A stretch of DNA of 64,000 nucleotides from Paludibacteraceae bacterium (GTDB taxonomy: Bacteria > Bacteroidota > Bacteroidia > Bacteroidales > Paludibacteraceae): positions 1 through 64,000 of the forward strand of contig CAJOEX010000001.1 of the NCBI GenBank assembly GCA_905233415.1. Reading direction: 5' to 3'. Shown one piece after another: positions 1 to 64,000 of the stretch. Within the stretch, counting starts at the first letter, position 1. The number at the start of each line of letters is the position of its first letter. Both the position numbers and the translations under genes were made by a program. A model generated the notes under the pieces. The model did not search any database. It worked only from the letters and a program-made list of their open reading frames with translations, and was not told the origin of the DNA.

Positions 1-228
1 TGCGGGTACACCATCTTTGTTGCGTTTGAAGTCAATTACGCGGAATTTCTGCTTGTGTCCACCACCGATATAACGCATGGTCTCTTTACCAGTGTTGTTG
101 CGACCACCCGTTTTCAGTTTACCGAACACGAGAGACTTCTCCGGTGCGCTTGCGGTAATTGTCTCAAACGCGCCGATAATTTTGTGTCTTTGCCCCGGTG
201 TAGAGGGTTTTAATTTACGTACAGCCAT
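1..228 (-). CDS. rplB: 50S ribosomal protein L2, 5' part (cut by window edge)
   Basis: Minus-strand reading gives [47 protein letters not shown]...; follows rplW in S10 order. Confidence 0.93.
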
Positions 229-230
229 TT

Positions 231-521
231 TTAGATATTGCTATAAAAATCAATTGTTTCACCTTCTTTCAATGTCACAATCGCTTTCTTATATGCCTGT
301 TGTGCACCACGAAGCAAACCGCTTTTTGTCCAGCGTTGTTTGCTCTTCGGAGCTACGATCAAGGTATTTACATCCAGCACTTGAACATTGTACATTTCTT
401 CTACTGCCTTCTTGATTTGAACCTTATTGGCAGTACGCTCTACGCGGAATCCGTAGCGATTCAACTTCTCGCCGGCGGCGGTCATCTTTTCAGTGACGAT
501 AGGTTTAATAATAATTGCCAT
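231..521 (-). CDS. rplW: 50S ribosomal protein L23
   Basis: [46 protein letters not shown]; operon position. Confidence 0.96.
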
Positions 522-533
522 AATCTTGCCTCC

Positions 534-1160
534 TTATGCTAAAGTTTCCTCGATTGCCTTTACGCTGTCTTGCAACAGGATAACGACATTCGAATTCATG
601 ATTGCGTATGTATTCAATTCGTTAACAGTAACCACATTGGTACGTTCGATATTACGTGCGGATTTCAGTACTACATCGTTGTTTGCGGGCAGTACTACCA
701 GCACTTTCTTACCGGTTGCATTCAGCTTTGCCAGTACTTCAACCATTGCCTTCGTCTTCGGAGCGTCGAAATTCAGCGCATCCAATACAAGGATTTGGTC
801 GTTCTTTGCACGCAGACTCAAAGCCGAGCGGCGGGCAAGCTGTTTAACTTTGTGGTTCAGCTTGAAGCTGTAATCGCGAGGTACAGGACCGAAAATCGTA
901 CCACCACCTACGCGTACCGGAGATTTGAAATCACCCGGACGTGCACCGCCGCCGCCTTTCTGACGACCCAGTTTGCGGGTAGAGTGTGCGTTTTCGCTAC
1001 GTTGTTTCGCTTTGGCTGTTCCCTGACGGTTGTTAGCCAAGAACTGCTTAACGTCCAAGTAAATAGCGTGGTCGTTAGGCTCGATTCCGAAGATCTCATC
1101 ATTCAGTTTGATCTTCTTACCGGTCTTCTCACCGGCTTGATTCAAAATACTAAGTTCCAT
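534..1160 (-). CDS. rplD: 50S ribosomal protein L4
   Basis: L4 family sequence ([28 protein letters not shown]); operon position. Confidence 0.97.
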
Positions 1161-1165
1161 ACTTT

Positions 1166-1783
1166 TTACTTGTTAATTGTTACAATACTGTTCTTTGCGC
1201 CCGGAATACTTCCCTTGACCATAATCAAGTTGTACTCTGGAATCACTTTCAAAACGAAAAGGTTTTGAACTGTTACGCGGTCAACACCCATGTGACCTGC
1301 CATACGGGTTCCCGGGAAAATACGGCTCGGGTATGCACATGCACCTACAGAACCGGGTGCACGCAGACGGTCGTCCTGACCGTGTGTGGATTGCCCCACA
1401 CCACCGAATCCGTGACGTTTTACAACGCCTTGGAAACCTTTACCTTTGCTGGTACCTACAACGTCGACAAAACTACCTTCCTCGAAGATACTTACGTTGA
1501 TTTCGTCACCAAGCTTCAACTCCTGGTCAAAACCGCCAAACTCTGCCAAATAACGCATGGGATTGACGCCTGCAGCCTTGAAGTGACCGGCCTCGGCTTT
1601 GTTCGTGTGCTTCTCGCTCTTCTGCTTGAAACCCAGCTGAACTGCCTCATAGCCATCCTTCTCCACTGTCTTCAGTTGCGTAACTACGCAAGGACCAGCT
1701 TCAATAACGGTGCATGGTATGTTCTTACCATCGGCACCGAATACGGATGTCATTCCGATTTTTTTACCTAATAATCCTGGCAT
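1166..1783 (-). CDS. rplC: 50S ribosomal protein L3
   Basis: [15 protein letters not shown]...[35 protein letters not shown]. Confidence 0.97.
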
Positions 1784-1898
1784 TTTGCTTAGATTGAATA
1801 ATTGTTAATAATTGTTTTTTCCGTTCTCGCCGACGGGGTTCGTCGTGTTGTTACACCTTTGCTATCCGTCGGAAACGGCTTGTTTGGGATTTTTGTTA

Positions 1899-2204
1899 TC
1901 AAACCTTGATTTCAACTTCCACACCACTTGCAAGCTCAAGTTTCATCAGTGCCTCAACAGTCTTGTTGTTGCTGTTGTAGATGTCAATGAGACGCTTGTA
2001 GTTGGCCAACTCGAATTGCTCACGGCTCTTCTTGTTTACGAACGTTGAGCGGTTTACGGTGAAGATACGTTTGTGTGTCGGCAGTGGAATAGGACCGCTT
2101 ACTACGGCACCTGTTGCCTTAACTGTCTTCACAATCTTCTCAGCCGATTTGTCAACCAGGTTGTGGTCGAACGATTTCAGTTTGATACGAATTTTTTGAC
2201 TCAT
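1899..2204 (-). CDS. rpsJ: 30S ribosomal protein S10
   Basis: [25 protein letters not shown]...[29 protein letters not shown]. Confidence 0.97.
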
Positions 2205-2340
2205 TTTTTTTAATTTTAATTTTTAATTTTTAAATCTTACACAGCGCAGAATCCCCTAAAGAGTCATTCGCTCAGAAGACTCGTACGCGTGTGTGTTATT
2301 TTATTGTACGTGCACGCCTGCACGCGAGGTTATCTGTCAA

Positions 2341-4458
2341 TCAAACAAGGTCTGCACGACCGCCGCATTCTGTCAGCACGGCTTTCGCTATCGAACTTGT
2401 TACCGGCTCGTAATGTGAGAACTCCATACTGCTGGTTGCACGTCCGGAAGTAATCGTACGCAGAGCCGTCACATAGCCGAACATCTCGGCCAACGGCACT
2501 TTCGCCTTCACGATACGGGCACCCGTGCGGGCGGTATCCATACCTTCAACCTGTCCGCGACGTTTGTTCAAGTCACCAATCACGTCACCCATATTCTCAT
2601 CCGGAGTTACGATTTCAATCTTCATAATCGGCTCCATGAGTACAGGTTTTGCTTTTATACAAGCGTTCTTGAATGCTATCTGCGCACAGATTTCAAAACT
2701 CAACTGGTCACTGTCCACAGGATGAAAACTACCATCCAACACGGTCACTTTCAGTTTGTCAAGCGGGAAGCCTGCCAGTACGCCGTTCTTCATCGCGGTC
2801 TGGAAGCCCTTCTCAATGGCAGGAATATACTCCTTCGGAATATCACCGCCTTTTACCACATCCACAAACTGTAACGTACCCTCAAACTCCGGGTCTGCCG
2901 GTTCCACGCGGACAATGATGTCTGCAAACTTACCGCGACCACCGGTTTGTTTCTTGTACGTCTCACGCAACTCTACCGGAGCGCTGATTGCCTCACGGTA
3001 AGCCACTTGCGGACGCCCCTGGTTGCACTCCACCTTGAACTCGCGTTTCAAGCGGTCAATGATAATCTCAAGGTGCAACTCGCCCATTCCGGAAATAACC
3101 GTCTGACCGGTCTGGTCATCCGTCTTCACCGTGAACGTCGGGTCTTCCTCCGCCAATTTTGCCAATCCTACGCCTAATTTGTCGAGGTCTTGCTGGCTCT
3201 TCGGCTCTACTGAGATACCGATGACCGGAGCGGGGAACTCGATGCTCTCCAGTGTAATCGGTTTTTCTTCCGCGCATAGCGTGTCGCCCGTGCGTATATC
3301 CTTAAATCCTACGCACGCGCCTATGTCGCCTGCGCATATGACATCCACCGGATTCTGGTGATTCGAGTGCATCTGGAAGATACGGCTGATACGTTCTTTC
3401 TTGCCCGAACGGGTGTTATACACGTACGAACCTGCTTCCAGTTTGCCTGAATACACTCTGAAATAGCACAAACGTCCCACATACGGGTCGGTTGCAATCT
3501 TGAACGCCAACGCGCACAATGGCTCATCTTCGCTCGGATGACGTACAACCGGCTTGTCGTTACGCGGGTCTGTACCGGCGATCTCCTCTGCATCCAACGG
3601 ACTTGGCAGATAAGCACAAACGGCATCCAGCATTGTCTGAACGCCTTTGTTCTTAAAGCTCGAACCGCAGATGACGGGGAATATATGCAATCCGACCGTA
3701 CCCTTCCGGATGGCGGAACGGATTTCTTCTTCGGTAATTGTTGACGGGTCGGAGAAATATTTCTCCATCAGCACATCGTCAAATTCCGCACAGGCCTCAA
3801 GCATCTTGTCGCGCCATTCTTCCGCTTCTGCTTGCAGATTGGCGGGAATAGCCTCTTCTACATACTCGGCTCCCAGTGTCTCGTCATGCCAGATGATAGA
3901 CTTCATCTTTATGAGGTCCACCACACCCTTGAATGTTTCTTCTGCACCAACAGGAATCTGAATCGGACACGGAGTCGCACCAAGCGTTTCTTTGATTTGG
4001 CGTACCACATCAAAGAAGTTGGCACCGCTGCGGTCCATCTTGTTCACATAGCAGATACGGGGAACATTATACTTGTCTGCCTGACGCCACACAGTCTCGC
4101 TCTGCGGCTGCACGCCGCCTACTGCGCAGAATGTCGCCACAGCGCCATCCAGAATACGCAGCGAACGCTCCACCTCAACGGTAAAGTCCACGTGACCCGG
4201 AGTGTCTATCAGGTTGATTTTGTATTTCTCGCCGTTGTATGTCCAATAAGTGGTCGTAGCAGCAGACGTGATAGTGATACCACGTTCCTGCTCCTGTTCC
4301 ATCCAGTCCATCGTAGCTGCACCGTCGTGAACCTCACCCATTTTGTGAGTCAGTCCGGTGTAGTAGAGAATACGTTCTGAAGTAGTAGTCTTACCGGCAT
4401 CAATGTGAGCCATGATACCGATATTCCTATTATATTTCAAATCGTGTTTTGCCATCAA
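2341..4458 (-). CDS. fusA: Elongation factor G
   Basis: [22 protein letters not shown]...[17 protein letters not shown]; 705 aa; str operon position. Confidence 0.97.
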
Positions 4459-4463
4459 ATTTT

Positions 4464-4511
4464 GAAATCTTCAAATTTTCAAATCTTCAAATTTTCAAAT
4501 CCTCAAATCTC
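4464..4511. repeat. 16-bp (2 x 8-bp CAAATYTT) tandem array, 3 copies
   Basis: gaaatcttcaaatttt|caaatcttcaaatttt|caaatcctcaaatctc, abutting the rpsG stop codon. Confidence 0.9.
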
Positions 4512-4988
4512 TTAGAATCTGAAGTGTGCAAACGCACGGTTGGCCTCAGCCATACGGTGCATATCCTCTTTACGCTTGAAGGCACCACCTTGGTTGTTGA
4601 TGGCATCCATGATTTCCGCCGCCAGTTTCTCGGCCATTGAGTGACCGCCGCGTTTGCGGGCGAAGTTAATCATGTTCTTCATTGCGATGGATTCTTTGCG
4701 GTCTGCACGAATCTCTGTCGGAACCTGGAAGGTGGCACCACCGATACGTTTCGACTTAACCTCTACCAACGGAGTGATGTTGTCGAGAGCCTGTTTCCAG
4801 ATGTCCAGTGCAGACTTCTCAGCATCTTTGTTCTTTTGACCAACGAGGTCCAAAGCGGTGTAGAACACGTGATACGAGGTGTTCTTCTTACCATCGAGCA
4901 TCAGGTGGTTAACGAATTTTGCCACCATTACCTCGCCGAATACCGGATCCGGCAGGATGACGCGTTTTTTGGGTTTTGCTTTTCTCAT
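4512..4988 (-). CDS. rpsG: 30S ribosomal protein S7
   Basis: [35 protein letters not shown]... Confidence 0.97.
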
Positions 4989-5010
4989 TTCTTTACTTTT
5001 GTTTTAAGCG

Positions 5011-5042
5011 GGAATCTTCAAATTTTCAAATCTTCAAATTCC
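5011..5042. repeat. Second copy of the 16-bp CAAATCTT-type array, 2 units
   Basis: ggaatcttcaaatttt|caaatcttcaaattcc. Confidence 0.85.
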
Positions 5043-5066
5043 CTTGGCTGTAATCGCTTCAGGATG

Positions 5067-5094
5067 TCAATTGTCAATTATCAATTGTCAACTA
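5067..5094. repeat. 7-bp TCAATTG-type tandem array, 4 units
   Basis: tcaattg|tcaatta|tcaattg|tcaacta. Confidence 0.85.
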
Positions 5095-5220
5095 TCCTTA
5101 CTCAACCGATCAACCCATTTTTAATCTGTCCCAGCGTATGGAACGTTTAGTTAGTTTTTAATCTTGAGCTTCCCGTTCGTCTGTCAGCAGCATGCTGCGG
5201 CCTTACAGTGTAACACTCTC

Positions 5221-5255
5221 ACAGCGAAGCGGTCTAACAGGCGAAGCCGGTCTTC
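5221..5255. repeat. GCGAAGCGGTC-type repeat at the rpsL stop codon
   Basis: acagcgaagcggtctaacaggcgaagccggtcttc; shares 'cggtctaacaggcgaagccggtc' with 18908-18930. Confidence 0.85.
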
Positions 5256-5636
5256 TTACTTTTTCGCTTTCGGACGTTTCGCACCGTACTTCGAGCGGCG
5301 TTGCAGGCGGTTAGCCACACCGGCGGTATCCAGTGTACCACGAACAATGTGGTAACGTACACCCGGCAGGTCCTTTACACGACCGCCACGTACCATTACG
5401 ATACTGTGCTCCTGCAGGTTGTGACCTTCACCCGGAATGTAGGCATTCACTTCCTTCTGGTTCGTCAGACGAACACGTGCCACCTTACGCATTGCGGAAT
5501 TAGGCTTTTTAGGAGTTGTTGTGTAAACACGTACACATACGCCACGACGTTGCGGGCAGCTGTCCAATGCAGGGCTCTTGCTCTTGTCGATAAGTTCTGC
5601 TCTTCCTTTTCTAACTAATTGTTGAATTGTAGGCAT
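5256..5636 (-). CDS. rpsL: 30S ribosomal protein S12
   Basis: [14 protein letters not shown]...[34 protein letters not shown]. Confidence 0.97.
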
Positions 5637-5848
5637 TGTAACTTGTTTTGGTTAATAATTGTTTCTTTTTATTATGCGCACACATGTCTTATTCGCACGC
5701 ACGCCAAAAAAAGCGTGCAAAGTTACTACATTTTTCCCATATACACAAATATTTTCATCAAAAAATCACTTTTTTCGCCATTTTTCGTCATTTTTCTGCA
5801 TTTTGCTACTTCAATATTACAAAAACTGACGAAAAAATTCCAAAAACA

Positions 5849-5880
5849 TTTGCACAATTCAAAAAAATGCCGTACCTTTG
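5849..5880 (+). promoter_or_regulatory. Bacteroidetes-type promoter for the FGE/caspase/DUF4384 operon
   Basis: TTTG (5849) - 20 nt - TACCTTTG (5873-5880). Confidence 0.75.
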
Positions 5881-5922
5881 CACGCTCAAACAAAAACACT
5901 CGAAACATAACCCGTTTTCAAC

Positions 5923-6936
5923 ATGATAAAACGTATATTACCGCTTCTTTTATGCGCGTTGTTTCCGCTGATGCTTGCCGCTCAAAAGGCAACGGACATC
6001 GTTGCCAGACAGGTCGGAAACACCATTGAGATTACTTATAATCTCGACAAAGACGCCATCACGACACTTTACCTTTCCCGTGACGGAGGTGAGACCTATA
6101 AGGAGTCACCAAAATCTTTAACCGGAGACATCGGTGTGACAGGTGCCGGAAAAGGCAAGAAAATCGTCTGGAACATCCTCGCGGACGGCGATGACTGGGA
6201 TATTGCCCAGGCACGATTCAAAATCGAAACCGAAAGCGTCGCACAACTAACTTTTACCGTTGGTAAATGCAAATTCGTCATGGTTCAGGTAGAGGGCGGA
6301 ACATTCCAGATGGGTTGTACCTCCGAACAGGGCGACGACTGCTCTGACCTTGAACGGCCTGTCCGTACAGTTACAGTCGGTGATTTCCACATAGCCCAGA
6401 CTGAAGTCACACAGGCGCTCTGGCAGGCCGTAATGGGAACAAACATCCGCCAGCAACGCCAGAAAGCCGATGTCACTTGGGACATCTACGGTGAAGGCGA
6501 CAACTACCCCATGTACTATGTCAGCTGGCTTGAATGCCAGGAGTTCATCCGTCGTCTCAACAGCGTCTATGCCTCGCAGTTAGGCGGTTTGCACTTTGCT
6601 TTACCGACCGAAGCACAATGGGAATATGCCGCCCGTGGTGGCAGCCAACCCAGTCCATACCAGAAGAAATACAGCGGCAGCGACCTCATCGGCTCGGTTG
6701 CCTGGTACGAGAACAACAGCAATCATACCACCCATCCGGTGGCAACAAAAATTGCAAACACCTTGGACATCTATGATATGAGCGGAAACGTGCGCGAGTG
6801 GTGCGAAGACAACTATGTTGTCCGCGGAGGCAGCTGGTTTGACAAAGCCGCAAACTGCCGTGTCTCCTACCGCACAGCATACACCCAGAATGCCCGTTTC
6901 AGCAGTCTCGGATTCCGTTTAGTACTTACCAAATAA
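5923..6936 (+). CDS. Exported formylglycine-generating-enzyme (FGE/SUMF1)-like domain protein
   Basis: Signal peptide; VEGGTFQMGCTSEQGDD...YPMYYVSWLECQEFIRRLN...ALPTEAQWEYAARGGSQ...MSGNVREWCEDNYVVRGGSW...SLGFRLV. Confidence 0.88.
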   Translation: MIKRILPLLLCALFPLMLAAQKATDIVARQVGNTIEITYNLDKDAITTLYLSRDGGETYKESPKSLTGDIGVTGAGKGKKIVWNILADGDDWDIAQARFKIETESVAQLTFTVGKCKFVMVQVEGGTFQMGCTSEQGDDCSDLERPVRTVTVGDFHIAQTEVTQALWQAVMGTNIRQQRQKADVTWDIYGEGDNYPMYYVSWLECQEFIRRLNSVYASQLGGLHFALPTEAQWEYAARGGSQPSPYQKKYSGSDLIGSVAWYENNSNHTTHPVATKIANTLDIYDMSGNVREWCEDNYVVRGGSWFDKAANCRVSYRTAYTQNARFSSLGFRLVLTK

Positions 6937-6942
6937 CGCAAC

Positions 6943-8373
6943 ATGATGAAAAAACTGATATTCTCCTTAGCCGCAATGGTGGCGCTTACGGCCGCCGCCC
7001 AGTCGAATGAATCCAATGTCATTTCGATTTCCGTGCACAAACTCATGTACTTCAGCGACTATGCCAAACCCATAGTCGAAAAAGCCATCAACGAATGGCA
7101 GGTCAAAGACGAGTTTGAAAAACTCTCGGACTACCAGAAACGCGTCAACGAACAGACTCGCGCCGCCAAAATCAAGGAACTGACCGCCAAATGCGAGAAA
7201 GCATACATGAAGAAATACGAAGCCACGCTTCGTCCGAATGTGACATTGGATGCCATGTACGACGCAGATAACGAGGTTTTCATGCTCTCCGACCCGACTT
7301 TCGGAAACATGCTTGTCAACGTTCCGCTCTCCGAAGCAAGGGCGTTCAAGCAGAACTGGTCAAGCGTCAAACTCACGCCGAAATACTTCATCGAAAACGA
7401 CGTGATTGCCATGGCGTCGCTGGATATTTATTTCCCGACGCTCCGCAAGCATTATTCCTACTCCAACCAGGCATCCCTGAAATACGAACAGGCGCAGGTG
7501 GACTACAATTTCAACGACATTGAAATTGCCGCTTCCGGCAACAACGCCTCGAAAGGGCAGCAGACCATTTCCGAAAAGAAAGTCTCCGTCGGCAAATCCG
7601 CTGTGGACCAGAATATTCCCGAAACAGGCGCTTCCAACAGTAATACGTTCGTGGTTATTATCGCCAACGAGAATTATAAATCCGTTGCTTCCGTGCCTTA
7701 CGCCATCAACGACGGACATGTGCTGGCGAAATACTGTCAGCGCACGCTCGGCATTCCCGCCACGAACATCAAAGTGCACGACAATGCCACCTACAACGAC
7801 ATGCGTCTGGCTATTGCTTGGCTCAAGAACGTCTGCGACAAGTACGAAGGCGATGCTTCCGTCATTTTCTACTATGCCGGACACGGTATTCCCGATGCAT
7901 CCGACAAATCCGCCTACCTGCTGCCTGTTGACGGCGATGGACGGTATGTCGCAACCGGATACAAACTGGACGAACTCTACGACAAATTAGGCGCTATGCC
8001 CACCAAGTCCGTAACGGTTATTCTGGACGCATGTTTCTCAGGTGCCAATCGTGACGGAAAAATGCTTGCTTCCGAACGTGGCGTGGCGCTCAAATCCCGT
8101 CCCGGGCAGCCCAAAGGAAACATGGTCGTTTTCTCTGCCGCACAAGGCGATGAAACCGCTTTGCCCAACGACCAGGAAGGACACGGCATGTTCACCTACT
8201 ACATCCTCAAGAAACTGCAGGAAACCAAAGGCGATGTGACTTTGCAGGACCTTTCCGCGTATGTTATCCGTGAAGTCGGACGCACTTCCGCCGTTATCAA
8301 CAAACCGCAAACGCCTAGCATCAACCCCTCACCTGCCGTAGTGGATGATTGGAAAAACTGGAAACTTAAATAA
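6943..8373 (+). CDS. Exported caspase-like (peptidase C14 / metacaspase-type) protein
   Basis: Signal peptide; catalytic-type motifs FYYAGHG and ILDACFSG. Confidence 0.87.
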   Translation: MMKKLIFSLAAMVALTAAAQSNESNVISISVHKLMYFSDYAKPIVEKAINEWQVKDEFEKLSDYQKRVNEQTRAAKIKELTAKCEKAYMKKYEATLRPNVTLDAMYDADNEVFMLSDPTFGNMLVNVPLSEARAFKQNWSSVKLTPKYFIENDVIAMASLDIYFPTLRKHYSYSNQASLKYEQAQVDYNFNDIEIAASGNNASKGQQTISEKKVSVGKSAVDQNIPETGASNSNTFVVIIANENYKSVASVPYAINDGHVLAKYCQRTLGIPATNIKVHDNATYNDMRLAIAWLKNVCDKYEGDASVIFYYAGHGIPDASDKSAYLLPVDGDGRYVATGYKLDELYDKLGAMPTKSVTVILDACFSGANRDGKMLASERGVALKSRPGQPKGNMVVFSAAQGDETALPNDQEGHGMFTYYILKKLQETKGDVTLQDLSAYVIREVGRTSAVINKPQTPSINPSPAVVDDWKNWKLK

Positions 8374-8380
8374 AACCGAT

Positions 8381-9271
8381 ATGAAACGTATATTTATCTG
8401 TGTGCTGTGTGCTGTTTTCTCTATTCCTTTCTTCGCCGCCAAGCCGAATGTGAAGGAAATTGTTTATGATTACGTTTATCGCTCCAACGACCGCAACGAG
8501 TCACAGTCACAGGCCGAACAACATGCCATCGAAAAAGCCAAGCAGAAAGCCCTCGAAGACTATTTCGGTTTGGATGTCAGCAGTATTGTGGTCACGATGG
8601 AAACCGAGCACGGCAACGATGGCAAATACTCCGACGAAGACGATTTCTATTCGCTCGGAAGCACGGTTGCACGCGGCGAATGGATTGAACAACGCGACGA
8701 ACGCGTGATTGAATCCCGCCACAATGGCGAATTCTGGGAAGTCAAAGTGCATGTCGAAGGTACCGCCCGCGAGAAAACCGGCACGCCAATCGACATCAAA
8801 TATTCCTTTATCAGTAACCAATTTGACCGCGAAAGTCGCACTATTTATTACGACCAGGACGACCTCCTTATGCGTTTCACCTCGCCTGTGGACGGCATGT
8901 TGTGCGTTTACCTGGTCGATGCGGAAAAGACGGCATACTGCCTGCTGCCGTTGGAAGGTAACGGTGCCGGCGCACAGGAAATCAAAGCCAATGAAGATTA
9001 CGTCTTCTTCCGGCCGGAACCATCCCTCGCTTTCCCGGGCTACAAACTGACAACCACGCAGAAGCAGGAGCAGAACGTGATTTACATCATCTTCTCGCCG
9101 AACCGCATAACAAAAGCACGTGACTTGAAAGGCCAAAAGAATATGCAAGGCGACAACCTCCCACGCAATCTGGCATATGAAGACTTTATCCGTTGGCTGG
9201 CAAAGAACCAGACAGCCGATGCAGATTTATTGGTCAGAACAGAACACATCCAAATCAAAAAAATCCGATAA
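8381..9271 (+). CDS. Exported DUF4384-like protein
   Basis: ATG at 8381 (MKRIFICVLCAVFSIPFFAA); LLMRFTSPVDGMLCVYLVDAEKTAYCLLP...YIIFSPN. Confidence 0.65.
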   Translation: MKRIFICVLCAVFSIPFFAAKPNVKEIVYDYVYRSNDRNESQSQAEQHAIEKAKQKALEDYFGLDVSSIVVTMETEHGNDGKYSDEDDFYSLGSTVARGEWIEQRDERVIESRHNGEFWEVKVHVEGTAREKTGTPIDIKYSFISNQFDRESRTIYYDQDDLLMRFTSPVDGMLCVYLVDAEKTAYCLLPLEGNGAGAQEIKANEDYVFFRPEPSLAFPGYKLTTTQKQEQNVIYIIFSPNRITKARDLKGQKNMQGDNLPRNLAYEDFIRWLAKNQTADADLLVRTEHIQIKKIR

Positions 9272-9308
9272 AACGAACACAAAACAGCCTCATTTTTTCC
9301 TTGTCAAG

Positions 9309-9363
9309 TACGATAGATATACGTTAGATTTACGTTAGATTGACGATACATTGACGATAGATT
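9309..9363. repeat. 11-bp degenerate tandem array, 5 units
   Basis: tacgatagata|tacgttagatt|tacgttagatt|gacgatacatt|gacgatagatt. Confidence 0.88.
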
Positions 9364-9374
9364 ACGCTACTCTT

Positions 9375-10265
9375 ATGCGAAGACGAGTGATTGGAATCGG
9401 AGAAACCGTTTTGGACATTCTGTTCAAGAACGACCAGCCGCAAAAAGCTGTTCCGGGAGGCTCCACGTTCAACAGCATCGTTTCACTTGGACGGGCAGGA
9501 ATCTCCTGTGCCATGGTTACGGAAGCCGGAGACGACCACATCGGCGACATCATCTGCCGTTTCCTGCACGAGAATGGGGTCTCTGCAGACTTTGTCTGCC
9601 GCCACAAAAACGTCAAATCCCACATTTCGCTTGCTTTTTTGGATGACAAGAATGATGCGCAGTATGTTTTCTACAAAGACCATGCGTCTGTTTCCCTGGA
9701 CGGTCCGCTGCCCGAAATACAGCCTGACGACATCATTTTGTTTGGTTCGTTCTTTGCTATCAATCCCGCCATTCGTCCGGTGGTGGGCACGTTGCTGCAT
9801 GAAGCACGAAAAGCCGGCGCTTGGTTGTATTACGATGTCAATTTCCGCAAACCGCACATTGCCGATTTGCCGCAGGTGATGACCAATATCGAGGAGAACA
9901 TGCAACTTTCGGATGTCGTACGCGGCTCAACGGAGGACTTTGCCTATTTGTACGGTTTGCACGACGGCGAAGCCATCTATAACAAAGTCAAATCCTTCTG
10001 CAACACACTTATCCTGACCGACGGAGCGCATCCCATCCGCATCTTTACGCCTTCCGGCTGCGAGACATATCCTGTGCAACCGATAGAAACCGTCAGCACG
10101 GTTGGAGCCGGAGACAATTTCAATGCCGGATACATTTATGCGCTTTTACAAGGCAAAAACGACCAGGCAGAACGCATTGCCATGGCGCAGCGTTGGAGTC
10201 AGGACGTATGCCGCCAGATTGGTAATAATATCAGCGACGATTTGGTCGCACGGCTGCGTGTTTGA
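9375..10265 (+). CDS. PfkB-family carbohydrate kinase
   Basis: VIGIGETVLDILFKN...VPGGSTFNSIVSLGRAG...TVGAGDNFNAGYIYALL. Confidence 0.9.
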   Translation: MRRRVIGIGETVLDILFKNDQPQKAVPGGSTFNSIVSLGRAGISCAMVTEAGDDHIGDIICRFLHENGVSADFVCRHKNVKSHISLAFLDDKNDAQYVFYKDHASVSLDGPLPEIQPDDIILFGSFFAINPAIRPVVGTLLHEARKAGAWLYYDVNFRKPHIADLPQVMTNIEENMQLSDVVRGSTEDFAYLYGLHDGEAIYNKVKSFCNTLILTDGAHPIRIFTPSGCETYPVQPIETVSTVGAGDNFNAGYIYALLQGKNDQAERIAMAQRWSQDVCRQIGNNISDDLVARLRV

Positions 10266-10314
10266 CATAAATCATCCTGGAAAATAAAGAAAAATCGCAC
10301 AAAATGCAGAAAAA

Positions 10315-10346
10315 TTTGCACACGTGCGTTTTTTTTCGTACCTTTG
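10315..10346 (+). promoter_or_regulatory. Bacteroidetes-type promoter upstream of ruvA
   Basis: TTTG (10315) - 20 nt - TACCTTTG (10339-10346). Confidence 0.75.
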
Positions 10347-10385
10347 CGCGCTTTTTGTGTTTTTATGCACACGAGCCCGTGAATT

Positions 10386-11006
10386 ATGATAGAATACATC
10401 AAAGGAAAACTGACTGAACTGAACCCTACCTACGCGGTTTTGGAAGCTGCCGGAGTGGGATATGAAATAAACATCACCCTGCCGACATATTCAGACCTTG
10501 TCGGCAAAGAAAATTCCGAAGCCAAACTCTTCGTGAACGAAATTATTCGCGAAGATACGCACGACTTGTACGGTTTCTTCACAAAAGGAGAGCGCGAATT
10601 GTTCATTATGCTCATGACGGTCAGCGGTATCGGTGCCAACACCGCCCGGATGATTATGTCCGCTTATACCGCAGGCGAAATCCGGCAGATTATTGCCACT
10701 GGCAATTCCCGCTCCCTGGGGCAAATCAAAGGTCTCGGACCCAAAACTGCCCAACGTATTATTGTGGATTTGAAGGACAAAGTGCTGAAGATTGATTTGG
10801 GCGATGGTGTCACTAACGGCAATGAAACGGCAACGGATATGCTCTTCCCGACGGAAGAAAATCCGGTCAAGACCGAGGCGGTAAGCGCACTCACTATGTT
10901 GGGATTTGCAGCCGCAGCAAGCGGCAAAGCCGTTGATAAGATACTCAAAGAAACACCGGCTGCCACAGTCGAGGCCGTCATTCGACAGGCGTTAAAAATG
11001 CTTTGA
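10386..11006 (+). CDS. ruvA: Holliday junction branch migration protein RuvA
   Basis: MIEYIKGKLTELNPTYAVLEAAGVGYEINITLPTY...HDLYGFFTKGERELFIMLMTVSGIGANTARMIMS. Confidence 0.95.
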   Translation: MIEYIKGKLTELNPTYAVLEAAGVGYEINITLPTYSDLVGKENSEAKLFVNEIIREDTHDLYGFFTKGERELFIMLMTVSGIGANTARMIMSAYTAGEIRQIIATGNSRSLGQIKGLGPKTAQRIIVDLKDKVLKIDLGDGVTNGNETATDMLFPTEENPVKTEAVSALTMLGFAAAASGKAVDKILKETPAATVEAVIRQALKML

Positions 11007-11009
11007 TAG

Positions 11010-14000
11010 TTGACCTTCCGTAAAGCCATATTATTCGTCTTGGTGTTACTGCCGATGCTGGCGGTGGCACAGACCCGTCAGCCGCTAATCCCGTCTGCCC
11101 GCAACGACAGGCGCGTGGCGGAAGAACAGGCACGCCGGCAAGAGCAGGGAGAGCAGGCTCCTCCGCCGCCGCAGGATCGTTCCGCGCGGCCCGAACGGGT
11201 CGAACGTAAGGACCAAAACCAAAAGTCCGCCAAGACCGCCGAATCCGATAAAGCCGTCAAGAACGAAAAGCACCTTGAATACGTGCCGAACGACTCGGTC
11301 GAAATGGCTCCGCTCAAGGTTAAGCAACTGGGTGCTGACAGCTACGACGATTTGACGGCTCCGCAAAGCAGTCTTGACCTCAATGACCCTGACAATGTCA
11401 AGACGGAAGTCATTTACGACCCGTACTCGGGAGGATACATCATCCATACCAAAATTGGGGACACGGATGTTGCCACGCCGTATCTGATGACCGAAAGCGA
11501 GTATAAGGAATACTCCGAACGCGAACTGATGCACCGCTACTGGCAGCAGAAAATCAGCGAAGTCGAGCATAATAACGAGAAGAAGTTCGACATTACTGAC
11601 ATGAAGTTCAACATCGGTCCGGCAGACAAGATCTTTGGTCCCGGCGGTGTGCAGTTGAAGTTGCAAGGTAGCGCCGAGCTGTTGTTCGGTTTCAAGCACC
11701 AGTATATCGACAATCCGTCCCTCACACAGAAAGCGCGTAACAACAACATCTTCGACTTTGACGAGAAGATTCAGGTCAATGTGAACGGTAAAGTCGGCGA
11801 CAAGCTGAGTTTCACAATGAACTACAACACGGAAGCCAGTTTCTCGTTCGATCAGCAGAACCTCAAACTGCAATACAAAGGTCAGGAGGATGATATCATT
11901 CAGTCCATAGAGGCGGGTAATGTGTCCATGGACTTGAACTCCAGCCTTATTCGGGGAACGCAGGCATTATTCGGCTTGAAAACAACGCTGAAGTTCGGAA
12001 AACTGAAGATTCAGGGACTTATTTCGCAGCAGAATTCCGAATCCCAGACCGTCAATAGTCAGGGCGGTGCACAGATGACCAAGTTCGAGATTGATGCCGA
12101 CAAATACGACGAGAACCGGCACTTCTTCCTGGGTTATTTCTTCCGTGACATATACGAACAGGCAATGCAGTCTCTGCCGTATGTGGCGAGCGGCGTGACC
12201 ATCAACAAGATTGAGGTTTGGGTCACCAACAAGCGCGGCAACTACGACCAGGCACGTAACATCGCTGCCTTTGTGGACCTTGGTGAAACAGGCACGCATA
12301 TTTATAATCCGGCTTGGATGACAGGTGTTACACAGGCACCAAGCAACAATGCCAACTCCCTCTATAGTGCCATTAACGCGCTCCCGGGCATTCGTGATAT
12401 TCAGCAGGTTAGCACGCTGCTTCAGGAACAATTAGGAATGGACTCCGGCGATGAATATGAGAAGATTGAGTCGGCACGCCTCCTTTCCACAAGCGAATAT
12501 ACGCTCAACAGCGCACTCGGTTTTATCTCGCTCAAATCAGCACTCAACCAGGACGAGGTGCTGGCCGTTGCCTACGAATACACCTATGGAGGACAGGTTT
12601 ATCAGGTCGGTGAGTTCTCTACGGACGCAAGCGACAACCTCAAGGCACCGGCTACGCTGATGCTCAAAATGCTGAAATCCAGCATCAACGCGCCTCACGA
12701 ACGCAATGTGGCGCGGCAGGGAGAGAAATACGGCACTTGGGATTTGATGATGAAGAACGTCTATCACCTCGGCGCAACGTCTTTCACCAACGAGAAGTTT
12801 GAATTGTATATCAACTACCGTAACGACTCTATCGGAACGGATGTGCAATATCTGTCCGAGTCGCAAATCAAGGGCAAACAGTTGCTCCGTGTCCTGCAGT
12901 TGGACCGCCTTGACAGCCGGAACAACCCTGCACCGGACGGCAAGTTCGACTATATTGAAGGTTATACCGTGCTTTCAGGTAGCGGACGAATCATCTTCCC
13001 TGTTCTGGAGCCGTTCGGCAGCTATTTGGCTTCGCAAATCGGCGACCCGAAAATCGCGGAGAGATATATTTTCCAGGAACTTTATGACTCCACGTTGGTT
13101 ATCGCCCAGGAGATGACCGAGAAGAATAAGTTCACTTTGAAAGGTAAATACAAGGGCACAAACGGCAGTCAAATCAGTCTGGGTGCCATGAACGTGCCGC
13201 GCGGAAGTGTGACGGTTACTGCCGGTGGTGCGAAACTCATTGAAAACGTGGACTACACGGTCGATTATACAATGGGAACGGTAACCATTCTCAATGAGTC
13301 CATTCTCGAATCCGGCACCAATGTAGAGTGCAAACTGGAGAACCAATCCACCTTCTCTATGCAGCGCAAAAGCCTCTTCGGTGTGCATCTGGAATACGAG
13401 TTCAACAAGGACTTTATGATTGGCGGTACGTTGATGCACATGCGGGAAAAACCGCTGACGACAAAGGTAAACACTGGTTCAGAACCATTGGCAAATACGA
13501 TTTGGGGTGTAAATGCCAGCTGGAAGACTGAGATGCAGTGGCTTAGCAACGCTATTGACAAGATTCCGTGGATTACGGCTACAGCACCTTCCACCTTCCA
13601 AATCAATGCCGAGTTTGCACACCTTATCCCGGGTCACACCAACGATGTCGGTTCGGCCGGAACCGCCTACATTGACGACTTCGAGGCGACAAAGGTCAAC
13701 ATTGACGTCCATTACCCGAACAACTGGTTCCTGGCTTCCACACCCTATGACCCCTCATCGTCAAGACAATTCAACAACGAAGATGCAAAACTGAGTAACG
13801 ACCCGCGTTACAACCGCAACCGCGCACTTATCAACTGGTTCCACGTGGACCCGATATTCGGCTACCCGCAAGCCAATACACCGGCACATATCAAGGACGA
13901 TTTGGACGCACTTAGCGACCACCGCACACGTATCGTGCTGCAGGAGGAGATTTATCCGACCAAGGGACAAGCCGCCTCCAATGAAGATATCCGTCTGAAC

Positions 14001-17000
14001 CTACTCAACCTCAGTTATTATCCTGAAGAACGCGGACCGTACAATATCTCCGCCAGCGAAATCAACTCGGACGGTAAACTCAGCAACCCGAAACAGCGTT
14101 GGGGAGGTATCATGCGCAAACTTGATAATACGGATTTCGAGAAAGCGAACATCGAATACATTGAGTTCTGGCTCATGGATCCTGCGCTGACCAATCCTGA
14201 AGGTTATGATGCGGAACTGTACATCAACCTTGGTGACATCAGCGAGGATATTCTGCGTGACGGAAAGAAGAGTTTTGAGCACGGTCTGCCTGTCAGTGAC
14301 AATGACCGCAACCGTATAGACACTACCCGCTGGGGCTTTGTGCCGCGCACTACTTCCACCACGGTTGCTTTCTCCAACGAAGCCGGAGCACGAATCCGTC
14401 AGGACGTCGGTCTGAACGGTTTGAGCACGCCCGAGGAGTTTGCGTTTACCTATCGCGGTGAACAACCTTATCAGCAGTATGTGGACGCCCTGCGTCAGAA
14501 AGTCACTAATCCGGAAGTTGTACGCAACTGGGAGAACGACCCGTATTCGCCGTTCAATGACCCTGCCGGCGATAACTACCATTACTACCGCGGTACAGAC
14601 TACGATAATGCCCAAGTGCCAATCTTGGCGCGCTACAAGCACTTCAACGGTACGGAGGGCAACTCGCCCGACTCCGAATCCCAGACTGAGAGTTACGGAA
14701 CAGCCTCTACCCTCATACCGGATATAGAGGACATCAATAACGATAACACCCTCAACGAAATCGAACGCTACTACCAGTATAAGGTTATTCTCCGGCCTGA
14801 CATGATGCAGATTGGCAAGCAGCACATATCCGAGCGCAAGATTGCCAAAGTAACGCTCCGCAACGGTGAAAAGGCGGAAGTTGCTTGGTATCAGTTCAAG
14901 ATTCCGCTCCGCGGAGACAGCTCCAATGTGCGCACCATCGGTAACATACGTAACTTCAAGTCCATACGTTTCATGCGTATGTACCTCACCAACTGCGAAC
15001 ACGAAACACACCTGCGTTTTGCAACGATGGCACTTGTCCGTGGCGAATGGCGCTCATACAATAAGGATCTTTATCCGCTTGGAACGAGCGTTAATACCGG
15101 AGCGTCCATGGATGTAGAGGCTGTTAATATCGAAGAGAACAGCAACAAAACGCCTGTCAACTACATTCTGCCTCCCGGTGTGACCCGTCAGACGGACCCG
15201 GGACAGGCGCAACTCGTGCCGCTGAACGAACAGGCGATGGTGCTCCGCGTACATAATCTTTCACCTAACGACGCCCGTGCCGTATATCGCAACGTCACCT
15301 ATGACATGCGTAATTACAAACGCTTCCAGATGTTTGTACATGCCGAGCAGACGGAAGACGCTCCAAACCTCAAGGACGGAGACCTCAGTTGCTTCGTACG
15401 TCTCGGTACTGACCTCAAGAACAACTATTACGAGTACGAAGTACCGTTGCACTTGACGGATCCCGGCATTTATAATAACGATAACGACAACGACCGCTAT
15501 AAGGTTTGGCCGCGGCAGAACTACTTCGACTTCCCGTTCACCGCCTTTACCAATGCAAAAACGGAACGTAACAAATCCAAACGTGCCGGTAACACGAATG
15601 TCGGAAACAATATACCTTATATTATATACGACGATGCCAACGGCAACCCGCAGAACAAAATCACCGTCCTCGGTAACCCGACTTTGCAGGAGGTTGAGTG
15701 TATCATGATTGGTATCCGCAACCATGGCGTGGAAATGACCGGTGGTGAAATTTGGGTGAACGAGATGCGCCTCAGCGAGTTCAACGAACAAGGTGGTGTG
15801 GCAGCAATGGCAAACGCCTCGCTCGGCATCTCCGACATTGCCCAGCTCAATGTCGCCGGACAACTCGAAACCGCCGGTTACGGAAGCATTGAATCCAACG
15901 TCTTGGACCGCAACATGGAGAACAACTACCAGGTATCTGTCTCGGCGGCGATGGAGGTAGGCCGCCTCTTCCCCGAAAAGGCGAAAATGCAGATTCCTGT
16001 TTATGTGGCATACACCCAGCATACCACATCACCTGACTTTGACCCGTTTGACACGGATATCAAACTCAGCGAGAACCTCGAAACATACGAGACCAAAGCC
16101 GAACGCGACTCTGTCAAAACGATGGCAAACACCGTTCAGGAATCCACCAACTTCTCCGTTACAAACATGAAGTTGAACATCAAATCCAAGAAACGGGATA
16201 TGTTCTACGATCCGGCGAACTTCTCTATTTCGGCGTCTTACATGAAGCAGAACGAGCACTCCCCGGACATGGAGAAGAACCTCACAACCGACCATAAAGG
16301 CTCCTTCCAATATGCATACTCCTTCAATCCGAAGCCGTGGGAACCCTTTAAGAACGTGGAGAAAGTCAGCAAGGTAAAGGCACTCAAGGAACTCAACTTC
16401 TATTATCTGCCGCAGTCATGGGGCTTTAACACGAATATGCACCGTACTTTCTCACACATGAAATTACGTGATTTCAATACGGACCAGACAACGCAGATGG
16501 ATATTACGCATTCCAAGGACTTCACATGGGACCGCAACTTCGACTTCAAGTTCGACCTCACCAAGAACATGAAGTTCTCCTTCCAGACCGCCATGAACTC
16601 GACGGTGGACGAAGGTCAGTACGCCAAGGAAATCATTGAGGAGTATCATTTCACCAACGACTACTACGAGGCTTGGAAGGACACTATCCAGCGTAGCCTT
16701 GCCAAGTGGGGTGCCCCATATACTTACCAGCAGGTGTTCACCGCTTCTTGGAATGTGCCTTTTAACCGCATCCCGTACCTTGAGGCAATAAGTGCCAATG
16801 CCTCATACAATGCCAACTACAACTGGGCACGGACGGCTTCCACACGTTCCGACCAGAATCTTGGTAACACCATTTCATCCGTCCAGTCATGGCAAATCGA
16901 CGGAGGCATCAACTTCGAAACCCTCTACGGCAAGTCCAAGTACTGGAAGAACATAACCCAGCGTTACACTGGTCGTCGCGGACGGCCGTTCAAACCTAAG

Positions 17001-18668
17001 ACATTCACGGCCACCGTCAAGGCGGAGAAAGGCGTCGCGCAGGAAATTACGCACCGCCTCGGCTCCGAGTTGCTTGTTATCACCGCTGCCGACTCTGCAG
17101 GACGCCGGATTCCGGTTTCCTTCAAGGCTATTGACAACAACAAAGTGTCTGTCACACCAAAAGCCGACTGTGATGCAATGGTGCTCACCGTCTCTTCCAA
17201 AGACCCGAACAGCCGTACTCCGGCACAGGTGGCTGGCGATATGTTTGCCTATGTCGGTACAATGATTCGCCGTGTGCAAGTGACCTACCGCCGCACGAAC
17301 TCACTGACCGTGCCCGGATTTAATCCCGAAATCGGATTCATGGGACAAAAGCACGAGGAAGGCAGCCTCTATGCACCCGGCTGGAACTTTGCCTTCGGAT
17401 TTATTCCTGACGACTTCGTAAACACCGCCAAGCAGCACCACTGGCTTAGCGGAGACACGGCCATCGTTCAACCCGCTACCCGCGCGATGACCGAGGATTT
17501 GGACATCAAGGTCAACCTCGAACCGCTCCCCGGACTGAAGATCCAACTCAGCGGCAAGCGTTATTATGCCAACTCCACCTCGATTATCTATTCCTACGAA
17601 CAGATGCAGGAGAACCTCACCGGTTCGTTCAATATTACGCAGGTGGCTATAGGAACCATCTTCTCACGCGTCGGCAACCAGGAAGAGAACTTTGCAAACT
17701 CCGCGTTTGACCAATTCTTACAGAACCGCGATGTCATTCAGGGGCGTGTGCAGTCGCAGTATAACGGACTGCGCTACCCGACCACAGGCTTTATGCAAGG
17801 GCATGTCTATTCAAAAGACGGTATGTACGACCCGAAGAACGGACGTGTTTCGTCCACGTCGTCCGATGTCCTTGTGCCGGCGTTCCTTGCCGCATACACC
17901 GGCCGCAACGCAGAGAATGTCAGTCTTAACCCGTTCCTCGGCTTCCTGAGTATCCTGCCCAACTGGTCTGTCACCTACGACGGTATCGGCAAACTGCCGT
18001 GGTTCAGGGATAAATTCAAGTCCGTCACCCTCACCCACGCATATACCTGTAAGTACGCAATCGGTTCGTATAACAGTTTCTCCACATGGGTGCCCGCCGA
18101 TGGAGACAATAAGATGATTGGTTTCGTGCGTGACGTATCCACCGACAATCCTATCCCATCCAGTGCCTACGACATCTCGTCTGTCAGCATTACCGAAGCG
18201 TTCTCGCCGCTGATTGGTCTCAATCTCGCGATGAAGAACTCCCTGACCGCGAAGTTCGAGTACCGCAAGCAGCGCAATCTCGCACTTAATGTGACCTCCG
18301 TACAACTGACCGAAGGACATACGGATGAGTTTGTAGTCGGTGCCGGCTATACCATCAAGGACCTGAACTTCATGACCAAGAACAAGTCTGGCGTCCAGAA
18401 GAAGGTTTCCAATGACCTCAAGTTGTCTGTAGACCTCAGCTACAAGAACATTAAGACGCTGCTCCGCAAGGTAGAGGAAGGTATCACGCAGGCTTCATCC
18501 GGCAATAAGGTCTTCTCTATCAAGATTGCTGCAGACTACGTGCTCTCGCAGAAGATTAACCTCCAGCTCTTCTACGACCATCAGGGCACTACTCCGCTTA
18601 TCTCGTCTTCTTATCCTGTCAAAGCGGACAATGTCGGCATCAACATCAAACTCATGCTCACCCGCTAA
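11010..18668 (+). CDS. sprA: Cell surface protein SprA (T9SS outer-membrane translocon)
   Basis: 2552 aa, TTG start and signal peptide; SprA-family architecture (FNIGPADKIFGPGGVQLKLQGSAELLFGFKHQYIDNPSL). Confidence 0.9.
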   Translation: MTFRKAILFVLVLLPMLAVAQTRQPLIPSARNDRRVAEEQARRQEQGEQAPPPPQDRSARPERVERKDQNQKSAKTAESDKAVKNEKHLEYVPNDSVEMAPLKVKQLGADSYDDLTAPQSSLDLNDPDNVKTEVIYDPYSGGYIIHTKIGDTDVATPYLMTESEYKEYSERELMHRYWQQKISEVEHNNEKKFDITDMKFNIGPADKIFGPGGVQLKLQGSAELLFGFKHQYIDNPSLTQKARNNNIFDFDEKIQVNVNGKVGDKLSFTMNYNTEASFSFDQQNLKLQYKGQEDDIIQSIEAGNVSMDLNSSLIRGTQALFGLKTTLKFGKLKIQGLISQQNSESQTVNSQGGAQMTKFEIDADKYDENRHFFLGYFFRDIYEQAMQSLPYVASGVTINKIEVWVTNKRGNYDQARNIAAFVDLGETGTHIYNPAWMTGVTQAPSNNANSLYSAINALPGIRDIQQVSTLLQEQLGMDSGDEYEKIESARLLSTSEYTLNSALGFISLKSALNQDEVLAVAYEYTYGGQVYQVGEFSTDASDNLKAPATLMLKMLKSSINAPHERNVARQGEKYGTWDLMMKNVYHLGATSFTNEKFELYINYRNDSIGTDVQYLSESQIKGKQLLRVLQLDRLDSRNNPAPDGKFDYIEGYTVLSGSGRIIFPVLEPFGSYLASQIGDPKIAERYIFQELYDSTLVIAQEMTEKNKFTLKGKYKGTNGSQISLGAMNVPRGSVTVTAGGAKLIENVDYTVDYTMGTVTILNESILESGTNVECKLENQSTFSMQRKSLFGVHLEYEFNKDFMIGGTLMHMREKPLTTKVNTGSEPLANTIWGVNASWKTEMQWLSNAIDKIPWITATAPSTFQINAEFAHLIPGHTNDVGSAGTAYIDDFEATKVNIDVHYPNNWFLASTPYDPSSSRQFNNEDAKLSNDPRYNRNRALINWFHVDPIFGYPQANTPAHIKDDLDALSDHRTRIVLQEEIYPTKGQAASNEDIRLNLLNLSYYPEERGPYNISASEINSDGKLSNPKQRWGGIMRKLDNTDFEKANIEYIEFWLMDPALTNPEGYDAELYINLGDISEDILRDGKKSFEHGLPVSDNDRNRIDTTRWGFVPRTTSTTVAFSNEAGARIRQDVGLNGLSTPEEFAFTYRGEQPYQQYVDALRQKVTNPEVVRNWENDPYSPFNDPAGDNYHYYRGTDYDNAQVPILARYKHFNGTEGNSPDSESQTESYGTASTLIPDIEDINNDNTLNEIERYYQYKVILRPDMMQIGKQHISERKIAKVTLRNGEKAEVAWYQFKIPLRGDSSNVRTIGNIRNFKSIRFMRMYLTNCEHETHLRFATMALVRGEWRSYNKDLYPLGTSVNTGASMDVEAVNIEENSNKTPVNYILPPGVTRQTDPGQAQLVPLNEQAMVLRVHNLSPNDARAVYRNVTYDMRNYKRFQMFVHAEQTEDAPNLKDGDLSCFVRLGTDLKNNYYEYEVPLHLTDPGIYNNDNDNDRYKVWPRQNYFDFPFTAFTNAKTERNKSKRAGNTNVGNNIPYIIYDDANGNPQNKITVLGNPTLQEVECIMIGIRNHGVEMTGGEIWVNEMRLSEFNEQGGVAAMANASLGISDIAQLNVAGQLETAGYGSIESNVLDRNMENNYQVSVSAAMEVGRLFPEKAKMQIPVYVAYTQHTTSPDFDPFDTDIKLSENLETYETKAERDSVKTMANTVQESTNFSVTNMKLNIKSKKRDMFYDPANFSISASYMKQNEHSPDMEKNLTTDHKGSFQYAYSFNPKPWEPFKNVEKVSKVKALKELNFYYLPQSWGFNTNMHRTFSHMKLRDFNTDQTTQMDITHSKDFTWDRNFDFKFDLTKNMKFSFQTAMNSTVDEGQYAKEIIEEYHFTNDYYEAWKDTIQRSLAKWGAPYTYQQVFTASWNVPFNRIPYLEAISANASYNANYNWARTASTRSDQNLGNTISSVQSWQIDGGINFETLYGKSKYWKNITQRYTGRRGRPFKPKTFTATVKAEKGVAQEITHRLGSELLVITAADSAGRRIPVSFKAIDNNKVSVTPKADCDAMVLTVSSKDPNSRTPAQVAGDMFAYVGTMIRRVQVTYRRTNSLTVPGFNPEIGFMGQKHEEGSLYAPGWNFAFGFIPDDFVNTAKQHHWLSGDTAIVQPATRAMTEDLDIKVNLEPLPGLKIQLSGKRYYANSTSIIYSYEQMQENLTGSFNITQVAIGTIFSRVGNQEENFANSAFDQFLQNRDVIQGRVQSQYNGLRYPTTGFMQGHVYSKDGMYDPKNGRVSSTSSDVLVPAFLAAYTGRNAENVSLNPFLGFLSILPNWSVTYDGIGKLPWFRDKFKSVTLTHAYTCKYAIGSYNSFSTWVPADGDNKMIGFVRDVSTDNPIPSSAYDISSVSITEAFSPLIGLNLAMKNSLTAKFEYRKQRNLALNVTSVQLTEGHTDEFVVGAGYTIKDLNFMTKNKSGVQKKVSNDLKLSVDLSYKNIKTLLRKVEEGITQASSGNKVFSIKIAADYVLSQKINLQLFYDHQGTTPLISSSYPVKADNVGINIKLMLTR

Positions 18669-18683
18669 AAAATGAGTAAATGA

Positions 18684-19229
18684 GTAAAGGATAAAATAAA
18701 TCGCCAAATCGTAAATCGCCAAATCGTAAATATCGCAATTGTTGGTCCCGAATCCTCCGGCAAAACTACATTGGCAAAGTACCTTGCCAACCGTTACAAC
18801 GGCCTTTTCGTGCCCGAATATGCCCGTGAGTACATGGAGAACCTCAATCGTCCCTACACATACGAAGATGTCGAATCCATCGCCCGCCACCAAATTGAGC
18901 AACTCGCCGGTCTAACAGGCGAAGCCGGTCCAATAGCGAAGCGGTCTGACAGCGAAGCGGTCCAACAGCCGAAGGCGGTCTTCTTTGATACCGAACTGAT
19001 CATCACCAAAGTCTGGTTCGAGCATAAATACGGGCAATGCCCCGAATGGCTGGTCAAGGCCTTGCATGATTATCCGATGGATGTCTATTTGCTTTGTTAT
19101 CCCGACTTGCCGTGGGTGCCCGACCCTGTGCGGGAGAATCCGGATATTCGCATGGAGCTTTTCAACCGTTATGAATCCGAAATCCAAACCCTTAACATCC
19201 CCTACTACATCATCCGCCACAGTACCTGA
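18684..19229 (+). CDS. NadR-like P-loop nucleotide kinase; start unresolved (no ATG/GTG/TTG before Walker A)
   Basis: IAIVGPESSGKTTLAKYLANRYNGLFVPEYAREYMENLNRPYTYEDVESIARHQIEQ...FFDTELIITKVWFEHKYG...YLLCYPDLPWVPDPVREN. Confidence 0.7.
   Translation, partial: VKDKINRQIVNRQIVNIAIVGPESSGKTTLAKYLANRYNGLFVPEYAREYMENLNRPYTYEDVESIARHQIEQLAGLTGEAGPIAKRSDSEAVQQPKAVFFDTELIITKVWFEHKYGQCPEWLVKALHDYPMDVYLLCYPDLPWVPDPVRENPDIRMELFNRYESEIQTLNIPYYIIRHST
18909..18980. repeat. 16-18 bp repeat array inside the kinase CDS, same family as 5221-5255
   Basis: ggtctaacaggcgaagcc|ggtccaatagcgaagc|ggtctgacagcgaagc|ggtccaacagccgaaggc|ggtc. Confidence 0.85.
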
Positions 19230-19270
19230 CCGAGAGATGACCGAGAGATGACCGAGAGATGACCGGGACT
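19227..19270. repeat. 11-bp tandem array starting at the kinase stop codon
   Basis: tgaccgagaga x3 then tgaccgggact. Confidence 0.92.
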
Positions 19271-19342
19271 TCATCAGGCTGCCCTGCCCCCCCTTGTCTA
19301 AGATTTGAAAATGCGGGCTACCCTGCATTTTAAGGGAAATTA

Positions 19343-19394
19343 GTGAGTGAGTGAGTGAGTGAGTGAGTGAGTGAGTGAGTGAGTGAGTGAGTGA
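19343..19394. repeat. Tetranucleotide microsatellite (GTGA)13
   Basis: 52 bp of perfect GTGA repeats. Confidence 0.97.
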
Positions 19395-19472
19395 AAGCAA
19401 AAGTGCAAATTGCAACTTCCAAGTAGCAAAATGAAAAAAATGCACTTTTTTTAAAGAAACAGCACAAAAAAA

Positions 19473-19504
19473 ATTGCCTGTTTGGCTTTTTTCTTGTACC
19501 TTTG
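19473..19504 (+). promoter_or_regulatory. Bacteroidetes-type promoter for the fimbrial operon
   Basis: ATTG (19473) - 20 nt - TACCTTTG (19497-19504). Confidence 0.65.
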
Positions 19505-19658
19505 CATGTTTTTTAGCCGTCGCCCGAAGAATTTGTGTGTTGTTAGCTGTTAATCTTCGATAGCATAAAGTGCTGATAATCAAAAGATTGTGACAAAAAC
19601 ACTATTAATTTTCAAGACAGTTTTGCAGGCTAAAAGCCTGCGTTTCTACCGCAGAGAA

Positions 19659-21185
19659 ATGCGGTGGACATTGTTTGCATTTGCCCTATTATGCGATATC
19701 TGCGCGGGTGTCATGCCAGTGCACGCGGTTATGACTGTGCAGGATACTGTTTATACCCAGCATTATGACACGACGTACTTCTCGCATATTGATACCGTCT
19801 TTACGCAACATACGGACTCGTTTTACCACACATGGACGGACAGTACGGCATATTATGAGAAGCAGAAGGCATATGACAACGCCAAACCGGAAATTGTTGC
19901 GCTCAAGAACAACTTGCTCTACGACGCTATTCTGACGCCAAACTTGGAGCTGGAGTTCCGTCTGCACAGCCATTCGTCAATGGAATTGGGCGTGGGCTTC
20001 AATCCATTCCCGCTGAAGGCGGAGAGCTACCCGAAATGGCGCCATATATCAGCGTGGATTGCTCCGCGTTACTGGTTCTGCAACACGTTCAACCGTGGCT
20101 TCCTGTCCGTCAATGTGGCCTATGCGCATTACAATGTGGCAGGCGGCGACTACCCGATTGGTTGGATGTACAAGCAAGTGAAAAAAGAACGCTATCAGGG
20201 TGATGCCATTATGTTCGGTGTGAGCGGCGGTTGGCATTTTGCTATCGCTCCGCATTTCGGTGTCGAGCTGGAATGGGGTGTGGATGCCGGTCATACATGG
20301 TTTGACACGTTTGAGTGCAAGCATTGCGGCGAGCCTGTCAGCAAGAACGGAAGAGGCTGGTTTGCGCTGCCGAAGATTGGCATCAGTCTGGTTGTGCCTC
20401 TTGGCGGAGACAAGGTTTCGTTTGACAAGCGCTGCGACTGCGAGAAGATTGATATGGACCTGCCGGAAGTAACCGATACAACGCTGGTTGTAGTGCCGGA
20501 TACAATTATTCCTGCGCCAACCATTGACACAATTGTAACTGTTGTACGCGATACCGTTATTTCCGAGCGTGAAGTTGATGGTATAGACACGAACAGCGCA
20601 GCGATGAAGAAACTGCGTGCAGGTGTATTCCGTGACGCCGGCGAATATGTGCCTTACGATATCAACACGGCATTGAGCAGTGACCCGCGTAACGTCTTCC
20701 TGCACTTCGAAGTGAACGTAACAGCGCTTGACCGCAACTTCATTGAGAACGCCAAGACACTTGATAGTATCGCCTACCTGATTGGTGACGCCCTGGCGGA
20801 TTCGAACCTGCAGATTACGCATATCCAGATAGTCGGCTTTGCTTCCTTCGACGGACGTGTCGCTTACAATGAGAAACTGGCAGGCGGTCGTGCGCAAGCG
20901 ATGAAGCAGTTCTTCCAGGAGCGTTATCCGGAACTGCCGGACAGCATCTTCGCTGTTTGCAATGGTGGTGAGAGCTGGGCTGAGTTACGCTATCACTTGT
21001 CACAAGTGACCTTCGAAGGCAAGGATGAAGTGCTGGCAATCATTGACAACGAGCCTAATGCGGACAAGCGCGAGCAGCAAATCAAGAAGTTGCATAATGG
21101 CGCAACCTACCGCTACATGCGCGACAAACTAAGACGAATACTACGCAATCTCGGTTGTATAACCGTTTATTGTGAAGTTAAATAA
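19659..21185 (+). CDS. DUF3575-like outer-membrane protein with OmpA-like C-terminus (fimbrial locus); ATG at 19659 preferred over GTG at 19590
   Basis: Signal peptide; LKNNLLYDAILTPNLELEFRLHSHSSMELGVGFNPFP; C-terminal OmpA-like VGFASFDGRVAYNEKLAGGRAQAMKQFF. Confidence 0.75.
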   Translation: MRWTLFAFALLCDICAGVMPVHAVMTVQDTVYTQHYDTTYFSHIDTVFTQHTDSFYHTWTDSTAYYEKQKAYDNAKPEIVALKNNLLYDAILTPNLELEFRLHSHSSMELGVGFNPFPLKAESYPKWRHISAWIAPRYWFCNTFNRGFLSVNVAYAHYNVAGGDYPIGWMYKQVKKERYQGDAIMFGVSGGWHFAIAPHFGVELEWGVDAGHTWFDTFECKHCGEPVSKNGRGWFALPKIGISLVVPLGGDKVSFDKRCDCEKIDMDLPEVTDTTLVVVPDTIIPAPTIDTIVTVVRDTVISEREVDGIDTNSAAMKKLRAGVFRDAGEYVPYDINTALSSDPRNVFLHFEVNVTALDRNFIENAKTLDSIAYLIGDALADSNLQITHIQIVGFASFDGRVAYNEKLAGGRAQAMKQFFQERYPELPDSIFAVCNGGESWAELRYHLSQVTFEGKDEVLAIIDNEPNADKREQQIKKLHNGATYRYMRDKLRRILRNLGCITVYCEVK

Positions 21186-21216
21186 ACAAATTAACTCAAT
21201 TATTAACCAAATCAAA

Positions 21217-23001
21217 ATGTTTAACATTATGAGAAAAGTAACATTTATTGCTTGCGTAGCAGCATTGCTGGCAAGCGTTGCATTCACAGGATGCAAAAAC
21301 AATGAGCCCGAAGGGAAGTACAACGGAGAAGTCGTAAAGACAGAGTTTGCTATTGCCCTTCCGAACCAACTCGCCAACGGCCCACGCCGTATGCCGAGCG
21401 CTATCGTTCAAAATGCAGGTGCCAATGACTTCCAGGGTATGACTGGCATTATTTTGGTTCCGTATGCTACTCAAGACACTATCAGAACAGCTGATGTTCG
21501 TCTTGGTGACAACATTAACCTTTCAGGCGATGTGGCAAAAGCTGACGTCCTCAAACCGTCAAGCGCAAAGGTGTACTCCGATGTATCAATTCCTCTGTCC
21601 ACCGGTTCGTTCCTCTTCTACGCAAAATCAGCGGCTGACAACTCTTCTGCCAATTTGAAATTCAAAGCAGGTTCTCTTATTCCGACGAACTTGAATGACA
21701 ACTCCAAACAATTAGGTGATTTCGCCTTTGATCTGGAGCCTATCGTTTCAAATACGGCTGCGTTAACAAATAGCACTTCCCATGGTGGTTTGCTATTGGC
21801 TTATTTGAGCAGTATAGCTAATGCTTCAGATGGCACAAAAGCATGGTACCAAATCACGGATGCCGATAATGCTGCTATGAAAGCCATGTTCGACACCTAT
21901 ACATTAGTAAATGACCAGCCTTCAATGCATGGTCTCTCTTCATTTGAAGTTGAGCGTGTTCTGACAGACCTTAACAAATCGCTTAAACCACTTAATCAGA
22001 ACGCTCTTGCACTGGCTATTAGGGATTCTATCAACAATTCTAATTATGCAACCGTTACTAACGACACTGTACATCTTATTGCAGCTCTTGCCGACTTCCC
22101 GCATGAGCACCGCCTTCCGGAAGGTTCCATTGACATTGCATGGAACGGGACAACTCATAAATTTACCGTAGGGTCATATGCTGGTATGGCAACTCCTGAG
22201 AAATACACCTATCCGGCACAATTATGGTACTATGTAAATTCCACCATCAAGACTTCGAACTCATCGAAGAAATCCATGTATGACAACACAAATGACTGGG
22301 ACGCAGTTCTTGGTGCTCACACAGATGCAGTTTCTGTAAACTCACGTACACGTGCCGTTGCCATTGAGCATCCTGTACAATATGCTGTAGCACGTTTGGA
22401 CGTACAAGTTCGCGTGAAAGACATTGCAGCCGGTTTGGAGGACAACAGCGAATCCGTAGTGGGAGCTGACCTCAAAGAGAATGTTGACTGCTCAGCTGGT
22501 TTCCCTGTTTCTGCTATCCTCGTAGGTGGTCAGCAACGCGTTGGTTGGGACTTCACCGTTAAAGATTTTAGCAGCGCTACCAATCCTGAAATGACCATCT
22601 ATGATGACTCTTTGAATGTGGAAGGAATGATTGCTCCACAAAGTGCCACTGCTTATTCTGATGTCAACCACACACTTGTTCTTGAAAATGGAACGAATGA
22701 CGTAATGATAGCTGTTGAGTTGACGAACACTACCGGCGTTGATTTCTATGGTGCAGGTGGTCAACTGATTCCGAAGAACGGCAAGTTCTACGTAGTAGCT
22801 AAATTGGACGCTGCTGCTGCAACAGAGACCGATGGTCACGTATTCAAACAAGACTACACAACAACAGCCAAGCTGACGTTGAAAGACCTCAAGAGCGCTT
22901 ACAACACTATTCCTGACCTGCGTACTCCGCAATTGGAACTTGGTTTCTCGGTGGACCTGACATGGCAAAGCGGTCATACTTATGAAATTAATTTCGAATA
23001 A
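21217..23001 (+). CDS. Fimbrillin-family lipoprotein (Mfa1/FimA-like major subunit)
   Basis: Lipobox LLASVAFTGC; position before Mfa2-like gene. Confidence 0.75.
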   Translation: MFNIMRKVTFIACVAALLASVAFTGCKNNEPEGKYNGEVVKTEFAIALPNQLANGPRRMPSAIVQNAGANDFQGMTGIILVPYATQDTIRTADVRLGDNINLSGDVAKADVLKPSSAKVYSDVSIPLSTGSFLFYAKSAADNSSANLKFKAGSLIPTNLNDNSKQLGDFAFDLEPIVSNTAALTNSTSHGGLLLAYLSSIANASDGTKAWYQITDADNAAMKAMFDTYTLVNDQPSMHGLSSFEVERVLTDLNKSLKPLNQNALALAIRDSINNSNYATVTNDTVHLIAALADFPHEHRLPEGSIDIAWNGTTHKFTVGSYAGMATPEKYTYPAQLWYYVNSTIKTSNSSKKSMYDNTNDWDAVLGAHTDAVSVNSRTRAVAIEHPVQYAVARLDVQVRVKDIAAGLEDNSESVVGADLKENVDCSAGFPVSAILVGGQQRVGWDFTVKDFSSATNPEMTIYDDSLNVEGMIAPQSATAYSDVNHTLVLENGTNDVMIAVELTNTTGVDFYGAGGQLIPKNGKFYVVAKLDAAAATETDGHVFKQDYTTTAKLTLKDLKSAYNTIPDLRTPQLELGFSVDLTWQSGHTYEINFE

Positions 23002-23005
23002 TTAA

Positions 23006-24019
23006 TTGAAACGTTGGTTGGTCATATTGTCCGTTGCGCTGATTACAAACGCCTGCTGCATCATTGATGATGACATCAGTGGTTGTAAATCAGACTTCGT
23101 AATGAATTATCAGTTGCAGCTGCACACCGAAATGAGTGTGCAGTTGCAGACTGAACTTGATACGGAAGTCGAGCTGCCTGTCCGTAATGCCTTGCAGAAA
23201 TGGCTTGACCCTATCTTTAGCGACACCGCCAAGGATGTGGACTTGCGTTTCTTCTCGGAAGAATTGGACGAGTTGAGACACCAAATCAAAGAAGAAATCA
23301 ACGACAATCGGACCAGCTACACCATTTATCTTCCTAAAGAGAACTATATGCACTTGGCGGTTGCTAATATAGTCAGCAACCCCCAAGTGCGTCTCTTGGG
23401 GGGAGAACATGCGGCAACGATGGAGCTCTATCTCCAGCAGCAACAGGAGATTAACTCACTCAATACGGGTATTTTCACCGCCCGCTTGCCGATGCATGTA
23501 AACGACAGCACAACAGAATTTGATGTGCATCTCTATATGATCACAGCAGCGGTGGCATTGGTGGTGGACCCGGGCGATTGCTCCGACCTCGTTTCGCTGA
23601 CCGGCAGTATGATGGGCTCAGCGGATGGTTTTTCGATTCGCGACAGTATATTCACCTACTCCATACCGCCACGCATCAACATGGAGGACATTATAAATAT
23701 TAATCCCCCAAGCGCGAGCGCGGGCGCACGAACCTTAATGAGCAGAGCAGAATTCCCGGAGCGCCTTTGTATGGGTGTTGTGAGTCTGCCTACAGAGGAA
23801 AACCAGACATGGTCCGTGACGATGCATGCCACGCTAACAAACAACCGGCACACCAAAACTGTTTTGACAGTGAAAGAACCGCTGAAAGCCGGCACTTTGC
23901 GTATTCTCAAGTGCCATATAGCAAGTAACGGCGGTTTAGAACCTTCCGGCACCGCTGACGTAGGTGCCAGTGTGGAATTAGACTGGAAAGAAGGCACAGA
24001 GATTGAAATTGAAATCTAA
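23006..24019 (+). CDS. FimB/Mfa2-family fimbrial anchor subunit
   Basis: MKRWLVILSVALITNACCIIDDDISGCKSDFVMNYQLQL, the Mfa2/FimB N-terminal pattern. Confidence 0.8.
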   Translation: MKRWLVILSVALITNACCIIDDDISGCKSDFVMNYQLQLHTEMSVQLQTELDTEVELPVRNALQKWLDPIFSDTAKDVDLRFFSEELDELRHQIKEEINDNRTSYTIYLPKENYMHLAVANIVSNPQVRLLGGEHAATMELYLQQQQEINSLNTGIFTARLPMHVNDSTTEFDVHLYMITAAVALVVDPGDCSDLVSLTGSMMGSADGFSIRDSIFTYSIPPRINMEDIININPPSASAGARTLMSRAEFPERLCMGVVSLPTEENQTWSVTMHATLTNNRHTKTVLTVKEPLKAGTLRILKCHIASNGGLEPSGTADVGASVELDWKEGTEIEIEI

Positions 24020-25098
24020 TGACAACAATGTTCAGGAACATATTGGTACTGGGAACTTGTCTGTTTCTAATCGGCTGCAAAGGATTGAACGATCCGTCAC
24101 AGACGGTTACTCTGCCTATTTCCATTTGTCTTCCTTCCGGCGAGACACAGGCTCCCCGCCATGCTCCGGTCCGCCGTTCATTGGGAGACCCTGGAACAAC
24201 AGAGCGTTTCATAATGCCTAATTACCTTTACTTTATCATTCTCAAACAAAACGGAACGAATTGGGAGGTTTGGGATACAATTACACGCCACGTTACAGAC
24301 AACGACTGGCAACCGAGACGCTATAGCGGCTCACTACATACGACTGGTGACAGTATTTATCAATATACAGGTACGTTCCCATTAATGACTAACAACCAAC
24401 AATTCAACGGACGTGTATATGCCGTGGCATCGGCCGTTGAGTTGACCTTTAGTCAGGACATCGGCACTATAGTAAACCTTGACCAACTATTGAATTTGAC
24501 CTTTGACGCATCTTCGGTTACCATACAAAGTAACCTGCAACATATATACTCAACCCCCTATAATTATGAGGTTGATGACGAATATTACGGTTCCTTCAGC
24601 ACCATTACAGTGCAATCACCTCGCATTAACTTAATGCTGTACCACATTGCTGCAAAGGTGGATTTGAAGTGGAACGTAGCGGAAGATAAGCGCATCAATG
24701 CCGCAGACCCGTCGCAGGCGGTTCGGTTGACCTATATGGAAGCCCGACGTTTGTTCAACGGCAATGCCTACTGCTTCAAGCCGATGCGAAATACACTGCC
24801 GGCATTACCGACAATGGGGTATTCGATTACTGACATTATTACTGCCGGCGACGAAGGACTTTGGTGGGAAGGACGAACATACTTCTACACCATCCCTTAT
24901 ACAATAGAGGGAAGCCCGACGTATTTTCCCTTGCAAATGCTGCTATGCACGAACGATGCAGCAAAGGCGGACGCATACAAGCTGACCCTTTATCAGCCGT
25001 TTGACACAACAGAAGTGTTTGTGCCGTGGTTGCGTGGAAACTTTGTGTTTAATAACCCCTTGCCGACTGATTCGGTGGCAAGAACAGTGAACAATTGA
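24019..25098 (+). CDS. Fimbrial minor-subunit-like lipoprotein
   Basis: Lipobox FLIGC; stop/start overlap with preceding gene. Confidence 0.6.
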   Translation: MTTMFRNILVLGTCLFLIGCKGLNDPSQTVTLPISICLPSGETQAPRHAPVRRSLGDPGTTERFIMPNYLYFIILKQNGTNWEVWDTITRHVTDNDWQPRRYSGSLHTTGDSIYQYTGTFPLMTNNQQFNGRVYAVASAVELTFSQDIGTIVNLDQLLNLTFDASSVTIQSNLQHIYSTPYNYEVDDEYYGSFSTITVQSPRINLMLYHIAAKVDLKWNVAEDKRINAADPSQAVRLTYMEARRLFNGNAYCFKPMRNTLPALPTMGYSITDIITAGDEGLWWEGRTYFYTIPYTIEGSPTYFPLQMLLCTNDAAKADAYKLTLYQPFDTTEVFVPWLRGNFVFNNPLPTDSVARTVNN

Positions 25099-25101
25099 TA
25101 A

Positions 25102-28100
25102 TTGATATTTAGGAAAGCGGACATATTGAGGAAAGTGGTGCTGACGTTGCTGATAATGCAATGTCATTTGTTCGTTTTTCATAATCAATTGGCAGCACAG
25201 ACAGATACGATTCGCTATGTCCGTACAACCGGTGCATATAATAACGACGGTAAGTCCTGGGCAACCGCAAAAGACAAAGTGCAGGACGCTATCAACGACC
25301 TGCATGACTACCTTGAGGCGAACAACCTCACTTCCGGCTCCGTCTATATTGCAGCCGGTACATATGTTCCTACGGAATCCACGGAGGCGGTCGGCGGTTC
25401 CATGCTGAACACCTCTTTTAAGATATATGCCGGCATTCACGTCTATGGCGGCTTTGACCCCGTCAATCCGGAGTCGCGGCCGGGCTTGCGCGTCATGATA
25501 AACGACAAAATATGTGACGACAACTGGTCCCGAAGCGAAACCGGAACAACCTCTGCTACTGAAGTCGCTGCACAATGGGACTTGAAGCACAAGACCATCC
25601 TTACCGGTAACCACGCAACCACTCCGCCGACATTCACCTTTGACCCTGTCCGCGGACGCTATAACACCACCTTCCCTGCCAGTTCCTTCCACGTGGTCTG
25701 GTTTGCTACGAACGGTGTATTTGAAACAAACAACGACAGTATAGCCGGGCACTATCGCCCGTTGGAATATCCCGCCTCACTGAACGGATGCGTCATTTCG
25801 TCCGGTAACGCTTCCTCCCGTAACACGACCTTCCGTGAGCACACGGGCTACGGTGGCGGTGTCTATATGGTGGGCAACTCCGAACTGCGCAACTGTATCG
25901 TCGAACGTTGTAACGCCACTTTGGGCGGTGGTGGTGTTTATATGGACGGCGGCGGCGTGGTCGAGTTCTGCAACGTACATACGTGCCAGTCTATCGGTGT
26001 CGGCGTCGTACAAGGGTACGGTGGCGGTATATATATGGAGTATGACGGTCAGATCGGACACAGCCATATCACTTCCTGCGCAGCACGTATCGGTGGCGGT
26101 TTTGCTATATCACACGTCTCGGGTGAATATCCCGTACAGCTGCGTATTGACGCGCATATCATGGACTGCGACACGGCACGTGTCAGTTATTACTCACCCT
26201 TTGCGGTAGCCTGCGTAATCAACAACAATACGGCGATGGCGGAGGGTGGAGGTATCTACCTCGCCGAAGGTGGTACGATTAACCACTGTACCGTTACTGC
26301 CAATAACTGTATCGGTCCCGACGTCACCTATTATGGTCGCCGTCACGGTCGTACAGGCGGTATTTATATCCGTAACTGCGGTATGATCTTCAACTCCGTG
26401 TTCTGGGGAAACAAATGCGCGACAAACAACGATATCCAGTTTGCTTCCGTACGCCAGTCCCAAAATGAAGACCATGAGATTTTCGTCTATCACTCGGCGT
26501 TCATGAACCACGATATATCAGACTGGACCGGCGTGTCGAAGGAAATGGTGTTCTCCCTCGACAAGCAGAATATGCCCGTTGCAGGGTCCTCCAGTAACTT
26601 CCCCTGCTTCTTCCAACCTACGGTGGTACCATTGGACTGGGACTCTGTCGATGCATCTGAAGGCTTGTACGGTGCAGGTGTGTTTGCAACTTTGCGTCCG
26701 GTAGATATTCCCGGACCGCGTATCTGGCACTTGACCTCTTATTCTGCCCTTGACCAGAAAGGTGTGCAGGTCACAGACGCTGTGCAGGACGCCTCGGAAT
26801 GGATTCGTCATGCACACACTGATTACGGTATTGTTACCAACCCGTTCGAGCCTGTTTCGACACTCGGTGCTTTGGTGCGCAAACCGGACCCCATTTCATA
26901 CGCCCTTGTGCCACAGCAAGGAGCGGAAGGCAGAGCAGACGGGACCTCTATCCCGACCATCTTTATTGACCCGGCGAGACCGGGCGTATATGATGGCGAG
27001 GGGCATTTCGTGGAGCAGGATAAAGAAGGTACTTCTTGGACAACTCCGCTTAAGGATATGGGTGAGGCGATTATGTTCTTCCGGCAGTATCTCGTGGATG
27101 ACGACGGCGGTAACCACCACTATATGATTCCTGCACTGGATGAGAACGGGCTTGCTACCGGTGAACTGACACGCTATGATTATGTGCAGCTTCTTGTCAA
27201 AGAAGGTAAAATCAATACTGCCGGTCCGGGTAACTACCTCGACATGAATATCCGTTCGGCGGCAATTCGTGTGGACAGTCACATGCGTCTCTATGGCGGT
27301 TATCCGAAAACGTTGACAGGAACGGACACTTCCGAACGTAACCCGCGCGACTATGTAACGACCATTACGGCAAACATCACCGGTATAGGCGGTGTCAAAG
27401 GTTATGAAAACAACGCCGCACACGTTATTGCCATGGTCAATGTGGAGCACTCGATTATAGATGGTTTCACGCTGGCGGATGCCAATACACACAACGTCTA
27501 TCTCAGTAACTCCGCCCACGCAGGTGGCGGTGTGCTGATGAACAACGGTTCGACAGCGCAGGAAAAACGTATCCACATGACCGGTAACCAACTCCGTAAC
27601 AGTGTCATTACCAACTGTTCTTCGCCAAAGGGTGCTGCCGTTTATGTGAACGGTGAGTTCCTGAATGCCGACGGCGATGTATGCTATGCCGAACTGAAGA
27701 TGATCAACTGCGTCGTGCGTAATAATACGGCGGACTATGAAGGCGAAGGCGGAACCATTGACGACCACGGTATCATCACCGCCAACGGACGTGCGTATAT
27801 CGAGATTGAGCACTGCGATATCGTCAATAACGTCGGCTATCCTTTCACGGCGGACGACAAGCAGACCGATGACGACACCCAACTCATTACCTGTGTCAAT
27901 CCGGATCACTACGGACACATCCTGCACGGCTTTATACGTGTGAACAACTCCATCATCTTCTGTAACGGTGACCGTCCGCTTGATAACCGCGGAGACCTTG
28001 GCACCACCGCCAATGTAATGTCCGTCTTCCCGGACGGGCAGGATTATGTATTCGGCGAACATAATATGTTCGATGCCGACTTGAGACTACAAAGACTGGA

Positions 28101-31100
28101 CCCGTTGCAGCCGCACGGATTCTTTAATCCCGCTTTCGCCTATACGGTACCTACCGGCTTTTTGCCTGCAGGCAGTTCGTACGGTACTTCGCTTAATGCA
28201 CCCTTGCCCTCGGACAAAAACAACAAGGCGATATTCACCCGCTTGAATAGTGCGGAACCGACCTATCCGACTTTTGTCAACCCCTCGCGTAATGTCGGTC
28301 ACTCGCCCTCCGGCGATAAACCGTTGTATGGCGGTACGGTGTCCTATGCGCCGACCACAACCAACCCCTGCGTCAATGCCGCCTATGTTCTTGCCTACGA
28401 TGAGAACGACTATTACGACCGTACGGATAATACCTTGCGTACCCGTGGCGGTGCACCCGATGTAGGTGCTGTCGAAAATACCGACCTTCCTATTGACGGT
28501 ACGGTTATTTATGTTACCCCCGATGGCGCCGGTAAACGCGACGGCTCCTCATGGGACAATGCCATCGCAGGTAATACGGTATATCGCCTTAATTCTGTAG
28601 CCGGTCCGGCATTGGCTGACGGCGACCAGATAGATTCTGAACCAACTTGCGACCGCGTGCTGGACAGCGAAGGCAACCCCGTGCTGACAACCAATCCCAA
28701 GTATAACGGAGGTTGGGGCAGAGTGTGGATGACCGCTAAAACCGAAAGCGTTACCACTACCCTGACAACCACGGCACAGGTTACCGAAACCGATATATAC
28801 ACGGGCGGAGGTCCGAATGACCGTACGGAAACGTTACCCGCGTATGAAGAAACAAACTCTGTTGTAACGCCTGTCAGCAGCGGTACGGCAGCAGGCTTTA
28901 CACCGGGCTATAACTACGATACACGTTACCCGTATGGCGAAATTTCCGGTGCGTCACGTACGTTCTGGAGAACGAATCCGCATACTTATACAGGCAGTTC
29001 CGGTTCTAATGATCAACCGGATGCATTTATTGCGGCTTGTAATGCCAATGGTTGGATTAAGAACACCCGCGCAGAGCGCTATGTCAGTGGCTTGCAGTAC
29101 GCGGTAGAGCAGGCTTCTGCTGTCAACAAAATGCACCACAAAGATTCGGTACAAGTATGGGTAGGTGCCGGTGAATACACGGATTATAAAGGCTTCATCA
29201 TGCGGGACAGCGTAACGGTTCTTGGTGGTTTCCCAAGTGGCAAATATAGCGCGCCAGGTATGTCCGAACGTCAAGCATTAATGTCGGATTCGATACGTAT
29301 TCCCAAGGCAAAAGAGGCACAGAATTTTGAAGCAAAAGATTATGAAACGCTTCTGCAAATATCGGACGTTAATCCCAAACAGACTAATGCCAATCTCTTT
29401 AATCAAGATGCTGTAAAATACTGGGATGATGACTATTCTGTAGATATTGTGAGTGATACGGAAACAACCGAAACGGCAACCATCGCACGTACCAACACCT
29501 ATACATGGTCAGTCGCTACGGGAGATAATGTAGCCGCAACATATATGCGGTATTCGACGATGATGAACGGTAATACGTTTATTTTTACCAAAGACCAGCG
29601 CGTGCGGCGAGATAGCGTTGGAAGATCGTTGGAAAATGATCCAGGTACCATTAGAAACTTTACTGCTGATGATGGGATATTTAGAGGAATACGATGGCGT
29701 GCTGGTCAGAAGGTAGTCTATGCCACTTTCCCAAAAAATGTGGATTGGCAAGATGCGAATGGTAATAAAAGTTGGGAAATTGTTTATGAAGATAGGACTA
29801 ACAATATTAACTATAATGTATGGGGATTTACTTCCAGTAGAGATGTACTCAATGCATCAGGAACGAAAATAGATACTGACCCGCGTGGTATGGCATTAGA
29901 AGGTGTCATGAATACCTTGAGCGCAGGGCAGACTATGAAAAATGTGCCAGACGGTCCGTACAAACTCCAAATAGATTTAGGTGCTTATTATACAAAGTAT
30001 GTAAATGATTCAGTGACTGGTATCACCTTCTATATACTTGCTTCCAATGGTGATACATTGGCAGAGCAGCCGGTATATTGTAAGAGCGACAAGTTGAGAA
30101 GGTATGAATTCTCGTTTACACAACCCACTGCCGGCGATTTAACGATACGATTAATGTCTTCCCCGGGTACGCATGCAACAGACCCTGCCACAGGTAATTT
30201 TAGCACAAATAGCAATAACTGGCGTAAGGTATGTTTGTCCAATGTACAGCTACTTCCAATCGTGGGTCAAGATTATGTTTTGTCTAATACCGTTGATTCC
30301 AAAACAGTGATTGATACTTCTGAACCGCAAAAAACCACATCTGCTACATATACGGTTCAGACTCATCGTACTACCCTCCGTAAACGCGTGCTCACAATGC
30401 CGGATGTTTGCGTACCTACCTATGGCGGCGGCGGTATAGGCGATCCGGTAAGCATGGCAGGTACGTTCTCTGTGGATGCACTGCCGCATACAGATCGCGT
30501 AAAAGGGGATACCAAGGATTTGCGAACAGCTGCTACAAGGGCTAAAGAAGAAGACCCGGCTTATGTAGAGTATAATAGTGTCAATTGGGATGGCTTTACA
30601 ATTCGTTATGGATTCTTATATAACGAGGCAATGGCGCATGGCGGTGGTGCTGGTGTGGCTATGTACGAGGGGGCGCACCTGCGCAACTGTATTATCGTCG
30701 ACAACGTGTCTGCCTGCTCGCGTATAAAAGGAGGCGGTATCTTCTGTGACGGTGCCACATCTACCATTGAGGGCTGCTTCGTACTGAATAATATATCCAT
30801 AGGCGGTTCCGTGGTTTCACAAAACCAAGTATTTGCAGGCGGTATGTTTATGTACGAAGGTACGTGCTTCAACTCGCTCTTTGCCAATAACTACTCCTAC
30901 GGCTCTGCTGGTGGCTTGGGCTTCTGCGTAGGACGGTTCTTCAACAATACGGTGGCATATAATACTGCTACATTGGTGGAAAGCGGTAAAATTAGTGGTG
31001 GAGCCATATCTTTGGCTACAGCTTCCAACCCGAACTTGTTTGTCGCAAATACTATTATCTATGGTAATAACGGTATCGCCATCCGTGACCGTGCTACGGC

Positions 31101-34100
31101 TGTCGGGAATGTCAACCCCTTCCTGCACTGCTATATTCAGTCGGAAGTGGCACATCCGAACCATGCTACCGTTAAGAACGCAAAAAACTGGACAGAGTCC
31201 GACCGTACCAATTATGGTATAGGTAACGTGTTCCTCAATGGTGTCGCACCCTCTGCGGCTAATACACCTTTTGCGGCTGACTTTGTGAACGGAGTATATA
31301 CGGCGGGAAATGCCAGTGCCACCAACGATTTCCAATTGATAAAAACTTCCGGTTGCGTAAACAAAGGTACAGAAGACTTTGCTGCCGAGTTCTATCAAGC
31401 TTTACGCTATAAAGGCAAATCGGATTCGGATATTAGGAACTCCTATGTCTATCAGAGCGTAGAGCAAGCAGTGATTCCTCAAAACGACGTGGCATTCGCC
31501 AAACGTGTACAGGACTGCGAAATTGATATGGGTGCATACGAGTTCAATGCCGCGTTCGATATCACGCCGGACACAACCTCCCACCCGGGTACAGCTATTT
31601 TCTATGTAACGTACGATGCTGCGGGTGGTGACGCCTCCGCTTCTTCGCGTGAAAATGCGGCTTGTTCGCAAAAACTCCAGCTCGTATTGGATGCAGCGGG
31701 ACGTTATAAGTACTACCTGATGAACAAGCCTGTACCCGTTGCCGGTGCCCCGGACAAGTCCTGGACCGTTGAAGTGCGACTCGTGGGCGATAATACCAAT
31801 TGTACTACCAGTGAACATTATGCGGTTTGGTACACCCCGACACGCTCCACCAAGCATAGCGTTGCCAACTACAATGACAACCCGCTGGACTACTCCTTTA
31901 TTATCCCGCACGGTGTGCAGGTAAAAGGCGGTTATGCGCCCGGCTTCTATCATTACGAGAACGCTGCCGGCACCACCGTACCTGCCGGCACGGCAGGGGC
32001 GCATATTGTCGATGACCGCGACCCGCTCACTTATCGTTCCGTGCTGTCCGGTAAGATTACTTCCACCACCGGTGCGGAAGGTCAGTGCTACCATGTGGTC
32101 GCTTTCACCAACGACCTCTTTGACGAGTATGAATACGTAAAAGACGAGGGAGGGCAATTAGCGGCATTCTCTGCGTTGGATAATGCGGAAGACCATCGTG
32201 CCGTGTTGGACGGTTTGTTTATAGAAGACGGTTACGCCAACGCACCGGATGAAGAAGACCAAGTCGGCGGTGGTGCCGTAGTCACCGGTTATGCGCACAT
32301 CCGCAACTGCATTGTGCAGAACAATGAAGCAATGAAAAATGGTGGCGGTCTGTATCTCAAACCTTGTGCGTTGGTCAGTGGTACGATTATTAAGAATAAT
32401 ACGGCTGATGTCGGTGGCGGTGTCTATTTTGAAGCACCAGTGTCGCAAAGCAACGATTCATTAGCCCACCTCTTTACCACGACTATTTGCCAAAACACCG
32501 CAAACACTACGGCAGGTGGTATGTGGTTTTACAACACCTTAGCACGTGTCAACTCCACCGCCCTTTGGCATAATACCGCAAATGACTATGCCAATGTCTC
32601 AGGTAGCTTCACCCGTACTGATACGGATTATCCATTTAACTACTGCGCCGTAGAGTCCCGCCGTCTGGAAGGACAAGGAAACCTTGAACTCTCACCGCGT
32701 GAAACCGAAGGCGTGCGTTGGGATGTCGCTGACCCGTTCAGTGCATTGGCATACTATCCGATTGTGATGTCTTCCACCCTTGCCCGTGCCGGTATGACCT
32801 ATTCCGAGTGGCGAAACACAATGGCTAAATACACCACACTGGACTCTATGGATATAGCCGGCGTTTGCCGTATGGAATGGACTGTTCCGGGAGTTCAGCG
32901 CGGCTTCTCATGGGGAGCGGATACATTGGCTATCAAAAATAATGACTTTATCGAAATAGGCGCCCGTGCAATCAACAAGTCCTTTGAGATCAGCGTCAAT
33001 GACAAGTATGTCATGCTCCGTCTCTATGTCTTGCACACCGATCTTCTCAATTCCGACGCGGCACTCGCCTTGCAGAACAACCCGGCGGATGACGATATTT
33101 CCGAAATGTACCGTCAGCTCGGTTCGTGTATATATAATCCCTTCCACCGTCTTGGTGATGCCCTTGACTATGTTATTGCCGTCCGCAGGTCTAATCCGGA
33201 TATGTACCGCAATGCCCGTTTCGAGATATACATGGATAAGGGAACCTACTATCCCTATCACAATGCCTACGGTGAGCAGGGACAGGTGCGTGCCAACACC
33301 TTCCTCATTCCGGAGGCGGTAACCCTTGTCGGTGGCGTGAACTCGCAAGTCGGAAACAACTATGGGCAGGAGGGGTATGAATATAAATATACCAACACGA
33401 TTATCAACACCAATCACGGTGATTCTGTCCCAATCGGGGATACAGGCTATTATGTCAAGTACGCCACTTCTACGGAAATTCGTCAACGTGACGACCAGCA
33501 CCGTAAGATGACTGACTATAACCTCAACTCCGTTATCGAACCCTGGGAGTTTGACCGCCAGACTATTCTGTCAGGTAACGCCGTGGCAGGTGAGGACTTT
33601 ACGCACGTTTACCATGTAATCACTATCCATGCCGACTCGACCAAGATAGGTCCGCAGCCGCAGAAGTTCCGCGTGGACAGTTCCGCAGTGGTTGACTGGA
33701 GGAAAGGCTATAAACTCTTACATTTCCCGATACCGTTTGATAGTGTAGAGGTGTTCGACCAGGAGTGTGAAGCATCGAGAGAGGCACGCGCGGTTATCTT
33801 GGATGGTGTGCATATCTCCGGCGGTTATGCCAACAACATTGATCCCTCGGATGTTGCCGAACACGCCTATCAGCGGAAAACCTATTTCCGTGGCGGAGGT
33901 ATCTTTATCGATGGTAACTGGACCGAGTCCTTTGACGACCCGGATGACACCAGTGTGCCTAACGTGACCGAGCCGGCACCTTATGCCATTTCGTTGGTGA
34001 TTCAAAACAGTTACTTCTCCGACAATATGGCGGGTAACGGCGGCGCTATCTATTCCAATGGTCCGATTCACGTGTATAATTCCCACTTCACGCAAAACTA

Positions 34101-37100
34101 CTCGCGGGGCCCGATGACCAAAGAGGACCAGAAGTATATCCCGTGGACTGCCGGCGGATGTATCGCCTCCAATGCTTATTGCGGTATTGTAAACTCTCTC
34201 TTTGACAACAATGAAGCACGCCGTGGCTTGTATCCCATTACCATCAAGGGAGAGGAAGAGATTCCCAATGCCGATGCGCGTCAGGGATTCGGCGGTGTAC
34301 TCTCTATCGCGGAGCAGTCCAGACTGCGTGCGATGAACTGCCACTTCGTCAAGAACAAAGCCGTGGCATACTCGGCTATTTATAACTTCCGACCCAATAG
34401 TTTCTATCATTCGGCAGACTCTATTCAGCTTGCCTTTAACTCCCTCTTCTGGGGTAATGAGGTCTTTGAGGTGGACAACCTCAACCAGTTGGAGTATATC
34501 GAAGCCCCCCTGGATTCGTCGGTTACTATCTTTAATGAGAAATATAAACCCTCGCGTACCGGTGTCTTCCACTATGACGGTCAAGAGTGGGATACGTATG
34601 AGCGGCTCTTCCATGAGTACGACAGTCTCTATCTCTATTACGCTGAGCAAAAAGACACCTTCAACACAAATGTTTTGAATAAATTGAATGAGCTCCGCGA
34701 TCAGGGCAACAAAATAGAGGGACTCTTCTTCTGCTCGTACCGTAAGACGTATGGACCGCCAAGCATGAAACCGACGAAAGCGGGCTACCTGCTTACACGC
34801 GAGGAGCAGCGTGCATTCACAGATCCGCGCCAGAAAGAGCTTCCGATTCAGGTTAACCCCCTTAATGGTGCTATTGAGGAGCATTTTGATAAGTTGTTCC
34901 AATACGTCTATGGTAATAACAATGTGCTTATCAACCGCATCAATACAGCCACCGATGGACCGAACTTTGTGCAGCCTTCGCCTATTGCCGGTATTGACGG
35001 CTATATGCAGAATGCCGACTGGCTCCTGGCGCGTTTGAACCACACCACCGATCAGGGTTGGGGACACCTCAAGCAGATAGTGAACCGGGCAGAGTACTAC
35101 ACAACCACATACACCGGCGACACTCATTATGACACATGGGAGGAAGCCCTTTATGCAGCACAGGCAATTGAACCTTCTGCCACCAAAGAGCATGATGTCG
35201 TCATGCACCACAGCACACCTTCAGCAACCTTCGATGGCGTAACCAATCAGGACACAAGCGCGATTTATAACTTCCTGTACAAGCGTGCAAAGGCGCAGTC
35301 GTTCACCATTCCGCGTATTCCGCTTGGTAACGACTATTACATGAGTTATACCCGTAATGGCAGTGAGGGTAGTGAGGCTGGCGGTGACATGCTCCGTATA
35401 TCGTTGAACCCGCGTGTGGGAATTGAAGATGTCTATATTGACATGGGCGTGTATGAATACCAGTACATCCAGTTGGACATCAAGGGTAACGAGGTGGATA
35501 CCATGTGGGTGGCTACAAAAGCCAAAGGCGAAAAACAGGATGGTCTGACATGGGAAACACCGACTACCGACCTCCAGACGGCGATAGACATTCTGATGGC
35601 GTCGCACAATAACCATGACAAGTATGTCTGCTTCCTGGGCGATGAGGAGTCTCGTTTTGCCCCCAGTAATGTCATCGATAACCGTCGTGCCTTCGTCATT
35701 ACGTCCAACACCTTGGCACCGCTGCTGCCCGATAATGCCATGGCGGACCATGACTACGGAGTCAACAGTCTGACCTTCCTCGGCGGTTATTGTTTTGACG
35801 TCAAGGATAAACCGCGCGACCCGTCTGCATACCCGACCGTGATAGAAATGCCGTTTACCGGCAACACGACACAGCTGAACCAGCTCTTTGTTGTGGAGGA
35901 CATGACCCGTCAGATGGTGCAAGCCAACTGGATGGGCGAACACACCGCACGTGACAGCGTCGTCATTCCTATTACATTTGACGGTATTACCTTTATCAAC
36001 CCGTATTCCACCAAGAATTCGGATGTCGCTCCGTACGACCTTGGCGGCGTCATGAGTGACCGTGGAGGTGCTGCTATCTATTACCGTTGGCAGCGGCAGT
36101 ATGTCGATCCGAATAATAGCGGAATTTACAACCCTGACTTCGCTATGGCGCTACATCCCGACTCTGCCTTGATTGACGGACATAAGGTCACACTGCCCAA
36201 ACTCACTATCTCCAACTGTACGTTCATGGATAACGGTGACCGTCCTGACGATGTGAACAAACGCTCTGCTGCCGTGCGTATCGAGCATGGAGGCGGCTCA
36301 TCCCTCATCGTCAACTCGCTCTTCCACTCCAATGCAGGCGCACCGATACATGCCGACCGCTATGACGAAATGGCAGAACCGAATGACCTCGCGTCCGTAC
36401 CGAACAACGTGGTGATTGTCAACTCCACCTTTGCCCTCAATGACGGACATTTAACGCTGGAATCGGACAACAGCGAAGTCCACAACTCACTCATATGGCT
36501 GGATGACCTTGCCTCAGACACGTTGGTACAACTGCGCATCAATAACGATCAATGGGACAAGACGACCAACAAAAACAAAGTCGGTATAGCCGACCGCGTA
36601 ACCTACAATGCCGTGTGGGGCTGTTTCCAGAATGGAGATGACACCTACCACAACGACCCGCTGGCTACCGATAATATGAACATTTTCGAGGGACCGTATT
36701 TTGCCGGACCGCTGGTTAATGCGACTACCTCCGAACAGCGTCGTGAACGCTCTTTCCGCCTGAATCCCGCGGTGCGCACCATGAATGCTGCGGATACTAC
36801 CGTTTATCGCAACCGTGTCTTCTTCCGCCAGTATCCGGCTGTGCCGCAAACCATCTACTGGCGCCGTGCCAACGGTTTGAAAGCAGATACCGTTTCCTCC
36901 CTTACCCAAGACTATGACCTGGCATACAAGCCGCGTCTCTCGGGTTTGGGTATGGAGCGTGGTGCATACGAATGTTTGGCAGTCTTGCAGCGTATGCTGT
37001 ACGTACAGCCGAACCTGCCTGCCGCTTCTGCCGGTGACGGCTCGTCGTGGCTCAAACCCTTCGGACAGGGACAGATTCAGAACGCTATTGACGTGGCGGC

Positions 37101-39672
37101 GGTATATAACTACCTTAACTCGAAACTGGATGCTGAGAGCAGACGTGCATACGTATTTGTCAAAGGCTCGTACGGCGCTACCGACCAAGCGGATATCATT
37201 GCCCGTGACGGAGTGAGCGTATATGGCTCTATTCCGGGCAACTTCACCGACACAGCGTTTGTTAAGGATGACCAATTTACCAATGAGGAATGCCAGCGCT
37301 ACGTCAATTATGTACGCTCCATCACAAACGGCGTTGCTTCGCCGGATGCTACACCGACCTACATCAACTCCGTATCCACTATCGCAGGCAATTATCCCCT
37401 CGGCTTCTCCATCGAGAACTTCGTCATTACCAATCCGAACAGAGTTCTGACGACATCTCCCATATCGTTGGACAATGACTCTGTGGTGATTCGGAACTGC
37501 CTCATTGCCGATAACAAGGTTGACGGTGCACCGGTAATAGACCTCAAGAGAGGGTTGCTGTACAATTCCCTGCTCTACCGTGATTCTGCGGATGCCATCG
37601 TGCAACTCGGCACAAAGGGACTATTGCTCAACAATACCATTGTGAACAATTATGGGGATGAGGTAACCAATATCGTCAACGCTTCCAATGACCACGTGAT
37701 AAACAACATCAGTTGTCAGTCGTCTGCAGCCAACTGTTTTGCTCCCTACCTGGCGCAGAAGAATCCGTACACCTTGCCAAACTACCTGTTGCAAAGCGAG
37801 GCGCTGAACTTCCAGCTGCATGAGCGGAGTACGTTCCTCAATGCCGGTACGGAATCATTGCCTGCCGTCTTTACGCCGTACACGTCCATCGGACTGGTGA
37901 ACTTTGCCGTGGACCGTGATGTACTCGGTAACCCGCGAAAGACCGGCGGTCATGTGGATGTAGGTGCGTTTGAGACCTGGCGTGTAGAGCCCGGAACGGC
38001 GGTTGAAGTATCGGCGTTGACCGACAAGATTATCACGCAGAATGAATGGAATATAGCCACCAAAGCAGAGAAACGGAACGCCTTTACCCGGAACTACGGA
38101 GGCCATAAGTATCCGCACCGCGGTTCGGTGGTTTATGTGATGGACAGTGCTGCCATGAGTATGGCGTATGACGATGTGCATGATTTTGAGGACTTCCAGG
38201 GCAATGCTATTATTCTCCGTCCGGCGTATATGCTGCTCAAACCGGGCGCCTCTTTCTATGGTAACGGACATGACGTGCAGATGAACTACCTTGCTGCGGA
38301 GAAGAAGTTTGTCAACCAGCGCTACTCCATGACAGCGTTCCCGTTCAACTACAATACTGCCAACATCACCACCACCACCTATTATCCCGCTACAGACAGT
38401 ATCAGCAGCCAATTGTCAACGTTCAACTTTAATACCTACCAATACTCCGGCACAGCCCGTTCGGCAAAGGATTATGTCTTCCAGCGCAATATGTCCTCCG
38501 CATGGTTGCCCGTGGACACCCTCAACCGTTCCGCTACGGAAGGTTACCTCATGGATTTCGGTTCCGCACAGGATACCGTACTGCGCTTCACCGCCTTTGC
38601 TCCCACAATAGGTAATTATGTCTATACGGAAGACGGCAACGACAAGATTGTCTGGCTCACCCAATACGACAACCGTCAAGCCGGTAGTGGTCAGGAACTG
38701 AACTTTACCCGTCAGGAAGACATGGGCTGGAACATGAAAGGTCTGCCCTGGCTCGTTTCCGAATACCGCACGGACACTATCCTTGAAGAAGGCAATTTCC
38801 AGCGGCAGATGTATATCCCGCATATCTTCTATCAGATGGACGGCGCAGGCGAATACATCCGCAGCGGAAGCCAGATATACACATCCCGTTCCTGGGATCA
38901 AGGATCTACCATGTCACTCGGCAACGCCTTCCTTACGCAGACAGCCACCCAGCAAGAACGTGAACCAGTATTGTTCAAACTGCCGTTATACAGCCGCAAT
39001 GAGAAAGTTGCACGCCCGCTTATCCGCCTGATGGGCAGCCGCAATCAAAGCGATATCCTGACCGTCATGCCGGATTCTGCCGCATCGAAAATTGTGCAGT
39101 ACAGCTACGGGCGTGACGGTGTGAAGTGGCTTACGAATGACGATGCCGCACAGGTTTATCTGTTGGACAGCAAACGCAACTCCCGCATTTCGCTGCTCGG
39201 CGCAGCACCGACGGAAGTGGATATACCGCTCGGCGTCATTATTCCTGCATCGGCAGACCAACAAGCGACAACAAACGACTATACGTTCACCCTGCCGGAG
39301 AAACAAGCCTTTGACGGGTTCAAATACGTATGGCTGATAGACAACCGGCAGAATCGTACCGTGAACCTGCTGGAACAAGACTATGAGACGGATATTGACG
39401 CCGGCGAACATAACAAACGTTTTGCTATCCGCTTCGGCGGCTTCCCGAAAACGGATGACAACGGGAAACGCAGCTATATTGTCTTTGCATTCGGCGGCAC
39501 GCTCTATGTGCGCGGACTGATTGAAGGTGACCAAGTGACCATCTATTCGCCATCGGGCCATATCGTCTATTCAACGACTGCGACGAGTTCCGAACTCTCC
39601 ATCCCGCTTGACTATCAATCCGGCTACATTATCAAGGTCAATGACACCGCCCATAAGGTGGTGAATATCTAA
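25102..39672 (+). CDS. 4856-aa exported beta-helix / choice-of-anchor-Q-like adhesin with T9SS-type C-terminus
   Basis: Signal peptide; many NCxVxxNxAxxGGGxY segments; repeated YV...DGxSW module starts and D(V/M)GAxE module ends; C-terminal IYSPSGHIVYSTTATSSELSIPLDYQSGYIIKVNDTAHKVVNI. Confidence 0.82.
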   Translation: MIFRKADILRKVVLTLLIMQCHLFVFHNQLAAQTDTIRYVRTTGAYNNDGKSWATAKDKVQDAINDLHDYLEANNLTSGSVYIAAGTYVPTESTEAVGGSMLNTSFKIYAGIHVYGGFDPVNPESRPGLRVMINDKICDDNWSRSETGTTSATEVAAQWDLKHKTILTGNHATTPPTFTFDPVRGRYNTTFPASSFHVVWFATNGVFETNNDSIAGHYRPLEYPASLNGCVISSGNASSRNTTFREHTGYGGGVYMVGNSELRNCIVERCNATLGGGGVYMDGGGVVEFCNVHTCQSIGVGVVQGYGGGIYMEYDGQIGHSHITSCAARIGGGFAISHVSGEYPVQLRIDAHIMDCDTARVSYYSPFAVACVINNNTAMAEGGGIYLAEGGTINHCTVTANNCIGPDVTYYGRRHGRTGGIYIRNCGMIFNSVFWGNKCATNNDIQFASVRQSQNEDHEIFVYHSAFMNHDISDWTGVSKEMVFSLDKQNMPVAGSSSNFPCFFQPTVVPLDWDSVDASEGLYGAGVFATLRPVDIPGPRIWHLTSYSALDQKGVQVTDAVQDASEWIRHAHTDYGIVTNPFEPVSTLGALVRKPDPISYALVPQQGAEGRADGTSIPTIFIDPARPGVYDGEGHFVEQDKEGTSWTTPLKDMGEAIMFFRQYLVDDDGGNHHYMIPALDENGLATGELTRYDYVQLLVKEGKINTAGPGNYLDMNIRSAAIRVDSHMRLYGGYPKTLTGTDTSERNPRDYVTTITANITGIGGVKGYENNAAHVIAMVNVEHSIIDGFTLADANTHNVYLSNSAHAGGGVLMNNGSTAQEKRIHMTGNQLRNSVITNCSSPKGAAVYVNGEFLNADGDVCYAELKMINCVVRNNTADYEGEGGTIDDHGIITANGRAYIEIEHCDIVNNVGYPFTADDKQTDDDTQLITCVNPDHYGHILHGFIRVNNSIIFCNGDRPLDNRGDLGTTANVMSVFPDGQDYVFGEHNMFDADLRLQRLDPLQPHGFFNPAFAYTVPTGFLPAGSSYGTSLNAPLPSDKNNKAIFTRLNSAEPTYPTFVNPSRNVGHSPSGDKPLYGGTVSYAPTTTNPCVNAAYVLAYDENDYYDRTDNTLRTRGGAPDVGAVENTDLPIDGTVIYVTPDGAGKRDGSSWDNAIAGNTVYRLNSVAGPALADGDQIDSEPTCDRVLDSEGNPVLTTNPKYNGGWGRVWMTAKTESVTTTLTTTAQVTETDIYTGGGPNDRTETLPAYEETNSVVTPVSSGTAAGFTPGYNYDTRYPYGEISGASRTFWRTNPHTYTGSSGSNDQPDAFIAACNANGWIKNTRAERYVSGLQYAVEQASAVNKMHHKDSVQVWVGAGEYTDYKGFIMRDSVTVLGGFPSGKYSAPGMSERQALMSDSIRIPKAKEAQNFEAKDYETLLQISDVNPKQTNANLFNQDAVKYWDDDYSVDIVSDTETTETATIARTNTYTWSVATGDNVAATYMRYSTMMNGNTFIFTKDQRVRRDSVGRSLENDPGTIRNFTADDGIFRGIRWRAGQKVVYATFPKNVDWQDANGNKSWEIVYEDRTNNINYNVWGFTSSRDVLNASGTKIDTDPRGMALEGVMNTLSAGQTMKNVPDGPYKLQIDLGAYYTKYVNDSVTGITFYILASNGDTLAEQPVYCKSDKLRRYEFSFTQPTAGDLTIRLMSSPGTHATDPATGNFSTNSNNWRKVCLSNVQLLPIVGQDYVLSNTVDSKTVIDTSEPQKTTSATYTVQTHRTTLRKRVLTMPDVCVPTYGGGGIGDPVSMAGTFSVDALPHTDRVKGDTKDLRTAATRAKEEDPAYVEYNSVNWDGFTIRYGFLYNEAMAHGGGAGVAMYEGAHLRNCIIVDNVSACSRIKGGGIFCDGATSTIEGCFVLNNISIGGSVVSQNQVFAGGMFMYEGTCFNSLFANNYSYGSAGGLGFCVGRFFNNTVAYNTATLVESGKISGGAISLATASNPNLFVANTIIYGNNGIAIRDRATAVGNVNPFLHCYIQSEVAHPNHATVKNAKNWTESDRTNYGIGNVFLNGVAPSAANTPFAADFVNGVYTAGNASATNDFQLIKTSGCVNKGTEDFAAEFYQALRYKGKSDSDIRNSYVYQSVEQAVIPQNDVAFAKRVQDCEIDMGAYEFNAAFDITPDTTSHPGTAIFYVTYDAAGGDASASSRENAACSQKLQLVLDAAGRYKYYLMNKPVPVAGAPDKSWTVEVRLVGDNTNCTTSEHYAVWYTPTRSTKHSVANYNDNPLDYSFIIPHGVQVKGGYAPGFYHYENAAGTTVPAGTAGAHIVDDRDPLTYRSVLSGKITSTTGAEGQCYHVVAFTNDLFDEYEYVKDEGGQLAAFSALDNAEDHRAVLDGLFIEDGYANAPDEEDQVGGGAVVTGYAHIRNCIVQNNEAMKNGGGLYLKPCALVSGTIIKNNTADVGGGVYFEAPVSQSNDSLAHLFTTTICQNTANTTAGGMWFYNTLARVNSTALWHNTANDYANVSGSFTRTDTDYPFNYCAVESRRLEGQGNLELSPRETEGVRWDVADPFSALAYYPIVMSSTLARAGMTYSEWRNTMAKYTTLDSMDIAGVCRMEWTVPGVQRGFSWGADTLAIKNNDFIEIGARAINKSFEISVNDKYVMLRLYVLHTDLLNSDAALALQNNPADDDISEMYRQLGSCIYNPFHRLGDALDYVIAVRRSNPDMYRNARFEIYMDKGTYYPYHNAYGEQGQVRANTFLIPEAVTLVGGVNSQVGNNYGQEGYEYKYTNTIINTNHGDSVPIGDTGYYVKYATSTEIRQRDDQHRKMTDYNLNSVIEPWEFDRQTILSGNAVAGEDFTHVYHVITIHADSTKIGPQPQKFRVDSSAVVDWRKGYKLLHFPIPFDSVEVFDQECEASREARAVILDGVHISGGYANNIDPSDVAEHAYQRKTYFRGGGIFIDGNWTESFDDPDDTSVPNVTEPAPYAISLVIQNSYFSDNMAGNGGAIYSNGPIHVYNSHFTQNYSRGPMTKEDQKYIPWTAGGCIASNAYCGIVNSLFDNNEARRGLYPITIKGEEEIPNADARQGFGGVLSIAEQSRLRAMNCHFVKNKAVAYSAIYNFRPNSFYHSADSIQLAFNSLFWGNEVFEVDNLNQLEYIEAPLDSSVTIFNEKYKPSRTGVFHYDGQEWDTYERLFHEYDSLYLYYAEQKDTFNTNVLNKLNELRDQGNKIEGLFFCSYRKTYGPPSMKPTKAGYLLTREEQRAFTDPRQKELPIQVNPLNGAIEEHFDKLFQYVYGNNNVLINRINTATDGPNFVQPSPIAGIDGYMQNADWLLARLNHTTDQGWGHLKQIVNRAEYYTTTYTGDTHYDTWEEALYAAQAIEPSATKEHDVVMHHSTPSATFDGVTNQDTSAIYNFLYKRAKAQSFTIPRIPLGNDYYMSYTRNGSEGSEAGGDMLRISLNPRVGIEDVYIDMGVYEYQYIQLDIKGNEVDTMWVATKAKGEKQDGLTWETPTTDLQTAIDILMASHNNHDKYVCFLGDEESRFAPSNVIDNRRAFVITSNTLAPLLPDNAMADHDYGVNSLTFLGGYCFDVKDKPRDPSAYPTVIEMPFTGNTTQLNQLFVVEDMTRQMVQANWMGEHTARDSVVIPITFDGITFINPYSTKNSDVAPYDLGGVMSDRGGAAIYYRWQRQYVDPNNSGIYNPDFAMALHPDSALIDGHKVTLPKLTISNCTFMDNGDRPDDVNKRSAAVRIEHGGGSSLIVNSLFHSNAGAPIHADRYDEMAEPNDLASVPNNVVIVNSTFALNDGHLTLESDNSEVHNSLIWLDDLASDTLVQLRINNDQWDKTTNKNKVGIADRVTYNAVWGCFQNGDDTYHNDPLATDNMNIFEGPYFAGPLVNATTSEQRRERSFRLNPAVRTMNAADTTVYRNRVFFRQYPAVPQTIYWRRANGLKADTVSSLTQDYDLAYKPRLSGLGMERGAYECLAVLQRMLYVQPNLPAASAGDGSSWLKPFGQGQIQNAIDVAAVYNYLNSKLDAESRRAYVFVKGSYGATDQADIIARDGVSVYGSIPGNFTDTAFVKDDQFTNEECQRYVNYVRSITNGVASPDATPTYINSVSTIAGNYPLGFSIENFVITNPNRVLTTSPISLDNDSVVIRNCLIADNKVDGAPVIDLKRGLLYNSLLYRDSADAIVQLGTKGLLLNNTIVNNYGDEVTNIVNASNDHVINNISCQSSAANCFAPYLAQKNPYTLPNYLLQSEALNFQLHERSTFLNAGTESLPAVFTPYTSIGLVNFAVDRDVLGNPRKTGGHVDVGAFETWRVEPGTAVEVSALTDKIITQNEWNIATKAEKRNAFTRNYGGHKYPHRGSVVYVMDSAAMSMAYDDVHDFEDFQGNAIILRPAYMLLKPGASFYGNGHDVQMNYLAAEKKFVNQRYSMTAFPFNYNTANITTTTYYPATDSISSQLSTFNFNTYQYSGTARSAKDYVFQRNMSSAWLPVDTLNRSATEGYLMDFGSAQDTVLRFTAFAPTIGNYVYTEDGNDKIVWLTQYDNRQAGSGQELNFTRQEDMGWNMKGLPWLVSEYRTDTILEEGNFQRQMYIPHIFYQMDGAGEYIRSGSQIYTSRSWDQGSTMSLGNAFLTQTATQQEREPVLFKLPLYSRNEKVARPLIRLMGSRNQSDILTVMPDSAASKIVQYSYGRDGVKWLTNDDAAQVYLLDSKRNSRISLLGAAPTEVDIPLGVIIPASADQQATTNDYTFTLPEKQAFDGFKYVWLIDNRQNRTVNLLEQDYETDIDAGEHNKRFAIRFGGFPKTDDNGKRSYIVFAFGGTLYVRGLIEGDQVTIYSPSGHIVYSTTATSSELSIPLDYQSGYIIKVNDTAHKVVNI

Positions 39673-39695
39673 TTTACTAAAAAATCACGCATTTA

Positions 39696-39727
39696 TTTGC
39701 ATGTTTGCAAAATTTGTTGTACCTTTG
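39696..39727 (+). promoter_or_regulatory. Bacteroidetes-type promoter
   Basis: TTTG (39696) - 20 nt - TACCTTTG (39720-39727). Confidence 0.75.
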
Positions 39728-39782
39728 CGGCGGATTTGAAAAATCTGCCGGAACAAGCACTAATATCAAACACACAAATATT

Positions 39783-41489
39783 ATGAAACGAGTTATCTTT
39801 TTTGCAGTTGTAACCATGCTTGCAGCCAATGCCGCAGCACAGATGAGTTACGAGGAGTACAAAAAACAACAACAGGCGGAGTACCGCCAATTCAAGTCCG
39901 ACCGTCAGGCAGAGTTTGACGCATACCGTAAAAAAGTCAACGAAGACTATGCCGACTTTATGAAAAAGCGTTGGGAGAACTATACCGCCCAACCTGCTGA
40001 CGAGCCGGTAGAAGAAAAGAAAGTGGCACCTGTCATCTTTGAGGAAGTGCCCGAAGCAGAAGCTCCGAAAGAAACTCCGAAAGACGATTCAAAAGCGGAA
40101 CAACCCAAGCCGGCTGACAACAAACCGATTGCTGACAACAAACCCGCAGACACAAAGCCTGTAGCAGATACCAAACCTGCCGAGGTAAAACCTGATGAGA
40201 AGAAAGCGCAACCTGCAGACGACAAACAGGAAGAGAAACCTGAAGAACGCAAGCAGGAGCAAATGGCCGTTATCAAGGCCCCTGTAGGCACATTCACACC
40301 GAAACCGATTCCCGTACAAAAGGATATTGTGATCGTGCCGAAACCCGAACCGGCTCCCGAACCGATTGCGCCCGTTGTTCCCGATGAGCAAAAACCGCAC
40401 AAGACCGTCAGCATAAGTTTCTACGGCACAATGGTTTCTGTCGGCTTCCCCGACCCCGACGGCTTCAAGGTTCCCGAACTGAAGGAAGCGGCTTTGGCAG
40501 AAGCATGGAAACAATTGTCTAACGACAAATATGACATTACCGTTAACAATGTTCTCGCCGCCCGCGACGCCCACAAATTATGCGACTGGGCATATCTGAA
40601 CTTCCTGAAAGACGTGACCGAGAAGCACTACGGCAAGACCAACGAAGCCGTTTATATGCAGGCTTATCTGATGACCCAGTCAGGCTACAAGGTACGCTTG
40701 GCATTCTCATCGAAACAGAACAAGCTGTATCTGCTCTTCGCCTGCAAATATGACATCTACAACATGTCATACTATCGCGTGGACGGGCAAAAATACTATG
40801 CGTTCAACTGCGATGCGAAGGATTTGAACATCTGCCCTGCATCGGTTGACAAAGAGAAATCGCTTTCGCTCCAGATTGCCGATGACCAAAAATTCGACAA
40901 AGAGTTGAGCAAACAGCGCACCCTGACCTCGAAGAAAGGCGTCTCCGCAACTATCAGCGTGAACAAGAACAATATTGATTTCTTCAACAACTATCCGTCC
41001 GCATTCATCGGCGGCGACCCGACCACCCGTTGGGCTGCATACGCCAACACTCCGCTGGAGAAGAATGTGCGCGATGCCCTCTATCCGCAACTCAAGGCAA
41101 AAATTGATGGTTTGAGCGAGAAAGACGCAGTCGGACTGCTGCTGAACTGGGTACAAACCGCATTTGTATATGAATACGACGACAAGGTTTGGGGTCACGA
41201 CCGTGTGTTCTTTGCCGCAGAGACCTTGTTCTATCCCTATTGCGACTGCGAGGACCGTGCCATCCTGTTCTCCCGTCTGGTGCGTGACCTGATCGGGTCA
41301 GATGTAGTGCTGCTGTACTATCCTGGACACCTTGCCGCAGCAGTCGGTTTCAAGGAGAACGTAAACGGCGACTATCTGTTCTACAACAAGAAGAAATATG
41401 TTGTTTGTGACCCAACCTACATCAATGCAGGCATCGGTCGCACCATGCCCGGCATGGATAACCAAAAGGCGAAAGTTATTGTACTTTAA
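39783..41489 (+). CDS. Exported transglutaminase-like protein with a charged low-complexity linker
   Basis: ATG 39783 (MKRVIFFAVVTMLAANAAAQMSYEEYKKQQQ); C-terminal YCDCEDRAILFSRLVRDLIGSDVVLLYYPGHLAAAVGF...VCDPTY. Confidence 0.65.
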   Translation: MKRVIFFAVVTMLAANAAAQMSYEEYKKQQQAEYRQFKSDRQAEFDAYRKKVNEDYADFMKKRWENYTAQPADEPVEEKKVAPVIFEEVPEAEAPKETPKDDSKAEQPKPADNKPIADNKPADTKPVADTKPAEVKPDEKKAQPADDKQEEKPEERKQEQMAVIKAPVGTFTPKPIPVQKDIVIVPKPEPAPEPIAPVVPDEQKPHKTVSISFYGTMVSVGFPDPDGFKVPELKEAALAEAWKQLSNDKYDITVNNVLAARDAHKLCDWAYLNFLKDVTEKHYGKTNEAVYMQAYLMTQSGYKVRLAFSSKQNKLYLLFACKYDIYNMSYYRVDGQKYYAFNCDAKDLNICPASVDKEKSLSLQIADDQKFDKELSKQRTLTSKKGVSATISVNKNNIDFFNNYPSAFIGGDPTTRWAAYANTPLEKNVRDALYPQLKAKIDGLSEKDAVGLLLNWVQTAFVYEYDDKVWGHDRVFFAAETLFYPYCDCEDRAILFSRLVRDLIGSDVVLLYYPGHLAAAVGFKENVNGDYLFYNKKKYVVCDPTYINAGIGRTMPGMDNQKAKVIVL

Positions 41490-41531
41490 GCAGAAAGACC
41501 GCGACTCCGTCGCCCAAAGAAAAAACAGGAT

Positions 41532-42194
41532 ATGAAGAAATTTTTTATCTGGTTCTTTGTTGCATTGTTTGCTGTATGTGCAGCGGCAGGAGGCTATGCC
41601 TATGCGAAAGGCGTCAGGAACTGGGACGAGTTGGTTGTGTTTGCCCAAAATGAGTGGCAGCGGCTGGTCGGTCCCAAATCCAACGTACCAGAGGCACCGG
41701 AAAACCAACCGGAACCGATTGTCATTAACTTGGAAGAGCCCGAAGAACCTGCTCCGCAGGTGGATGCCGTGACAACCTCCGCCCCCAAGCCGCATTATGT
41801 AGCTCCGCCCGAAGAAACTACAGACAAGTTCTCCATTTTTACCGAGGGCGAAGACGAAACCATCAATGCCTTGATTTTAGGGCATTGGGTGAATGTGGAC
41901 AATCCGTCATGGCACCGCGTCTATACCGACGAATACTCCGGCAACGGCTATTACTGGGGCAAAGAGTGGGACGAGTCGGAAGATGTGACAGAAGCCGACC
42001 TCGTAGACTACGGCAACGGCTGGTTTGAGTGGAAAATGGACGGCAACGATGTGCTTGAACTGGCTACAACGGATATGTCCGAATCGCGCGTACCGTTTAT
42101 ATACACCATCAAAAAATTGTCCAACAAAGATTTAATCTATGTCGAACAGCGTTCTACTGAAAAGCGGTCCTTCAGCCGCCTTGAAGCCCTTTGA
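41532..42194 (+). CDS. Hypothetical membrane-anchored protein
   Basis: N-terminal TM segment, proline/glutamate linker, soluble C-terminus. Confidence 0.7.
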   Translation: MKKFFIWFFVALFAVCAAAGGYAYAKGVRNWDELVVFAQNEWQRLVGPKSNVPEAPENQPEPIVINLEEPEEPAPQVDAVTTSAPKPHYVAPPEETTDKFSIFTEGEDETINALILGHWVNVDNPSWHRVYTDEYSGNGYYWGKEWDESEDVTEADLVDYGNGWFEWKMDGNDVLELATTDMSESRVPFIYTIKKLSNKDLIYVEQRSTEKRSFSRLEAL

Positions 42195-42325
42195 CAGCAG
42201 GATGCAGACAGGTCTATGGCAGGGTGATGACACGGTCAGGTACCGAGCAGGAACCGAGCAGGTACCGAGGTTGAATGTCGAAATTTAATCGACTTTGAAT
42301 CGAAAAAGAATCGATTTGGAGTCGT
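42192..42325. repeat. Degenerate 11-bp periodic array starting at a stop codon
   Basis: aggtaccgagc|aggaaccgagc|aggtaccgagg|ttgaatgtcga|aatttaatcga|ctttgaatcga|aaaagaatcga|tttggagtcgt (42238-42325), with weaker in-phase units upstream. Confidence 0.75.
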
Positions 42326-42392
42326 TTTTTACAGCCAGAAGGTCATGCACGATAATCAAATATAAATGATAATCATAATATAAATATAGGAT

Positions 42393-43778
42393 ATGAAAAG
42401 GTTATTTTTAGGACTTTGCCTGCTGAGTGCAAGCATCGTAATGGCGGAAACAGAACCGCTTTTTTATGAATCGTTCGACAAATGCATTGACGACGAAGGC
42501 GAAAACTACGGCTATACAGGCGGCAATGACGGTCAATGGGGCGGGAATGTCGGTACTGCGATTGTCATTTACGAAGACAATGAGGGCTGGACATATGACT
42601 ATGCCAACGGTGCATACCAATGCGTCAAGGTCGGCACAAGCAAGTATCAAGGCTGGATTAAAACACCACAGATACCGTGCAGCGGCGATGTGACACTTAC
42701 ATTCCGTGCGGCACCATGGGAAGGCGATTCCATTTTTACCGTTTCCGTAAGCGGCGGCACCGCCGACAAAACCTATTTTGAGCTTAAAAAGAACCAGTGG
42801 AACGACCTAACCGTTAACATATCGGATATCACAAGCGGTATTAAAGTGACTTTCAGTTCGCTATACAAACACCGCTTCTTTCTGGACGAAGTAAAGATAA
42901 CACCCGCCACCCCGGGCACACCCGCTATACGCGTGCCGGACGGCAAAACCGTTGACTTCGGGTTTGTCGGCAAATACTATACTTCCCAATCACGTGTCAT
43001 TGAGGTAATCGGCGAAAACCTGACCGGCAACATCACGGCGACGCTGGAGGACGGCGAAAACGACCTCTTTGCAGTCTCTCCTTCAATCTTACCGGCGGCA
43101 GGCGGTCAACTGACCATCACACTCAAAGAAGGTGCTTCAGCGGGTGACATGCACGGCACTTCCCTCAAACTGCGCGGCAAAGATGCTTCCAACAACACCA
43201 TCGAAAAAGCCATTACGCTGCTGGTGGAAGTCGGCAATATAGACCTGGAGGGAAGCGGCACGAAAGACGACCCATATACTATCGCCGACCGAATACTGCT
43301 TGCCAAAAATGACGGCACCGTTTGGGAAGGGACATACTATTGGGTGACAGGCTATGTGCTTGGGTCTGTCAAACGGTACAATGACACGTTTGACGGCGTT
43401 TGCGACAACGACAACACCTCGCTGGTGCTGGCAGCAACACCCGACGAAACCAACTGGAACAAGATTGTTACCGTGCAAATCGGTCAAGACGCACGCGCTG
43501 CACTCAACGTAATCGATAATCCCGAACTTATCGGGCAACAAATCAAGGTGCAGGGCATTCTCGTTTACGGTTCCAATGCCACACCGCTGTATCTCGGCAA
43601 ACCCGGCGTACGGAACGTGAACAATAACGACCAGTATGTCCGCCCTGCCAAAGACGCGACAGCTATAGAACATACCGAGTACGATATGAATATGCCGGTG
43701 TATGATGTTCTCGGTCGCAAAGTGGACGAATCTTACCACGGCATTGTTATTCAAGGCGGGAAAAAATGGCTCAGATGA
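42393..43778 (+). CDS. Exported DUF6359-like (OB-fold) protein with short T9SS-type tail
   Basis: MKRLFLGLCLLSASIVMAETEPLFYESFDKC; GSGTKDDPYTIADRILLAKNDGTVWEGTYYWVTGYVLG; tail VYDVLGRKVDESYHGIVIQGGKKWLR. Confidence 0.72.
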   Translation: MKRLFLGLCLLSASIVMAETEPLFYESFDKCIDDEGENYGYTGGNDGQWGGNVGTAIVIYEDNEGWTYDYANGAYQCVKVGTSKYQGWIKTPQIPCSGDVTLTFRAAPWEGDSIFTVSVSGGTADKTYFELKKNQWNDLTVNISDITSGIKVTFSSLYKHRFFLDEVKITPATPGTPAIRVPDGKTVDFGFVGKYYTSQSRVIEVIGENLTGNITATLEDGENDLFAVSPSILPAAGGQLTITLKEGASAGDMHGTSLKLRGKDASNNTIEKAITLLVEVGNIDLEGSGTKDDPYTIADRILLAKNDGTVWEGTYYWVTGYVLGSVKRYNDTFDGVCDNDNTSLVLAATPDETNWNKIVTVQIGQDARAALNVIDNPELIGQQIKVQGILVYGSNATPLYLGKPGVRNVNNNDQYVRPAKDATAIEHTEYDMNMPVYDVLGRKVDESYHGIVIQGGKKWLR

Positions 43779-44989
43779 AAGAGTTTCCGATGATAGCCAA
43801 GACCTTCAAAGGTCTGGAAGAAGTGCTGGCAGGCGAATTGGTGGCAATAGGCGCCAACAACGTGCAACTTGAACGGCGGGCGGTGTCATTTACTGGCGAC
43901 AAGCGGCTGCTCTATCGGGCAAACATGTGCCTGCGGACCGCTTCGCGGGTGTTAGTGCCGCTAATTACCTTCAAAGCGAAAGATGCAGACGAGGTCTATG
44001 AACATGTGAAGCAGGTGGACTGGGCGCAGTACATGACGCTACAGACGGGTTTCCAAATCGATTCAACGGTATATTCGGAAACGTTCCGGCATTCAAAGTA
44101 TGTGACTTACCGCGTCAAAGACGCGATTGCGGACTGGTGGAACGAACGCGAAGGCAAACGCCCGAATGTACGGCTGTCCGACCCTGATTTATGTCTGAAT
44201 GTACATATTGCCAACGAAAAAGTGACGCTGTCCTTGGACAGTTCGGGCGAGAGCCTGCACAAACGCGGTTACCGCGTGGCAAATACTGAAGCACCCATCA
44301 ACGAGGCGCTGGCGGCAGGAATGCTGCTGATGGCGGGATGGAAGGGCGAAACCGATTTCTATGACCCGATGTGCGGTTCGGGAACGCTGCTGATTGAGGC
44401 GGCTCTGATTGCACAGAACATTGCACCCGGAATTTTCCGCAAAGGCTTTGCGTTCGAGCGGTGGAAAGATTTTGACAAGGAACTGTTTGAGGACATCTAC
44501 AATGACGATTCGCAGGAGAAGCCGTTCACGCATCACATTTACGGCTCAGACGCCAGTTACTACGCCGTGCAGGCAGCACTGAAAAATATCAAAGCGGCAG
44601 GTCAGCAACGTTGTATTGACGTCAGGCAGATCCGTTTGCAGGAAATCAAGCGCGAGAGCAAGGAACCGGCATTGGTAATGGTGAATCCGCCTTACGGAGA
44701 ACGGTTAGCACAGGACAAGGACGTTCTGCGCTTATATGCCGACATGGGCACCGTCTTCAAACATCAGTTTACCGGCGCAACTGCGTGGGTTATATCCTCT
44801 AACGAAGACGCACTGAAATGTATCGGGCTCAAACCAAGCAAAAAGATCAAACTGATGAACGGCGAATTGGAATGCCTGTTCAACCAATACGAATTGTTCT
44901 CAGGCGAACGTAAAGCATTTGTCGCCAACAAGAAAACCAATCATCAACAAACCAACGGTCATGGAAGAAATCCGCATAAGCGAATATGA
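43766..44989 (+). CDS. THUMP-domain class I SAM-dependent RNA methyltransferase (RlmL N-half-like)
   Basis: MIAKTFKGLEEVLAGELVAIGANN...FYDPMCGSGTLLIEAALIAQNIAPG...MVNPPYGERL. Confidence 0.9.
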   Translation: MAQMKEFPMIAKTFKGLEEVLAGELVAIGANNVQLERRAVSFTGDKRLLYRANMCLRTASRVLVPLITFKAKDADEVYEHVKQVDWAQYMTLQTGFQIDSTVYSETFRHSKYVTYRVKDAIADWWNEREGKRPNVRLSDPDLCLNVHIANEKVTLSLDSSGESLHKRGYRVANTEAPINEALAAGMLLMAGWKGETDFYDPMCGSGTLLIEAALIAQNIAPGIFRKGFAFERWKDFDKELFEDIYNDDSQEKPFTHHIYGSDASYYAVQAALKNIKAAGQQRCIDVRQIRLQEIKRESKEPALVMVNPPYGERLAQDKDVLRLYADMGTVFKHQFTGATAWVISSNEDALKCIGLKPSKKIKLMNGELECLFNQYELFSGERKAFVANKKTNHQQTNGHGRNPHKRI

Positions 44990-46163
44990 TTACCCGTTAA
45001 CAGACGAGCGCATTGCCAAGTATCCCTTGCCGCAGCGTGACCACTCCAAACTGCTGGTGTATCGCGATGGCAACGTGTCGGAAGACCGGTTCTATAACGT
45101 CGGCGATTATATTGCGCCGAAATCGCTGTTGGTCTATAACAACACCCGGGTTATACCCGCCAGAATGGTTTTCCACAAAGACACCGGCGCACGCATAGAA
45201 ATATTCTGCTTGGAGCCGCTGGCTCCCAAGGACTACCAGTTGGCACTCTCGACGACCGACGGTTGCACGTGGAAATGTATGATCGGGAACCTCAAAAAGT
45301 GGAAGTCCGGCATCCTGACCAACGGCATCCTGCATGCCGAAAGACTGTCCACCAACGGCAACACACACGAAGTGCACTTCACATGGGATGACACGAATAT
45401 GTCTTTCGCTCAGTTGTTGGACAGCATGGGCGAACTGCCTATTCCACCCTATTTGAACCGGCCTACCGAAGAAAGCGACAAAACGACCTATCAAACCGTC
45501 TATAGCCGCATCAAAGGGTCTGTGGCAGCACCGACTGCCGGACTGCATTTCACGGAAGCCGTACTGGACGATCTGCGTAAACGCGGGATAAAGACCACAG
45601 AGCTGACCCTTCATGTCGGAGCGGGAACATTCCAGCCGGTCAAAACCGAAGACGCCAACAAACACACCATGCACACGGAGATTATCGCTGTTCCGAAGCA
45701 GGCGATTCAAGATGTGAAAGACAATCTCGGGCATATCGTGGCAGTCGGTACCACCTCTATGCGGACGCTTGAAAGTCTGTATTTTATCGGGGAGCAGCTC
45801 CGAAATACCGAAACAACCGCATTCCCGGATTCTGATTCAATCATCCACGTCTCCCAGCATGAGCCCTACGAAAAGCCGCACATGCTTTCTACGGCGGACT
45901 CGCTGCAGGCAATCTTAGACTACATGGCTGCCCGAAACCTCTCTGTACTTCATGCCGAAACGCAGATTATGATTCGTCCGGGATATACGTTTCATGTGGT
46001 GGACCAGCTGATTACCAACTTCCACCAACCGAAATCGACCTTGCTGCTGTTGGTTAGTGCTTTTGTCGGAGGCGACTGGCACACCATATATGACTACGCG
46101 CTCGCGCACGACTTCCGTTTCCTCTCCTACGGCGACAGCAGCATCCTGAATCATAAATCATGA
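44961..46163 (+). CDS. queA: S-adenosylmethionine:tRNA ribosyltransferase-isomerase
   Basis: EYDYPLTDERIAKYPLPQRDHSKLLVY...AAPTAGLHFTEAVLDDL...NFHQPKSTLLLLVSAFVG. Confidence 0.95.
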   Translation: MEEIRISEYDYPLTDERIAKYPLPQRDHSKLLVYRDGNVSEDRFYNVGDYIAPKSLLVYNNTRVIPARMVFHKDTGARIEIFCLEPLAPKDYQLALSTTDGCTWKCMIGNLKKWKSGILTNGILHAERLSTNGNTHEVHFTWDDTNMSFAQLLDSMGELPIPPYLNRPTEESDKTTYQTVYSRIKGSVAAPTAGLHFTEAVLDDLRKRGIKTTELTLHVGAGTFQPVKTEDANKHTMHTEIIAVPKQAIQDVKDNLGHIVAVGTTSMRTLESLYFIGEQLRNTETTAFPDSDSIIHVSQHEPYEKPHMLSTADSLQAILDYMAARNLSVLHAETQIMIRPGYTFHVVDQLITNFHQPKSTLLLLVSAFVGGDWHTIYDYALAHDFRFLSYGDSSILNHKS

Positions 46164-46182
46164 AATATTCAAATCTTCAAAT

Positions 46183-46944
46183 ATGATTGATACTCATGCC
46201 CATATAGACGATCCGCAGTATGCGGAAGAACTGGAAGCATTTATCGCCCAACAACAGGCGGAAGGCGTGGAGGCCATTCTTGTTCCGGGCGTTGATACCG
46301 AAAACATTGATGCCGTTTTGGATGTTTGCAAACGTTTCCCCGGCTATCTGTTTCCCGCTATCGGACTGCATCCGGAAAACATAACCGCCGGATGGGAACA
46401 GGACATGAATTTCATGGAGCAGGATTTGCTGGCACATGAAAACGAGTATATCGCCATTGGCGAAATCGGTCTGGACTATCACTTTGACACAACCTATAAA
46501 GCCGAACAGCAGGCGGCTTTTCGCCGGCAGTTAGGTTGGGCGGTCGAACGTGATTTGCCGGTTATGATTCACAGCCGCGATGCGACGGAGGACTGCCTGA
46601 ACATATTGCGGGAGTTTCGCGGTTTGCGCGGTGTCATGCATTGTTACAGCGGCAGCAACGAGACGGCAAAAGAAATAATCAAAATGGGCTTGTATCTCGG
46701 TATCGGAGGCATAATTACCTTCAAAAACTCCAAGTTGCGGGACTACCTTGGCGGTATTCCCTTGGAGCGGATTGTTTTGGAAACGGACGCGCCGTACATG
46801 GCGCCGGTTCCCTTCCGCGGTCAGCGCAACGAAAGCCGCTGGATGCGCTATGTTGCCGAAGAACTCGCACGTGTTTATAACACGGATTTTGCACACATAG
46901 ATGCCGTCACAACCGCCAACGCCAAAGCCCTCTTCCGCCTATAA
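46183..46944 (+). CDS. tatD: TatD-family hydrolase
   Basis: MIDTHAHIDDPQYAEELEAFIAQ...IGEIGLDYHFD...MIHSRDA...LETDAPYMAPVPFRGQRNESRWMRYVAEELA. Confidence 0.93.
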   Translation: MIDTHAHIDDPQYAEELEAFIAQQQAEGVEAILVPGVDTENIDAVLDVCKRFPGYLFPAIGLHPENITAGWEQDMNFMEQDLLAHENEYIAIGEIGLDYHFDTTYKAEQQAAFRRQLGWAVERDLPVMIHSRDATEDCLNILREFRGLRGVMHCYSGSNETAKEIIKMGLYLGIGGIITFKNSKLRDYLGGIPLERIVLETDAPYMAPVPFRGQRNESRWMRYVAEELARVYNTDFAHIDAVTTANAKALFRL

Positions 46945-47047
46945 CCACCAACCGCGGCAGATTCTGTCGCCCCTGATTATTTTTGTGCTCAAAATTCGTG
47001 AGTTTGGGACTGAAAATCGTAAAAAATACAAAAAAATGCACGAAAAG

Positions 47048-47079
47048 TTTGGCAGTTCCAAATATTTTGTGTAATTTTG
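47048..47079 (+). promoter_or_regulatory. Bacteroidetes-type promoter for tRNA-Ser
   Basis: TTTG (47048) - 20 nt - TAATTTTG (47072-47079). Confidence 0.7.
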
Positions 47080-47104
47080 CAGGTCGTTTCGCGAAAACGG
47101 CCAT

Positions 47105-47192
47105 GGAAAGATGCTCGAGTGGTTTAAGAGGCACGCCTGGAAAGCGTGTAAACCTCAAAAGGGTTTCCGGGGTTCGAATCCCCGTCTTTCCG
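47105..47192 (+). tRNA. tRNA-Ser(GGA)
   Basis: Acceptor GGAAAGA/TCTTTCC, anticodon loop CTGGAAA, long variable arm, T-arm GGTTCGAATCC. Confidence 0.95.
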
Positions 47193-47226
47193 CAAAACTA
47201 TAATCAAAAACATAATTATCAATCAC

Positions 47227-48042
47227 ATGAAAAAAGTATTTGCAACCATTATGGTGCTGGCAGCGCTCAGTTTTGGCAGCGTTGCACTGATGGCGCAAGA
47301 GGCTGAAGGCCAGGCTCCTGCCGCTCAAGAAGAACAAGTTGTTGAAGATGCCGCACCTGCGGTAGAAGTGGCAGAAGTCGCAGAAGCAGGTGGCGTAGTA
47401 GCTCTCCACAAAACACTCAAGACCAAATTCATTGAAGGTGGTGCAGGCTTTATGGCAGCTACCTTGCTGTGCTTGGTATTCGGTTTGGCACTCTGTATTG
47501 AGCGCATTATCTATCTGAGTTTGAGCAAGACGAACACTAAAGCCCTGCTCGCAAACATCGAAGCAGCCCTGAAGAAAGGCGGCATCGAAGAGGCTTTGGA
47601 AGTTTGCCGCAACACCCGCGGTCCAGTTGCAAGTATCTTCTATCAGGGTTTGAGCCGTTATGACGAAGGCATTGAAGTGGTCGAGAAAACCGTTGCTTCC
47701 TATGGCGGCGTGCAACTCGGTCTGCTGGAGAAGAACCTGAGCTGGATTACGTTGTTCATCGCTATCGCCCCGTCGTTGGGATTCTTGGGAACCATCATCG
47801 GTATGATCGCCGCATTCGACAAAATCCAACAGGTTGGTGACATTTCGGCTACTGTTGTTGCCGGCGGTATCAAGGTTGCCTTGCTGACCACCCTTCTCGG
47901 TTTGATTATCGCTATCGTGCTGCAAATTTTCTACAACTACATCCTCAGCGTTATCGAAGGTCTCGTTAACGAAATGGAAGACAGTTCCATCAGCCTTCTC
48001 GACCTCGTAGTTGAATTTGACGCCGCACAAAAGAAGAAATAA
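47227..48042 (+). CDS. exbB: MotA/TolQ/ExbB proton channel family protein
   Basis: ASYGGVQLGLLEKNLSWITLFIAIAPSLGFLGTIIGMIAAFDKIQQVGDISATVVAGGIKVALLTTLLGL. Confidence 0.92.
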   Translation: MKKVFATIMVLAALSFGSVALMAQEAEGQAPAAQEEQVVEDAAPAVEVAEVAEAGGVVALHKTLKTKFIEGGAGFMAATLLCLVFGLALCIERIIYLSLSKTNTKALLANIEAALKKGGIEEALEVCRNTRGPVASIFYQGLSRYDEGIEVVEKTVASYGGVQLGLLEKNLSWITLFIAIAPSLGFLGTIIGMIAAFDKIQQVGDISATVVAGGIKVALLTTLLGLIIAIVLQIFYNYILSVIEGLVNEMEDSSISLLDLVVEFDAAQKKK

Positions 48043-48070
48043 TAGTTGAACATCTTAACTCACAACTATT

Positions 48071-48547
48071 ATGAAAGATTACAAGTTAATACCGAAGGTT
48101 GTACTTCTGTCACTGCTGGCAATAGGCGTAGCCGTTTCAATACTGTTCTACGCAGGCGGTTCAGAGGGAACCCTTGAGGTTGCAGGAGATTTCCTGAATA
48201 TACCTCTGTTCACGAACCTGTTCCTCGTTTGGAACTATATCTTGCTTGCTCTTGTATTCTGCATCACGATTGGTGTAGTGATTTGGGAGTTTGTCAAGTT
48301 ATACAAGGTTGACAGGCCCGCAGCTTTGCGCAGGCTTGCAGTCGTTGCCGGTTTCGTATGCCTGATACTCGTTTGCTGGTTCCTTGGCAGTCCTGCAGAA
48401 GTGAAGATTATCGGCTATGAGGGAAGTGACAACGTCGGCACAATGGCCCGCTTGAGCGATGCCTGTCTGTATTTGACCTATATCCTTACCTGCGCTACGC
48501 TGGTAGCATTGGTTTGGGGCGTTATTCACACTAAACGCATGAAATAA
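48071..48547 (+). CDS. Hypothetical integral membrane protein between ExbB and ExbD genes
   Basis: Several hydrophobic segments; tight operon spacing. Confidence 0.75.
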   Translation: MKDYKLIPKVVLLSLLAIGVAVSILFYAGGSEGTLEVAGDFLNIPLFTNLFLVWNYILLALVFCITIGVVIWEFVKLYKVDRPAALRRLAVVAGFVCLILVCWFLGSPAEVKIIGYEGSDNVGTMARLSDACLYLTYILTCATLVALVWGVIHTKRMK

Positions 48548-49128
48548 TGGCAAAGAAAGTCCCACAGATTAACGCAAGTTCGATGGCAGATATCAGCTTC
48601 CTGCTGCTTATCTTCTTCCTTGTGACGACCTCTATGGACGTTAACCAAGGTTTGGCGCGCCGTCTGCCTGCTCCTATTCCTCCAGACCAGAAAATCGAGG
48701 ACACCGATATCAACAAACGCAACCTGATGGTCGTAAAGATCAATTCAGCAAACCAGTTGATGGTGCAGGGACAACTGACGGACGTTAAACAACTGCGGGA
48801 GAAAGCCAAAGAATTCATCAAGAACGAGAACGACGACGCGTATATGCCCAAACTGTTCGAAGAGGATTTCGGCGAGCCCATCGGTATCGTAAAATTTACC
48901 AAAGAGCACGTTATATCCGTTCAGAACGATGTGGACACGCGCTACCAGTCGTACCTTGACGTCCAGAACGAATTAGTGGCAGCCTACAACGAACTGCGTG
49001 ACGAATGCGCACGCAAGTATTTCCACAAAGGCTACAACGAACTTGACGAGGACCAGCAGAAGCAAGTGCAGAAAGTTTATCCTCAAAAGATTTCGGAGGC
49101 AGAACCCAAAAACTACGGAGGAAACTGA
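48547..49128 (+). CDS. exbD: ExbD/TolR-family biopolymer transport protein (1)
   Basis: MAKKVPQINASSMADISFLLLIFFLVTTSMD. Confidence 0.9.
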   Translation: MAKKVPQINASSMADISFLLLIFFLVTTSMDVNQGLARRLPAPIPPDQKIEDTDINKRNLMVVKINSANQLMVQGQLTDVKQLREKAKEFIKNENDDAYMPKLFEEDFGEPIGIVKFTKEHVISVQNDVDTRYQSYLDVQNELVAAYNELRDECARKYFHKGYNELDEDQQKQVQKVYPQKISEAEPKNYGGN

Positions 49129-49129
49129 T

Positions 49130-49600
49130 ATGGCAAAGATACGTAGAAATGAAAAACGCGAGATGCCGGCGCTCAACACGTCGTCACTCCCAGATATTAT
49201 CTTCATGCTGCTGTTCTTCTTCATGTCGGTAACGTCCATGAAAGAGGTGACCTACAAGGTGCAGTTCCAGACCCCTCAGGCGACGGAACTAACGAAGCTG
49301 GAGAAGAAGTCGCTGGTGCGCTACATCTACGTCGGAACACCGACCGCAGAGTTCCGCAAACAATACGGCGCTGAGACGCGTATCCAATTGGATGATGCAT
49401 TTGCCGAGAAAACCGACATTGGTGAGTATATTGTCAACGAGCGCTCGTCCATGAAAGAGCAAGACCAAGGTTTGATGACAGTGTCCATCAAGGCCGACAA
49501 AGAGACCCGAATGGGTGTCATTGCAGACATCAAACAGGAACTTCGCCGGGCTTATGCACTGAAAATCAGTTACGCGGCTACACAGCGAACCAGTTACTAA
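49130..49600 (+). CDS. exbD: ExbD/TolR-family biopolymer transport protein (2)
   Basis: MAKIRRNEKREMPALNTSSLPDIIFMLLFFFMSVTSMKEV; ATG at 49130. Confidence 0.9.
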   Translation: MAKIRRNEKREMPALNTSSLPDIIFMLLFFFMSVTSMKEVTYKVQFQTPQATELTKLEKKSLVRYIYVGTPTAEFRKQYGAETRIQLDDAFAEKTDIGEYIVNERSSMKEQDQGLMTVSIKADKETRMGVIADIKQELRRAYALKISYAATQRTSY

Positions 49601-49637
49601 ATTACGTCTATTCAGGCGGAATAATACACAAAAAAGG

Positions 49638-49668
49638 GCGGAAAATCAAGTTTTCCGCTTTTTTTTGC
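49638..49668 (+). terminator. Rho-independent terminator after exbD2
   Basis: GCGGAAAA tcaag TTTTCCGC + T-tract. Confidence 0.85.
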
Positions 49669-49696
49669 AAGAAAATGCATTTTTTTTGCAAAAAAA

Positions 49697-49728
49697 TTTG
49701 GTGGATTAAAAAAAAAGCAGTACTTTTG
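49697..49728 (+). promoter_or_regulatory. Bacteroidetes-type promoter for the tRNA cluster
   Basis: TTTG (49697) - 20 nt - TACTTTTG (49721-49728). Confidence 0.75.
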
Positions 49729-49765
49729 CACCCGCTTTTGAAAAAAGCAGTGGTCTGACACATTT

Positions 49766-49838
<73 letters not shown>

Positions 49839-49872
49839 CACGAAGTGCAGGACACCGTCCTGCATTTTTTAA

Positions 49873-49954
49873 GCCCAGGTGGCGGAATTGGTAGACGCGT
49901 ACGTTTCAGGTGCGTATGCCGCGAGGTGTGCAGGTTCGAGTCCTGTTCTGGGCA
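49873..49954 (+). tRNA. tRNA-Leu(CAG)
   Basis: GCCCAGG...TTCAGGT anticodon loop, long variable arm, GGTTCGAGTCC T-arm. Confidence 0.93.
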
Positions 49955-50014
49955 CAAAAACGTTCTAACTAATATTGACCGATGAGAAAACTTGTTTTTC
50001 GAAATCGGAGAGGA

Positions 50015-50070
50015 GCAACTGCGGCGACTATACGAGTCGCGTAGCGACGTGGTCGTCGCAAGCAAGTTGC
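50015..50070. repeat. Strong hairpin in the tRNA spacer
   Basis: GCAACT-GCGGCGAC-(7)-GTCGC gta GCGAC-(3)-GTCGTCGC-(5)-AGTTGC. Confidence 0.8.
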
Positions 50071-50076
50071 GACGAA

Positions 50077-50160
50077 GCGCAGGTGGTGAAATTGGTATAC
50101 ACGCTACTTTGAGGGGGTAGTGGCAGCAATGTCGTGTGAGTTCGAGTCTCATCCTGCGCA
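50077..50160 (+). tRNA. tRNA-Leu(GAG)
   Basis: GCGCAGG...CTTTGAGGG anticodon loop, long variable arm, GAGTTCGAGTCTC T-arm, CCTGCGC. Confidence 0.93.
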
Positions 50161-51687
50161 CGTTGAGACATCTTCTTCGGAAGGTGTCTCTTTTTTATTG
50201 CCGTAACTTACTGAAAATCTGTCAAGTAAGTCAAAAATTGCATTGCGATTAGTGGTTCGATAATTGCGAATTTCTCTATCCCATAAAATTCCGTTAGGAA
50301 ACACCAATTCTTGTATTTGTCTCTTCGTTTCTAAGTCCCCATCATCCCACAAACTGCCTAATTTAGAGCAAGTTACGAGAACTTGATTGATTTTGTCATC
50401 GAGGTTCGATAAATCTAAGGCGTACTTTTCCAACTCCGCTTCAATATCTGCCTTACTGCGCTTTAATTCCGTAGAACTTATCATATATTCCTCATCGTCT
50501 ATTTTATCTGTCGAATGCTTCATAATGCATTTTTTCAAGTCGTTCTCAACTTCGGTTAAATGCTTTTTAAGCATTGTCACTTGGTTGGTACTTTCCTGTG
50601 TGTGTTTGCGAAACATATCACGAATGATATTTTCGTATTGCAGCAGCAAAGACATTGGTAAGTCATAAGCATATAGTAACTGCTTGTACTTGCAATGCAT
50701 TTCCGGTGCTGAAACGTTATTCTTGCAGCCAATCTTATTGCATTTGTAATAGTCTTTCCCTTTGCTCTTGACGCTGTACGCAGTGAAGCGTGTGCCACAA
50801 TCAGCACACGCTACGTGATGAGTTAAAGGGAATTGCTCCTTTTTCTTCTTTTGCTTATACTTACCCGAACGGTTCGACATGATACGTTGTACCTCTAGCC
50901 AATCTTCCCAACTAACCGCCTTTTCAATTTTGCCATCTACCATGCCGTTCTCTAGCATTTTGGAGCGTATCTTTCCTGCATAAAACGGATTGTTGAAGTA
51001 ATGGTTAAGTGTTTGCTTGGTTATATCTAGCCCTCTAACCTTCAAGGCATCCAATATCTCACCATTTGAATAGCCTAGTATCTTTAACTTAAATGCCTTC
51101 CCTATCAATTGTCCTTCTTCATTCAGATAGCATACTGAGTTGAGGCTTTTACCTTCCCTGTAATACCCTTTTGGAAGCACGCCAATATATGCGCCGCATT
51201 CATAACAATGCTGCCTTCCGGAATAGAACTTGTCCGCACGGTTGTCATTATCCCACTCTGCCACATTCAATGAATTACGAACCATCATAAAACCTTCTTT
51301 AGTAGAGGTGTCAAACCCTGTTTTCGCCGACTTAGCAATCACTCCCAAACTGCGCAACTCCTCCAATATCGTAATAGCCTGTCCGTTACTACGGCTAAAC
51401 CTATCAAATTCAGATACTATTACATATCGAATAGATGAATCCTTTTTGACTATTGAAATCATTTGCTTAATCATTTTGCCCGGCGTTTTTGCCGATTCGT
51501 GTTTACCTCCGAAATAGCCATGGTTTTCTCCTACATCTGCTATAGTTAAGCCTTCACGCTCTACATACTTTTCGCACAAAGTCTTCTGGTAGTCGAGACT
51601 ACCGCCATTCTCTTCTTGGTACTGGGTTGATACTCGCGTCCATATAACGCACTTCTTACCTTTTCTGTCTTGTCTGTAATTTATCAT
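50149..51687 (-). CDS. Large serine recombinase (resolvase + recombinase + zinc-ribbon domains)
   Basis: KCVIWTRVSTQYQEENGGSLDYQKTLCEKY...VSEFDRFSRSNGQAITILEELRSLGV...CADCGTRFTAYSVKSKGKDYYKCNKIGCKN. Confidence 0.9.
   Translation of the reverse strand: MINYRQDRKGKKCVIWTRVSTQYQEENGGSLDYQKTLCEKYVEREGLTIADVGENHGYFGGKHESAKTPGKMIKQMISIVKKDSSIRYVIVSEFDRFSRSNGQAITILEELRSLGVIAKSAKTGFDTSTKEGFMMVRNSLNVAEWDNDNRADKFYSGRQHCYECGAYIGVLPKGYYREGKSLNSVCYLNEEGQLIGKAFKLKILGYSNGEILDALKVRGLDITKQTLNHYFNNPFYAGKIRSKMLENGMVDGKIEKAVSWEDWLEVQRIMSNRSGKYKQKKKKEQFPLTHHVACADCGTRFTAYSVKSKGKDYYKCNKIGCKNNVSAPEMHCKYKQLLYAYDLPMSLLLQYENIIRDMFRKHTQESTNQVTMLKKHLTEVENDLKKCIMKHSTDKIDDEEYMISSTELKRSKADIEAELEKYALDLSNLDDKINQVLVTCSKLGSLWDDGDLETKRQIQELVFPNGILWDREIRNYRTTNRNAIFDLLDRFSVSYGNKKETPSEEDVSTCAG
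50165..50196 (+). terminator. Rho-independent terminator of the tRNA cluster
   Basis: GAGACA tCTTctTCGGAAGg TGTCTC + TTTTTT. Confidence 0.85.
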
Positions 51688-52050
51688 GCTCTACTTGCTT
51701 TTGTTATGTGATTTATACCTATTTGAAAAAGATTATCTATGAATTTTTCTACTATCAGTCTATCTTCTTCGTTTAATTCTTTGATTACTAAATTGTTACG
51801 ATTCATTCATATAATCGTATATAGCCTTTCGGCTGCGGCTGAACCGCTTATTAGGTTTTTAGGCTCATCGGTACACCCTTATGTGCTTTCGATGTCTTTT
51901 ACTGCCGCCATGGATAACCACAAACCAAGCATTGATTCATTGTTTACGTCATGTCATATTCGCATTGTTTTTAATCGTCAATGCAAATATACAGCAAATT
52001 TTTCAAGTAACCAAAAATTTACATCAAATCACGCAATTTTCTCAACGTGT

Positions 52051-52614
52051 TTACGCTCGTGCCTGTAATGGATTGCACATTCCGATCTCCTTTCCATATT
52101 GCGCGCGCATATCTGCTTCACTCTTTCTATAACCTTCTTTGCGTCCTACCTTTCCACCATTTGCACGGAAATGAGCATATCCGCTAGACATCCGGCTGCG
52201 TATCAACGAACGTTCCATACTATTAAATTGCCCTATTATGCCTAACACCAATTGCGCGATAGGATTTACTGATCCATCAGCCATCAAAGTCTCTAATCCA
52301 TTTTGAAGGATATACACGCTTACATTTAACTGCGTTAACTGCTCTATCACCTGTAAGAAGTCGATAGCACGGCGACTTATTCGGCTGCACTCATACACTA
52401 ATACCTTGTCAATACGATTAACCGCAGCAAAATCTAACAAGTCGGTAAGGGCTTGACGCTCGGCAATTTTTTTTGCACCGCTGATTTTTTCACTGAATTC
52501 ACGAACCACATCATAGTTCATGCGTGCTGCATAGTCTCTTAACTCGGATAACTGACGCTCATAATCCTGTCCTTGCGTTGATACTCTAGCGTAGATACAA
52601 ACTCGTGTTTTCAT
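52051..52614 (-). CDS. Small serine recombinase (resolvase/invertase, Pin-like)
   Basis: MKTRVCIYARVSTQGQDYERQLSELRDYA...VLVYECSRISRRAIDFLQVIEQL...GQFNSMERSLIRSRM. Confidence 0.9.
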   Translation of the reverse strand: MKTRVCIYARVSTQGQDYERQLSELRDYAARMNYDVVREFSEKISGAKKIAERQALTDLLDFAAVNRIDKVLVYECSRISRRAIDFLQVIEQLTQLNVSVYILQNGLETLMADGSVNPIAQLVLGIIGQFNSMERSLIRSRMSSGYAHFRANGGKVGRKEGYRKSEADMRAQYGKEIGMCNPLQARA

Positions 52615-52691
52615 ACCTCTAATCAAAACAATTATTATTAAATATAACGTTTATTTAAATTCGTTGATTTACATTCTAATCAATTACAAAG

Positions 52692-52723
52692 CTAAAGTAC
52701 AGCTTTTTTCTGATATATGCAAA
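52692..52723 (-). promoter_or_regulatory. Minus-strand promoter upstream of the resolvase (copy 1 of duplicated module)
   Basis: Minus strand TTTG - 20 nt - TACTTTAG. Confidence 0.6.
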
Positions 52724-52770
52724 TTTTTCGGCATTAAAATTGCATTTTTTTGCATTTTTTTGTAAAATTG

Positions 52771-52802
52771 TTTGATAATATCATAATTTATTGTTATCTT
52801 TG
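52771..52802 (+). promoter_or_regulatory. Promoter of the XRE regulator
   Basis: TTTG (52771) - 20 nt - TATCTTTG (52795-52802). Confidence 0.75.
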
Positions 52803-52818
52803 CATAAAATTTTGAATT

Positions 52819-53175
52819 ATGAAAGAGAAATTAACAGAAAGAATCGCAGCCTCAGCACTTCTAGAAGACAACGTAAAGATGAGCGTTGGATGTGGAAAGA
52901 AGTATCGCTCATTAGCTGAATTAGCACAGGCGGTAGGGATTACTGCGCCGTCCTTAACTCATGCTCTAAAGGGCAATCCAAGTATATACACGGTACAAAA
53001 AATAGCCGATGCACTAGGTGTGTCTGTTGCATCGCTATTTAAAGAAAAGAATGCGGTAGAAGGCTATGCGATTATTAAAGGAAACAAGAAAGTTGCCTTT
53101 ACTTGCGTAGAAGAATTAGAAAAGGTACTTGTAGATGCAAAAAAGAAAGACAGCCCAGTTATCTTTTCAATATAA
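52819..53175 (+). CDS. XRE-family HTH transcriptional regulator
   Basis: SLAELAQAVGITAPSLTHALKGNPSIYTVQKIADALGVSVASLF. Confidence 0.88.
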   Translation: MKEKLTERIAASALLEDNVKMSVGCGKKYRSLAELAQAVGITAPSLTHALKGNPSIYTVQKIADALGVSVASLFKEKNAVEGYAIIKGNKKVAFTCVEELEKVLVDAKKKDSPVIFSI

Positions 53176-53176
53176 T

Positions 53177-53217
53177 CGGTAAAAGTTAGGGGGTAATACC
53201 CCCTAAAACTTTCACCG
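53177..53217. terminator. Hairpin between convergent genes (probable bidirectional terminator)
   Basis: CGGTAAAAGTTAGGGGGT aat ACCCCCTAAAACTTTCACCG. Confidence 0.7.
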
Positions 53218-53231
53218 TGCTACAAAACAAA

Positions 53232-53573
53232 CTAAGCAACTATATAATCTGATGATTCAACAATTGCTTTTACTTCTTCTGCAGAAATTACTTTTACGAT
53301 TCTAGAATAGCTTCCCTTGCTAAATACACCACCATTGGTGTGCTTGGTTTCAGCAATAATTGCACTACCCTTGCCGTCATAATTGAATTGCAAGAAATCA
53401 ATGCTTGTGCCATCTACACACCCTTTTGCAAGATACTGAGTTTGTGTGATACCAAGCATTTTCTCGGCATCTTTTTGCTCATTAGGCTTAAATGCGTTTA
53501 ACATACTTTTCAATAATTTAAGTTTTCCTACCTCCTTTGTTGGCGAATCAGTTTCTCCATATATATCTTCCAT
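53232..53573 (-). CDS. Hypothetical element protein; start at 53573 preferred, ORF open to 53654
   Basis: MEDIYGETDSPTKEVGKLKLLKSMLNAF...; the upstream extension lies in a large palindrome. Confidence 0.6.
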   Translation of the reverse strand: MEDIYGETDSPTKEVGKLKLLKSMLNAFKPNEQKDAEKMLGITQTQYLAKGCVDGTSIDFLQFNYDGKGSAIIAETKHTNGGVFSKGSYSRIVKVISAEEVKAIVESSDYIVA

Positions 53574-53603
53574 GATATATACAAAAAGTGGACGCTTCTT
53601 ATC

Positions 53604-53716
53604 CACTCCGAGGCTGTAGGAATCGCCCATAGTCGTAATAAGTAACGCCCACAAAACACGTGGACGTTTGCTAACTTATTAAACGACTATTCCTAAACTT
53701 CCTACATTTGGGAGTG
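53604..53716. repeat. 113-nt imperfect palindrome
   Basis: Five stem blocks: CACTCC/GGAGTG, TGTAGGAA/TTCCTACA, ATAGTCG/CGACTAT, TAATAAGT/ACTTATTA, AACGCCCAC/GTGGACGTT (8 of 9), 7-nt loop. Confidence 0.88.
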
Positions 53717-53764
53717 TTTAAGTTGCAAACGTTATAACAATATACTCTTTCGTATATTCGCCAA

Positions 53765-53796
53765 CAAAAGTACTGCTTTTTTCTGATATACGCAAA
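53765..53796 (-). promoter_or_regulatory. Minus-strand promoter (copy 2 of duplicated module)
   Basis: Minus strand TTTG - 20 nt - TACTTTTG. Confidence 0.7.
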
Positions 53797-53885
53797 TTTT
53801 CAAGGAGCAAAATAACTTTTTTGATTGTTTTGACACGTTTTGCACACTTTGTAGAGCCTCAGCCATAGATTAAAAGGTATCAAAA

Positions 53886-54818
53886 TTAGTTTGATACAAG
53901 CATCCCCATGATTTTGTCTCGCCAGCCCACTTCATTTTGCTCTGTTGGATTGTTACGCCTATTAAGAGCTTCCCTATATGGATTCAGTATTTTTGTCATG
54001 CCTGTCTTCTCTGCGTACTTATCTTTAAGCGTGGCTTCTACCTTCTGCATATCATAATCGCAATCCTTCAAAATGAGTTCGATTCTATATTGCTGAATAG
54101 CTGATATGTCTGTTTGAGTATTCGGGGCTAATACTTCATCTGCGAAATCGTATAAAGGAGTGGCTTTCGCAGATAACACCGTTTTGAGTATAGCATTTGT
54201 TATCCGTAGTGTTTGTCTCACTTGTTCCTCGCTATTAACCCTGATTTCAAAGCGGCATTTGTTCTGAAAGTCAAGCGGAGAAATATCGTATGCTTCCCTA
54301 AAACTCCTGTTGGTAGATTTCCCCATTTCGGTTTCCTTGTTATATACCGTGAGTTTCTTCCACGCCTCATTGGTATCTGCTATCTTGGTTATTTCAAGAT
54401 TGCCGTTTTTGTGCAGTTTTGCATCGAACAAACGATAACTGCGCATGTTGTTACGCATGAATCTGTTCATCTCCTTGATAGATGTACATTCTACATCTGT
54501 AGTAATATCACATGAAGTCACCTCGCCATCATTCAATATCTTTTCGTAATCTAAATAGCATATACCTAAAGCATTGATATTGTCAAAGCATTGTTTGATA
54601 GTTTGAACAGAGATGAGTTCTGCGTATCTTTTTCCTAGTATCTTACCTGTAAACTCTATCACAAGTTCTTTGCGCATATTCTTAACCTTTATTGCTAAGT
54701 GAAAAGGTATCTCTTGCGTGTATATCAATACTCCTTTTTTACATACGAATGCCCCGTTTTTAATGTTACTTATGTATGCCGTATTCGTTAAAATCATTAA
54801 CCTATCAAACTTAATCAC
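53886..54818 (-). CDS. Putative phage/plasmid replication initiator (gpII/X-like)
   Basis: LTVYNKETEMGKSTNRSFREAYDISPLDFQNKCRFEIRVNSEEQVRQTLRI resembles phage II/X-type replication proteins; size and element context. Confidence 0.5.
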   Translation of the reverse strand: MIKFDRLMILTNTAYISNIKNGAFVCKKGVLIYTQEIPFHLAIKVKNMRKELVIEFTGKILGKRYAELISVQTIKQCFDNINALGICYLDYEKILNDGEVTSCDITTDVECTSIKEMNRFMRNNMRSYRLFDAKLHKNGNLEITKIADTNEAWKKLTVYNKETEMGKSTNRSFREAYDISPLDFQNKCRFEIRVNSEEQVRQTLRITNAILKTVLSAKATPLYDFADEVLAPNTQTDISAIQQYRIELILKDCDYDMQKVEATLKDKYAEKTGMTKILNPYREALNRRNNPTEQNEVGWRDKIMGMLVSN

Positions 54819-54885
54819 TTCTCATTGTGCTTTTCTGTATATGTTATTGTTTGCCCAAAATCTCACCGTCCCTGCCCTTAATAAG

Positions 54886-55089
54886 TTATTGGGTTGCACC
54901 GATTAAATCGCTCATGGTTATGCCTGATTTCGGGCGATGCGGTATTGTTTGCCAATAGTCTTTCATCGCTTGGCTTATCCTTTGCTTATGTTGCTCGGAT
55001 TTTGCTTTTCCTTGCGTGCTGCGGCTTATGCGCTCGCGTGTGGCATCATCTAATTCGCGCCATTGTCTTTTGTGTGGTTGGTTATTCAT
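54886..55089 (-). CDS. Small basic NUMOD-like protein
   Basis: ELDDATRERISRSTQGKAKSEQHKQRISQAMKDYWQ resembles NUMOD3-type helical repeats. Confidence 0.45.
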   Translation of the reverse strand: MNNQPHKRQWRELDDATRERISRSTQGKAKSEQHKQRISQAMKDYWQTIPHRPKSGITMSDLIGATQ

Positions 55090-55294
55090 TGTCTATCTCA
55101 GGCGTTTTTTGCCTGCTCCTTACTAATAAATACAGCAAGAATAGAAAAAGTAACAAGTATAGTAACTTTTTTCGCAGATTTTTTAGCCGGAAAAAATTAT
55201 TTGTTTGGTAAGAGGTATGCGCTATTATGCCTACTTCAAAATGCAAAAGGCGGGAAGGAAACATGCGCGCAAGCCTTGAAAATACGGGGAGGGA

Positions 55295-55326
55295 GGGCTG
55301 AGGCTATCTACAAAAAGCCGCAGCCC
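55295..55326. repeat. GC-rich hairpin near the right end of the element
   Basis: GGGCTGAGGCT atctacaaaa AGCCGCAGCCC. Confidence 0.7.
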
Positions 55327-55393
55327 CCCCATATAAACTGGGACGATGTTTTTCGATAGAATCTGCCCTTTTTGCAAGATTTTCTGCATTTTT

Positions 55394-55425
55394 CTTGCAG
55401 GAATGAAACTTTTTTACTACCTTTG
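55394..55425 (+). promoter_or_regulatory. Bacteroidetes-type promoter with no CDS downstream
   Basis: CTTG (55394) - 20 nt - TACCTTTG (55418-55425). Confidence 0.65.
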
Positions 55426-55430
55426 CACCC

Positions 55431-55612
55431 GTTTTACAATTACGAACATTGAACTATTATAAAAGATGTTGAGTATGTCTCCGCATATCTTGATACATGC
55501 TGTACCAATCAACGAATTTGGTAATAGCATGAAAAGCATCTATCAAAGTTCGATAGTTGTTAAGAGATAGGCACCAAAAAAGACAGATTCTTCGGAGTCT
55601 GTCTTTTTTTTA
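55431..55612 (+). ncRNA. Candidate structured ncRNA (family not assigned)
   Basis: Promoter, no credible ORF, nested stems AACTAT/ATAGTT, TTGATA/TATCAA, CATGCT/AGCATG, TACCAA/TTGGTA, then terminator. Confidence 0.6.
55581..55611 (+). terminator. Rho-independent terminator of the candidate ncRNA
   Basis: AGACAGAttcttcggagTCTGTCT + T-tract. Confidence 0.88.
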
Positions 55613-55699
55613 TAGGTTTTGAGGGGGCGACCGATAGCCCATGGTGGTCGCGTTATGGTCGCGTTTAGCGGGAAAAATATCTATCGGGGGCGGATTGGA

Positions 55700-56713
55700 C
55701 TAATATCCGTCGGGATTGGACTTTTGCCAATTCCAGGCGTCACGGCACATCTCATCAATGCCGAACTGTGCTTTCCAACCAAGTTCCCGCTCCGCCTTTT
55801 CCGGATTGCAATAGCATGTGGCAATATCTCCTGCACGACGAGGCAAAATAACGTACGGAATATCCACGCCATTCACACGCTTAAAGGCATTTACCACCTC
55901 CAAGACGGAATAACCGTGACCAGTGCCGATATTATACACCGCCAAGCCTCGCTTGCGTTCAACCGCCTGCAAAGCCGCCACATGCGCAGCTGCCAAATCA
56001 CAGACATGAATATAATCACGCACACCTGTGCCATCAGGCGTAGGATAATCATTTCCAAAGACCCCCAAACGTTCACGCTTGCCGACAGCGACCTGCGTAA
56101 TGTACGGCATAAGGTTATTAGGTATGCCGTTGGGGTTTTCCCCTATCCTACCCGACTGATGCGCTCCTATGGGGTTAAAATAGCGTAATAAGACCACATT
56201 CCACGACGGGTCAGCCTTTTGCACATCCATCAGCACCTGTTCCAGCATAGATTTGGTCTGACCATAGGGGTTGGTACACTGTCCTTTCGGGCAGTCCTCG
56301 GTAATGGGAATGATTGCCGGGTCGCCATAGACGGTGGCAGAGGACGAGAAAATGATATTCTTGCAATCATGACGGCGCATGACGTCCAACAGGACAAAAG
56401 TGCCGTTCATATTGTTCTCATAGTACTCCAGCGGTTTCGAAACGGATTCACCGACCGCCTTCAGGCCTGCAAAGTGAATGCAGGCATCAAAGCTGTTTTC
56501 AGCAAAAACACGTTCCAAAGCAGCCTTGTCGCGAATATCCGCCTCGATAAAAGGCACTTCGGGAATACCGATAATCTGCGCCACACGGCGAAGCGCCTCC
56601 GGATTGGAGTTGTAGAGGTTATCAACCACAAGTGCGGTGTGTCCCGCCTTGTAAAGTTCTATAAGTGTGTGGGAGCCGATAAATCCGGCACCACCGGTAA
56701 CAAGTATATTCAT
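55700..56713 (-). CDS. galE: UDP-glucose 4-epimerase
   Basis: MNILVTGGAGFIGSHTLIELYKAGH...SSSATVYGDP...YGQTKSMLEQ...LLRYFNPIGAHQSG. Confidence 0.95.
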   Translation of the reverse strand: MNILVTGGAGFIGSHTLIELYKAGHTALVVDNLYNSNPEALRRVAQIIGIPEVPFIEADIRDKAALERVFAENSFDACIHFAGLKAVGESVSKPLEYYENNMNGTFVLLDVMRRHDCKNIIFSSSATVYGDPAIIPITEDCPKGQCTNPYGQTKSMLEQVLMDVQKADPSWNVVLLRYFNPIGAHQSGRIGENPNGIPNNLMPYITQVAVGKRERLGVFGNDYPTPDGTGVRDYIHVCDLAAAHVAALQAVERKRGLAVYNIGTGHGYSVLEVVNAFKRVNGVDIPYVILPRRAGDIATCYCNPEKAERELGWKAQFGIDEMCRDAWNWQKSNPDGY

Positions 56714-56716
56714 AGT

Positions 56717-56793
56717 TTTTGTGTCTAAGTGAGGGTTCTGTCATCGTACTGTCACCCTTCTGTCACCCTTCTGTCACCCTTCGTATTTGATCA
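56717..56793. repeat. 11-bp array starting at a stop codon (minus strand)
   Basis: Minus strand: tgatcaaatac|gaagggtgaca x3|gtacgatgaca|gaaccctcact|tagacacaaaa. Confidence 0.88.
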
Positions 56794-57696
56794 GGCAAAC
56801 AAGGGGGAAGGATAAACGCCATCCTTAACCAATTGTGCAAACTTGGCAACGACTTGCGGACGGTCGGTTGAATAGGTCACACCAAACCATTTGTCCGGCG
56901 TATCCAAGACGCGGCAGGTCGCTTTTCCCGAACGAATGAGGAAATCCACCATAGACGGGATATAGAACTCGGATTTGAGCTCATTGCCGTGCGCACGAAG
57001 GAAGTCAATAAAGAATTCCTCGGAATGGCGGAAATAATCCGGCGTGAACGCCCACATATTCATAGAAACAGGCGTGTTGTCGTCCAAAGGCGTCTTTGTT
57101 TCGCCCTCAATATAGCGAACAACACCATCTTCTTCGCGCAGGATTTTCGTGCGCTCGGTCACATTGGTCAGGAAGCCGTTCTCATCGGTCTGGCAGACGC
57201 CACGCGAAACTGTTCCGGATTCGGACAGGGTGTTGGCGACACGGTAGCCGACCATGGCATACTTACCCTCTGTGCCAGCAATGGACGACAGATAGTCCGC
57301 CAAGACTTTGAAAGAGACGCTGCCATAGTAATCGTCGGCATTGATGACGGCAAAAGGTTCACGTATAACATCCTTACCCATCAGAACGGCATGGTTGGTT
57401 CCCCACGGTTTTTCGCGTCCTTCCGGCACATTAAAACCCTCAGGCAGGGCATCAAGGTCCTGGAACACAAGTTCAACCGGGATACGATTTGCGTACTTGG
57501 AGACAATCTTCTCGCGGAAATCCTGCTCGAAGACACGGCGAATGACAAAGACCACCTTGCCGAAACCGGCTTGAATGGCATCATAGATTGAATAATCCAT
57601 AATGGTTTCGCCATTGGGGCCGAGCCCGTCAAGCTGTTTGAGGCCTCCGTAACGGCTGCCCATACCGGCAGCAAGGACAAAGAGTGTTGGCTTCAT
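56791..57696 (-). CDS. Nucleotidyltransferase (sugar-1-phosphate / UTP-glucose-type)
   Basis: MKPTLFVLAAGMGSRYGGLKQLDGLGPNGETIMDYSIYDA...NADDYYG. Confidence 0.88.
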   Translation of the reverse strand: MKPTLFVLAAGMGSRYGGLKQLDGLGPNGETIMDYSIYDAIQAGFGKVVFVIRRVFEQDFREKIVSKYANRIPVELVFQDLDALPEGFNVPEGREKPWGTNHAVLMGKDVIREPFAVINADDYYGSVSFKVLADYLSSIAGTEGKYAMVGYRVANTLSESGTVSRGVCQTDENGFLTNVTERTKILREEDGVVRYIEGETKTPLDDNTPVSMNMWAFTPDYFRHSEEFFIDFLRAHGNELKSEFYIPSMVDFLIRSGKATCRVLDTPDKWFGVTYSTDRPQVVAKFAQLVKDGVYPSPLFA

Positions 57697-57732
57697 ACGA
57701 TTTATATATTTATGCATTTTCATTTGGGAGCG

Positions 57733-57764
57733 CAAAGGTACACAAAAATTTGCAATCGTGCAAA
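57733..57764 (-). promoter_or_regulatory. Minus-strand promoter upstream of the nucleotidyltransferase
   Basis: Minus strand TTTG - 20 nt - TACCTTTG. Confidence 0.75.
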
Positions 57765-57794
57765 TTTTTATTGCATAATGCCCTAAAAAGCAAC

Positions 57795-57823
57795 AAAAAG
57801 GCGACTCAAAGAGCCGCCTTTTT
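57795..57823. terminator. Bidirectional-type terminator
   Basis: AAAAAGGCGACTC aaa GAGCCGCCTTTTT. Confidence 0.85.
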
Positions 57824-57838
57824 GAGCATAGGACTAAA

Positions 57839-59257
57839 TTACTTCCACCAGTTGAAGTGGAACGCGAGTTTCAAACCAACGTCGAAGTAACCGAGACCTG
57901 AAACGTATGATTCGGTAGCAGAGTGAATACCTACAACAGCGGGTTTGCCGGTAGCCGGTGCGCTATCAATAGTGATAATCGACTTGCCAGTAACATCGTT
58001 GTTATAGAGCGTATAAACGCTGTAACCGCCATAGACACCGATAGAGAGTGAGTTCTTGTTAGCGAAAGCGTGCTCATAACCGAGTTCAGCGCCAAGCATG
58101 AGGTTCATGGTAGCGGGTTTCCACTTGCCACTGGACTTAGCCTGGTCTTCCGAAACGACACCGGTAATGAGAGCGTTGGTAACAGGAACACCTTCCTCAA
58201 CGAACGTAGCCACAATCTTCGGGTCCGTAATCTTCTGGTTGAACCATCCGGCTACGGGGATACCGATACGGGGACCGATGTTCATGAAGAAGCCCTTCTC
58301 ATGCACCATGCTGAACATGATGGGGATTTCGAGCTGAAGTTGTCCGTTAGCCTCTTTTACAGATTCAGCGGAGATCTGATAGTCGATGTTACCATCAGAG
58401 GTGCTGACTCTCGGCAGTGCATTGTCTGCGCTGCAGCTGAAAGAGGACTGTGCATATCCTGCACTTACGCCGAGCAAGAGACCATACTGCATCTTCTTGT
58501 CGAATTTCTTCCAGTAGTGTGCGTATTGGAGGTCAAGCATAGCGTCAAAGCCGATTTTCCACTCGCTGTTGGGGTTATCGGATTTGTGCATGAGCGATGC
58601 AGCGCCACCACGGAGACCGATGGTGAAGCGGTTGCAATTGAACTTCTGCTGTTTCTCCTTGTCAACTTGATAAGCTGCTTCAGAGCTGTCCTGGGCCTGT
58701 TTCCAAGCATTGAGAAGTGAATCACGGCGGGCTTGTGCAGCAGCTTCACGCTCTGCGTCTGCAATAGCGGTGGAGTCGCTCTGGCTCTCTTCAACTTCGT
58801 TGGAGTCATCAACGGCAACGTTCGACGTATCGTCGTCACCCTGCTGTTGCTCCTCTCCTTGTTGAGCTTCGGATTCGCCCTCTTTCTGCTCTTGTTCCTG
58901 AGCTTGTTGTTTAGCTTGTTGAGCAGCAGCCTGCTTTGCGGCCTGCTCTTCAGCATCTTCATGATGCTCGCTCTTATTCTCAATGTCGTCAGGACCTACC
59001 CAAGAGATAATTCCACGGATCAAGATACCTTCGGGGAAACGTTTGGAACCAATCTGTTGGATAGTATGGTCAACGTTATAAACCCACTTGGACATCTTTT
59101 CACCGGTGAGGTAGCGTTCGTGGTCTTTCTTAATGACAATTGTGTCACCCACGCTAAAGTCTGATGCTTTGGCTGCCGGTGCCGACTCTTGAGCCGACAC
59201 ACTAACAGCGCTAATCATACAAACGGCAATCAATAAACTTTTAATCATATTTTTCAT
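57839..59257 (-). CDS. Exported outer-membrane beta-barrel protein with Q/E/A-rich linker
   Basis: Signal peptide; EEQAAKQAAAQQAKQQAQEQEQKEGESEAQQGEEQQQGDDD; C-terminal barrel-like strands ending VGLKLAFHFNWWK. Confidence 0.72.
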   Translation of the reverse strand: MKNMIKSLLIAVCMISAVSVSAQESAPAAKASDFSVGDTIVIKKDHERYLTGEKMSKWVYNVDHTIQQIGSKRFPEGILIRGIISWVGPDDIENKSEHHEDAEEQAAKQAAAQQAKQQAQEQEQKEGESEAQQGEEQQQGDDDTSNVAVDDSNEVEESQSDSTAIADAEREAAAQARRDSLLNAWKQAQDSSEAAYQVDKEKQQKFNCNRFTIGLRGGAASLMHKSDNPNSEWKIGFDAMLDLQYAHYWKKFDKKMQYGLLLGVSAGYAQSSFSCSADNALPRVSTSDGNIDYQISAESVKEANGQLQLEIPIMFSMVHEKGFFMNIGPRIGIPVAGWFNQKITDPKIVATFVEEGVPVTNALITGVVSEDQAKSSGKWKPATMNLMLGAELGYEHAFANKNSLSIGVYGGYSVYTLYNNDVTGKSIITIDSAPATGKPAVVGIHSATESYVSGLGYFDVGLKLAFHFNWWK

Positions 59258-59272
59258 ATTGCTGCCCTCCTA

Positions 59273-62200
59273 TTATTTAATGATGTAACGTAAGGTTTCC
59301 TGCTTGTCACCTGACTGAACTTGCATGAGGTAGATACCCGGAGCACCTTCAGCCTGAATTTCAAGCACTTGCGAACCCTCGGAAGTAGTCTTCCAAGTCA
59401 TTACGCCGGAGCCATCAAATACCTTGATGTCAGAAACGGCTTCTTCATCGAGGTTGATGAGGTTCATCATACCACCGTTAGCGACAACGTTCGGGATAAG
59501 TTTCAACGGAGCGTTAGCCGGCTTCGACAGTTTGACGTCGGAACGGATAACAGCATCGCAACCATCCTTCGTTTCAGCATGGATGAGTACGAAGAACTCG
59601 CCACCCATTTCCTTATCCTCGGTGTAGTAGTATCCGGTGTGGTTCATCGGAGTCTCTACGCCGTTGATGATTTGATACCACTCAACATCTGCCTCTGAGA
59701 ATACGAGCTGGTGTTTACCTGCTGCATCCTGCAGCGCGTTAACGTCAAGCACGATAATCCAATCACCATACTTCACGTGGAGCAAGTTAGCGACGATATC
59801 CAACGGAGGATTCTCAACTTCAATCTTAGCGCCGAGTGTAATCGTGCTACCGCAGTTCTGACCAGTGATGGTACATTGGAACTCAACTTCCTTCTCATCA
59901 CCCTGGAATACGTGCTTAGCAGCAGCTTCCTCGTCGAACTTACCGTTCACCTTGATAGCCCAAGCAATCTTCACATCCTTATCAATGTGGAGCGTCTCGA
60001 AGTTGTCATCAAGATACTTCTGGATGTCAATAATAGCCTGCTCTACATCGAGAACGTGACCGCAGACAGCGTGAACGTTATCAATGAGCTCCTTCGGCAA
60101 CGAAGTTACATCATGATATACATAAACCTCAAACGGATAGAAGCGGTCGATGAGCTTCTTGTTCTCCTTAATGCGAACGCTGTCAACCCAAGCGGTATCA
60201 GCCACAATGAGTACTTCTATGCCGGCAGCATTCTTAACATAAGAACCTTCACAAGTATAGAGCACTTGCAATTCAGCCGTGTCACGGCCAATTGGCAGAA
60301 CAGTAACCAGCGTGTGGTAATGAGCGGTATCGCAACCGGTAATATCGTCCGTGAAGTACTTGTCGAACTCTTCGTCCTTGGTAATGATATACTCTTTACC
60401 ATACCACACGAACTTGTCACCAACGTTCACTTCAACCTTATCCTCATACGTTACGAGCTTCTCGATCTTGAGATCCAAGGTGTAAACGTGAGCAAGGCAA
60501 GAACCTCCTTCGTGCGCTACGCGAACAGTATCAACAAGGTCAGCATCAACCTCTTCAAAGGTCTTGAGGATATTGCCCTCAGCATCCTTCCACTCATAGT
60601 CAGCACCGTCGCAGACAAGAGCTTCCGTACGGATAGTGTCAGCAGCAGCGAAGAACGAGAGAGTCAGTTCATAATGCTCTTTGACGCAAGTTGTCGGCGC
60701 GCCAGTCTCGTCGAGATAGTAAACAGTATGCTCATACTTGTCAGCAGCAGTTACAGTCTGGATCAGATTACCTGCAGCGTCTTTCCAATCGTACGAGTCA
60801 CCCTCGCAGATGGTCTTAGCATCAACTTGGTCAACGAGTTTCTTGTTAACAGTGAGGTTGAGTCTGAAGATGTCAACCTTGCAGTTAGCCAAGTCAGGAA
60901 GCGTATCGAAGTACGTTCCTTCTGCGTCAACAGGAATAACCAAATCAACCTTATCACTCGGCTTCCAGTTATACGGAAGTTCGGTTTCGCAAATCGTTAC
61001 GTCTTGCGTACCGGCTGCAACTGTATCAACAGCATTAACCGTGAGATTGAGGGTAAATACAGAAACTTTGCAGTTAGCCAGATCAGGTATGGTATCGTGA
61101 TGCGTACCAGCTTCTTCGATCTTAATAGGAGCTGCAAATTCAGAACGATTCCACATGTACGGAAGTTCAGCAGCGCAAATCGTAGCGGCATCAGCCGGAA
61201 CAATACGAGCAGTATCAACAGGATTGATGGTCAGCGCAAGAGTAACGATACTATCGCAACCTGGGTTGAGAACGCTCGGCAGAGTAGCCACGTACGGACC
61301 ACCGTCAGCTGTTACGGTCTTACCATTCCATGTGAACGGCAGTTCAGCAGCGCACTTGGTAATCGGGTCGGTTGTCTCAATCGTCGGGCATCCGGACTTC
61401 ACCTGCCATGTCGAGTCAGCGTTGTTGACAATTTCGTCGCAAGCGGTTTGAACGAAGTAGCGCAACGTGAGAGATGTTGTACCGTCAGCAATAGGCTTGC
61501 TGTTGTCGTAGTCAACATAACCTGTCGCAGTAGGAGTCTGCCAACCGATAGCCTTGATGTCAGCAATAGACGGATTCAGACTACGTGCATAGGTCAACGC
61601 AGCCTTGATGTCGCTCTCTGCTTGTGTGAAATCAATCGTCTGACCAACATTCAGAGCCGGAACACGGAAAGTCACTTGCGTGAGATCCGGATTCTTCCAA
61701 ACAACTACGCTGTAAACCTTCGTGGAATCAACGTAACGCGGTTGACCCAGTGTATCAGCAGCCAGGAAGCCTTGCCACTTGTCGGTAACAGCTGTATCGG
61801 CGTGGTTAACGATAGTATAGGAATTCAGACCGATTTGTGCCGGAACACCTACGCAGAGCGTATCAGGGAATGCAACCGTTTCGCTGAGAGCCTTCTTAGC
61901 CAACGGAGCTACTGTGAGGTCCGGACCGTAGAATACATCCTCATTGCAAGCGTCCACAAGGAGTTTATAACGCAATGCTACAGCACCTGCATCGTCCGGC
62001 AGGAAGTAATCAGCCTTATAAACAGTCTTGATGTCTTTCCAGTTACCGGTAGCGTCTTTTGCTTCAAATTCAACGGCATCAACTGTGATTACAGAGTCGT
62101 TATCCAGTGCGTCGAAGTGCGCTTTCAGGTTAGCAATAGCCGCATCAGCATATACAGCCATACCACGAGCTACGAGCGGCAGAGCGCCGATAGCCTGAAG

Positions 62201-64000
62201 TCCTGCTACGTCAAGCGTTGTATCAGGAGCTACAATCGGAGTTACATGGAAGTGGTATATGCTGTCGCACAAGCTAGTACCTTTACGGAACGGAATAGTA
62301 TCGTCCCACATGAAGTACGAAGCCACCTTGGAATCAATGGTGTGGTCAATACCGGCAAACTTATCATGGAATACGGTTCCGTCGCAAACGAATTCACGGA
62401 TTGTTTCGTGAAGCATCTCCGTCGGTTCTGCATCTATGAGTTGTGCCCAGAAACGGGTGTCGTTCGAAGATGAGTAGTGAACATAAATACCCGGGTTCGG
62501 CCAACCAATCCATTCAATCAGGTCACGGTCAATAACACGAACTGAATCCGCTTTACCCTTGAAGTTATAGTCAAGCGACTTGAATGATCTGTCGCGGCAA
62601 TTGTAGAACAGGTCAGCAGCAACCTTTGTCTCAGCATCTACGAGGTTCTCGAAGTGGAGTTCAATATCCTTACCCTCAGGAATGATGGTCGGGCTGAGTT
62701 CAATGAGATACCAGAGATCCTGCTTGGCAGGATGGATGTGACCATTCTCCCAATCGAAGAGAATCGGGTTGAGACACTCATCACCCTTGCTGAGCTGGAT
62801 GTCGAAGCGGAAGGTGATATTCTCACCCGGACGAGTGGTAACGAGAACGAATACCTCATTCTCCTCAAGCGCGTTGATAGAAGCACGCTCAACGAGGCGG
62901 GTATATGTGCCGTTAGCATCAATGACCTGTGTCTTCTCCGTCATCTTGTATTGAACAGGGCACTCCCAAGAGAGTTCAGCTTTGAGCTTAATCTGCTGAC
63001 CAACTTTGTTGGTAACAGTCAGTGTACCGTCACCTACGGTGTTGTCACGCAGGTTGCTGATGTCAACACGGTACCATACAGCAGTGTCAGCCTTTTGGGC
63101 ATACTCTGTATTCAGAGCTACATTAACTGCTTGCAGACATGCATCCGGATCTCCTTGATACGGATCTTCGTCCTCAACATCGAAATTGATTTGACTCAGT
63201 TGCGTTACGGTCAACTCAACATAGATATAGGTTCCGGAGAAGCCACGGAAGAAGTCAGAACCGAATTCTTTACTCTTCACGGCACCTGCGCTGTGTTCAC
63301 GAGAACCTGTCTGGAACGGCTCTTCACCACAATTGGAGTAAACAGCTACAGAGATACGGCCGGCCTTATTGTCGAGGTTGGTCAGCGTCACAGTAGCGCG
63401 TTTGTGTTGGTCGATGAACGCCTTACGGTCAAGACGATACCAAACAGTCGTACCAGCCTTTTGGGTAATGGTAGTATCTTTCGTAGTGAGAATGATAGCG
63501 TGTTCGCACTTGTCACCGGTATTCGGGTCAACAAGGTCAACGCGGAATTGGAAGTCACCCTTCTTAGAGCGTGTTACACGGAACCAAACTTTCTCATACT
63601 TGTTAGCAACAGGCTCAATCATACTGCGCTCAATGAGTTTGGAGATTTTCGCACCATTCTTCAAAGAAGTGGACTTGGCAGCCATTTCCTCGGTAACAGG
63701 GCACTCATAAGCAACTTCAACCTTGATAGTGTTGTCAATCGAAGCGAGGCTCTTAAGAATTGCCTTCGGAGCCAAATCAGCCTTTTGGCGAAGGATGTCG
63801 GTCTTCACGAAGTACCAAGCGGTATCAACGGTTTGCGTATAGTCTTTATTGAACTCGAACTCCTGTGCATCATTACAAGCGGTAATCGGCTCAAATGCAG
63901 GAGCATCTTCTATTTCCGCTTCAAAATGAATAGGCACTGTCGTATTGATGCGTACCCAGACTTCATCACCAAAGGTTTCCAACGAAGCACGTGAGATAAC
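59273..64000 (-). CDS. Giant modular secreted protein with T9SS type A-like C-terminus; 5' end beyond window
   Basis: Frame stays open to base 64000; repeated modules; C-terminal PNVVANGGMMNLINLDEEAVSDIKVFDGSGVMTWKT...GIYLMQVQSGDKQETLRYIIK. Confidence 0.85.
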   Translation of the reverse strand, partial: VISRASLETFGDEVWVRINTTVPIHFEAEIEDAPAFEPITACNDAQEFEFNKDYTQTVDTAWYFVKTDILRQKADLAPKAILKSLASIDNTIKVEVAYECPVTEEMAAKSTSLKNGAKISKLIERSMIEPVANKYEKVWFRVTRSKKGDFQFRVDLVDPNTGDKCEHAIILTTKDTTITQKAGTTVWYRLDRKAFIDQHKRATVTLTNLDNKAGRISVAVYSNCGEEPFQTGSREHSAGAVKSKEFGSDFFRGFSGTYIYVELTVTQLSQINFDVEDEDPYQGDPDACLQAVNVALNTEYAQKADTAVWYRVDISNLRDNTVGDGTLTVTNKVGQQIKLKAELSWECPVQYKMTEKTQVIDANGTYTRLVERASINALEENEVFVLVTTRPGENITFRFDIQLSKGDECLNPILFDWENGHIHPAKQDLWYLIELSPTIIPEGKDIELHFENLVDAETKVAADLFYNCRDRSFKSLDYNFKGKADSVRVIDRDLIEWIGWPNPGIYVHYSSSNDTRFWAQLIDAEPTEMLHETIREFVCDGTVFHDKFAGIDHTIDSKVASYFMWDDTIPFRKGTSLCDSIYHFHVTPIVAPDTTLDVAGLQAIGALPLVARGMAVYADAAIANLKAHFDALDNDSVITVDAVEFEAKDATGNWKDIKTVYKADYFLPDDAGAVALRYKLLVDACNEDVFYGPDLTVAPLAKKALSETVAFPDTLCVGVPAQIGLNSYTIVNHADTAVTDKWQGFLAADTLGQPRYVDSTKVYSVVVWKNPDLTQVTFRVPALNVGQTIDFTQAESDIKAALTYARSLNPSIADIKAIGWQTPTATGYVDYDNSKPIADGTTSLTLRYFVQTACDEIVNNADSTWQVKSGCPTIETTDPITKCAAELPFTWNGKTVTADGGPYVATLPSVLNPGCDSIVTLALTINPVDTARIVPADAATICAAELPYMWNRSEFAAPIKIEEAGTHHDTIPDLANCKVSVFTLNLTVNAVDTVAAGTQDVTICETELPYNWKPSDKVDLVIPVDAEGTYFDTLPDLANCKVDIFRLNLTVNKKLVDQVDAKTICEGDSYDWKDAAGNLIQTVTAADKYEHTVYYLDETGAPTTCVKEHYELTLSFFAAADTIRTEALVCDGADYEWKDAEGNILKTFEEVDADLVDTVRVAHEGGSCLAHVYTLDLKIEKLVTYEDKVEVNVGDKFVWYGKEYIITKDEEFDKYFTDDITGCDTAHYHTLVTVLPIGRDTAELQVLYTCEGSYVKNAAGIEVLIVADTAWVDSVRIKENKKLIDRFYPFEVYVYHDVTSLPKELIDNVHAVCGHVLDVEQAIIDIQKYLDDNFETLHIDKDVKIAWAIKVNGKFDEEAAAKHVFQGDEKEVEFQCTITGQNCGSTITLGAKIEVENPPLDIVANLLHVKYGDWIIVLDVNALQDAAGKHQLVFSEADVEWYQIINGVETPMNHTGYYYTEDKEMGGEFFVLIHAETKDGCDAVIRSDVKLSKPANAPLKLIPNVVANGGMMNLINLDEEAVSDIKVFDGSGVMTWKTTSEGSQVLEIQAEGAPGIYLMQVQSGDKQETLRYIIK

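Follow-up and report, generated by a model that had tools for sequence, protein, structure and literature searches.

A palindromic sequence before accessory genes of Bacteroidales as part of a leader RNA with two conserved, mutually exclusive folds: a candidate transcription attenuator

What is the function of an imperfect palindrome of 113 nt that lies between two genes of a small mobile element? The question was raised by an earlier note on a window of 64,000 nucleotides (the whole stretch of DNA analysed, positions 1 to 64,000 of contig CAJOEX010000001.1 from a Paludibacteraceae bacterium), which described the palindrome at 53604-53716 with its complementary blocks and proposed for it an origin of rolling-circle replication, a packaging hairpin, or a regulatory leader transcribed from a promoter at 53765. 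Our analysis confirms the description and supports the last of these proposals. It is well supported that the palindrome corresponds to a segment of a cis-acting 5' leader RNA between this promoter and a cargo gene, and equally that the RNA is a member of an order-wide Bacteroidales family that has no Rfam entry. The best reading of this leader RNA is a cis-acting bistable transcription attenuator, to which we assign a probability of roughly 60%. The evidence throughout is sequence-based and comes mostly from MAGs, and E-values are rough.

The host element (window 50077-55400) adjoins tRNA-Leu(gag) and carries, in order from the tRNA, a large serine recombinase, a second serine recombinase, an HTH gene, a cargo slot, a gene that the earlier note had called Rep-like, and a short ORF with a weak match to NUMOD3. 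The Rep-like label found no backing: the product of this gene (53886-54818, minus strand) has homologues in 14 genomes of the same genus and gave no match in Pfam, PHROGs, NCBIfam, or a PDB-fold search (pLDDT of its model, 78). Its relatives were found neither in phage records nor in plasmids, and relatives of the cargo protein were absent from phage records; blastn gave no match for the window leader in plasmids or for one family copy in either plasmids or phages.

Related small mobile elements (L025-L038) with a variable cargo slot occur in a rumen Bacteroidales genus. The gene order is common to L025-L032 and L036, with variation, L032 having an invertase-like match elsewhere in the element and L036 lacking the NUMOD3 match. 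In L027, L028, L030, and L036, only about 200 bp separate the Rep-like and HTH genes, and a local fold scan found no comparable structure in that gap; its shuffles preserved nothing beyond base composition, so that its z values are looser than the dinucleotide-shuffle z of -4.75 given below. In the window, L025, L029, and L031, the slot holds a gene that is preceded by a strong structure. The RNA family described below is represented at this same place in all three of these cargo-bearing sister elements (L025, E 1e-16; L029, E 2e-53; L031 by fold), and L031 shares the 3' hairpin and the U-tract of the window although it is absent from the list of matches to our covariance model R1. DNA similarity between the window and its nearest element ends at the promoter, at 53765, which suggests that leader and cargo form one exchangeable module.

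All parts of the leader are read on the minus strand. The promoter, AAAATTTGCGTATATCAGAAAAAAGCAGTACTTTTG (53765-53800), is of the Bacteroidales type and includes a -7 box, TACTTTTG (53772-53765), of the form TAnnTTTG; it has near-copies throughout the genome (26 matches to its stretch AAAATTTGCRTATATCAGAAAAAAGCAGTACTTTTG). One near-copy, at 52694-52717, precedes the gene of the second serine recombinase. At the predicted transcript start, the sequence contains a small 5' hairpin, AATATAC/GTATATT (53739-53758), and a variable 5' hairpin is present at the same leader position in other family members. The palindrome follows, then a U-tract, and then the cargo ORF (53232-53576), which encodes 114 amino acids from its most likely start, ATG 53576. 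No homologue of this ORF was found in 358 genomes of the GTDB family or in the genome contig collection; the protein had no match in Pfam, PADLOC, or PDB sequences, its best other match in an order-wide search had an E-value of 0.0013, and its structure model (pLDDT 44) was too poor for use.

Folding of both strands, which the earlier note had suggested, gave strong structure in each case. As RNA, the minus strand 53570-53740 reached -56.3 kcal/mol vs -36.7 +/- 4.1 for dinucleotide shuffles (z -4.75, 0/200), and as DNA, the plus strand of the palindrome region had a z of -4.35. The predicted RNA structure is a long rod with its core at 53604-53716, in which the two halves of the sequence pair with each other through an outer helix, CACUCC/GGAGUG (53716-53711/53609-53604), and, further in, P3 (GUAGGAA/UUCCUAC), P4 (AUAGUCGU/ACGACUAU), and an apical stem.

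The same strand can also be folded so that each half forms its own hairpin. The 5' hairpin of this split fold, ACGUUUGC AACUUA ... UAAGUU A GCAAACGU (53664-53732), belongs to a half that folds alone with a z of -2.28. Its outer stem, ACGUUUGC/GCAAACGU, is the alternative pairing that had been pointed out in the earlier note, ACGTTTGC/GCAAACGT, which proved real and joins 53732-53725 with 53671-53664. The 3' hairpin, GUGGGCGUU-A-CUUAUU ... GGAUAAG-A-AGCGUCCAC (53652-53588; alone -26.5 kcal/mol, z -3.31), is followed directly by the U-tract UUUUUG (53587-53582) and is a predicted intrinsic terminator. An independent pattern scan for terminators returned 3 sites in 701 bp vs 0.4 expected, among them a terminator-like site at 53609-53585 on the minus strand, with nine pairs and then a T-run, to which the short AGTGGA/TCCACT hairpin of the earlier note, likewise real, belongs. 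Each hairpin of the split fold carries a mini-hairpin: at the tip of the 5' hairpin AAAU-GUAGGAA-GUUU (53709-53695), and in the 3' hairpin GGGC-GAUUCCUACA-GCCU (53628-53611), which holds UUCCUAC. The 5' loop GUAGGAA (53699-53705) is complementary to the 3' loop UUCCUAC (53622-53616), and a kissing contact between them is predicted; the same two strands make up helix P3 of the rod.

The hairpin of L029 is a dispersed sequence: 106 of the 178 genomes in the genus have it, and so does the window's own genome. Forty-two full copies were aligned, 40 of which, with the window excluded, make up alignment A3, and the covariance model R1 was built from these 40 copies from elsewhere. Searched with filters off against the 5.7-kb element, R1 placed its best match exactly at 53604-53716 on the minus strand (15.5 bits, E 5.4e-4), the next-best match in the element having 7.3 bits. 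With 250 kb searched, the E-value of the window copy was 0.024, a modest score for a divergent copy; the match to L038 had an E-value of 3e-10. The window copy also has the further marks of the family: its halves fold on themselves, the loops are complementary, the 3' hairpin ends at a U-tract, the TAnnTTTG box stands upstream, and a same-strand ORF lies just downstream. Six other copies of the RNA are present in the window's genome.

At E <= 1e-4, R1 matched at least 242 of 358 genomes and at least 21 of 33 genera of the GTDB family, and in an order-wide draw, matches were found in at least 54 of 319 genomes and at least 34 of 189 genera; these are minimum figures, since only a small number of candidates was scored in each genome. 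When 24 genomes of other genera, chosen for having matches, were scanned more fully, each gave 2-14 copies. A motif scan of named genomes pointed, among the matches listed, to Bacteroidales or Paludibacteraceae MAGs, mostly of ruminant origin. Rfam 15, searched at gathering and relaxed thresholds, returned no family match for the window, a typical copy, or the divergent copies, and the only Rfam match beside some copies was DUF805b (RF02914), outside the rod.

Complementarity is clearly kept in the homologues, with compensatory changes, and the lack of conserved complementarity that the earlier note had named as a possible objection is thus not what we find. In A3, 98.4% of cells are paired in the rod, with a covariation of 0.275 vs 0.122 after shuffling and at most 0.067 when the structure was slid. 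In 24 divergent copies, 43 of 57 pairs show double changes and covariation is 0.595 (shuffled 0.226, slid at most 0.102), in an alignment that leans to the rod because it was fitted to the model. P3 covaries, with 15 double changes at each of A3 45:196 and 47:194, and the rod-only helices, namely the outer helix and P4, covary too.

In the split fold, 99.4% of cells are paired in the same 40 copies. When the halves of 38 divergent copies were realigned by MAFFT alone, without the model, covariation was 0.309 for the 5' hairpin (shuffled 0.203, slid at most 0.119) and 0.313 for the 3' hairpin (shuffled 0.241, slid at most 0.143); the slide control favours these structures because they were derived from the same sequences, and the shuffles used for all covariation values ignore the relatedness of sequences. 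Since the four strands are mutually complementary, the covariation of some split helices arises in part from the rod itself, and only the mini-stems, which are unpaired in the rod, are specific to the split fold. These mini-stems covary (A7 45:61 and 46:60, 12 and 14 double changes; A8 51:63, 7). Because both they and the rod-only helices covary, both folds appear to be selected.

Folded alone, the halves have a mean z of -2.0 to -2.6 (5') and -3.7 to -4.1 (3') in the family. Under randomisation that preserves the rod, halves as stable as those of the window arose in 0 of 100 cases (z -3.29); the family mean is -3.13, with values below -2 in 31 of 38 copies and not in the other 7. In the 40 copies, the stretch that follows the outer helix can pair with the 3' strand of P5/P6, and the energy of this duplex is -13.45 with a copy's own partner, -10.61 with those of other members, and -6.60 with shuffled ones. 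Predicted stability favours the rod over the split fold, by 11.5 kcal/mol in the window (-56.3 vs -44.8) and by about 24-29 kcal/mol on family average; the RNA could therefore be simply a rod, with the split fold as a transient. A compact complex in which loop contacts and both hairpins coexist is a possible alternative to an exchange between the folds. In many copies from the genus, for example L088 and L092, a candidate pseudoknot (AUAUGUC/GACAUAU) was seen by eye at the 5' end of the leader, upstream of the rod.

An antiterminator and a terminator that exclude each other and are both conserved are the hallmark of terminator attenuators, and a predicted pair of this kind is found here. In a bistable attenuator, the 5' hairpin would form first, during transcription. 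In the OFF state, the 3' half would close on itself, and the split 3' hairpin at the U-tract would terminate transcription; in the ON state, the loop contact would lead to strand exchange with the 5' hairpin and to the rod, which would break the terminator and let the polymerase read into the cargo gene. As the rod is 11.5 kcal/mol more stable in the window, termination would have to win in time, not in energy. A protein, the speed of RNA polymerase, RNase III, or a ligand could bias the outcome. The switching and its trigger are what we infer from the comparison of sequences: that the split 3' hairpin would terminate, that the rod would allow read-through, that a loop contact would start the exchange, and that there is any regulation at all. 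In the window, the leader would control the small gene in the cargo slot of the serine-recombinase element. Attenuation based on short upstream ORFs was set aside, such ORFs in the leader, checked by eye, not being conserved.

That the selected molecule is an RNA of the promoter strand is indicated by the mismatch types among paired cells, where G-U far outnumbers A-C (253 vs 10 in A3, 158 vs 30 in A5). The context of the copies points to a leader. In the genus, the TAnnTTTG box occurs upstream in 38 of 42 family copies, downstream in 8, and on the reverse strand in 4; an ORF lies to the right of 40 of the 42, the nearest one being on the same strand in 37 of these 40. In other genera, the box is upstream in 26 of 29 copies and a same-strand ORF downstream in 28 of 29, the promoter strand alone having been read. 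In L082, a long open frame overlaps the copy.

Several of these properties would also fit an independent small structured RNA that has a promoter and terminator of its own and works in trans or within a ribonucleoprotein, with the ORF reached by incidental read-through: the promoter and the terminator-like 3' end delimit a discrete RNA of about 180-330 nt, and the internal-loop sequences conserved across the order exceed the needs of a simple switch. We nevertheless regard it as unlikely, since a same-strand ORF lies behind almost every copy at a short distance that often leaves no room for another promoter, and since copies that are numerous and divergent within one genome suit a regulon more than one small RNA.

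A mobile or recombinogenic DNA palindrome, whether a repeat of the MITE, REP, or ERIC kind or a cassette site like the attC of integrons, would explain why the sequence is dispersed, imperfect, found beside accessory genes, and carried in a mobile element's cargo slot, but it is quite improbable. Orientation and position are fixed between promoter and ORF (box in 38/42, same-strand ORF in 37/40), the excess of G-U over A-C is not predicted by DNA hairpins, and the copies within a single genome are old and divergent. Among 35 six-kb loci, a second same-strand copy was found only in L079, where copies stand in tandem at 2592-2826 and 3060-3286; with one copy per locus otherwise, there are no cassette arrays, and no integron R or L core boxes were recognised by eye.

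Translational control or coding, in which the ORF would begin within the rod, at an in-frame ATG (53630) beside the P4/P3 region, is very improbable given that covariation is of the RNA type and that the ORFs of relatives nearly all start past the U-tract; for the same reason, the start of the ORF that had been listed as 53232-53654 is most likely ATG 53576, past the terminator, and it is unlikely that the palindrome is translated as the N-terminus of the longer frame. An origin of rolling-circle replication, single- or double-strand, or a packaging hairpin is hardly credible despite the adjoining gene that looked Rep-like and a long hairpin that is stable as single-stranded DNA (z -4.35), since homologous cargo-less elements have no comparable structure there, similarity to the nearest element does not extend past the promoter, no relationship between the Rep-like gene and known Rep proteins could be detected, and the RNA recurs at hundreds of further places in genomes, some of which may lie beside such an element.

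The products of the ORFs downstream of the copies are mostly unrelated, with clusters of nine BspA or paralogous-domain proteins and six CsgG-like proteins and the rest in pairs or single, and this want of a single theme counts against the attenuator reading. They include surface proteins, lipoproteins, and products of polysaccharide and anti-phage genes. Hand-picked examples of Pfam matches are DegT aminotransferase, metallo-beta-lactamase, DUF4007, radical SAM, and DUF2971, and hand-picked PADLOC matches are SspB (E 9e-87), viperin-like pVip, PDC-S31, and several helicase defence models; loci with defence-model genes behind the RNA are L283, L263, L279, L069, and L306. Behind the RNA in L105 and L284 are genes of small cysteine-rich proteins whose N-terminus is twin-arginine-like (RREFFKxAAKAALPV...); these may be precursors of peptide natural products. 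The DUF805b RNA lies between rod and ORF in L049, L053, and L227-L229.

Returning to the bistable attenuator, we suggest, as a tentative extension held at somewhat less than even odds, an order-wide class of Bacteroidales riboregulators in which tandem hairpins would make a loop contact, exchange strands to a rod, and thereby switch their own terminator, as a shared regulon on accessory genes (surface proteins, polysaccharide, SspB, viperin-like, and other anti-phage genes) carried by mobile elements. This structured RNA, present in the majority of genomes in a large Bacteroidales family of gut and rumen and occurring across the order, is missing from Rfam 15 and may be a widespread and unrecognised gene switch. 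If it is a switch, it would offer one handle on the control of variable surface and defence genes in these bacteria; its two conserved, exclusive folds provide a directly testable model of co-transcriptional strand exchange, and a regulatory leader that travels with cargo genes on mobile elements is suggested.

In the open-access literature, to which our search was confined, palindromic candidate RNAs have been described from human-gut Bacteroidetes (HMP2_4205, 1065, 1032, and 4078), three of the four being predicted terminators (PMC8040213). They measure 80-132 bp and have other gene neighbours named; compared with our family by description only, they could overlap with it. DUF805b, an Rfam-listed cis-regulatory motif, is a separate motif of 35 nt that does not overlap the rod and has no match in the window's element. 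In its general plan, the leader resembles intrinsic-terminator attenuators of the riboswitch or T-box type, with a promoter, a structured leader, a pairing that competes with a terminator hairpin and its U-tract, and then the gene. It differs from them in having no known aptamer or specifier, in an exchange that involves the whole molecule, one long rod vs two hairpins with complementary loops, and in standing before heterogeneous accessory genes in many copies per genome. Processive antitermination leaders, such as put of HK022, EAR of Bacillus eps, the LoaP leaders, and the UpxY-dependent capsule leaders of Bacteroides, stand upstream of accessory or surface-polysaccharide genes where transcription must pass terminators, and UpxY systems occur in Bacteroides itself; to our knowledge, the rod and two-hairpin architecture has no counterpart among their RNAs. 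In kissing-loop antisense pairs of the CopA/CopT or RNAI/RNAII type, a loop-loop contact is followed by strand exchange into a long duplex, whereas here both hairpins are part of one RNA, in succession.
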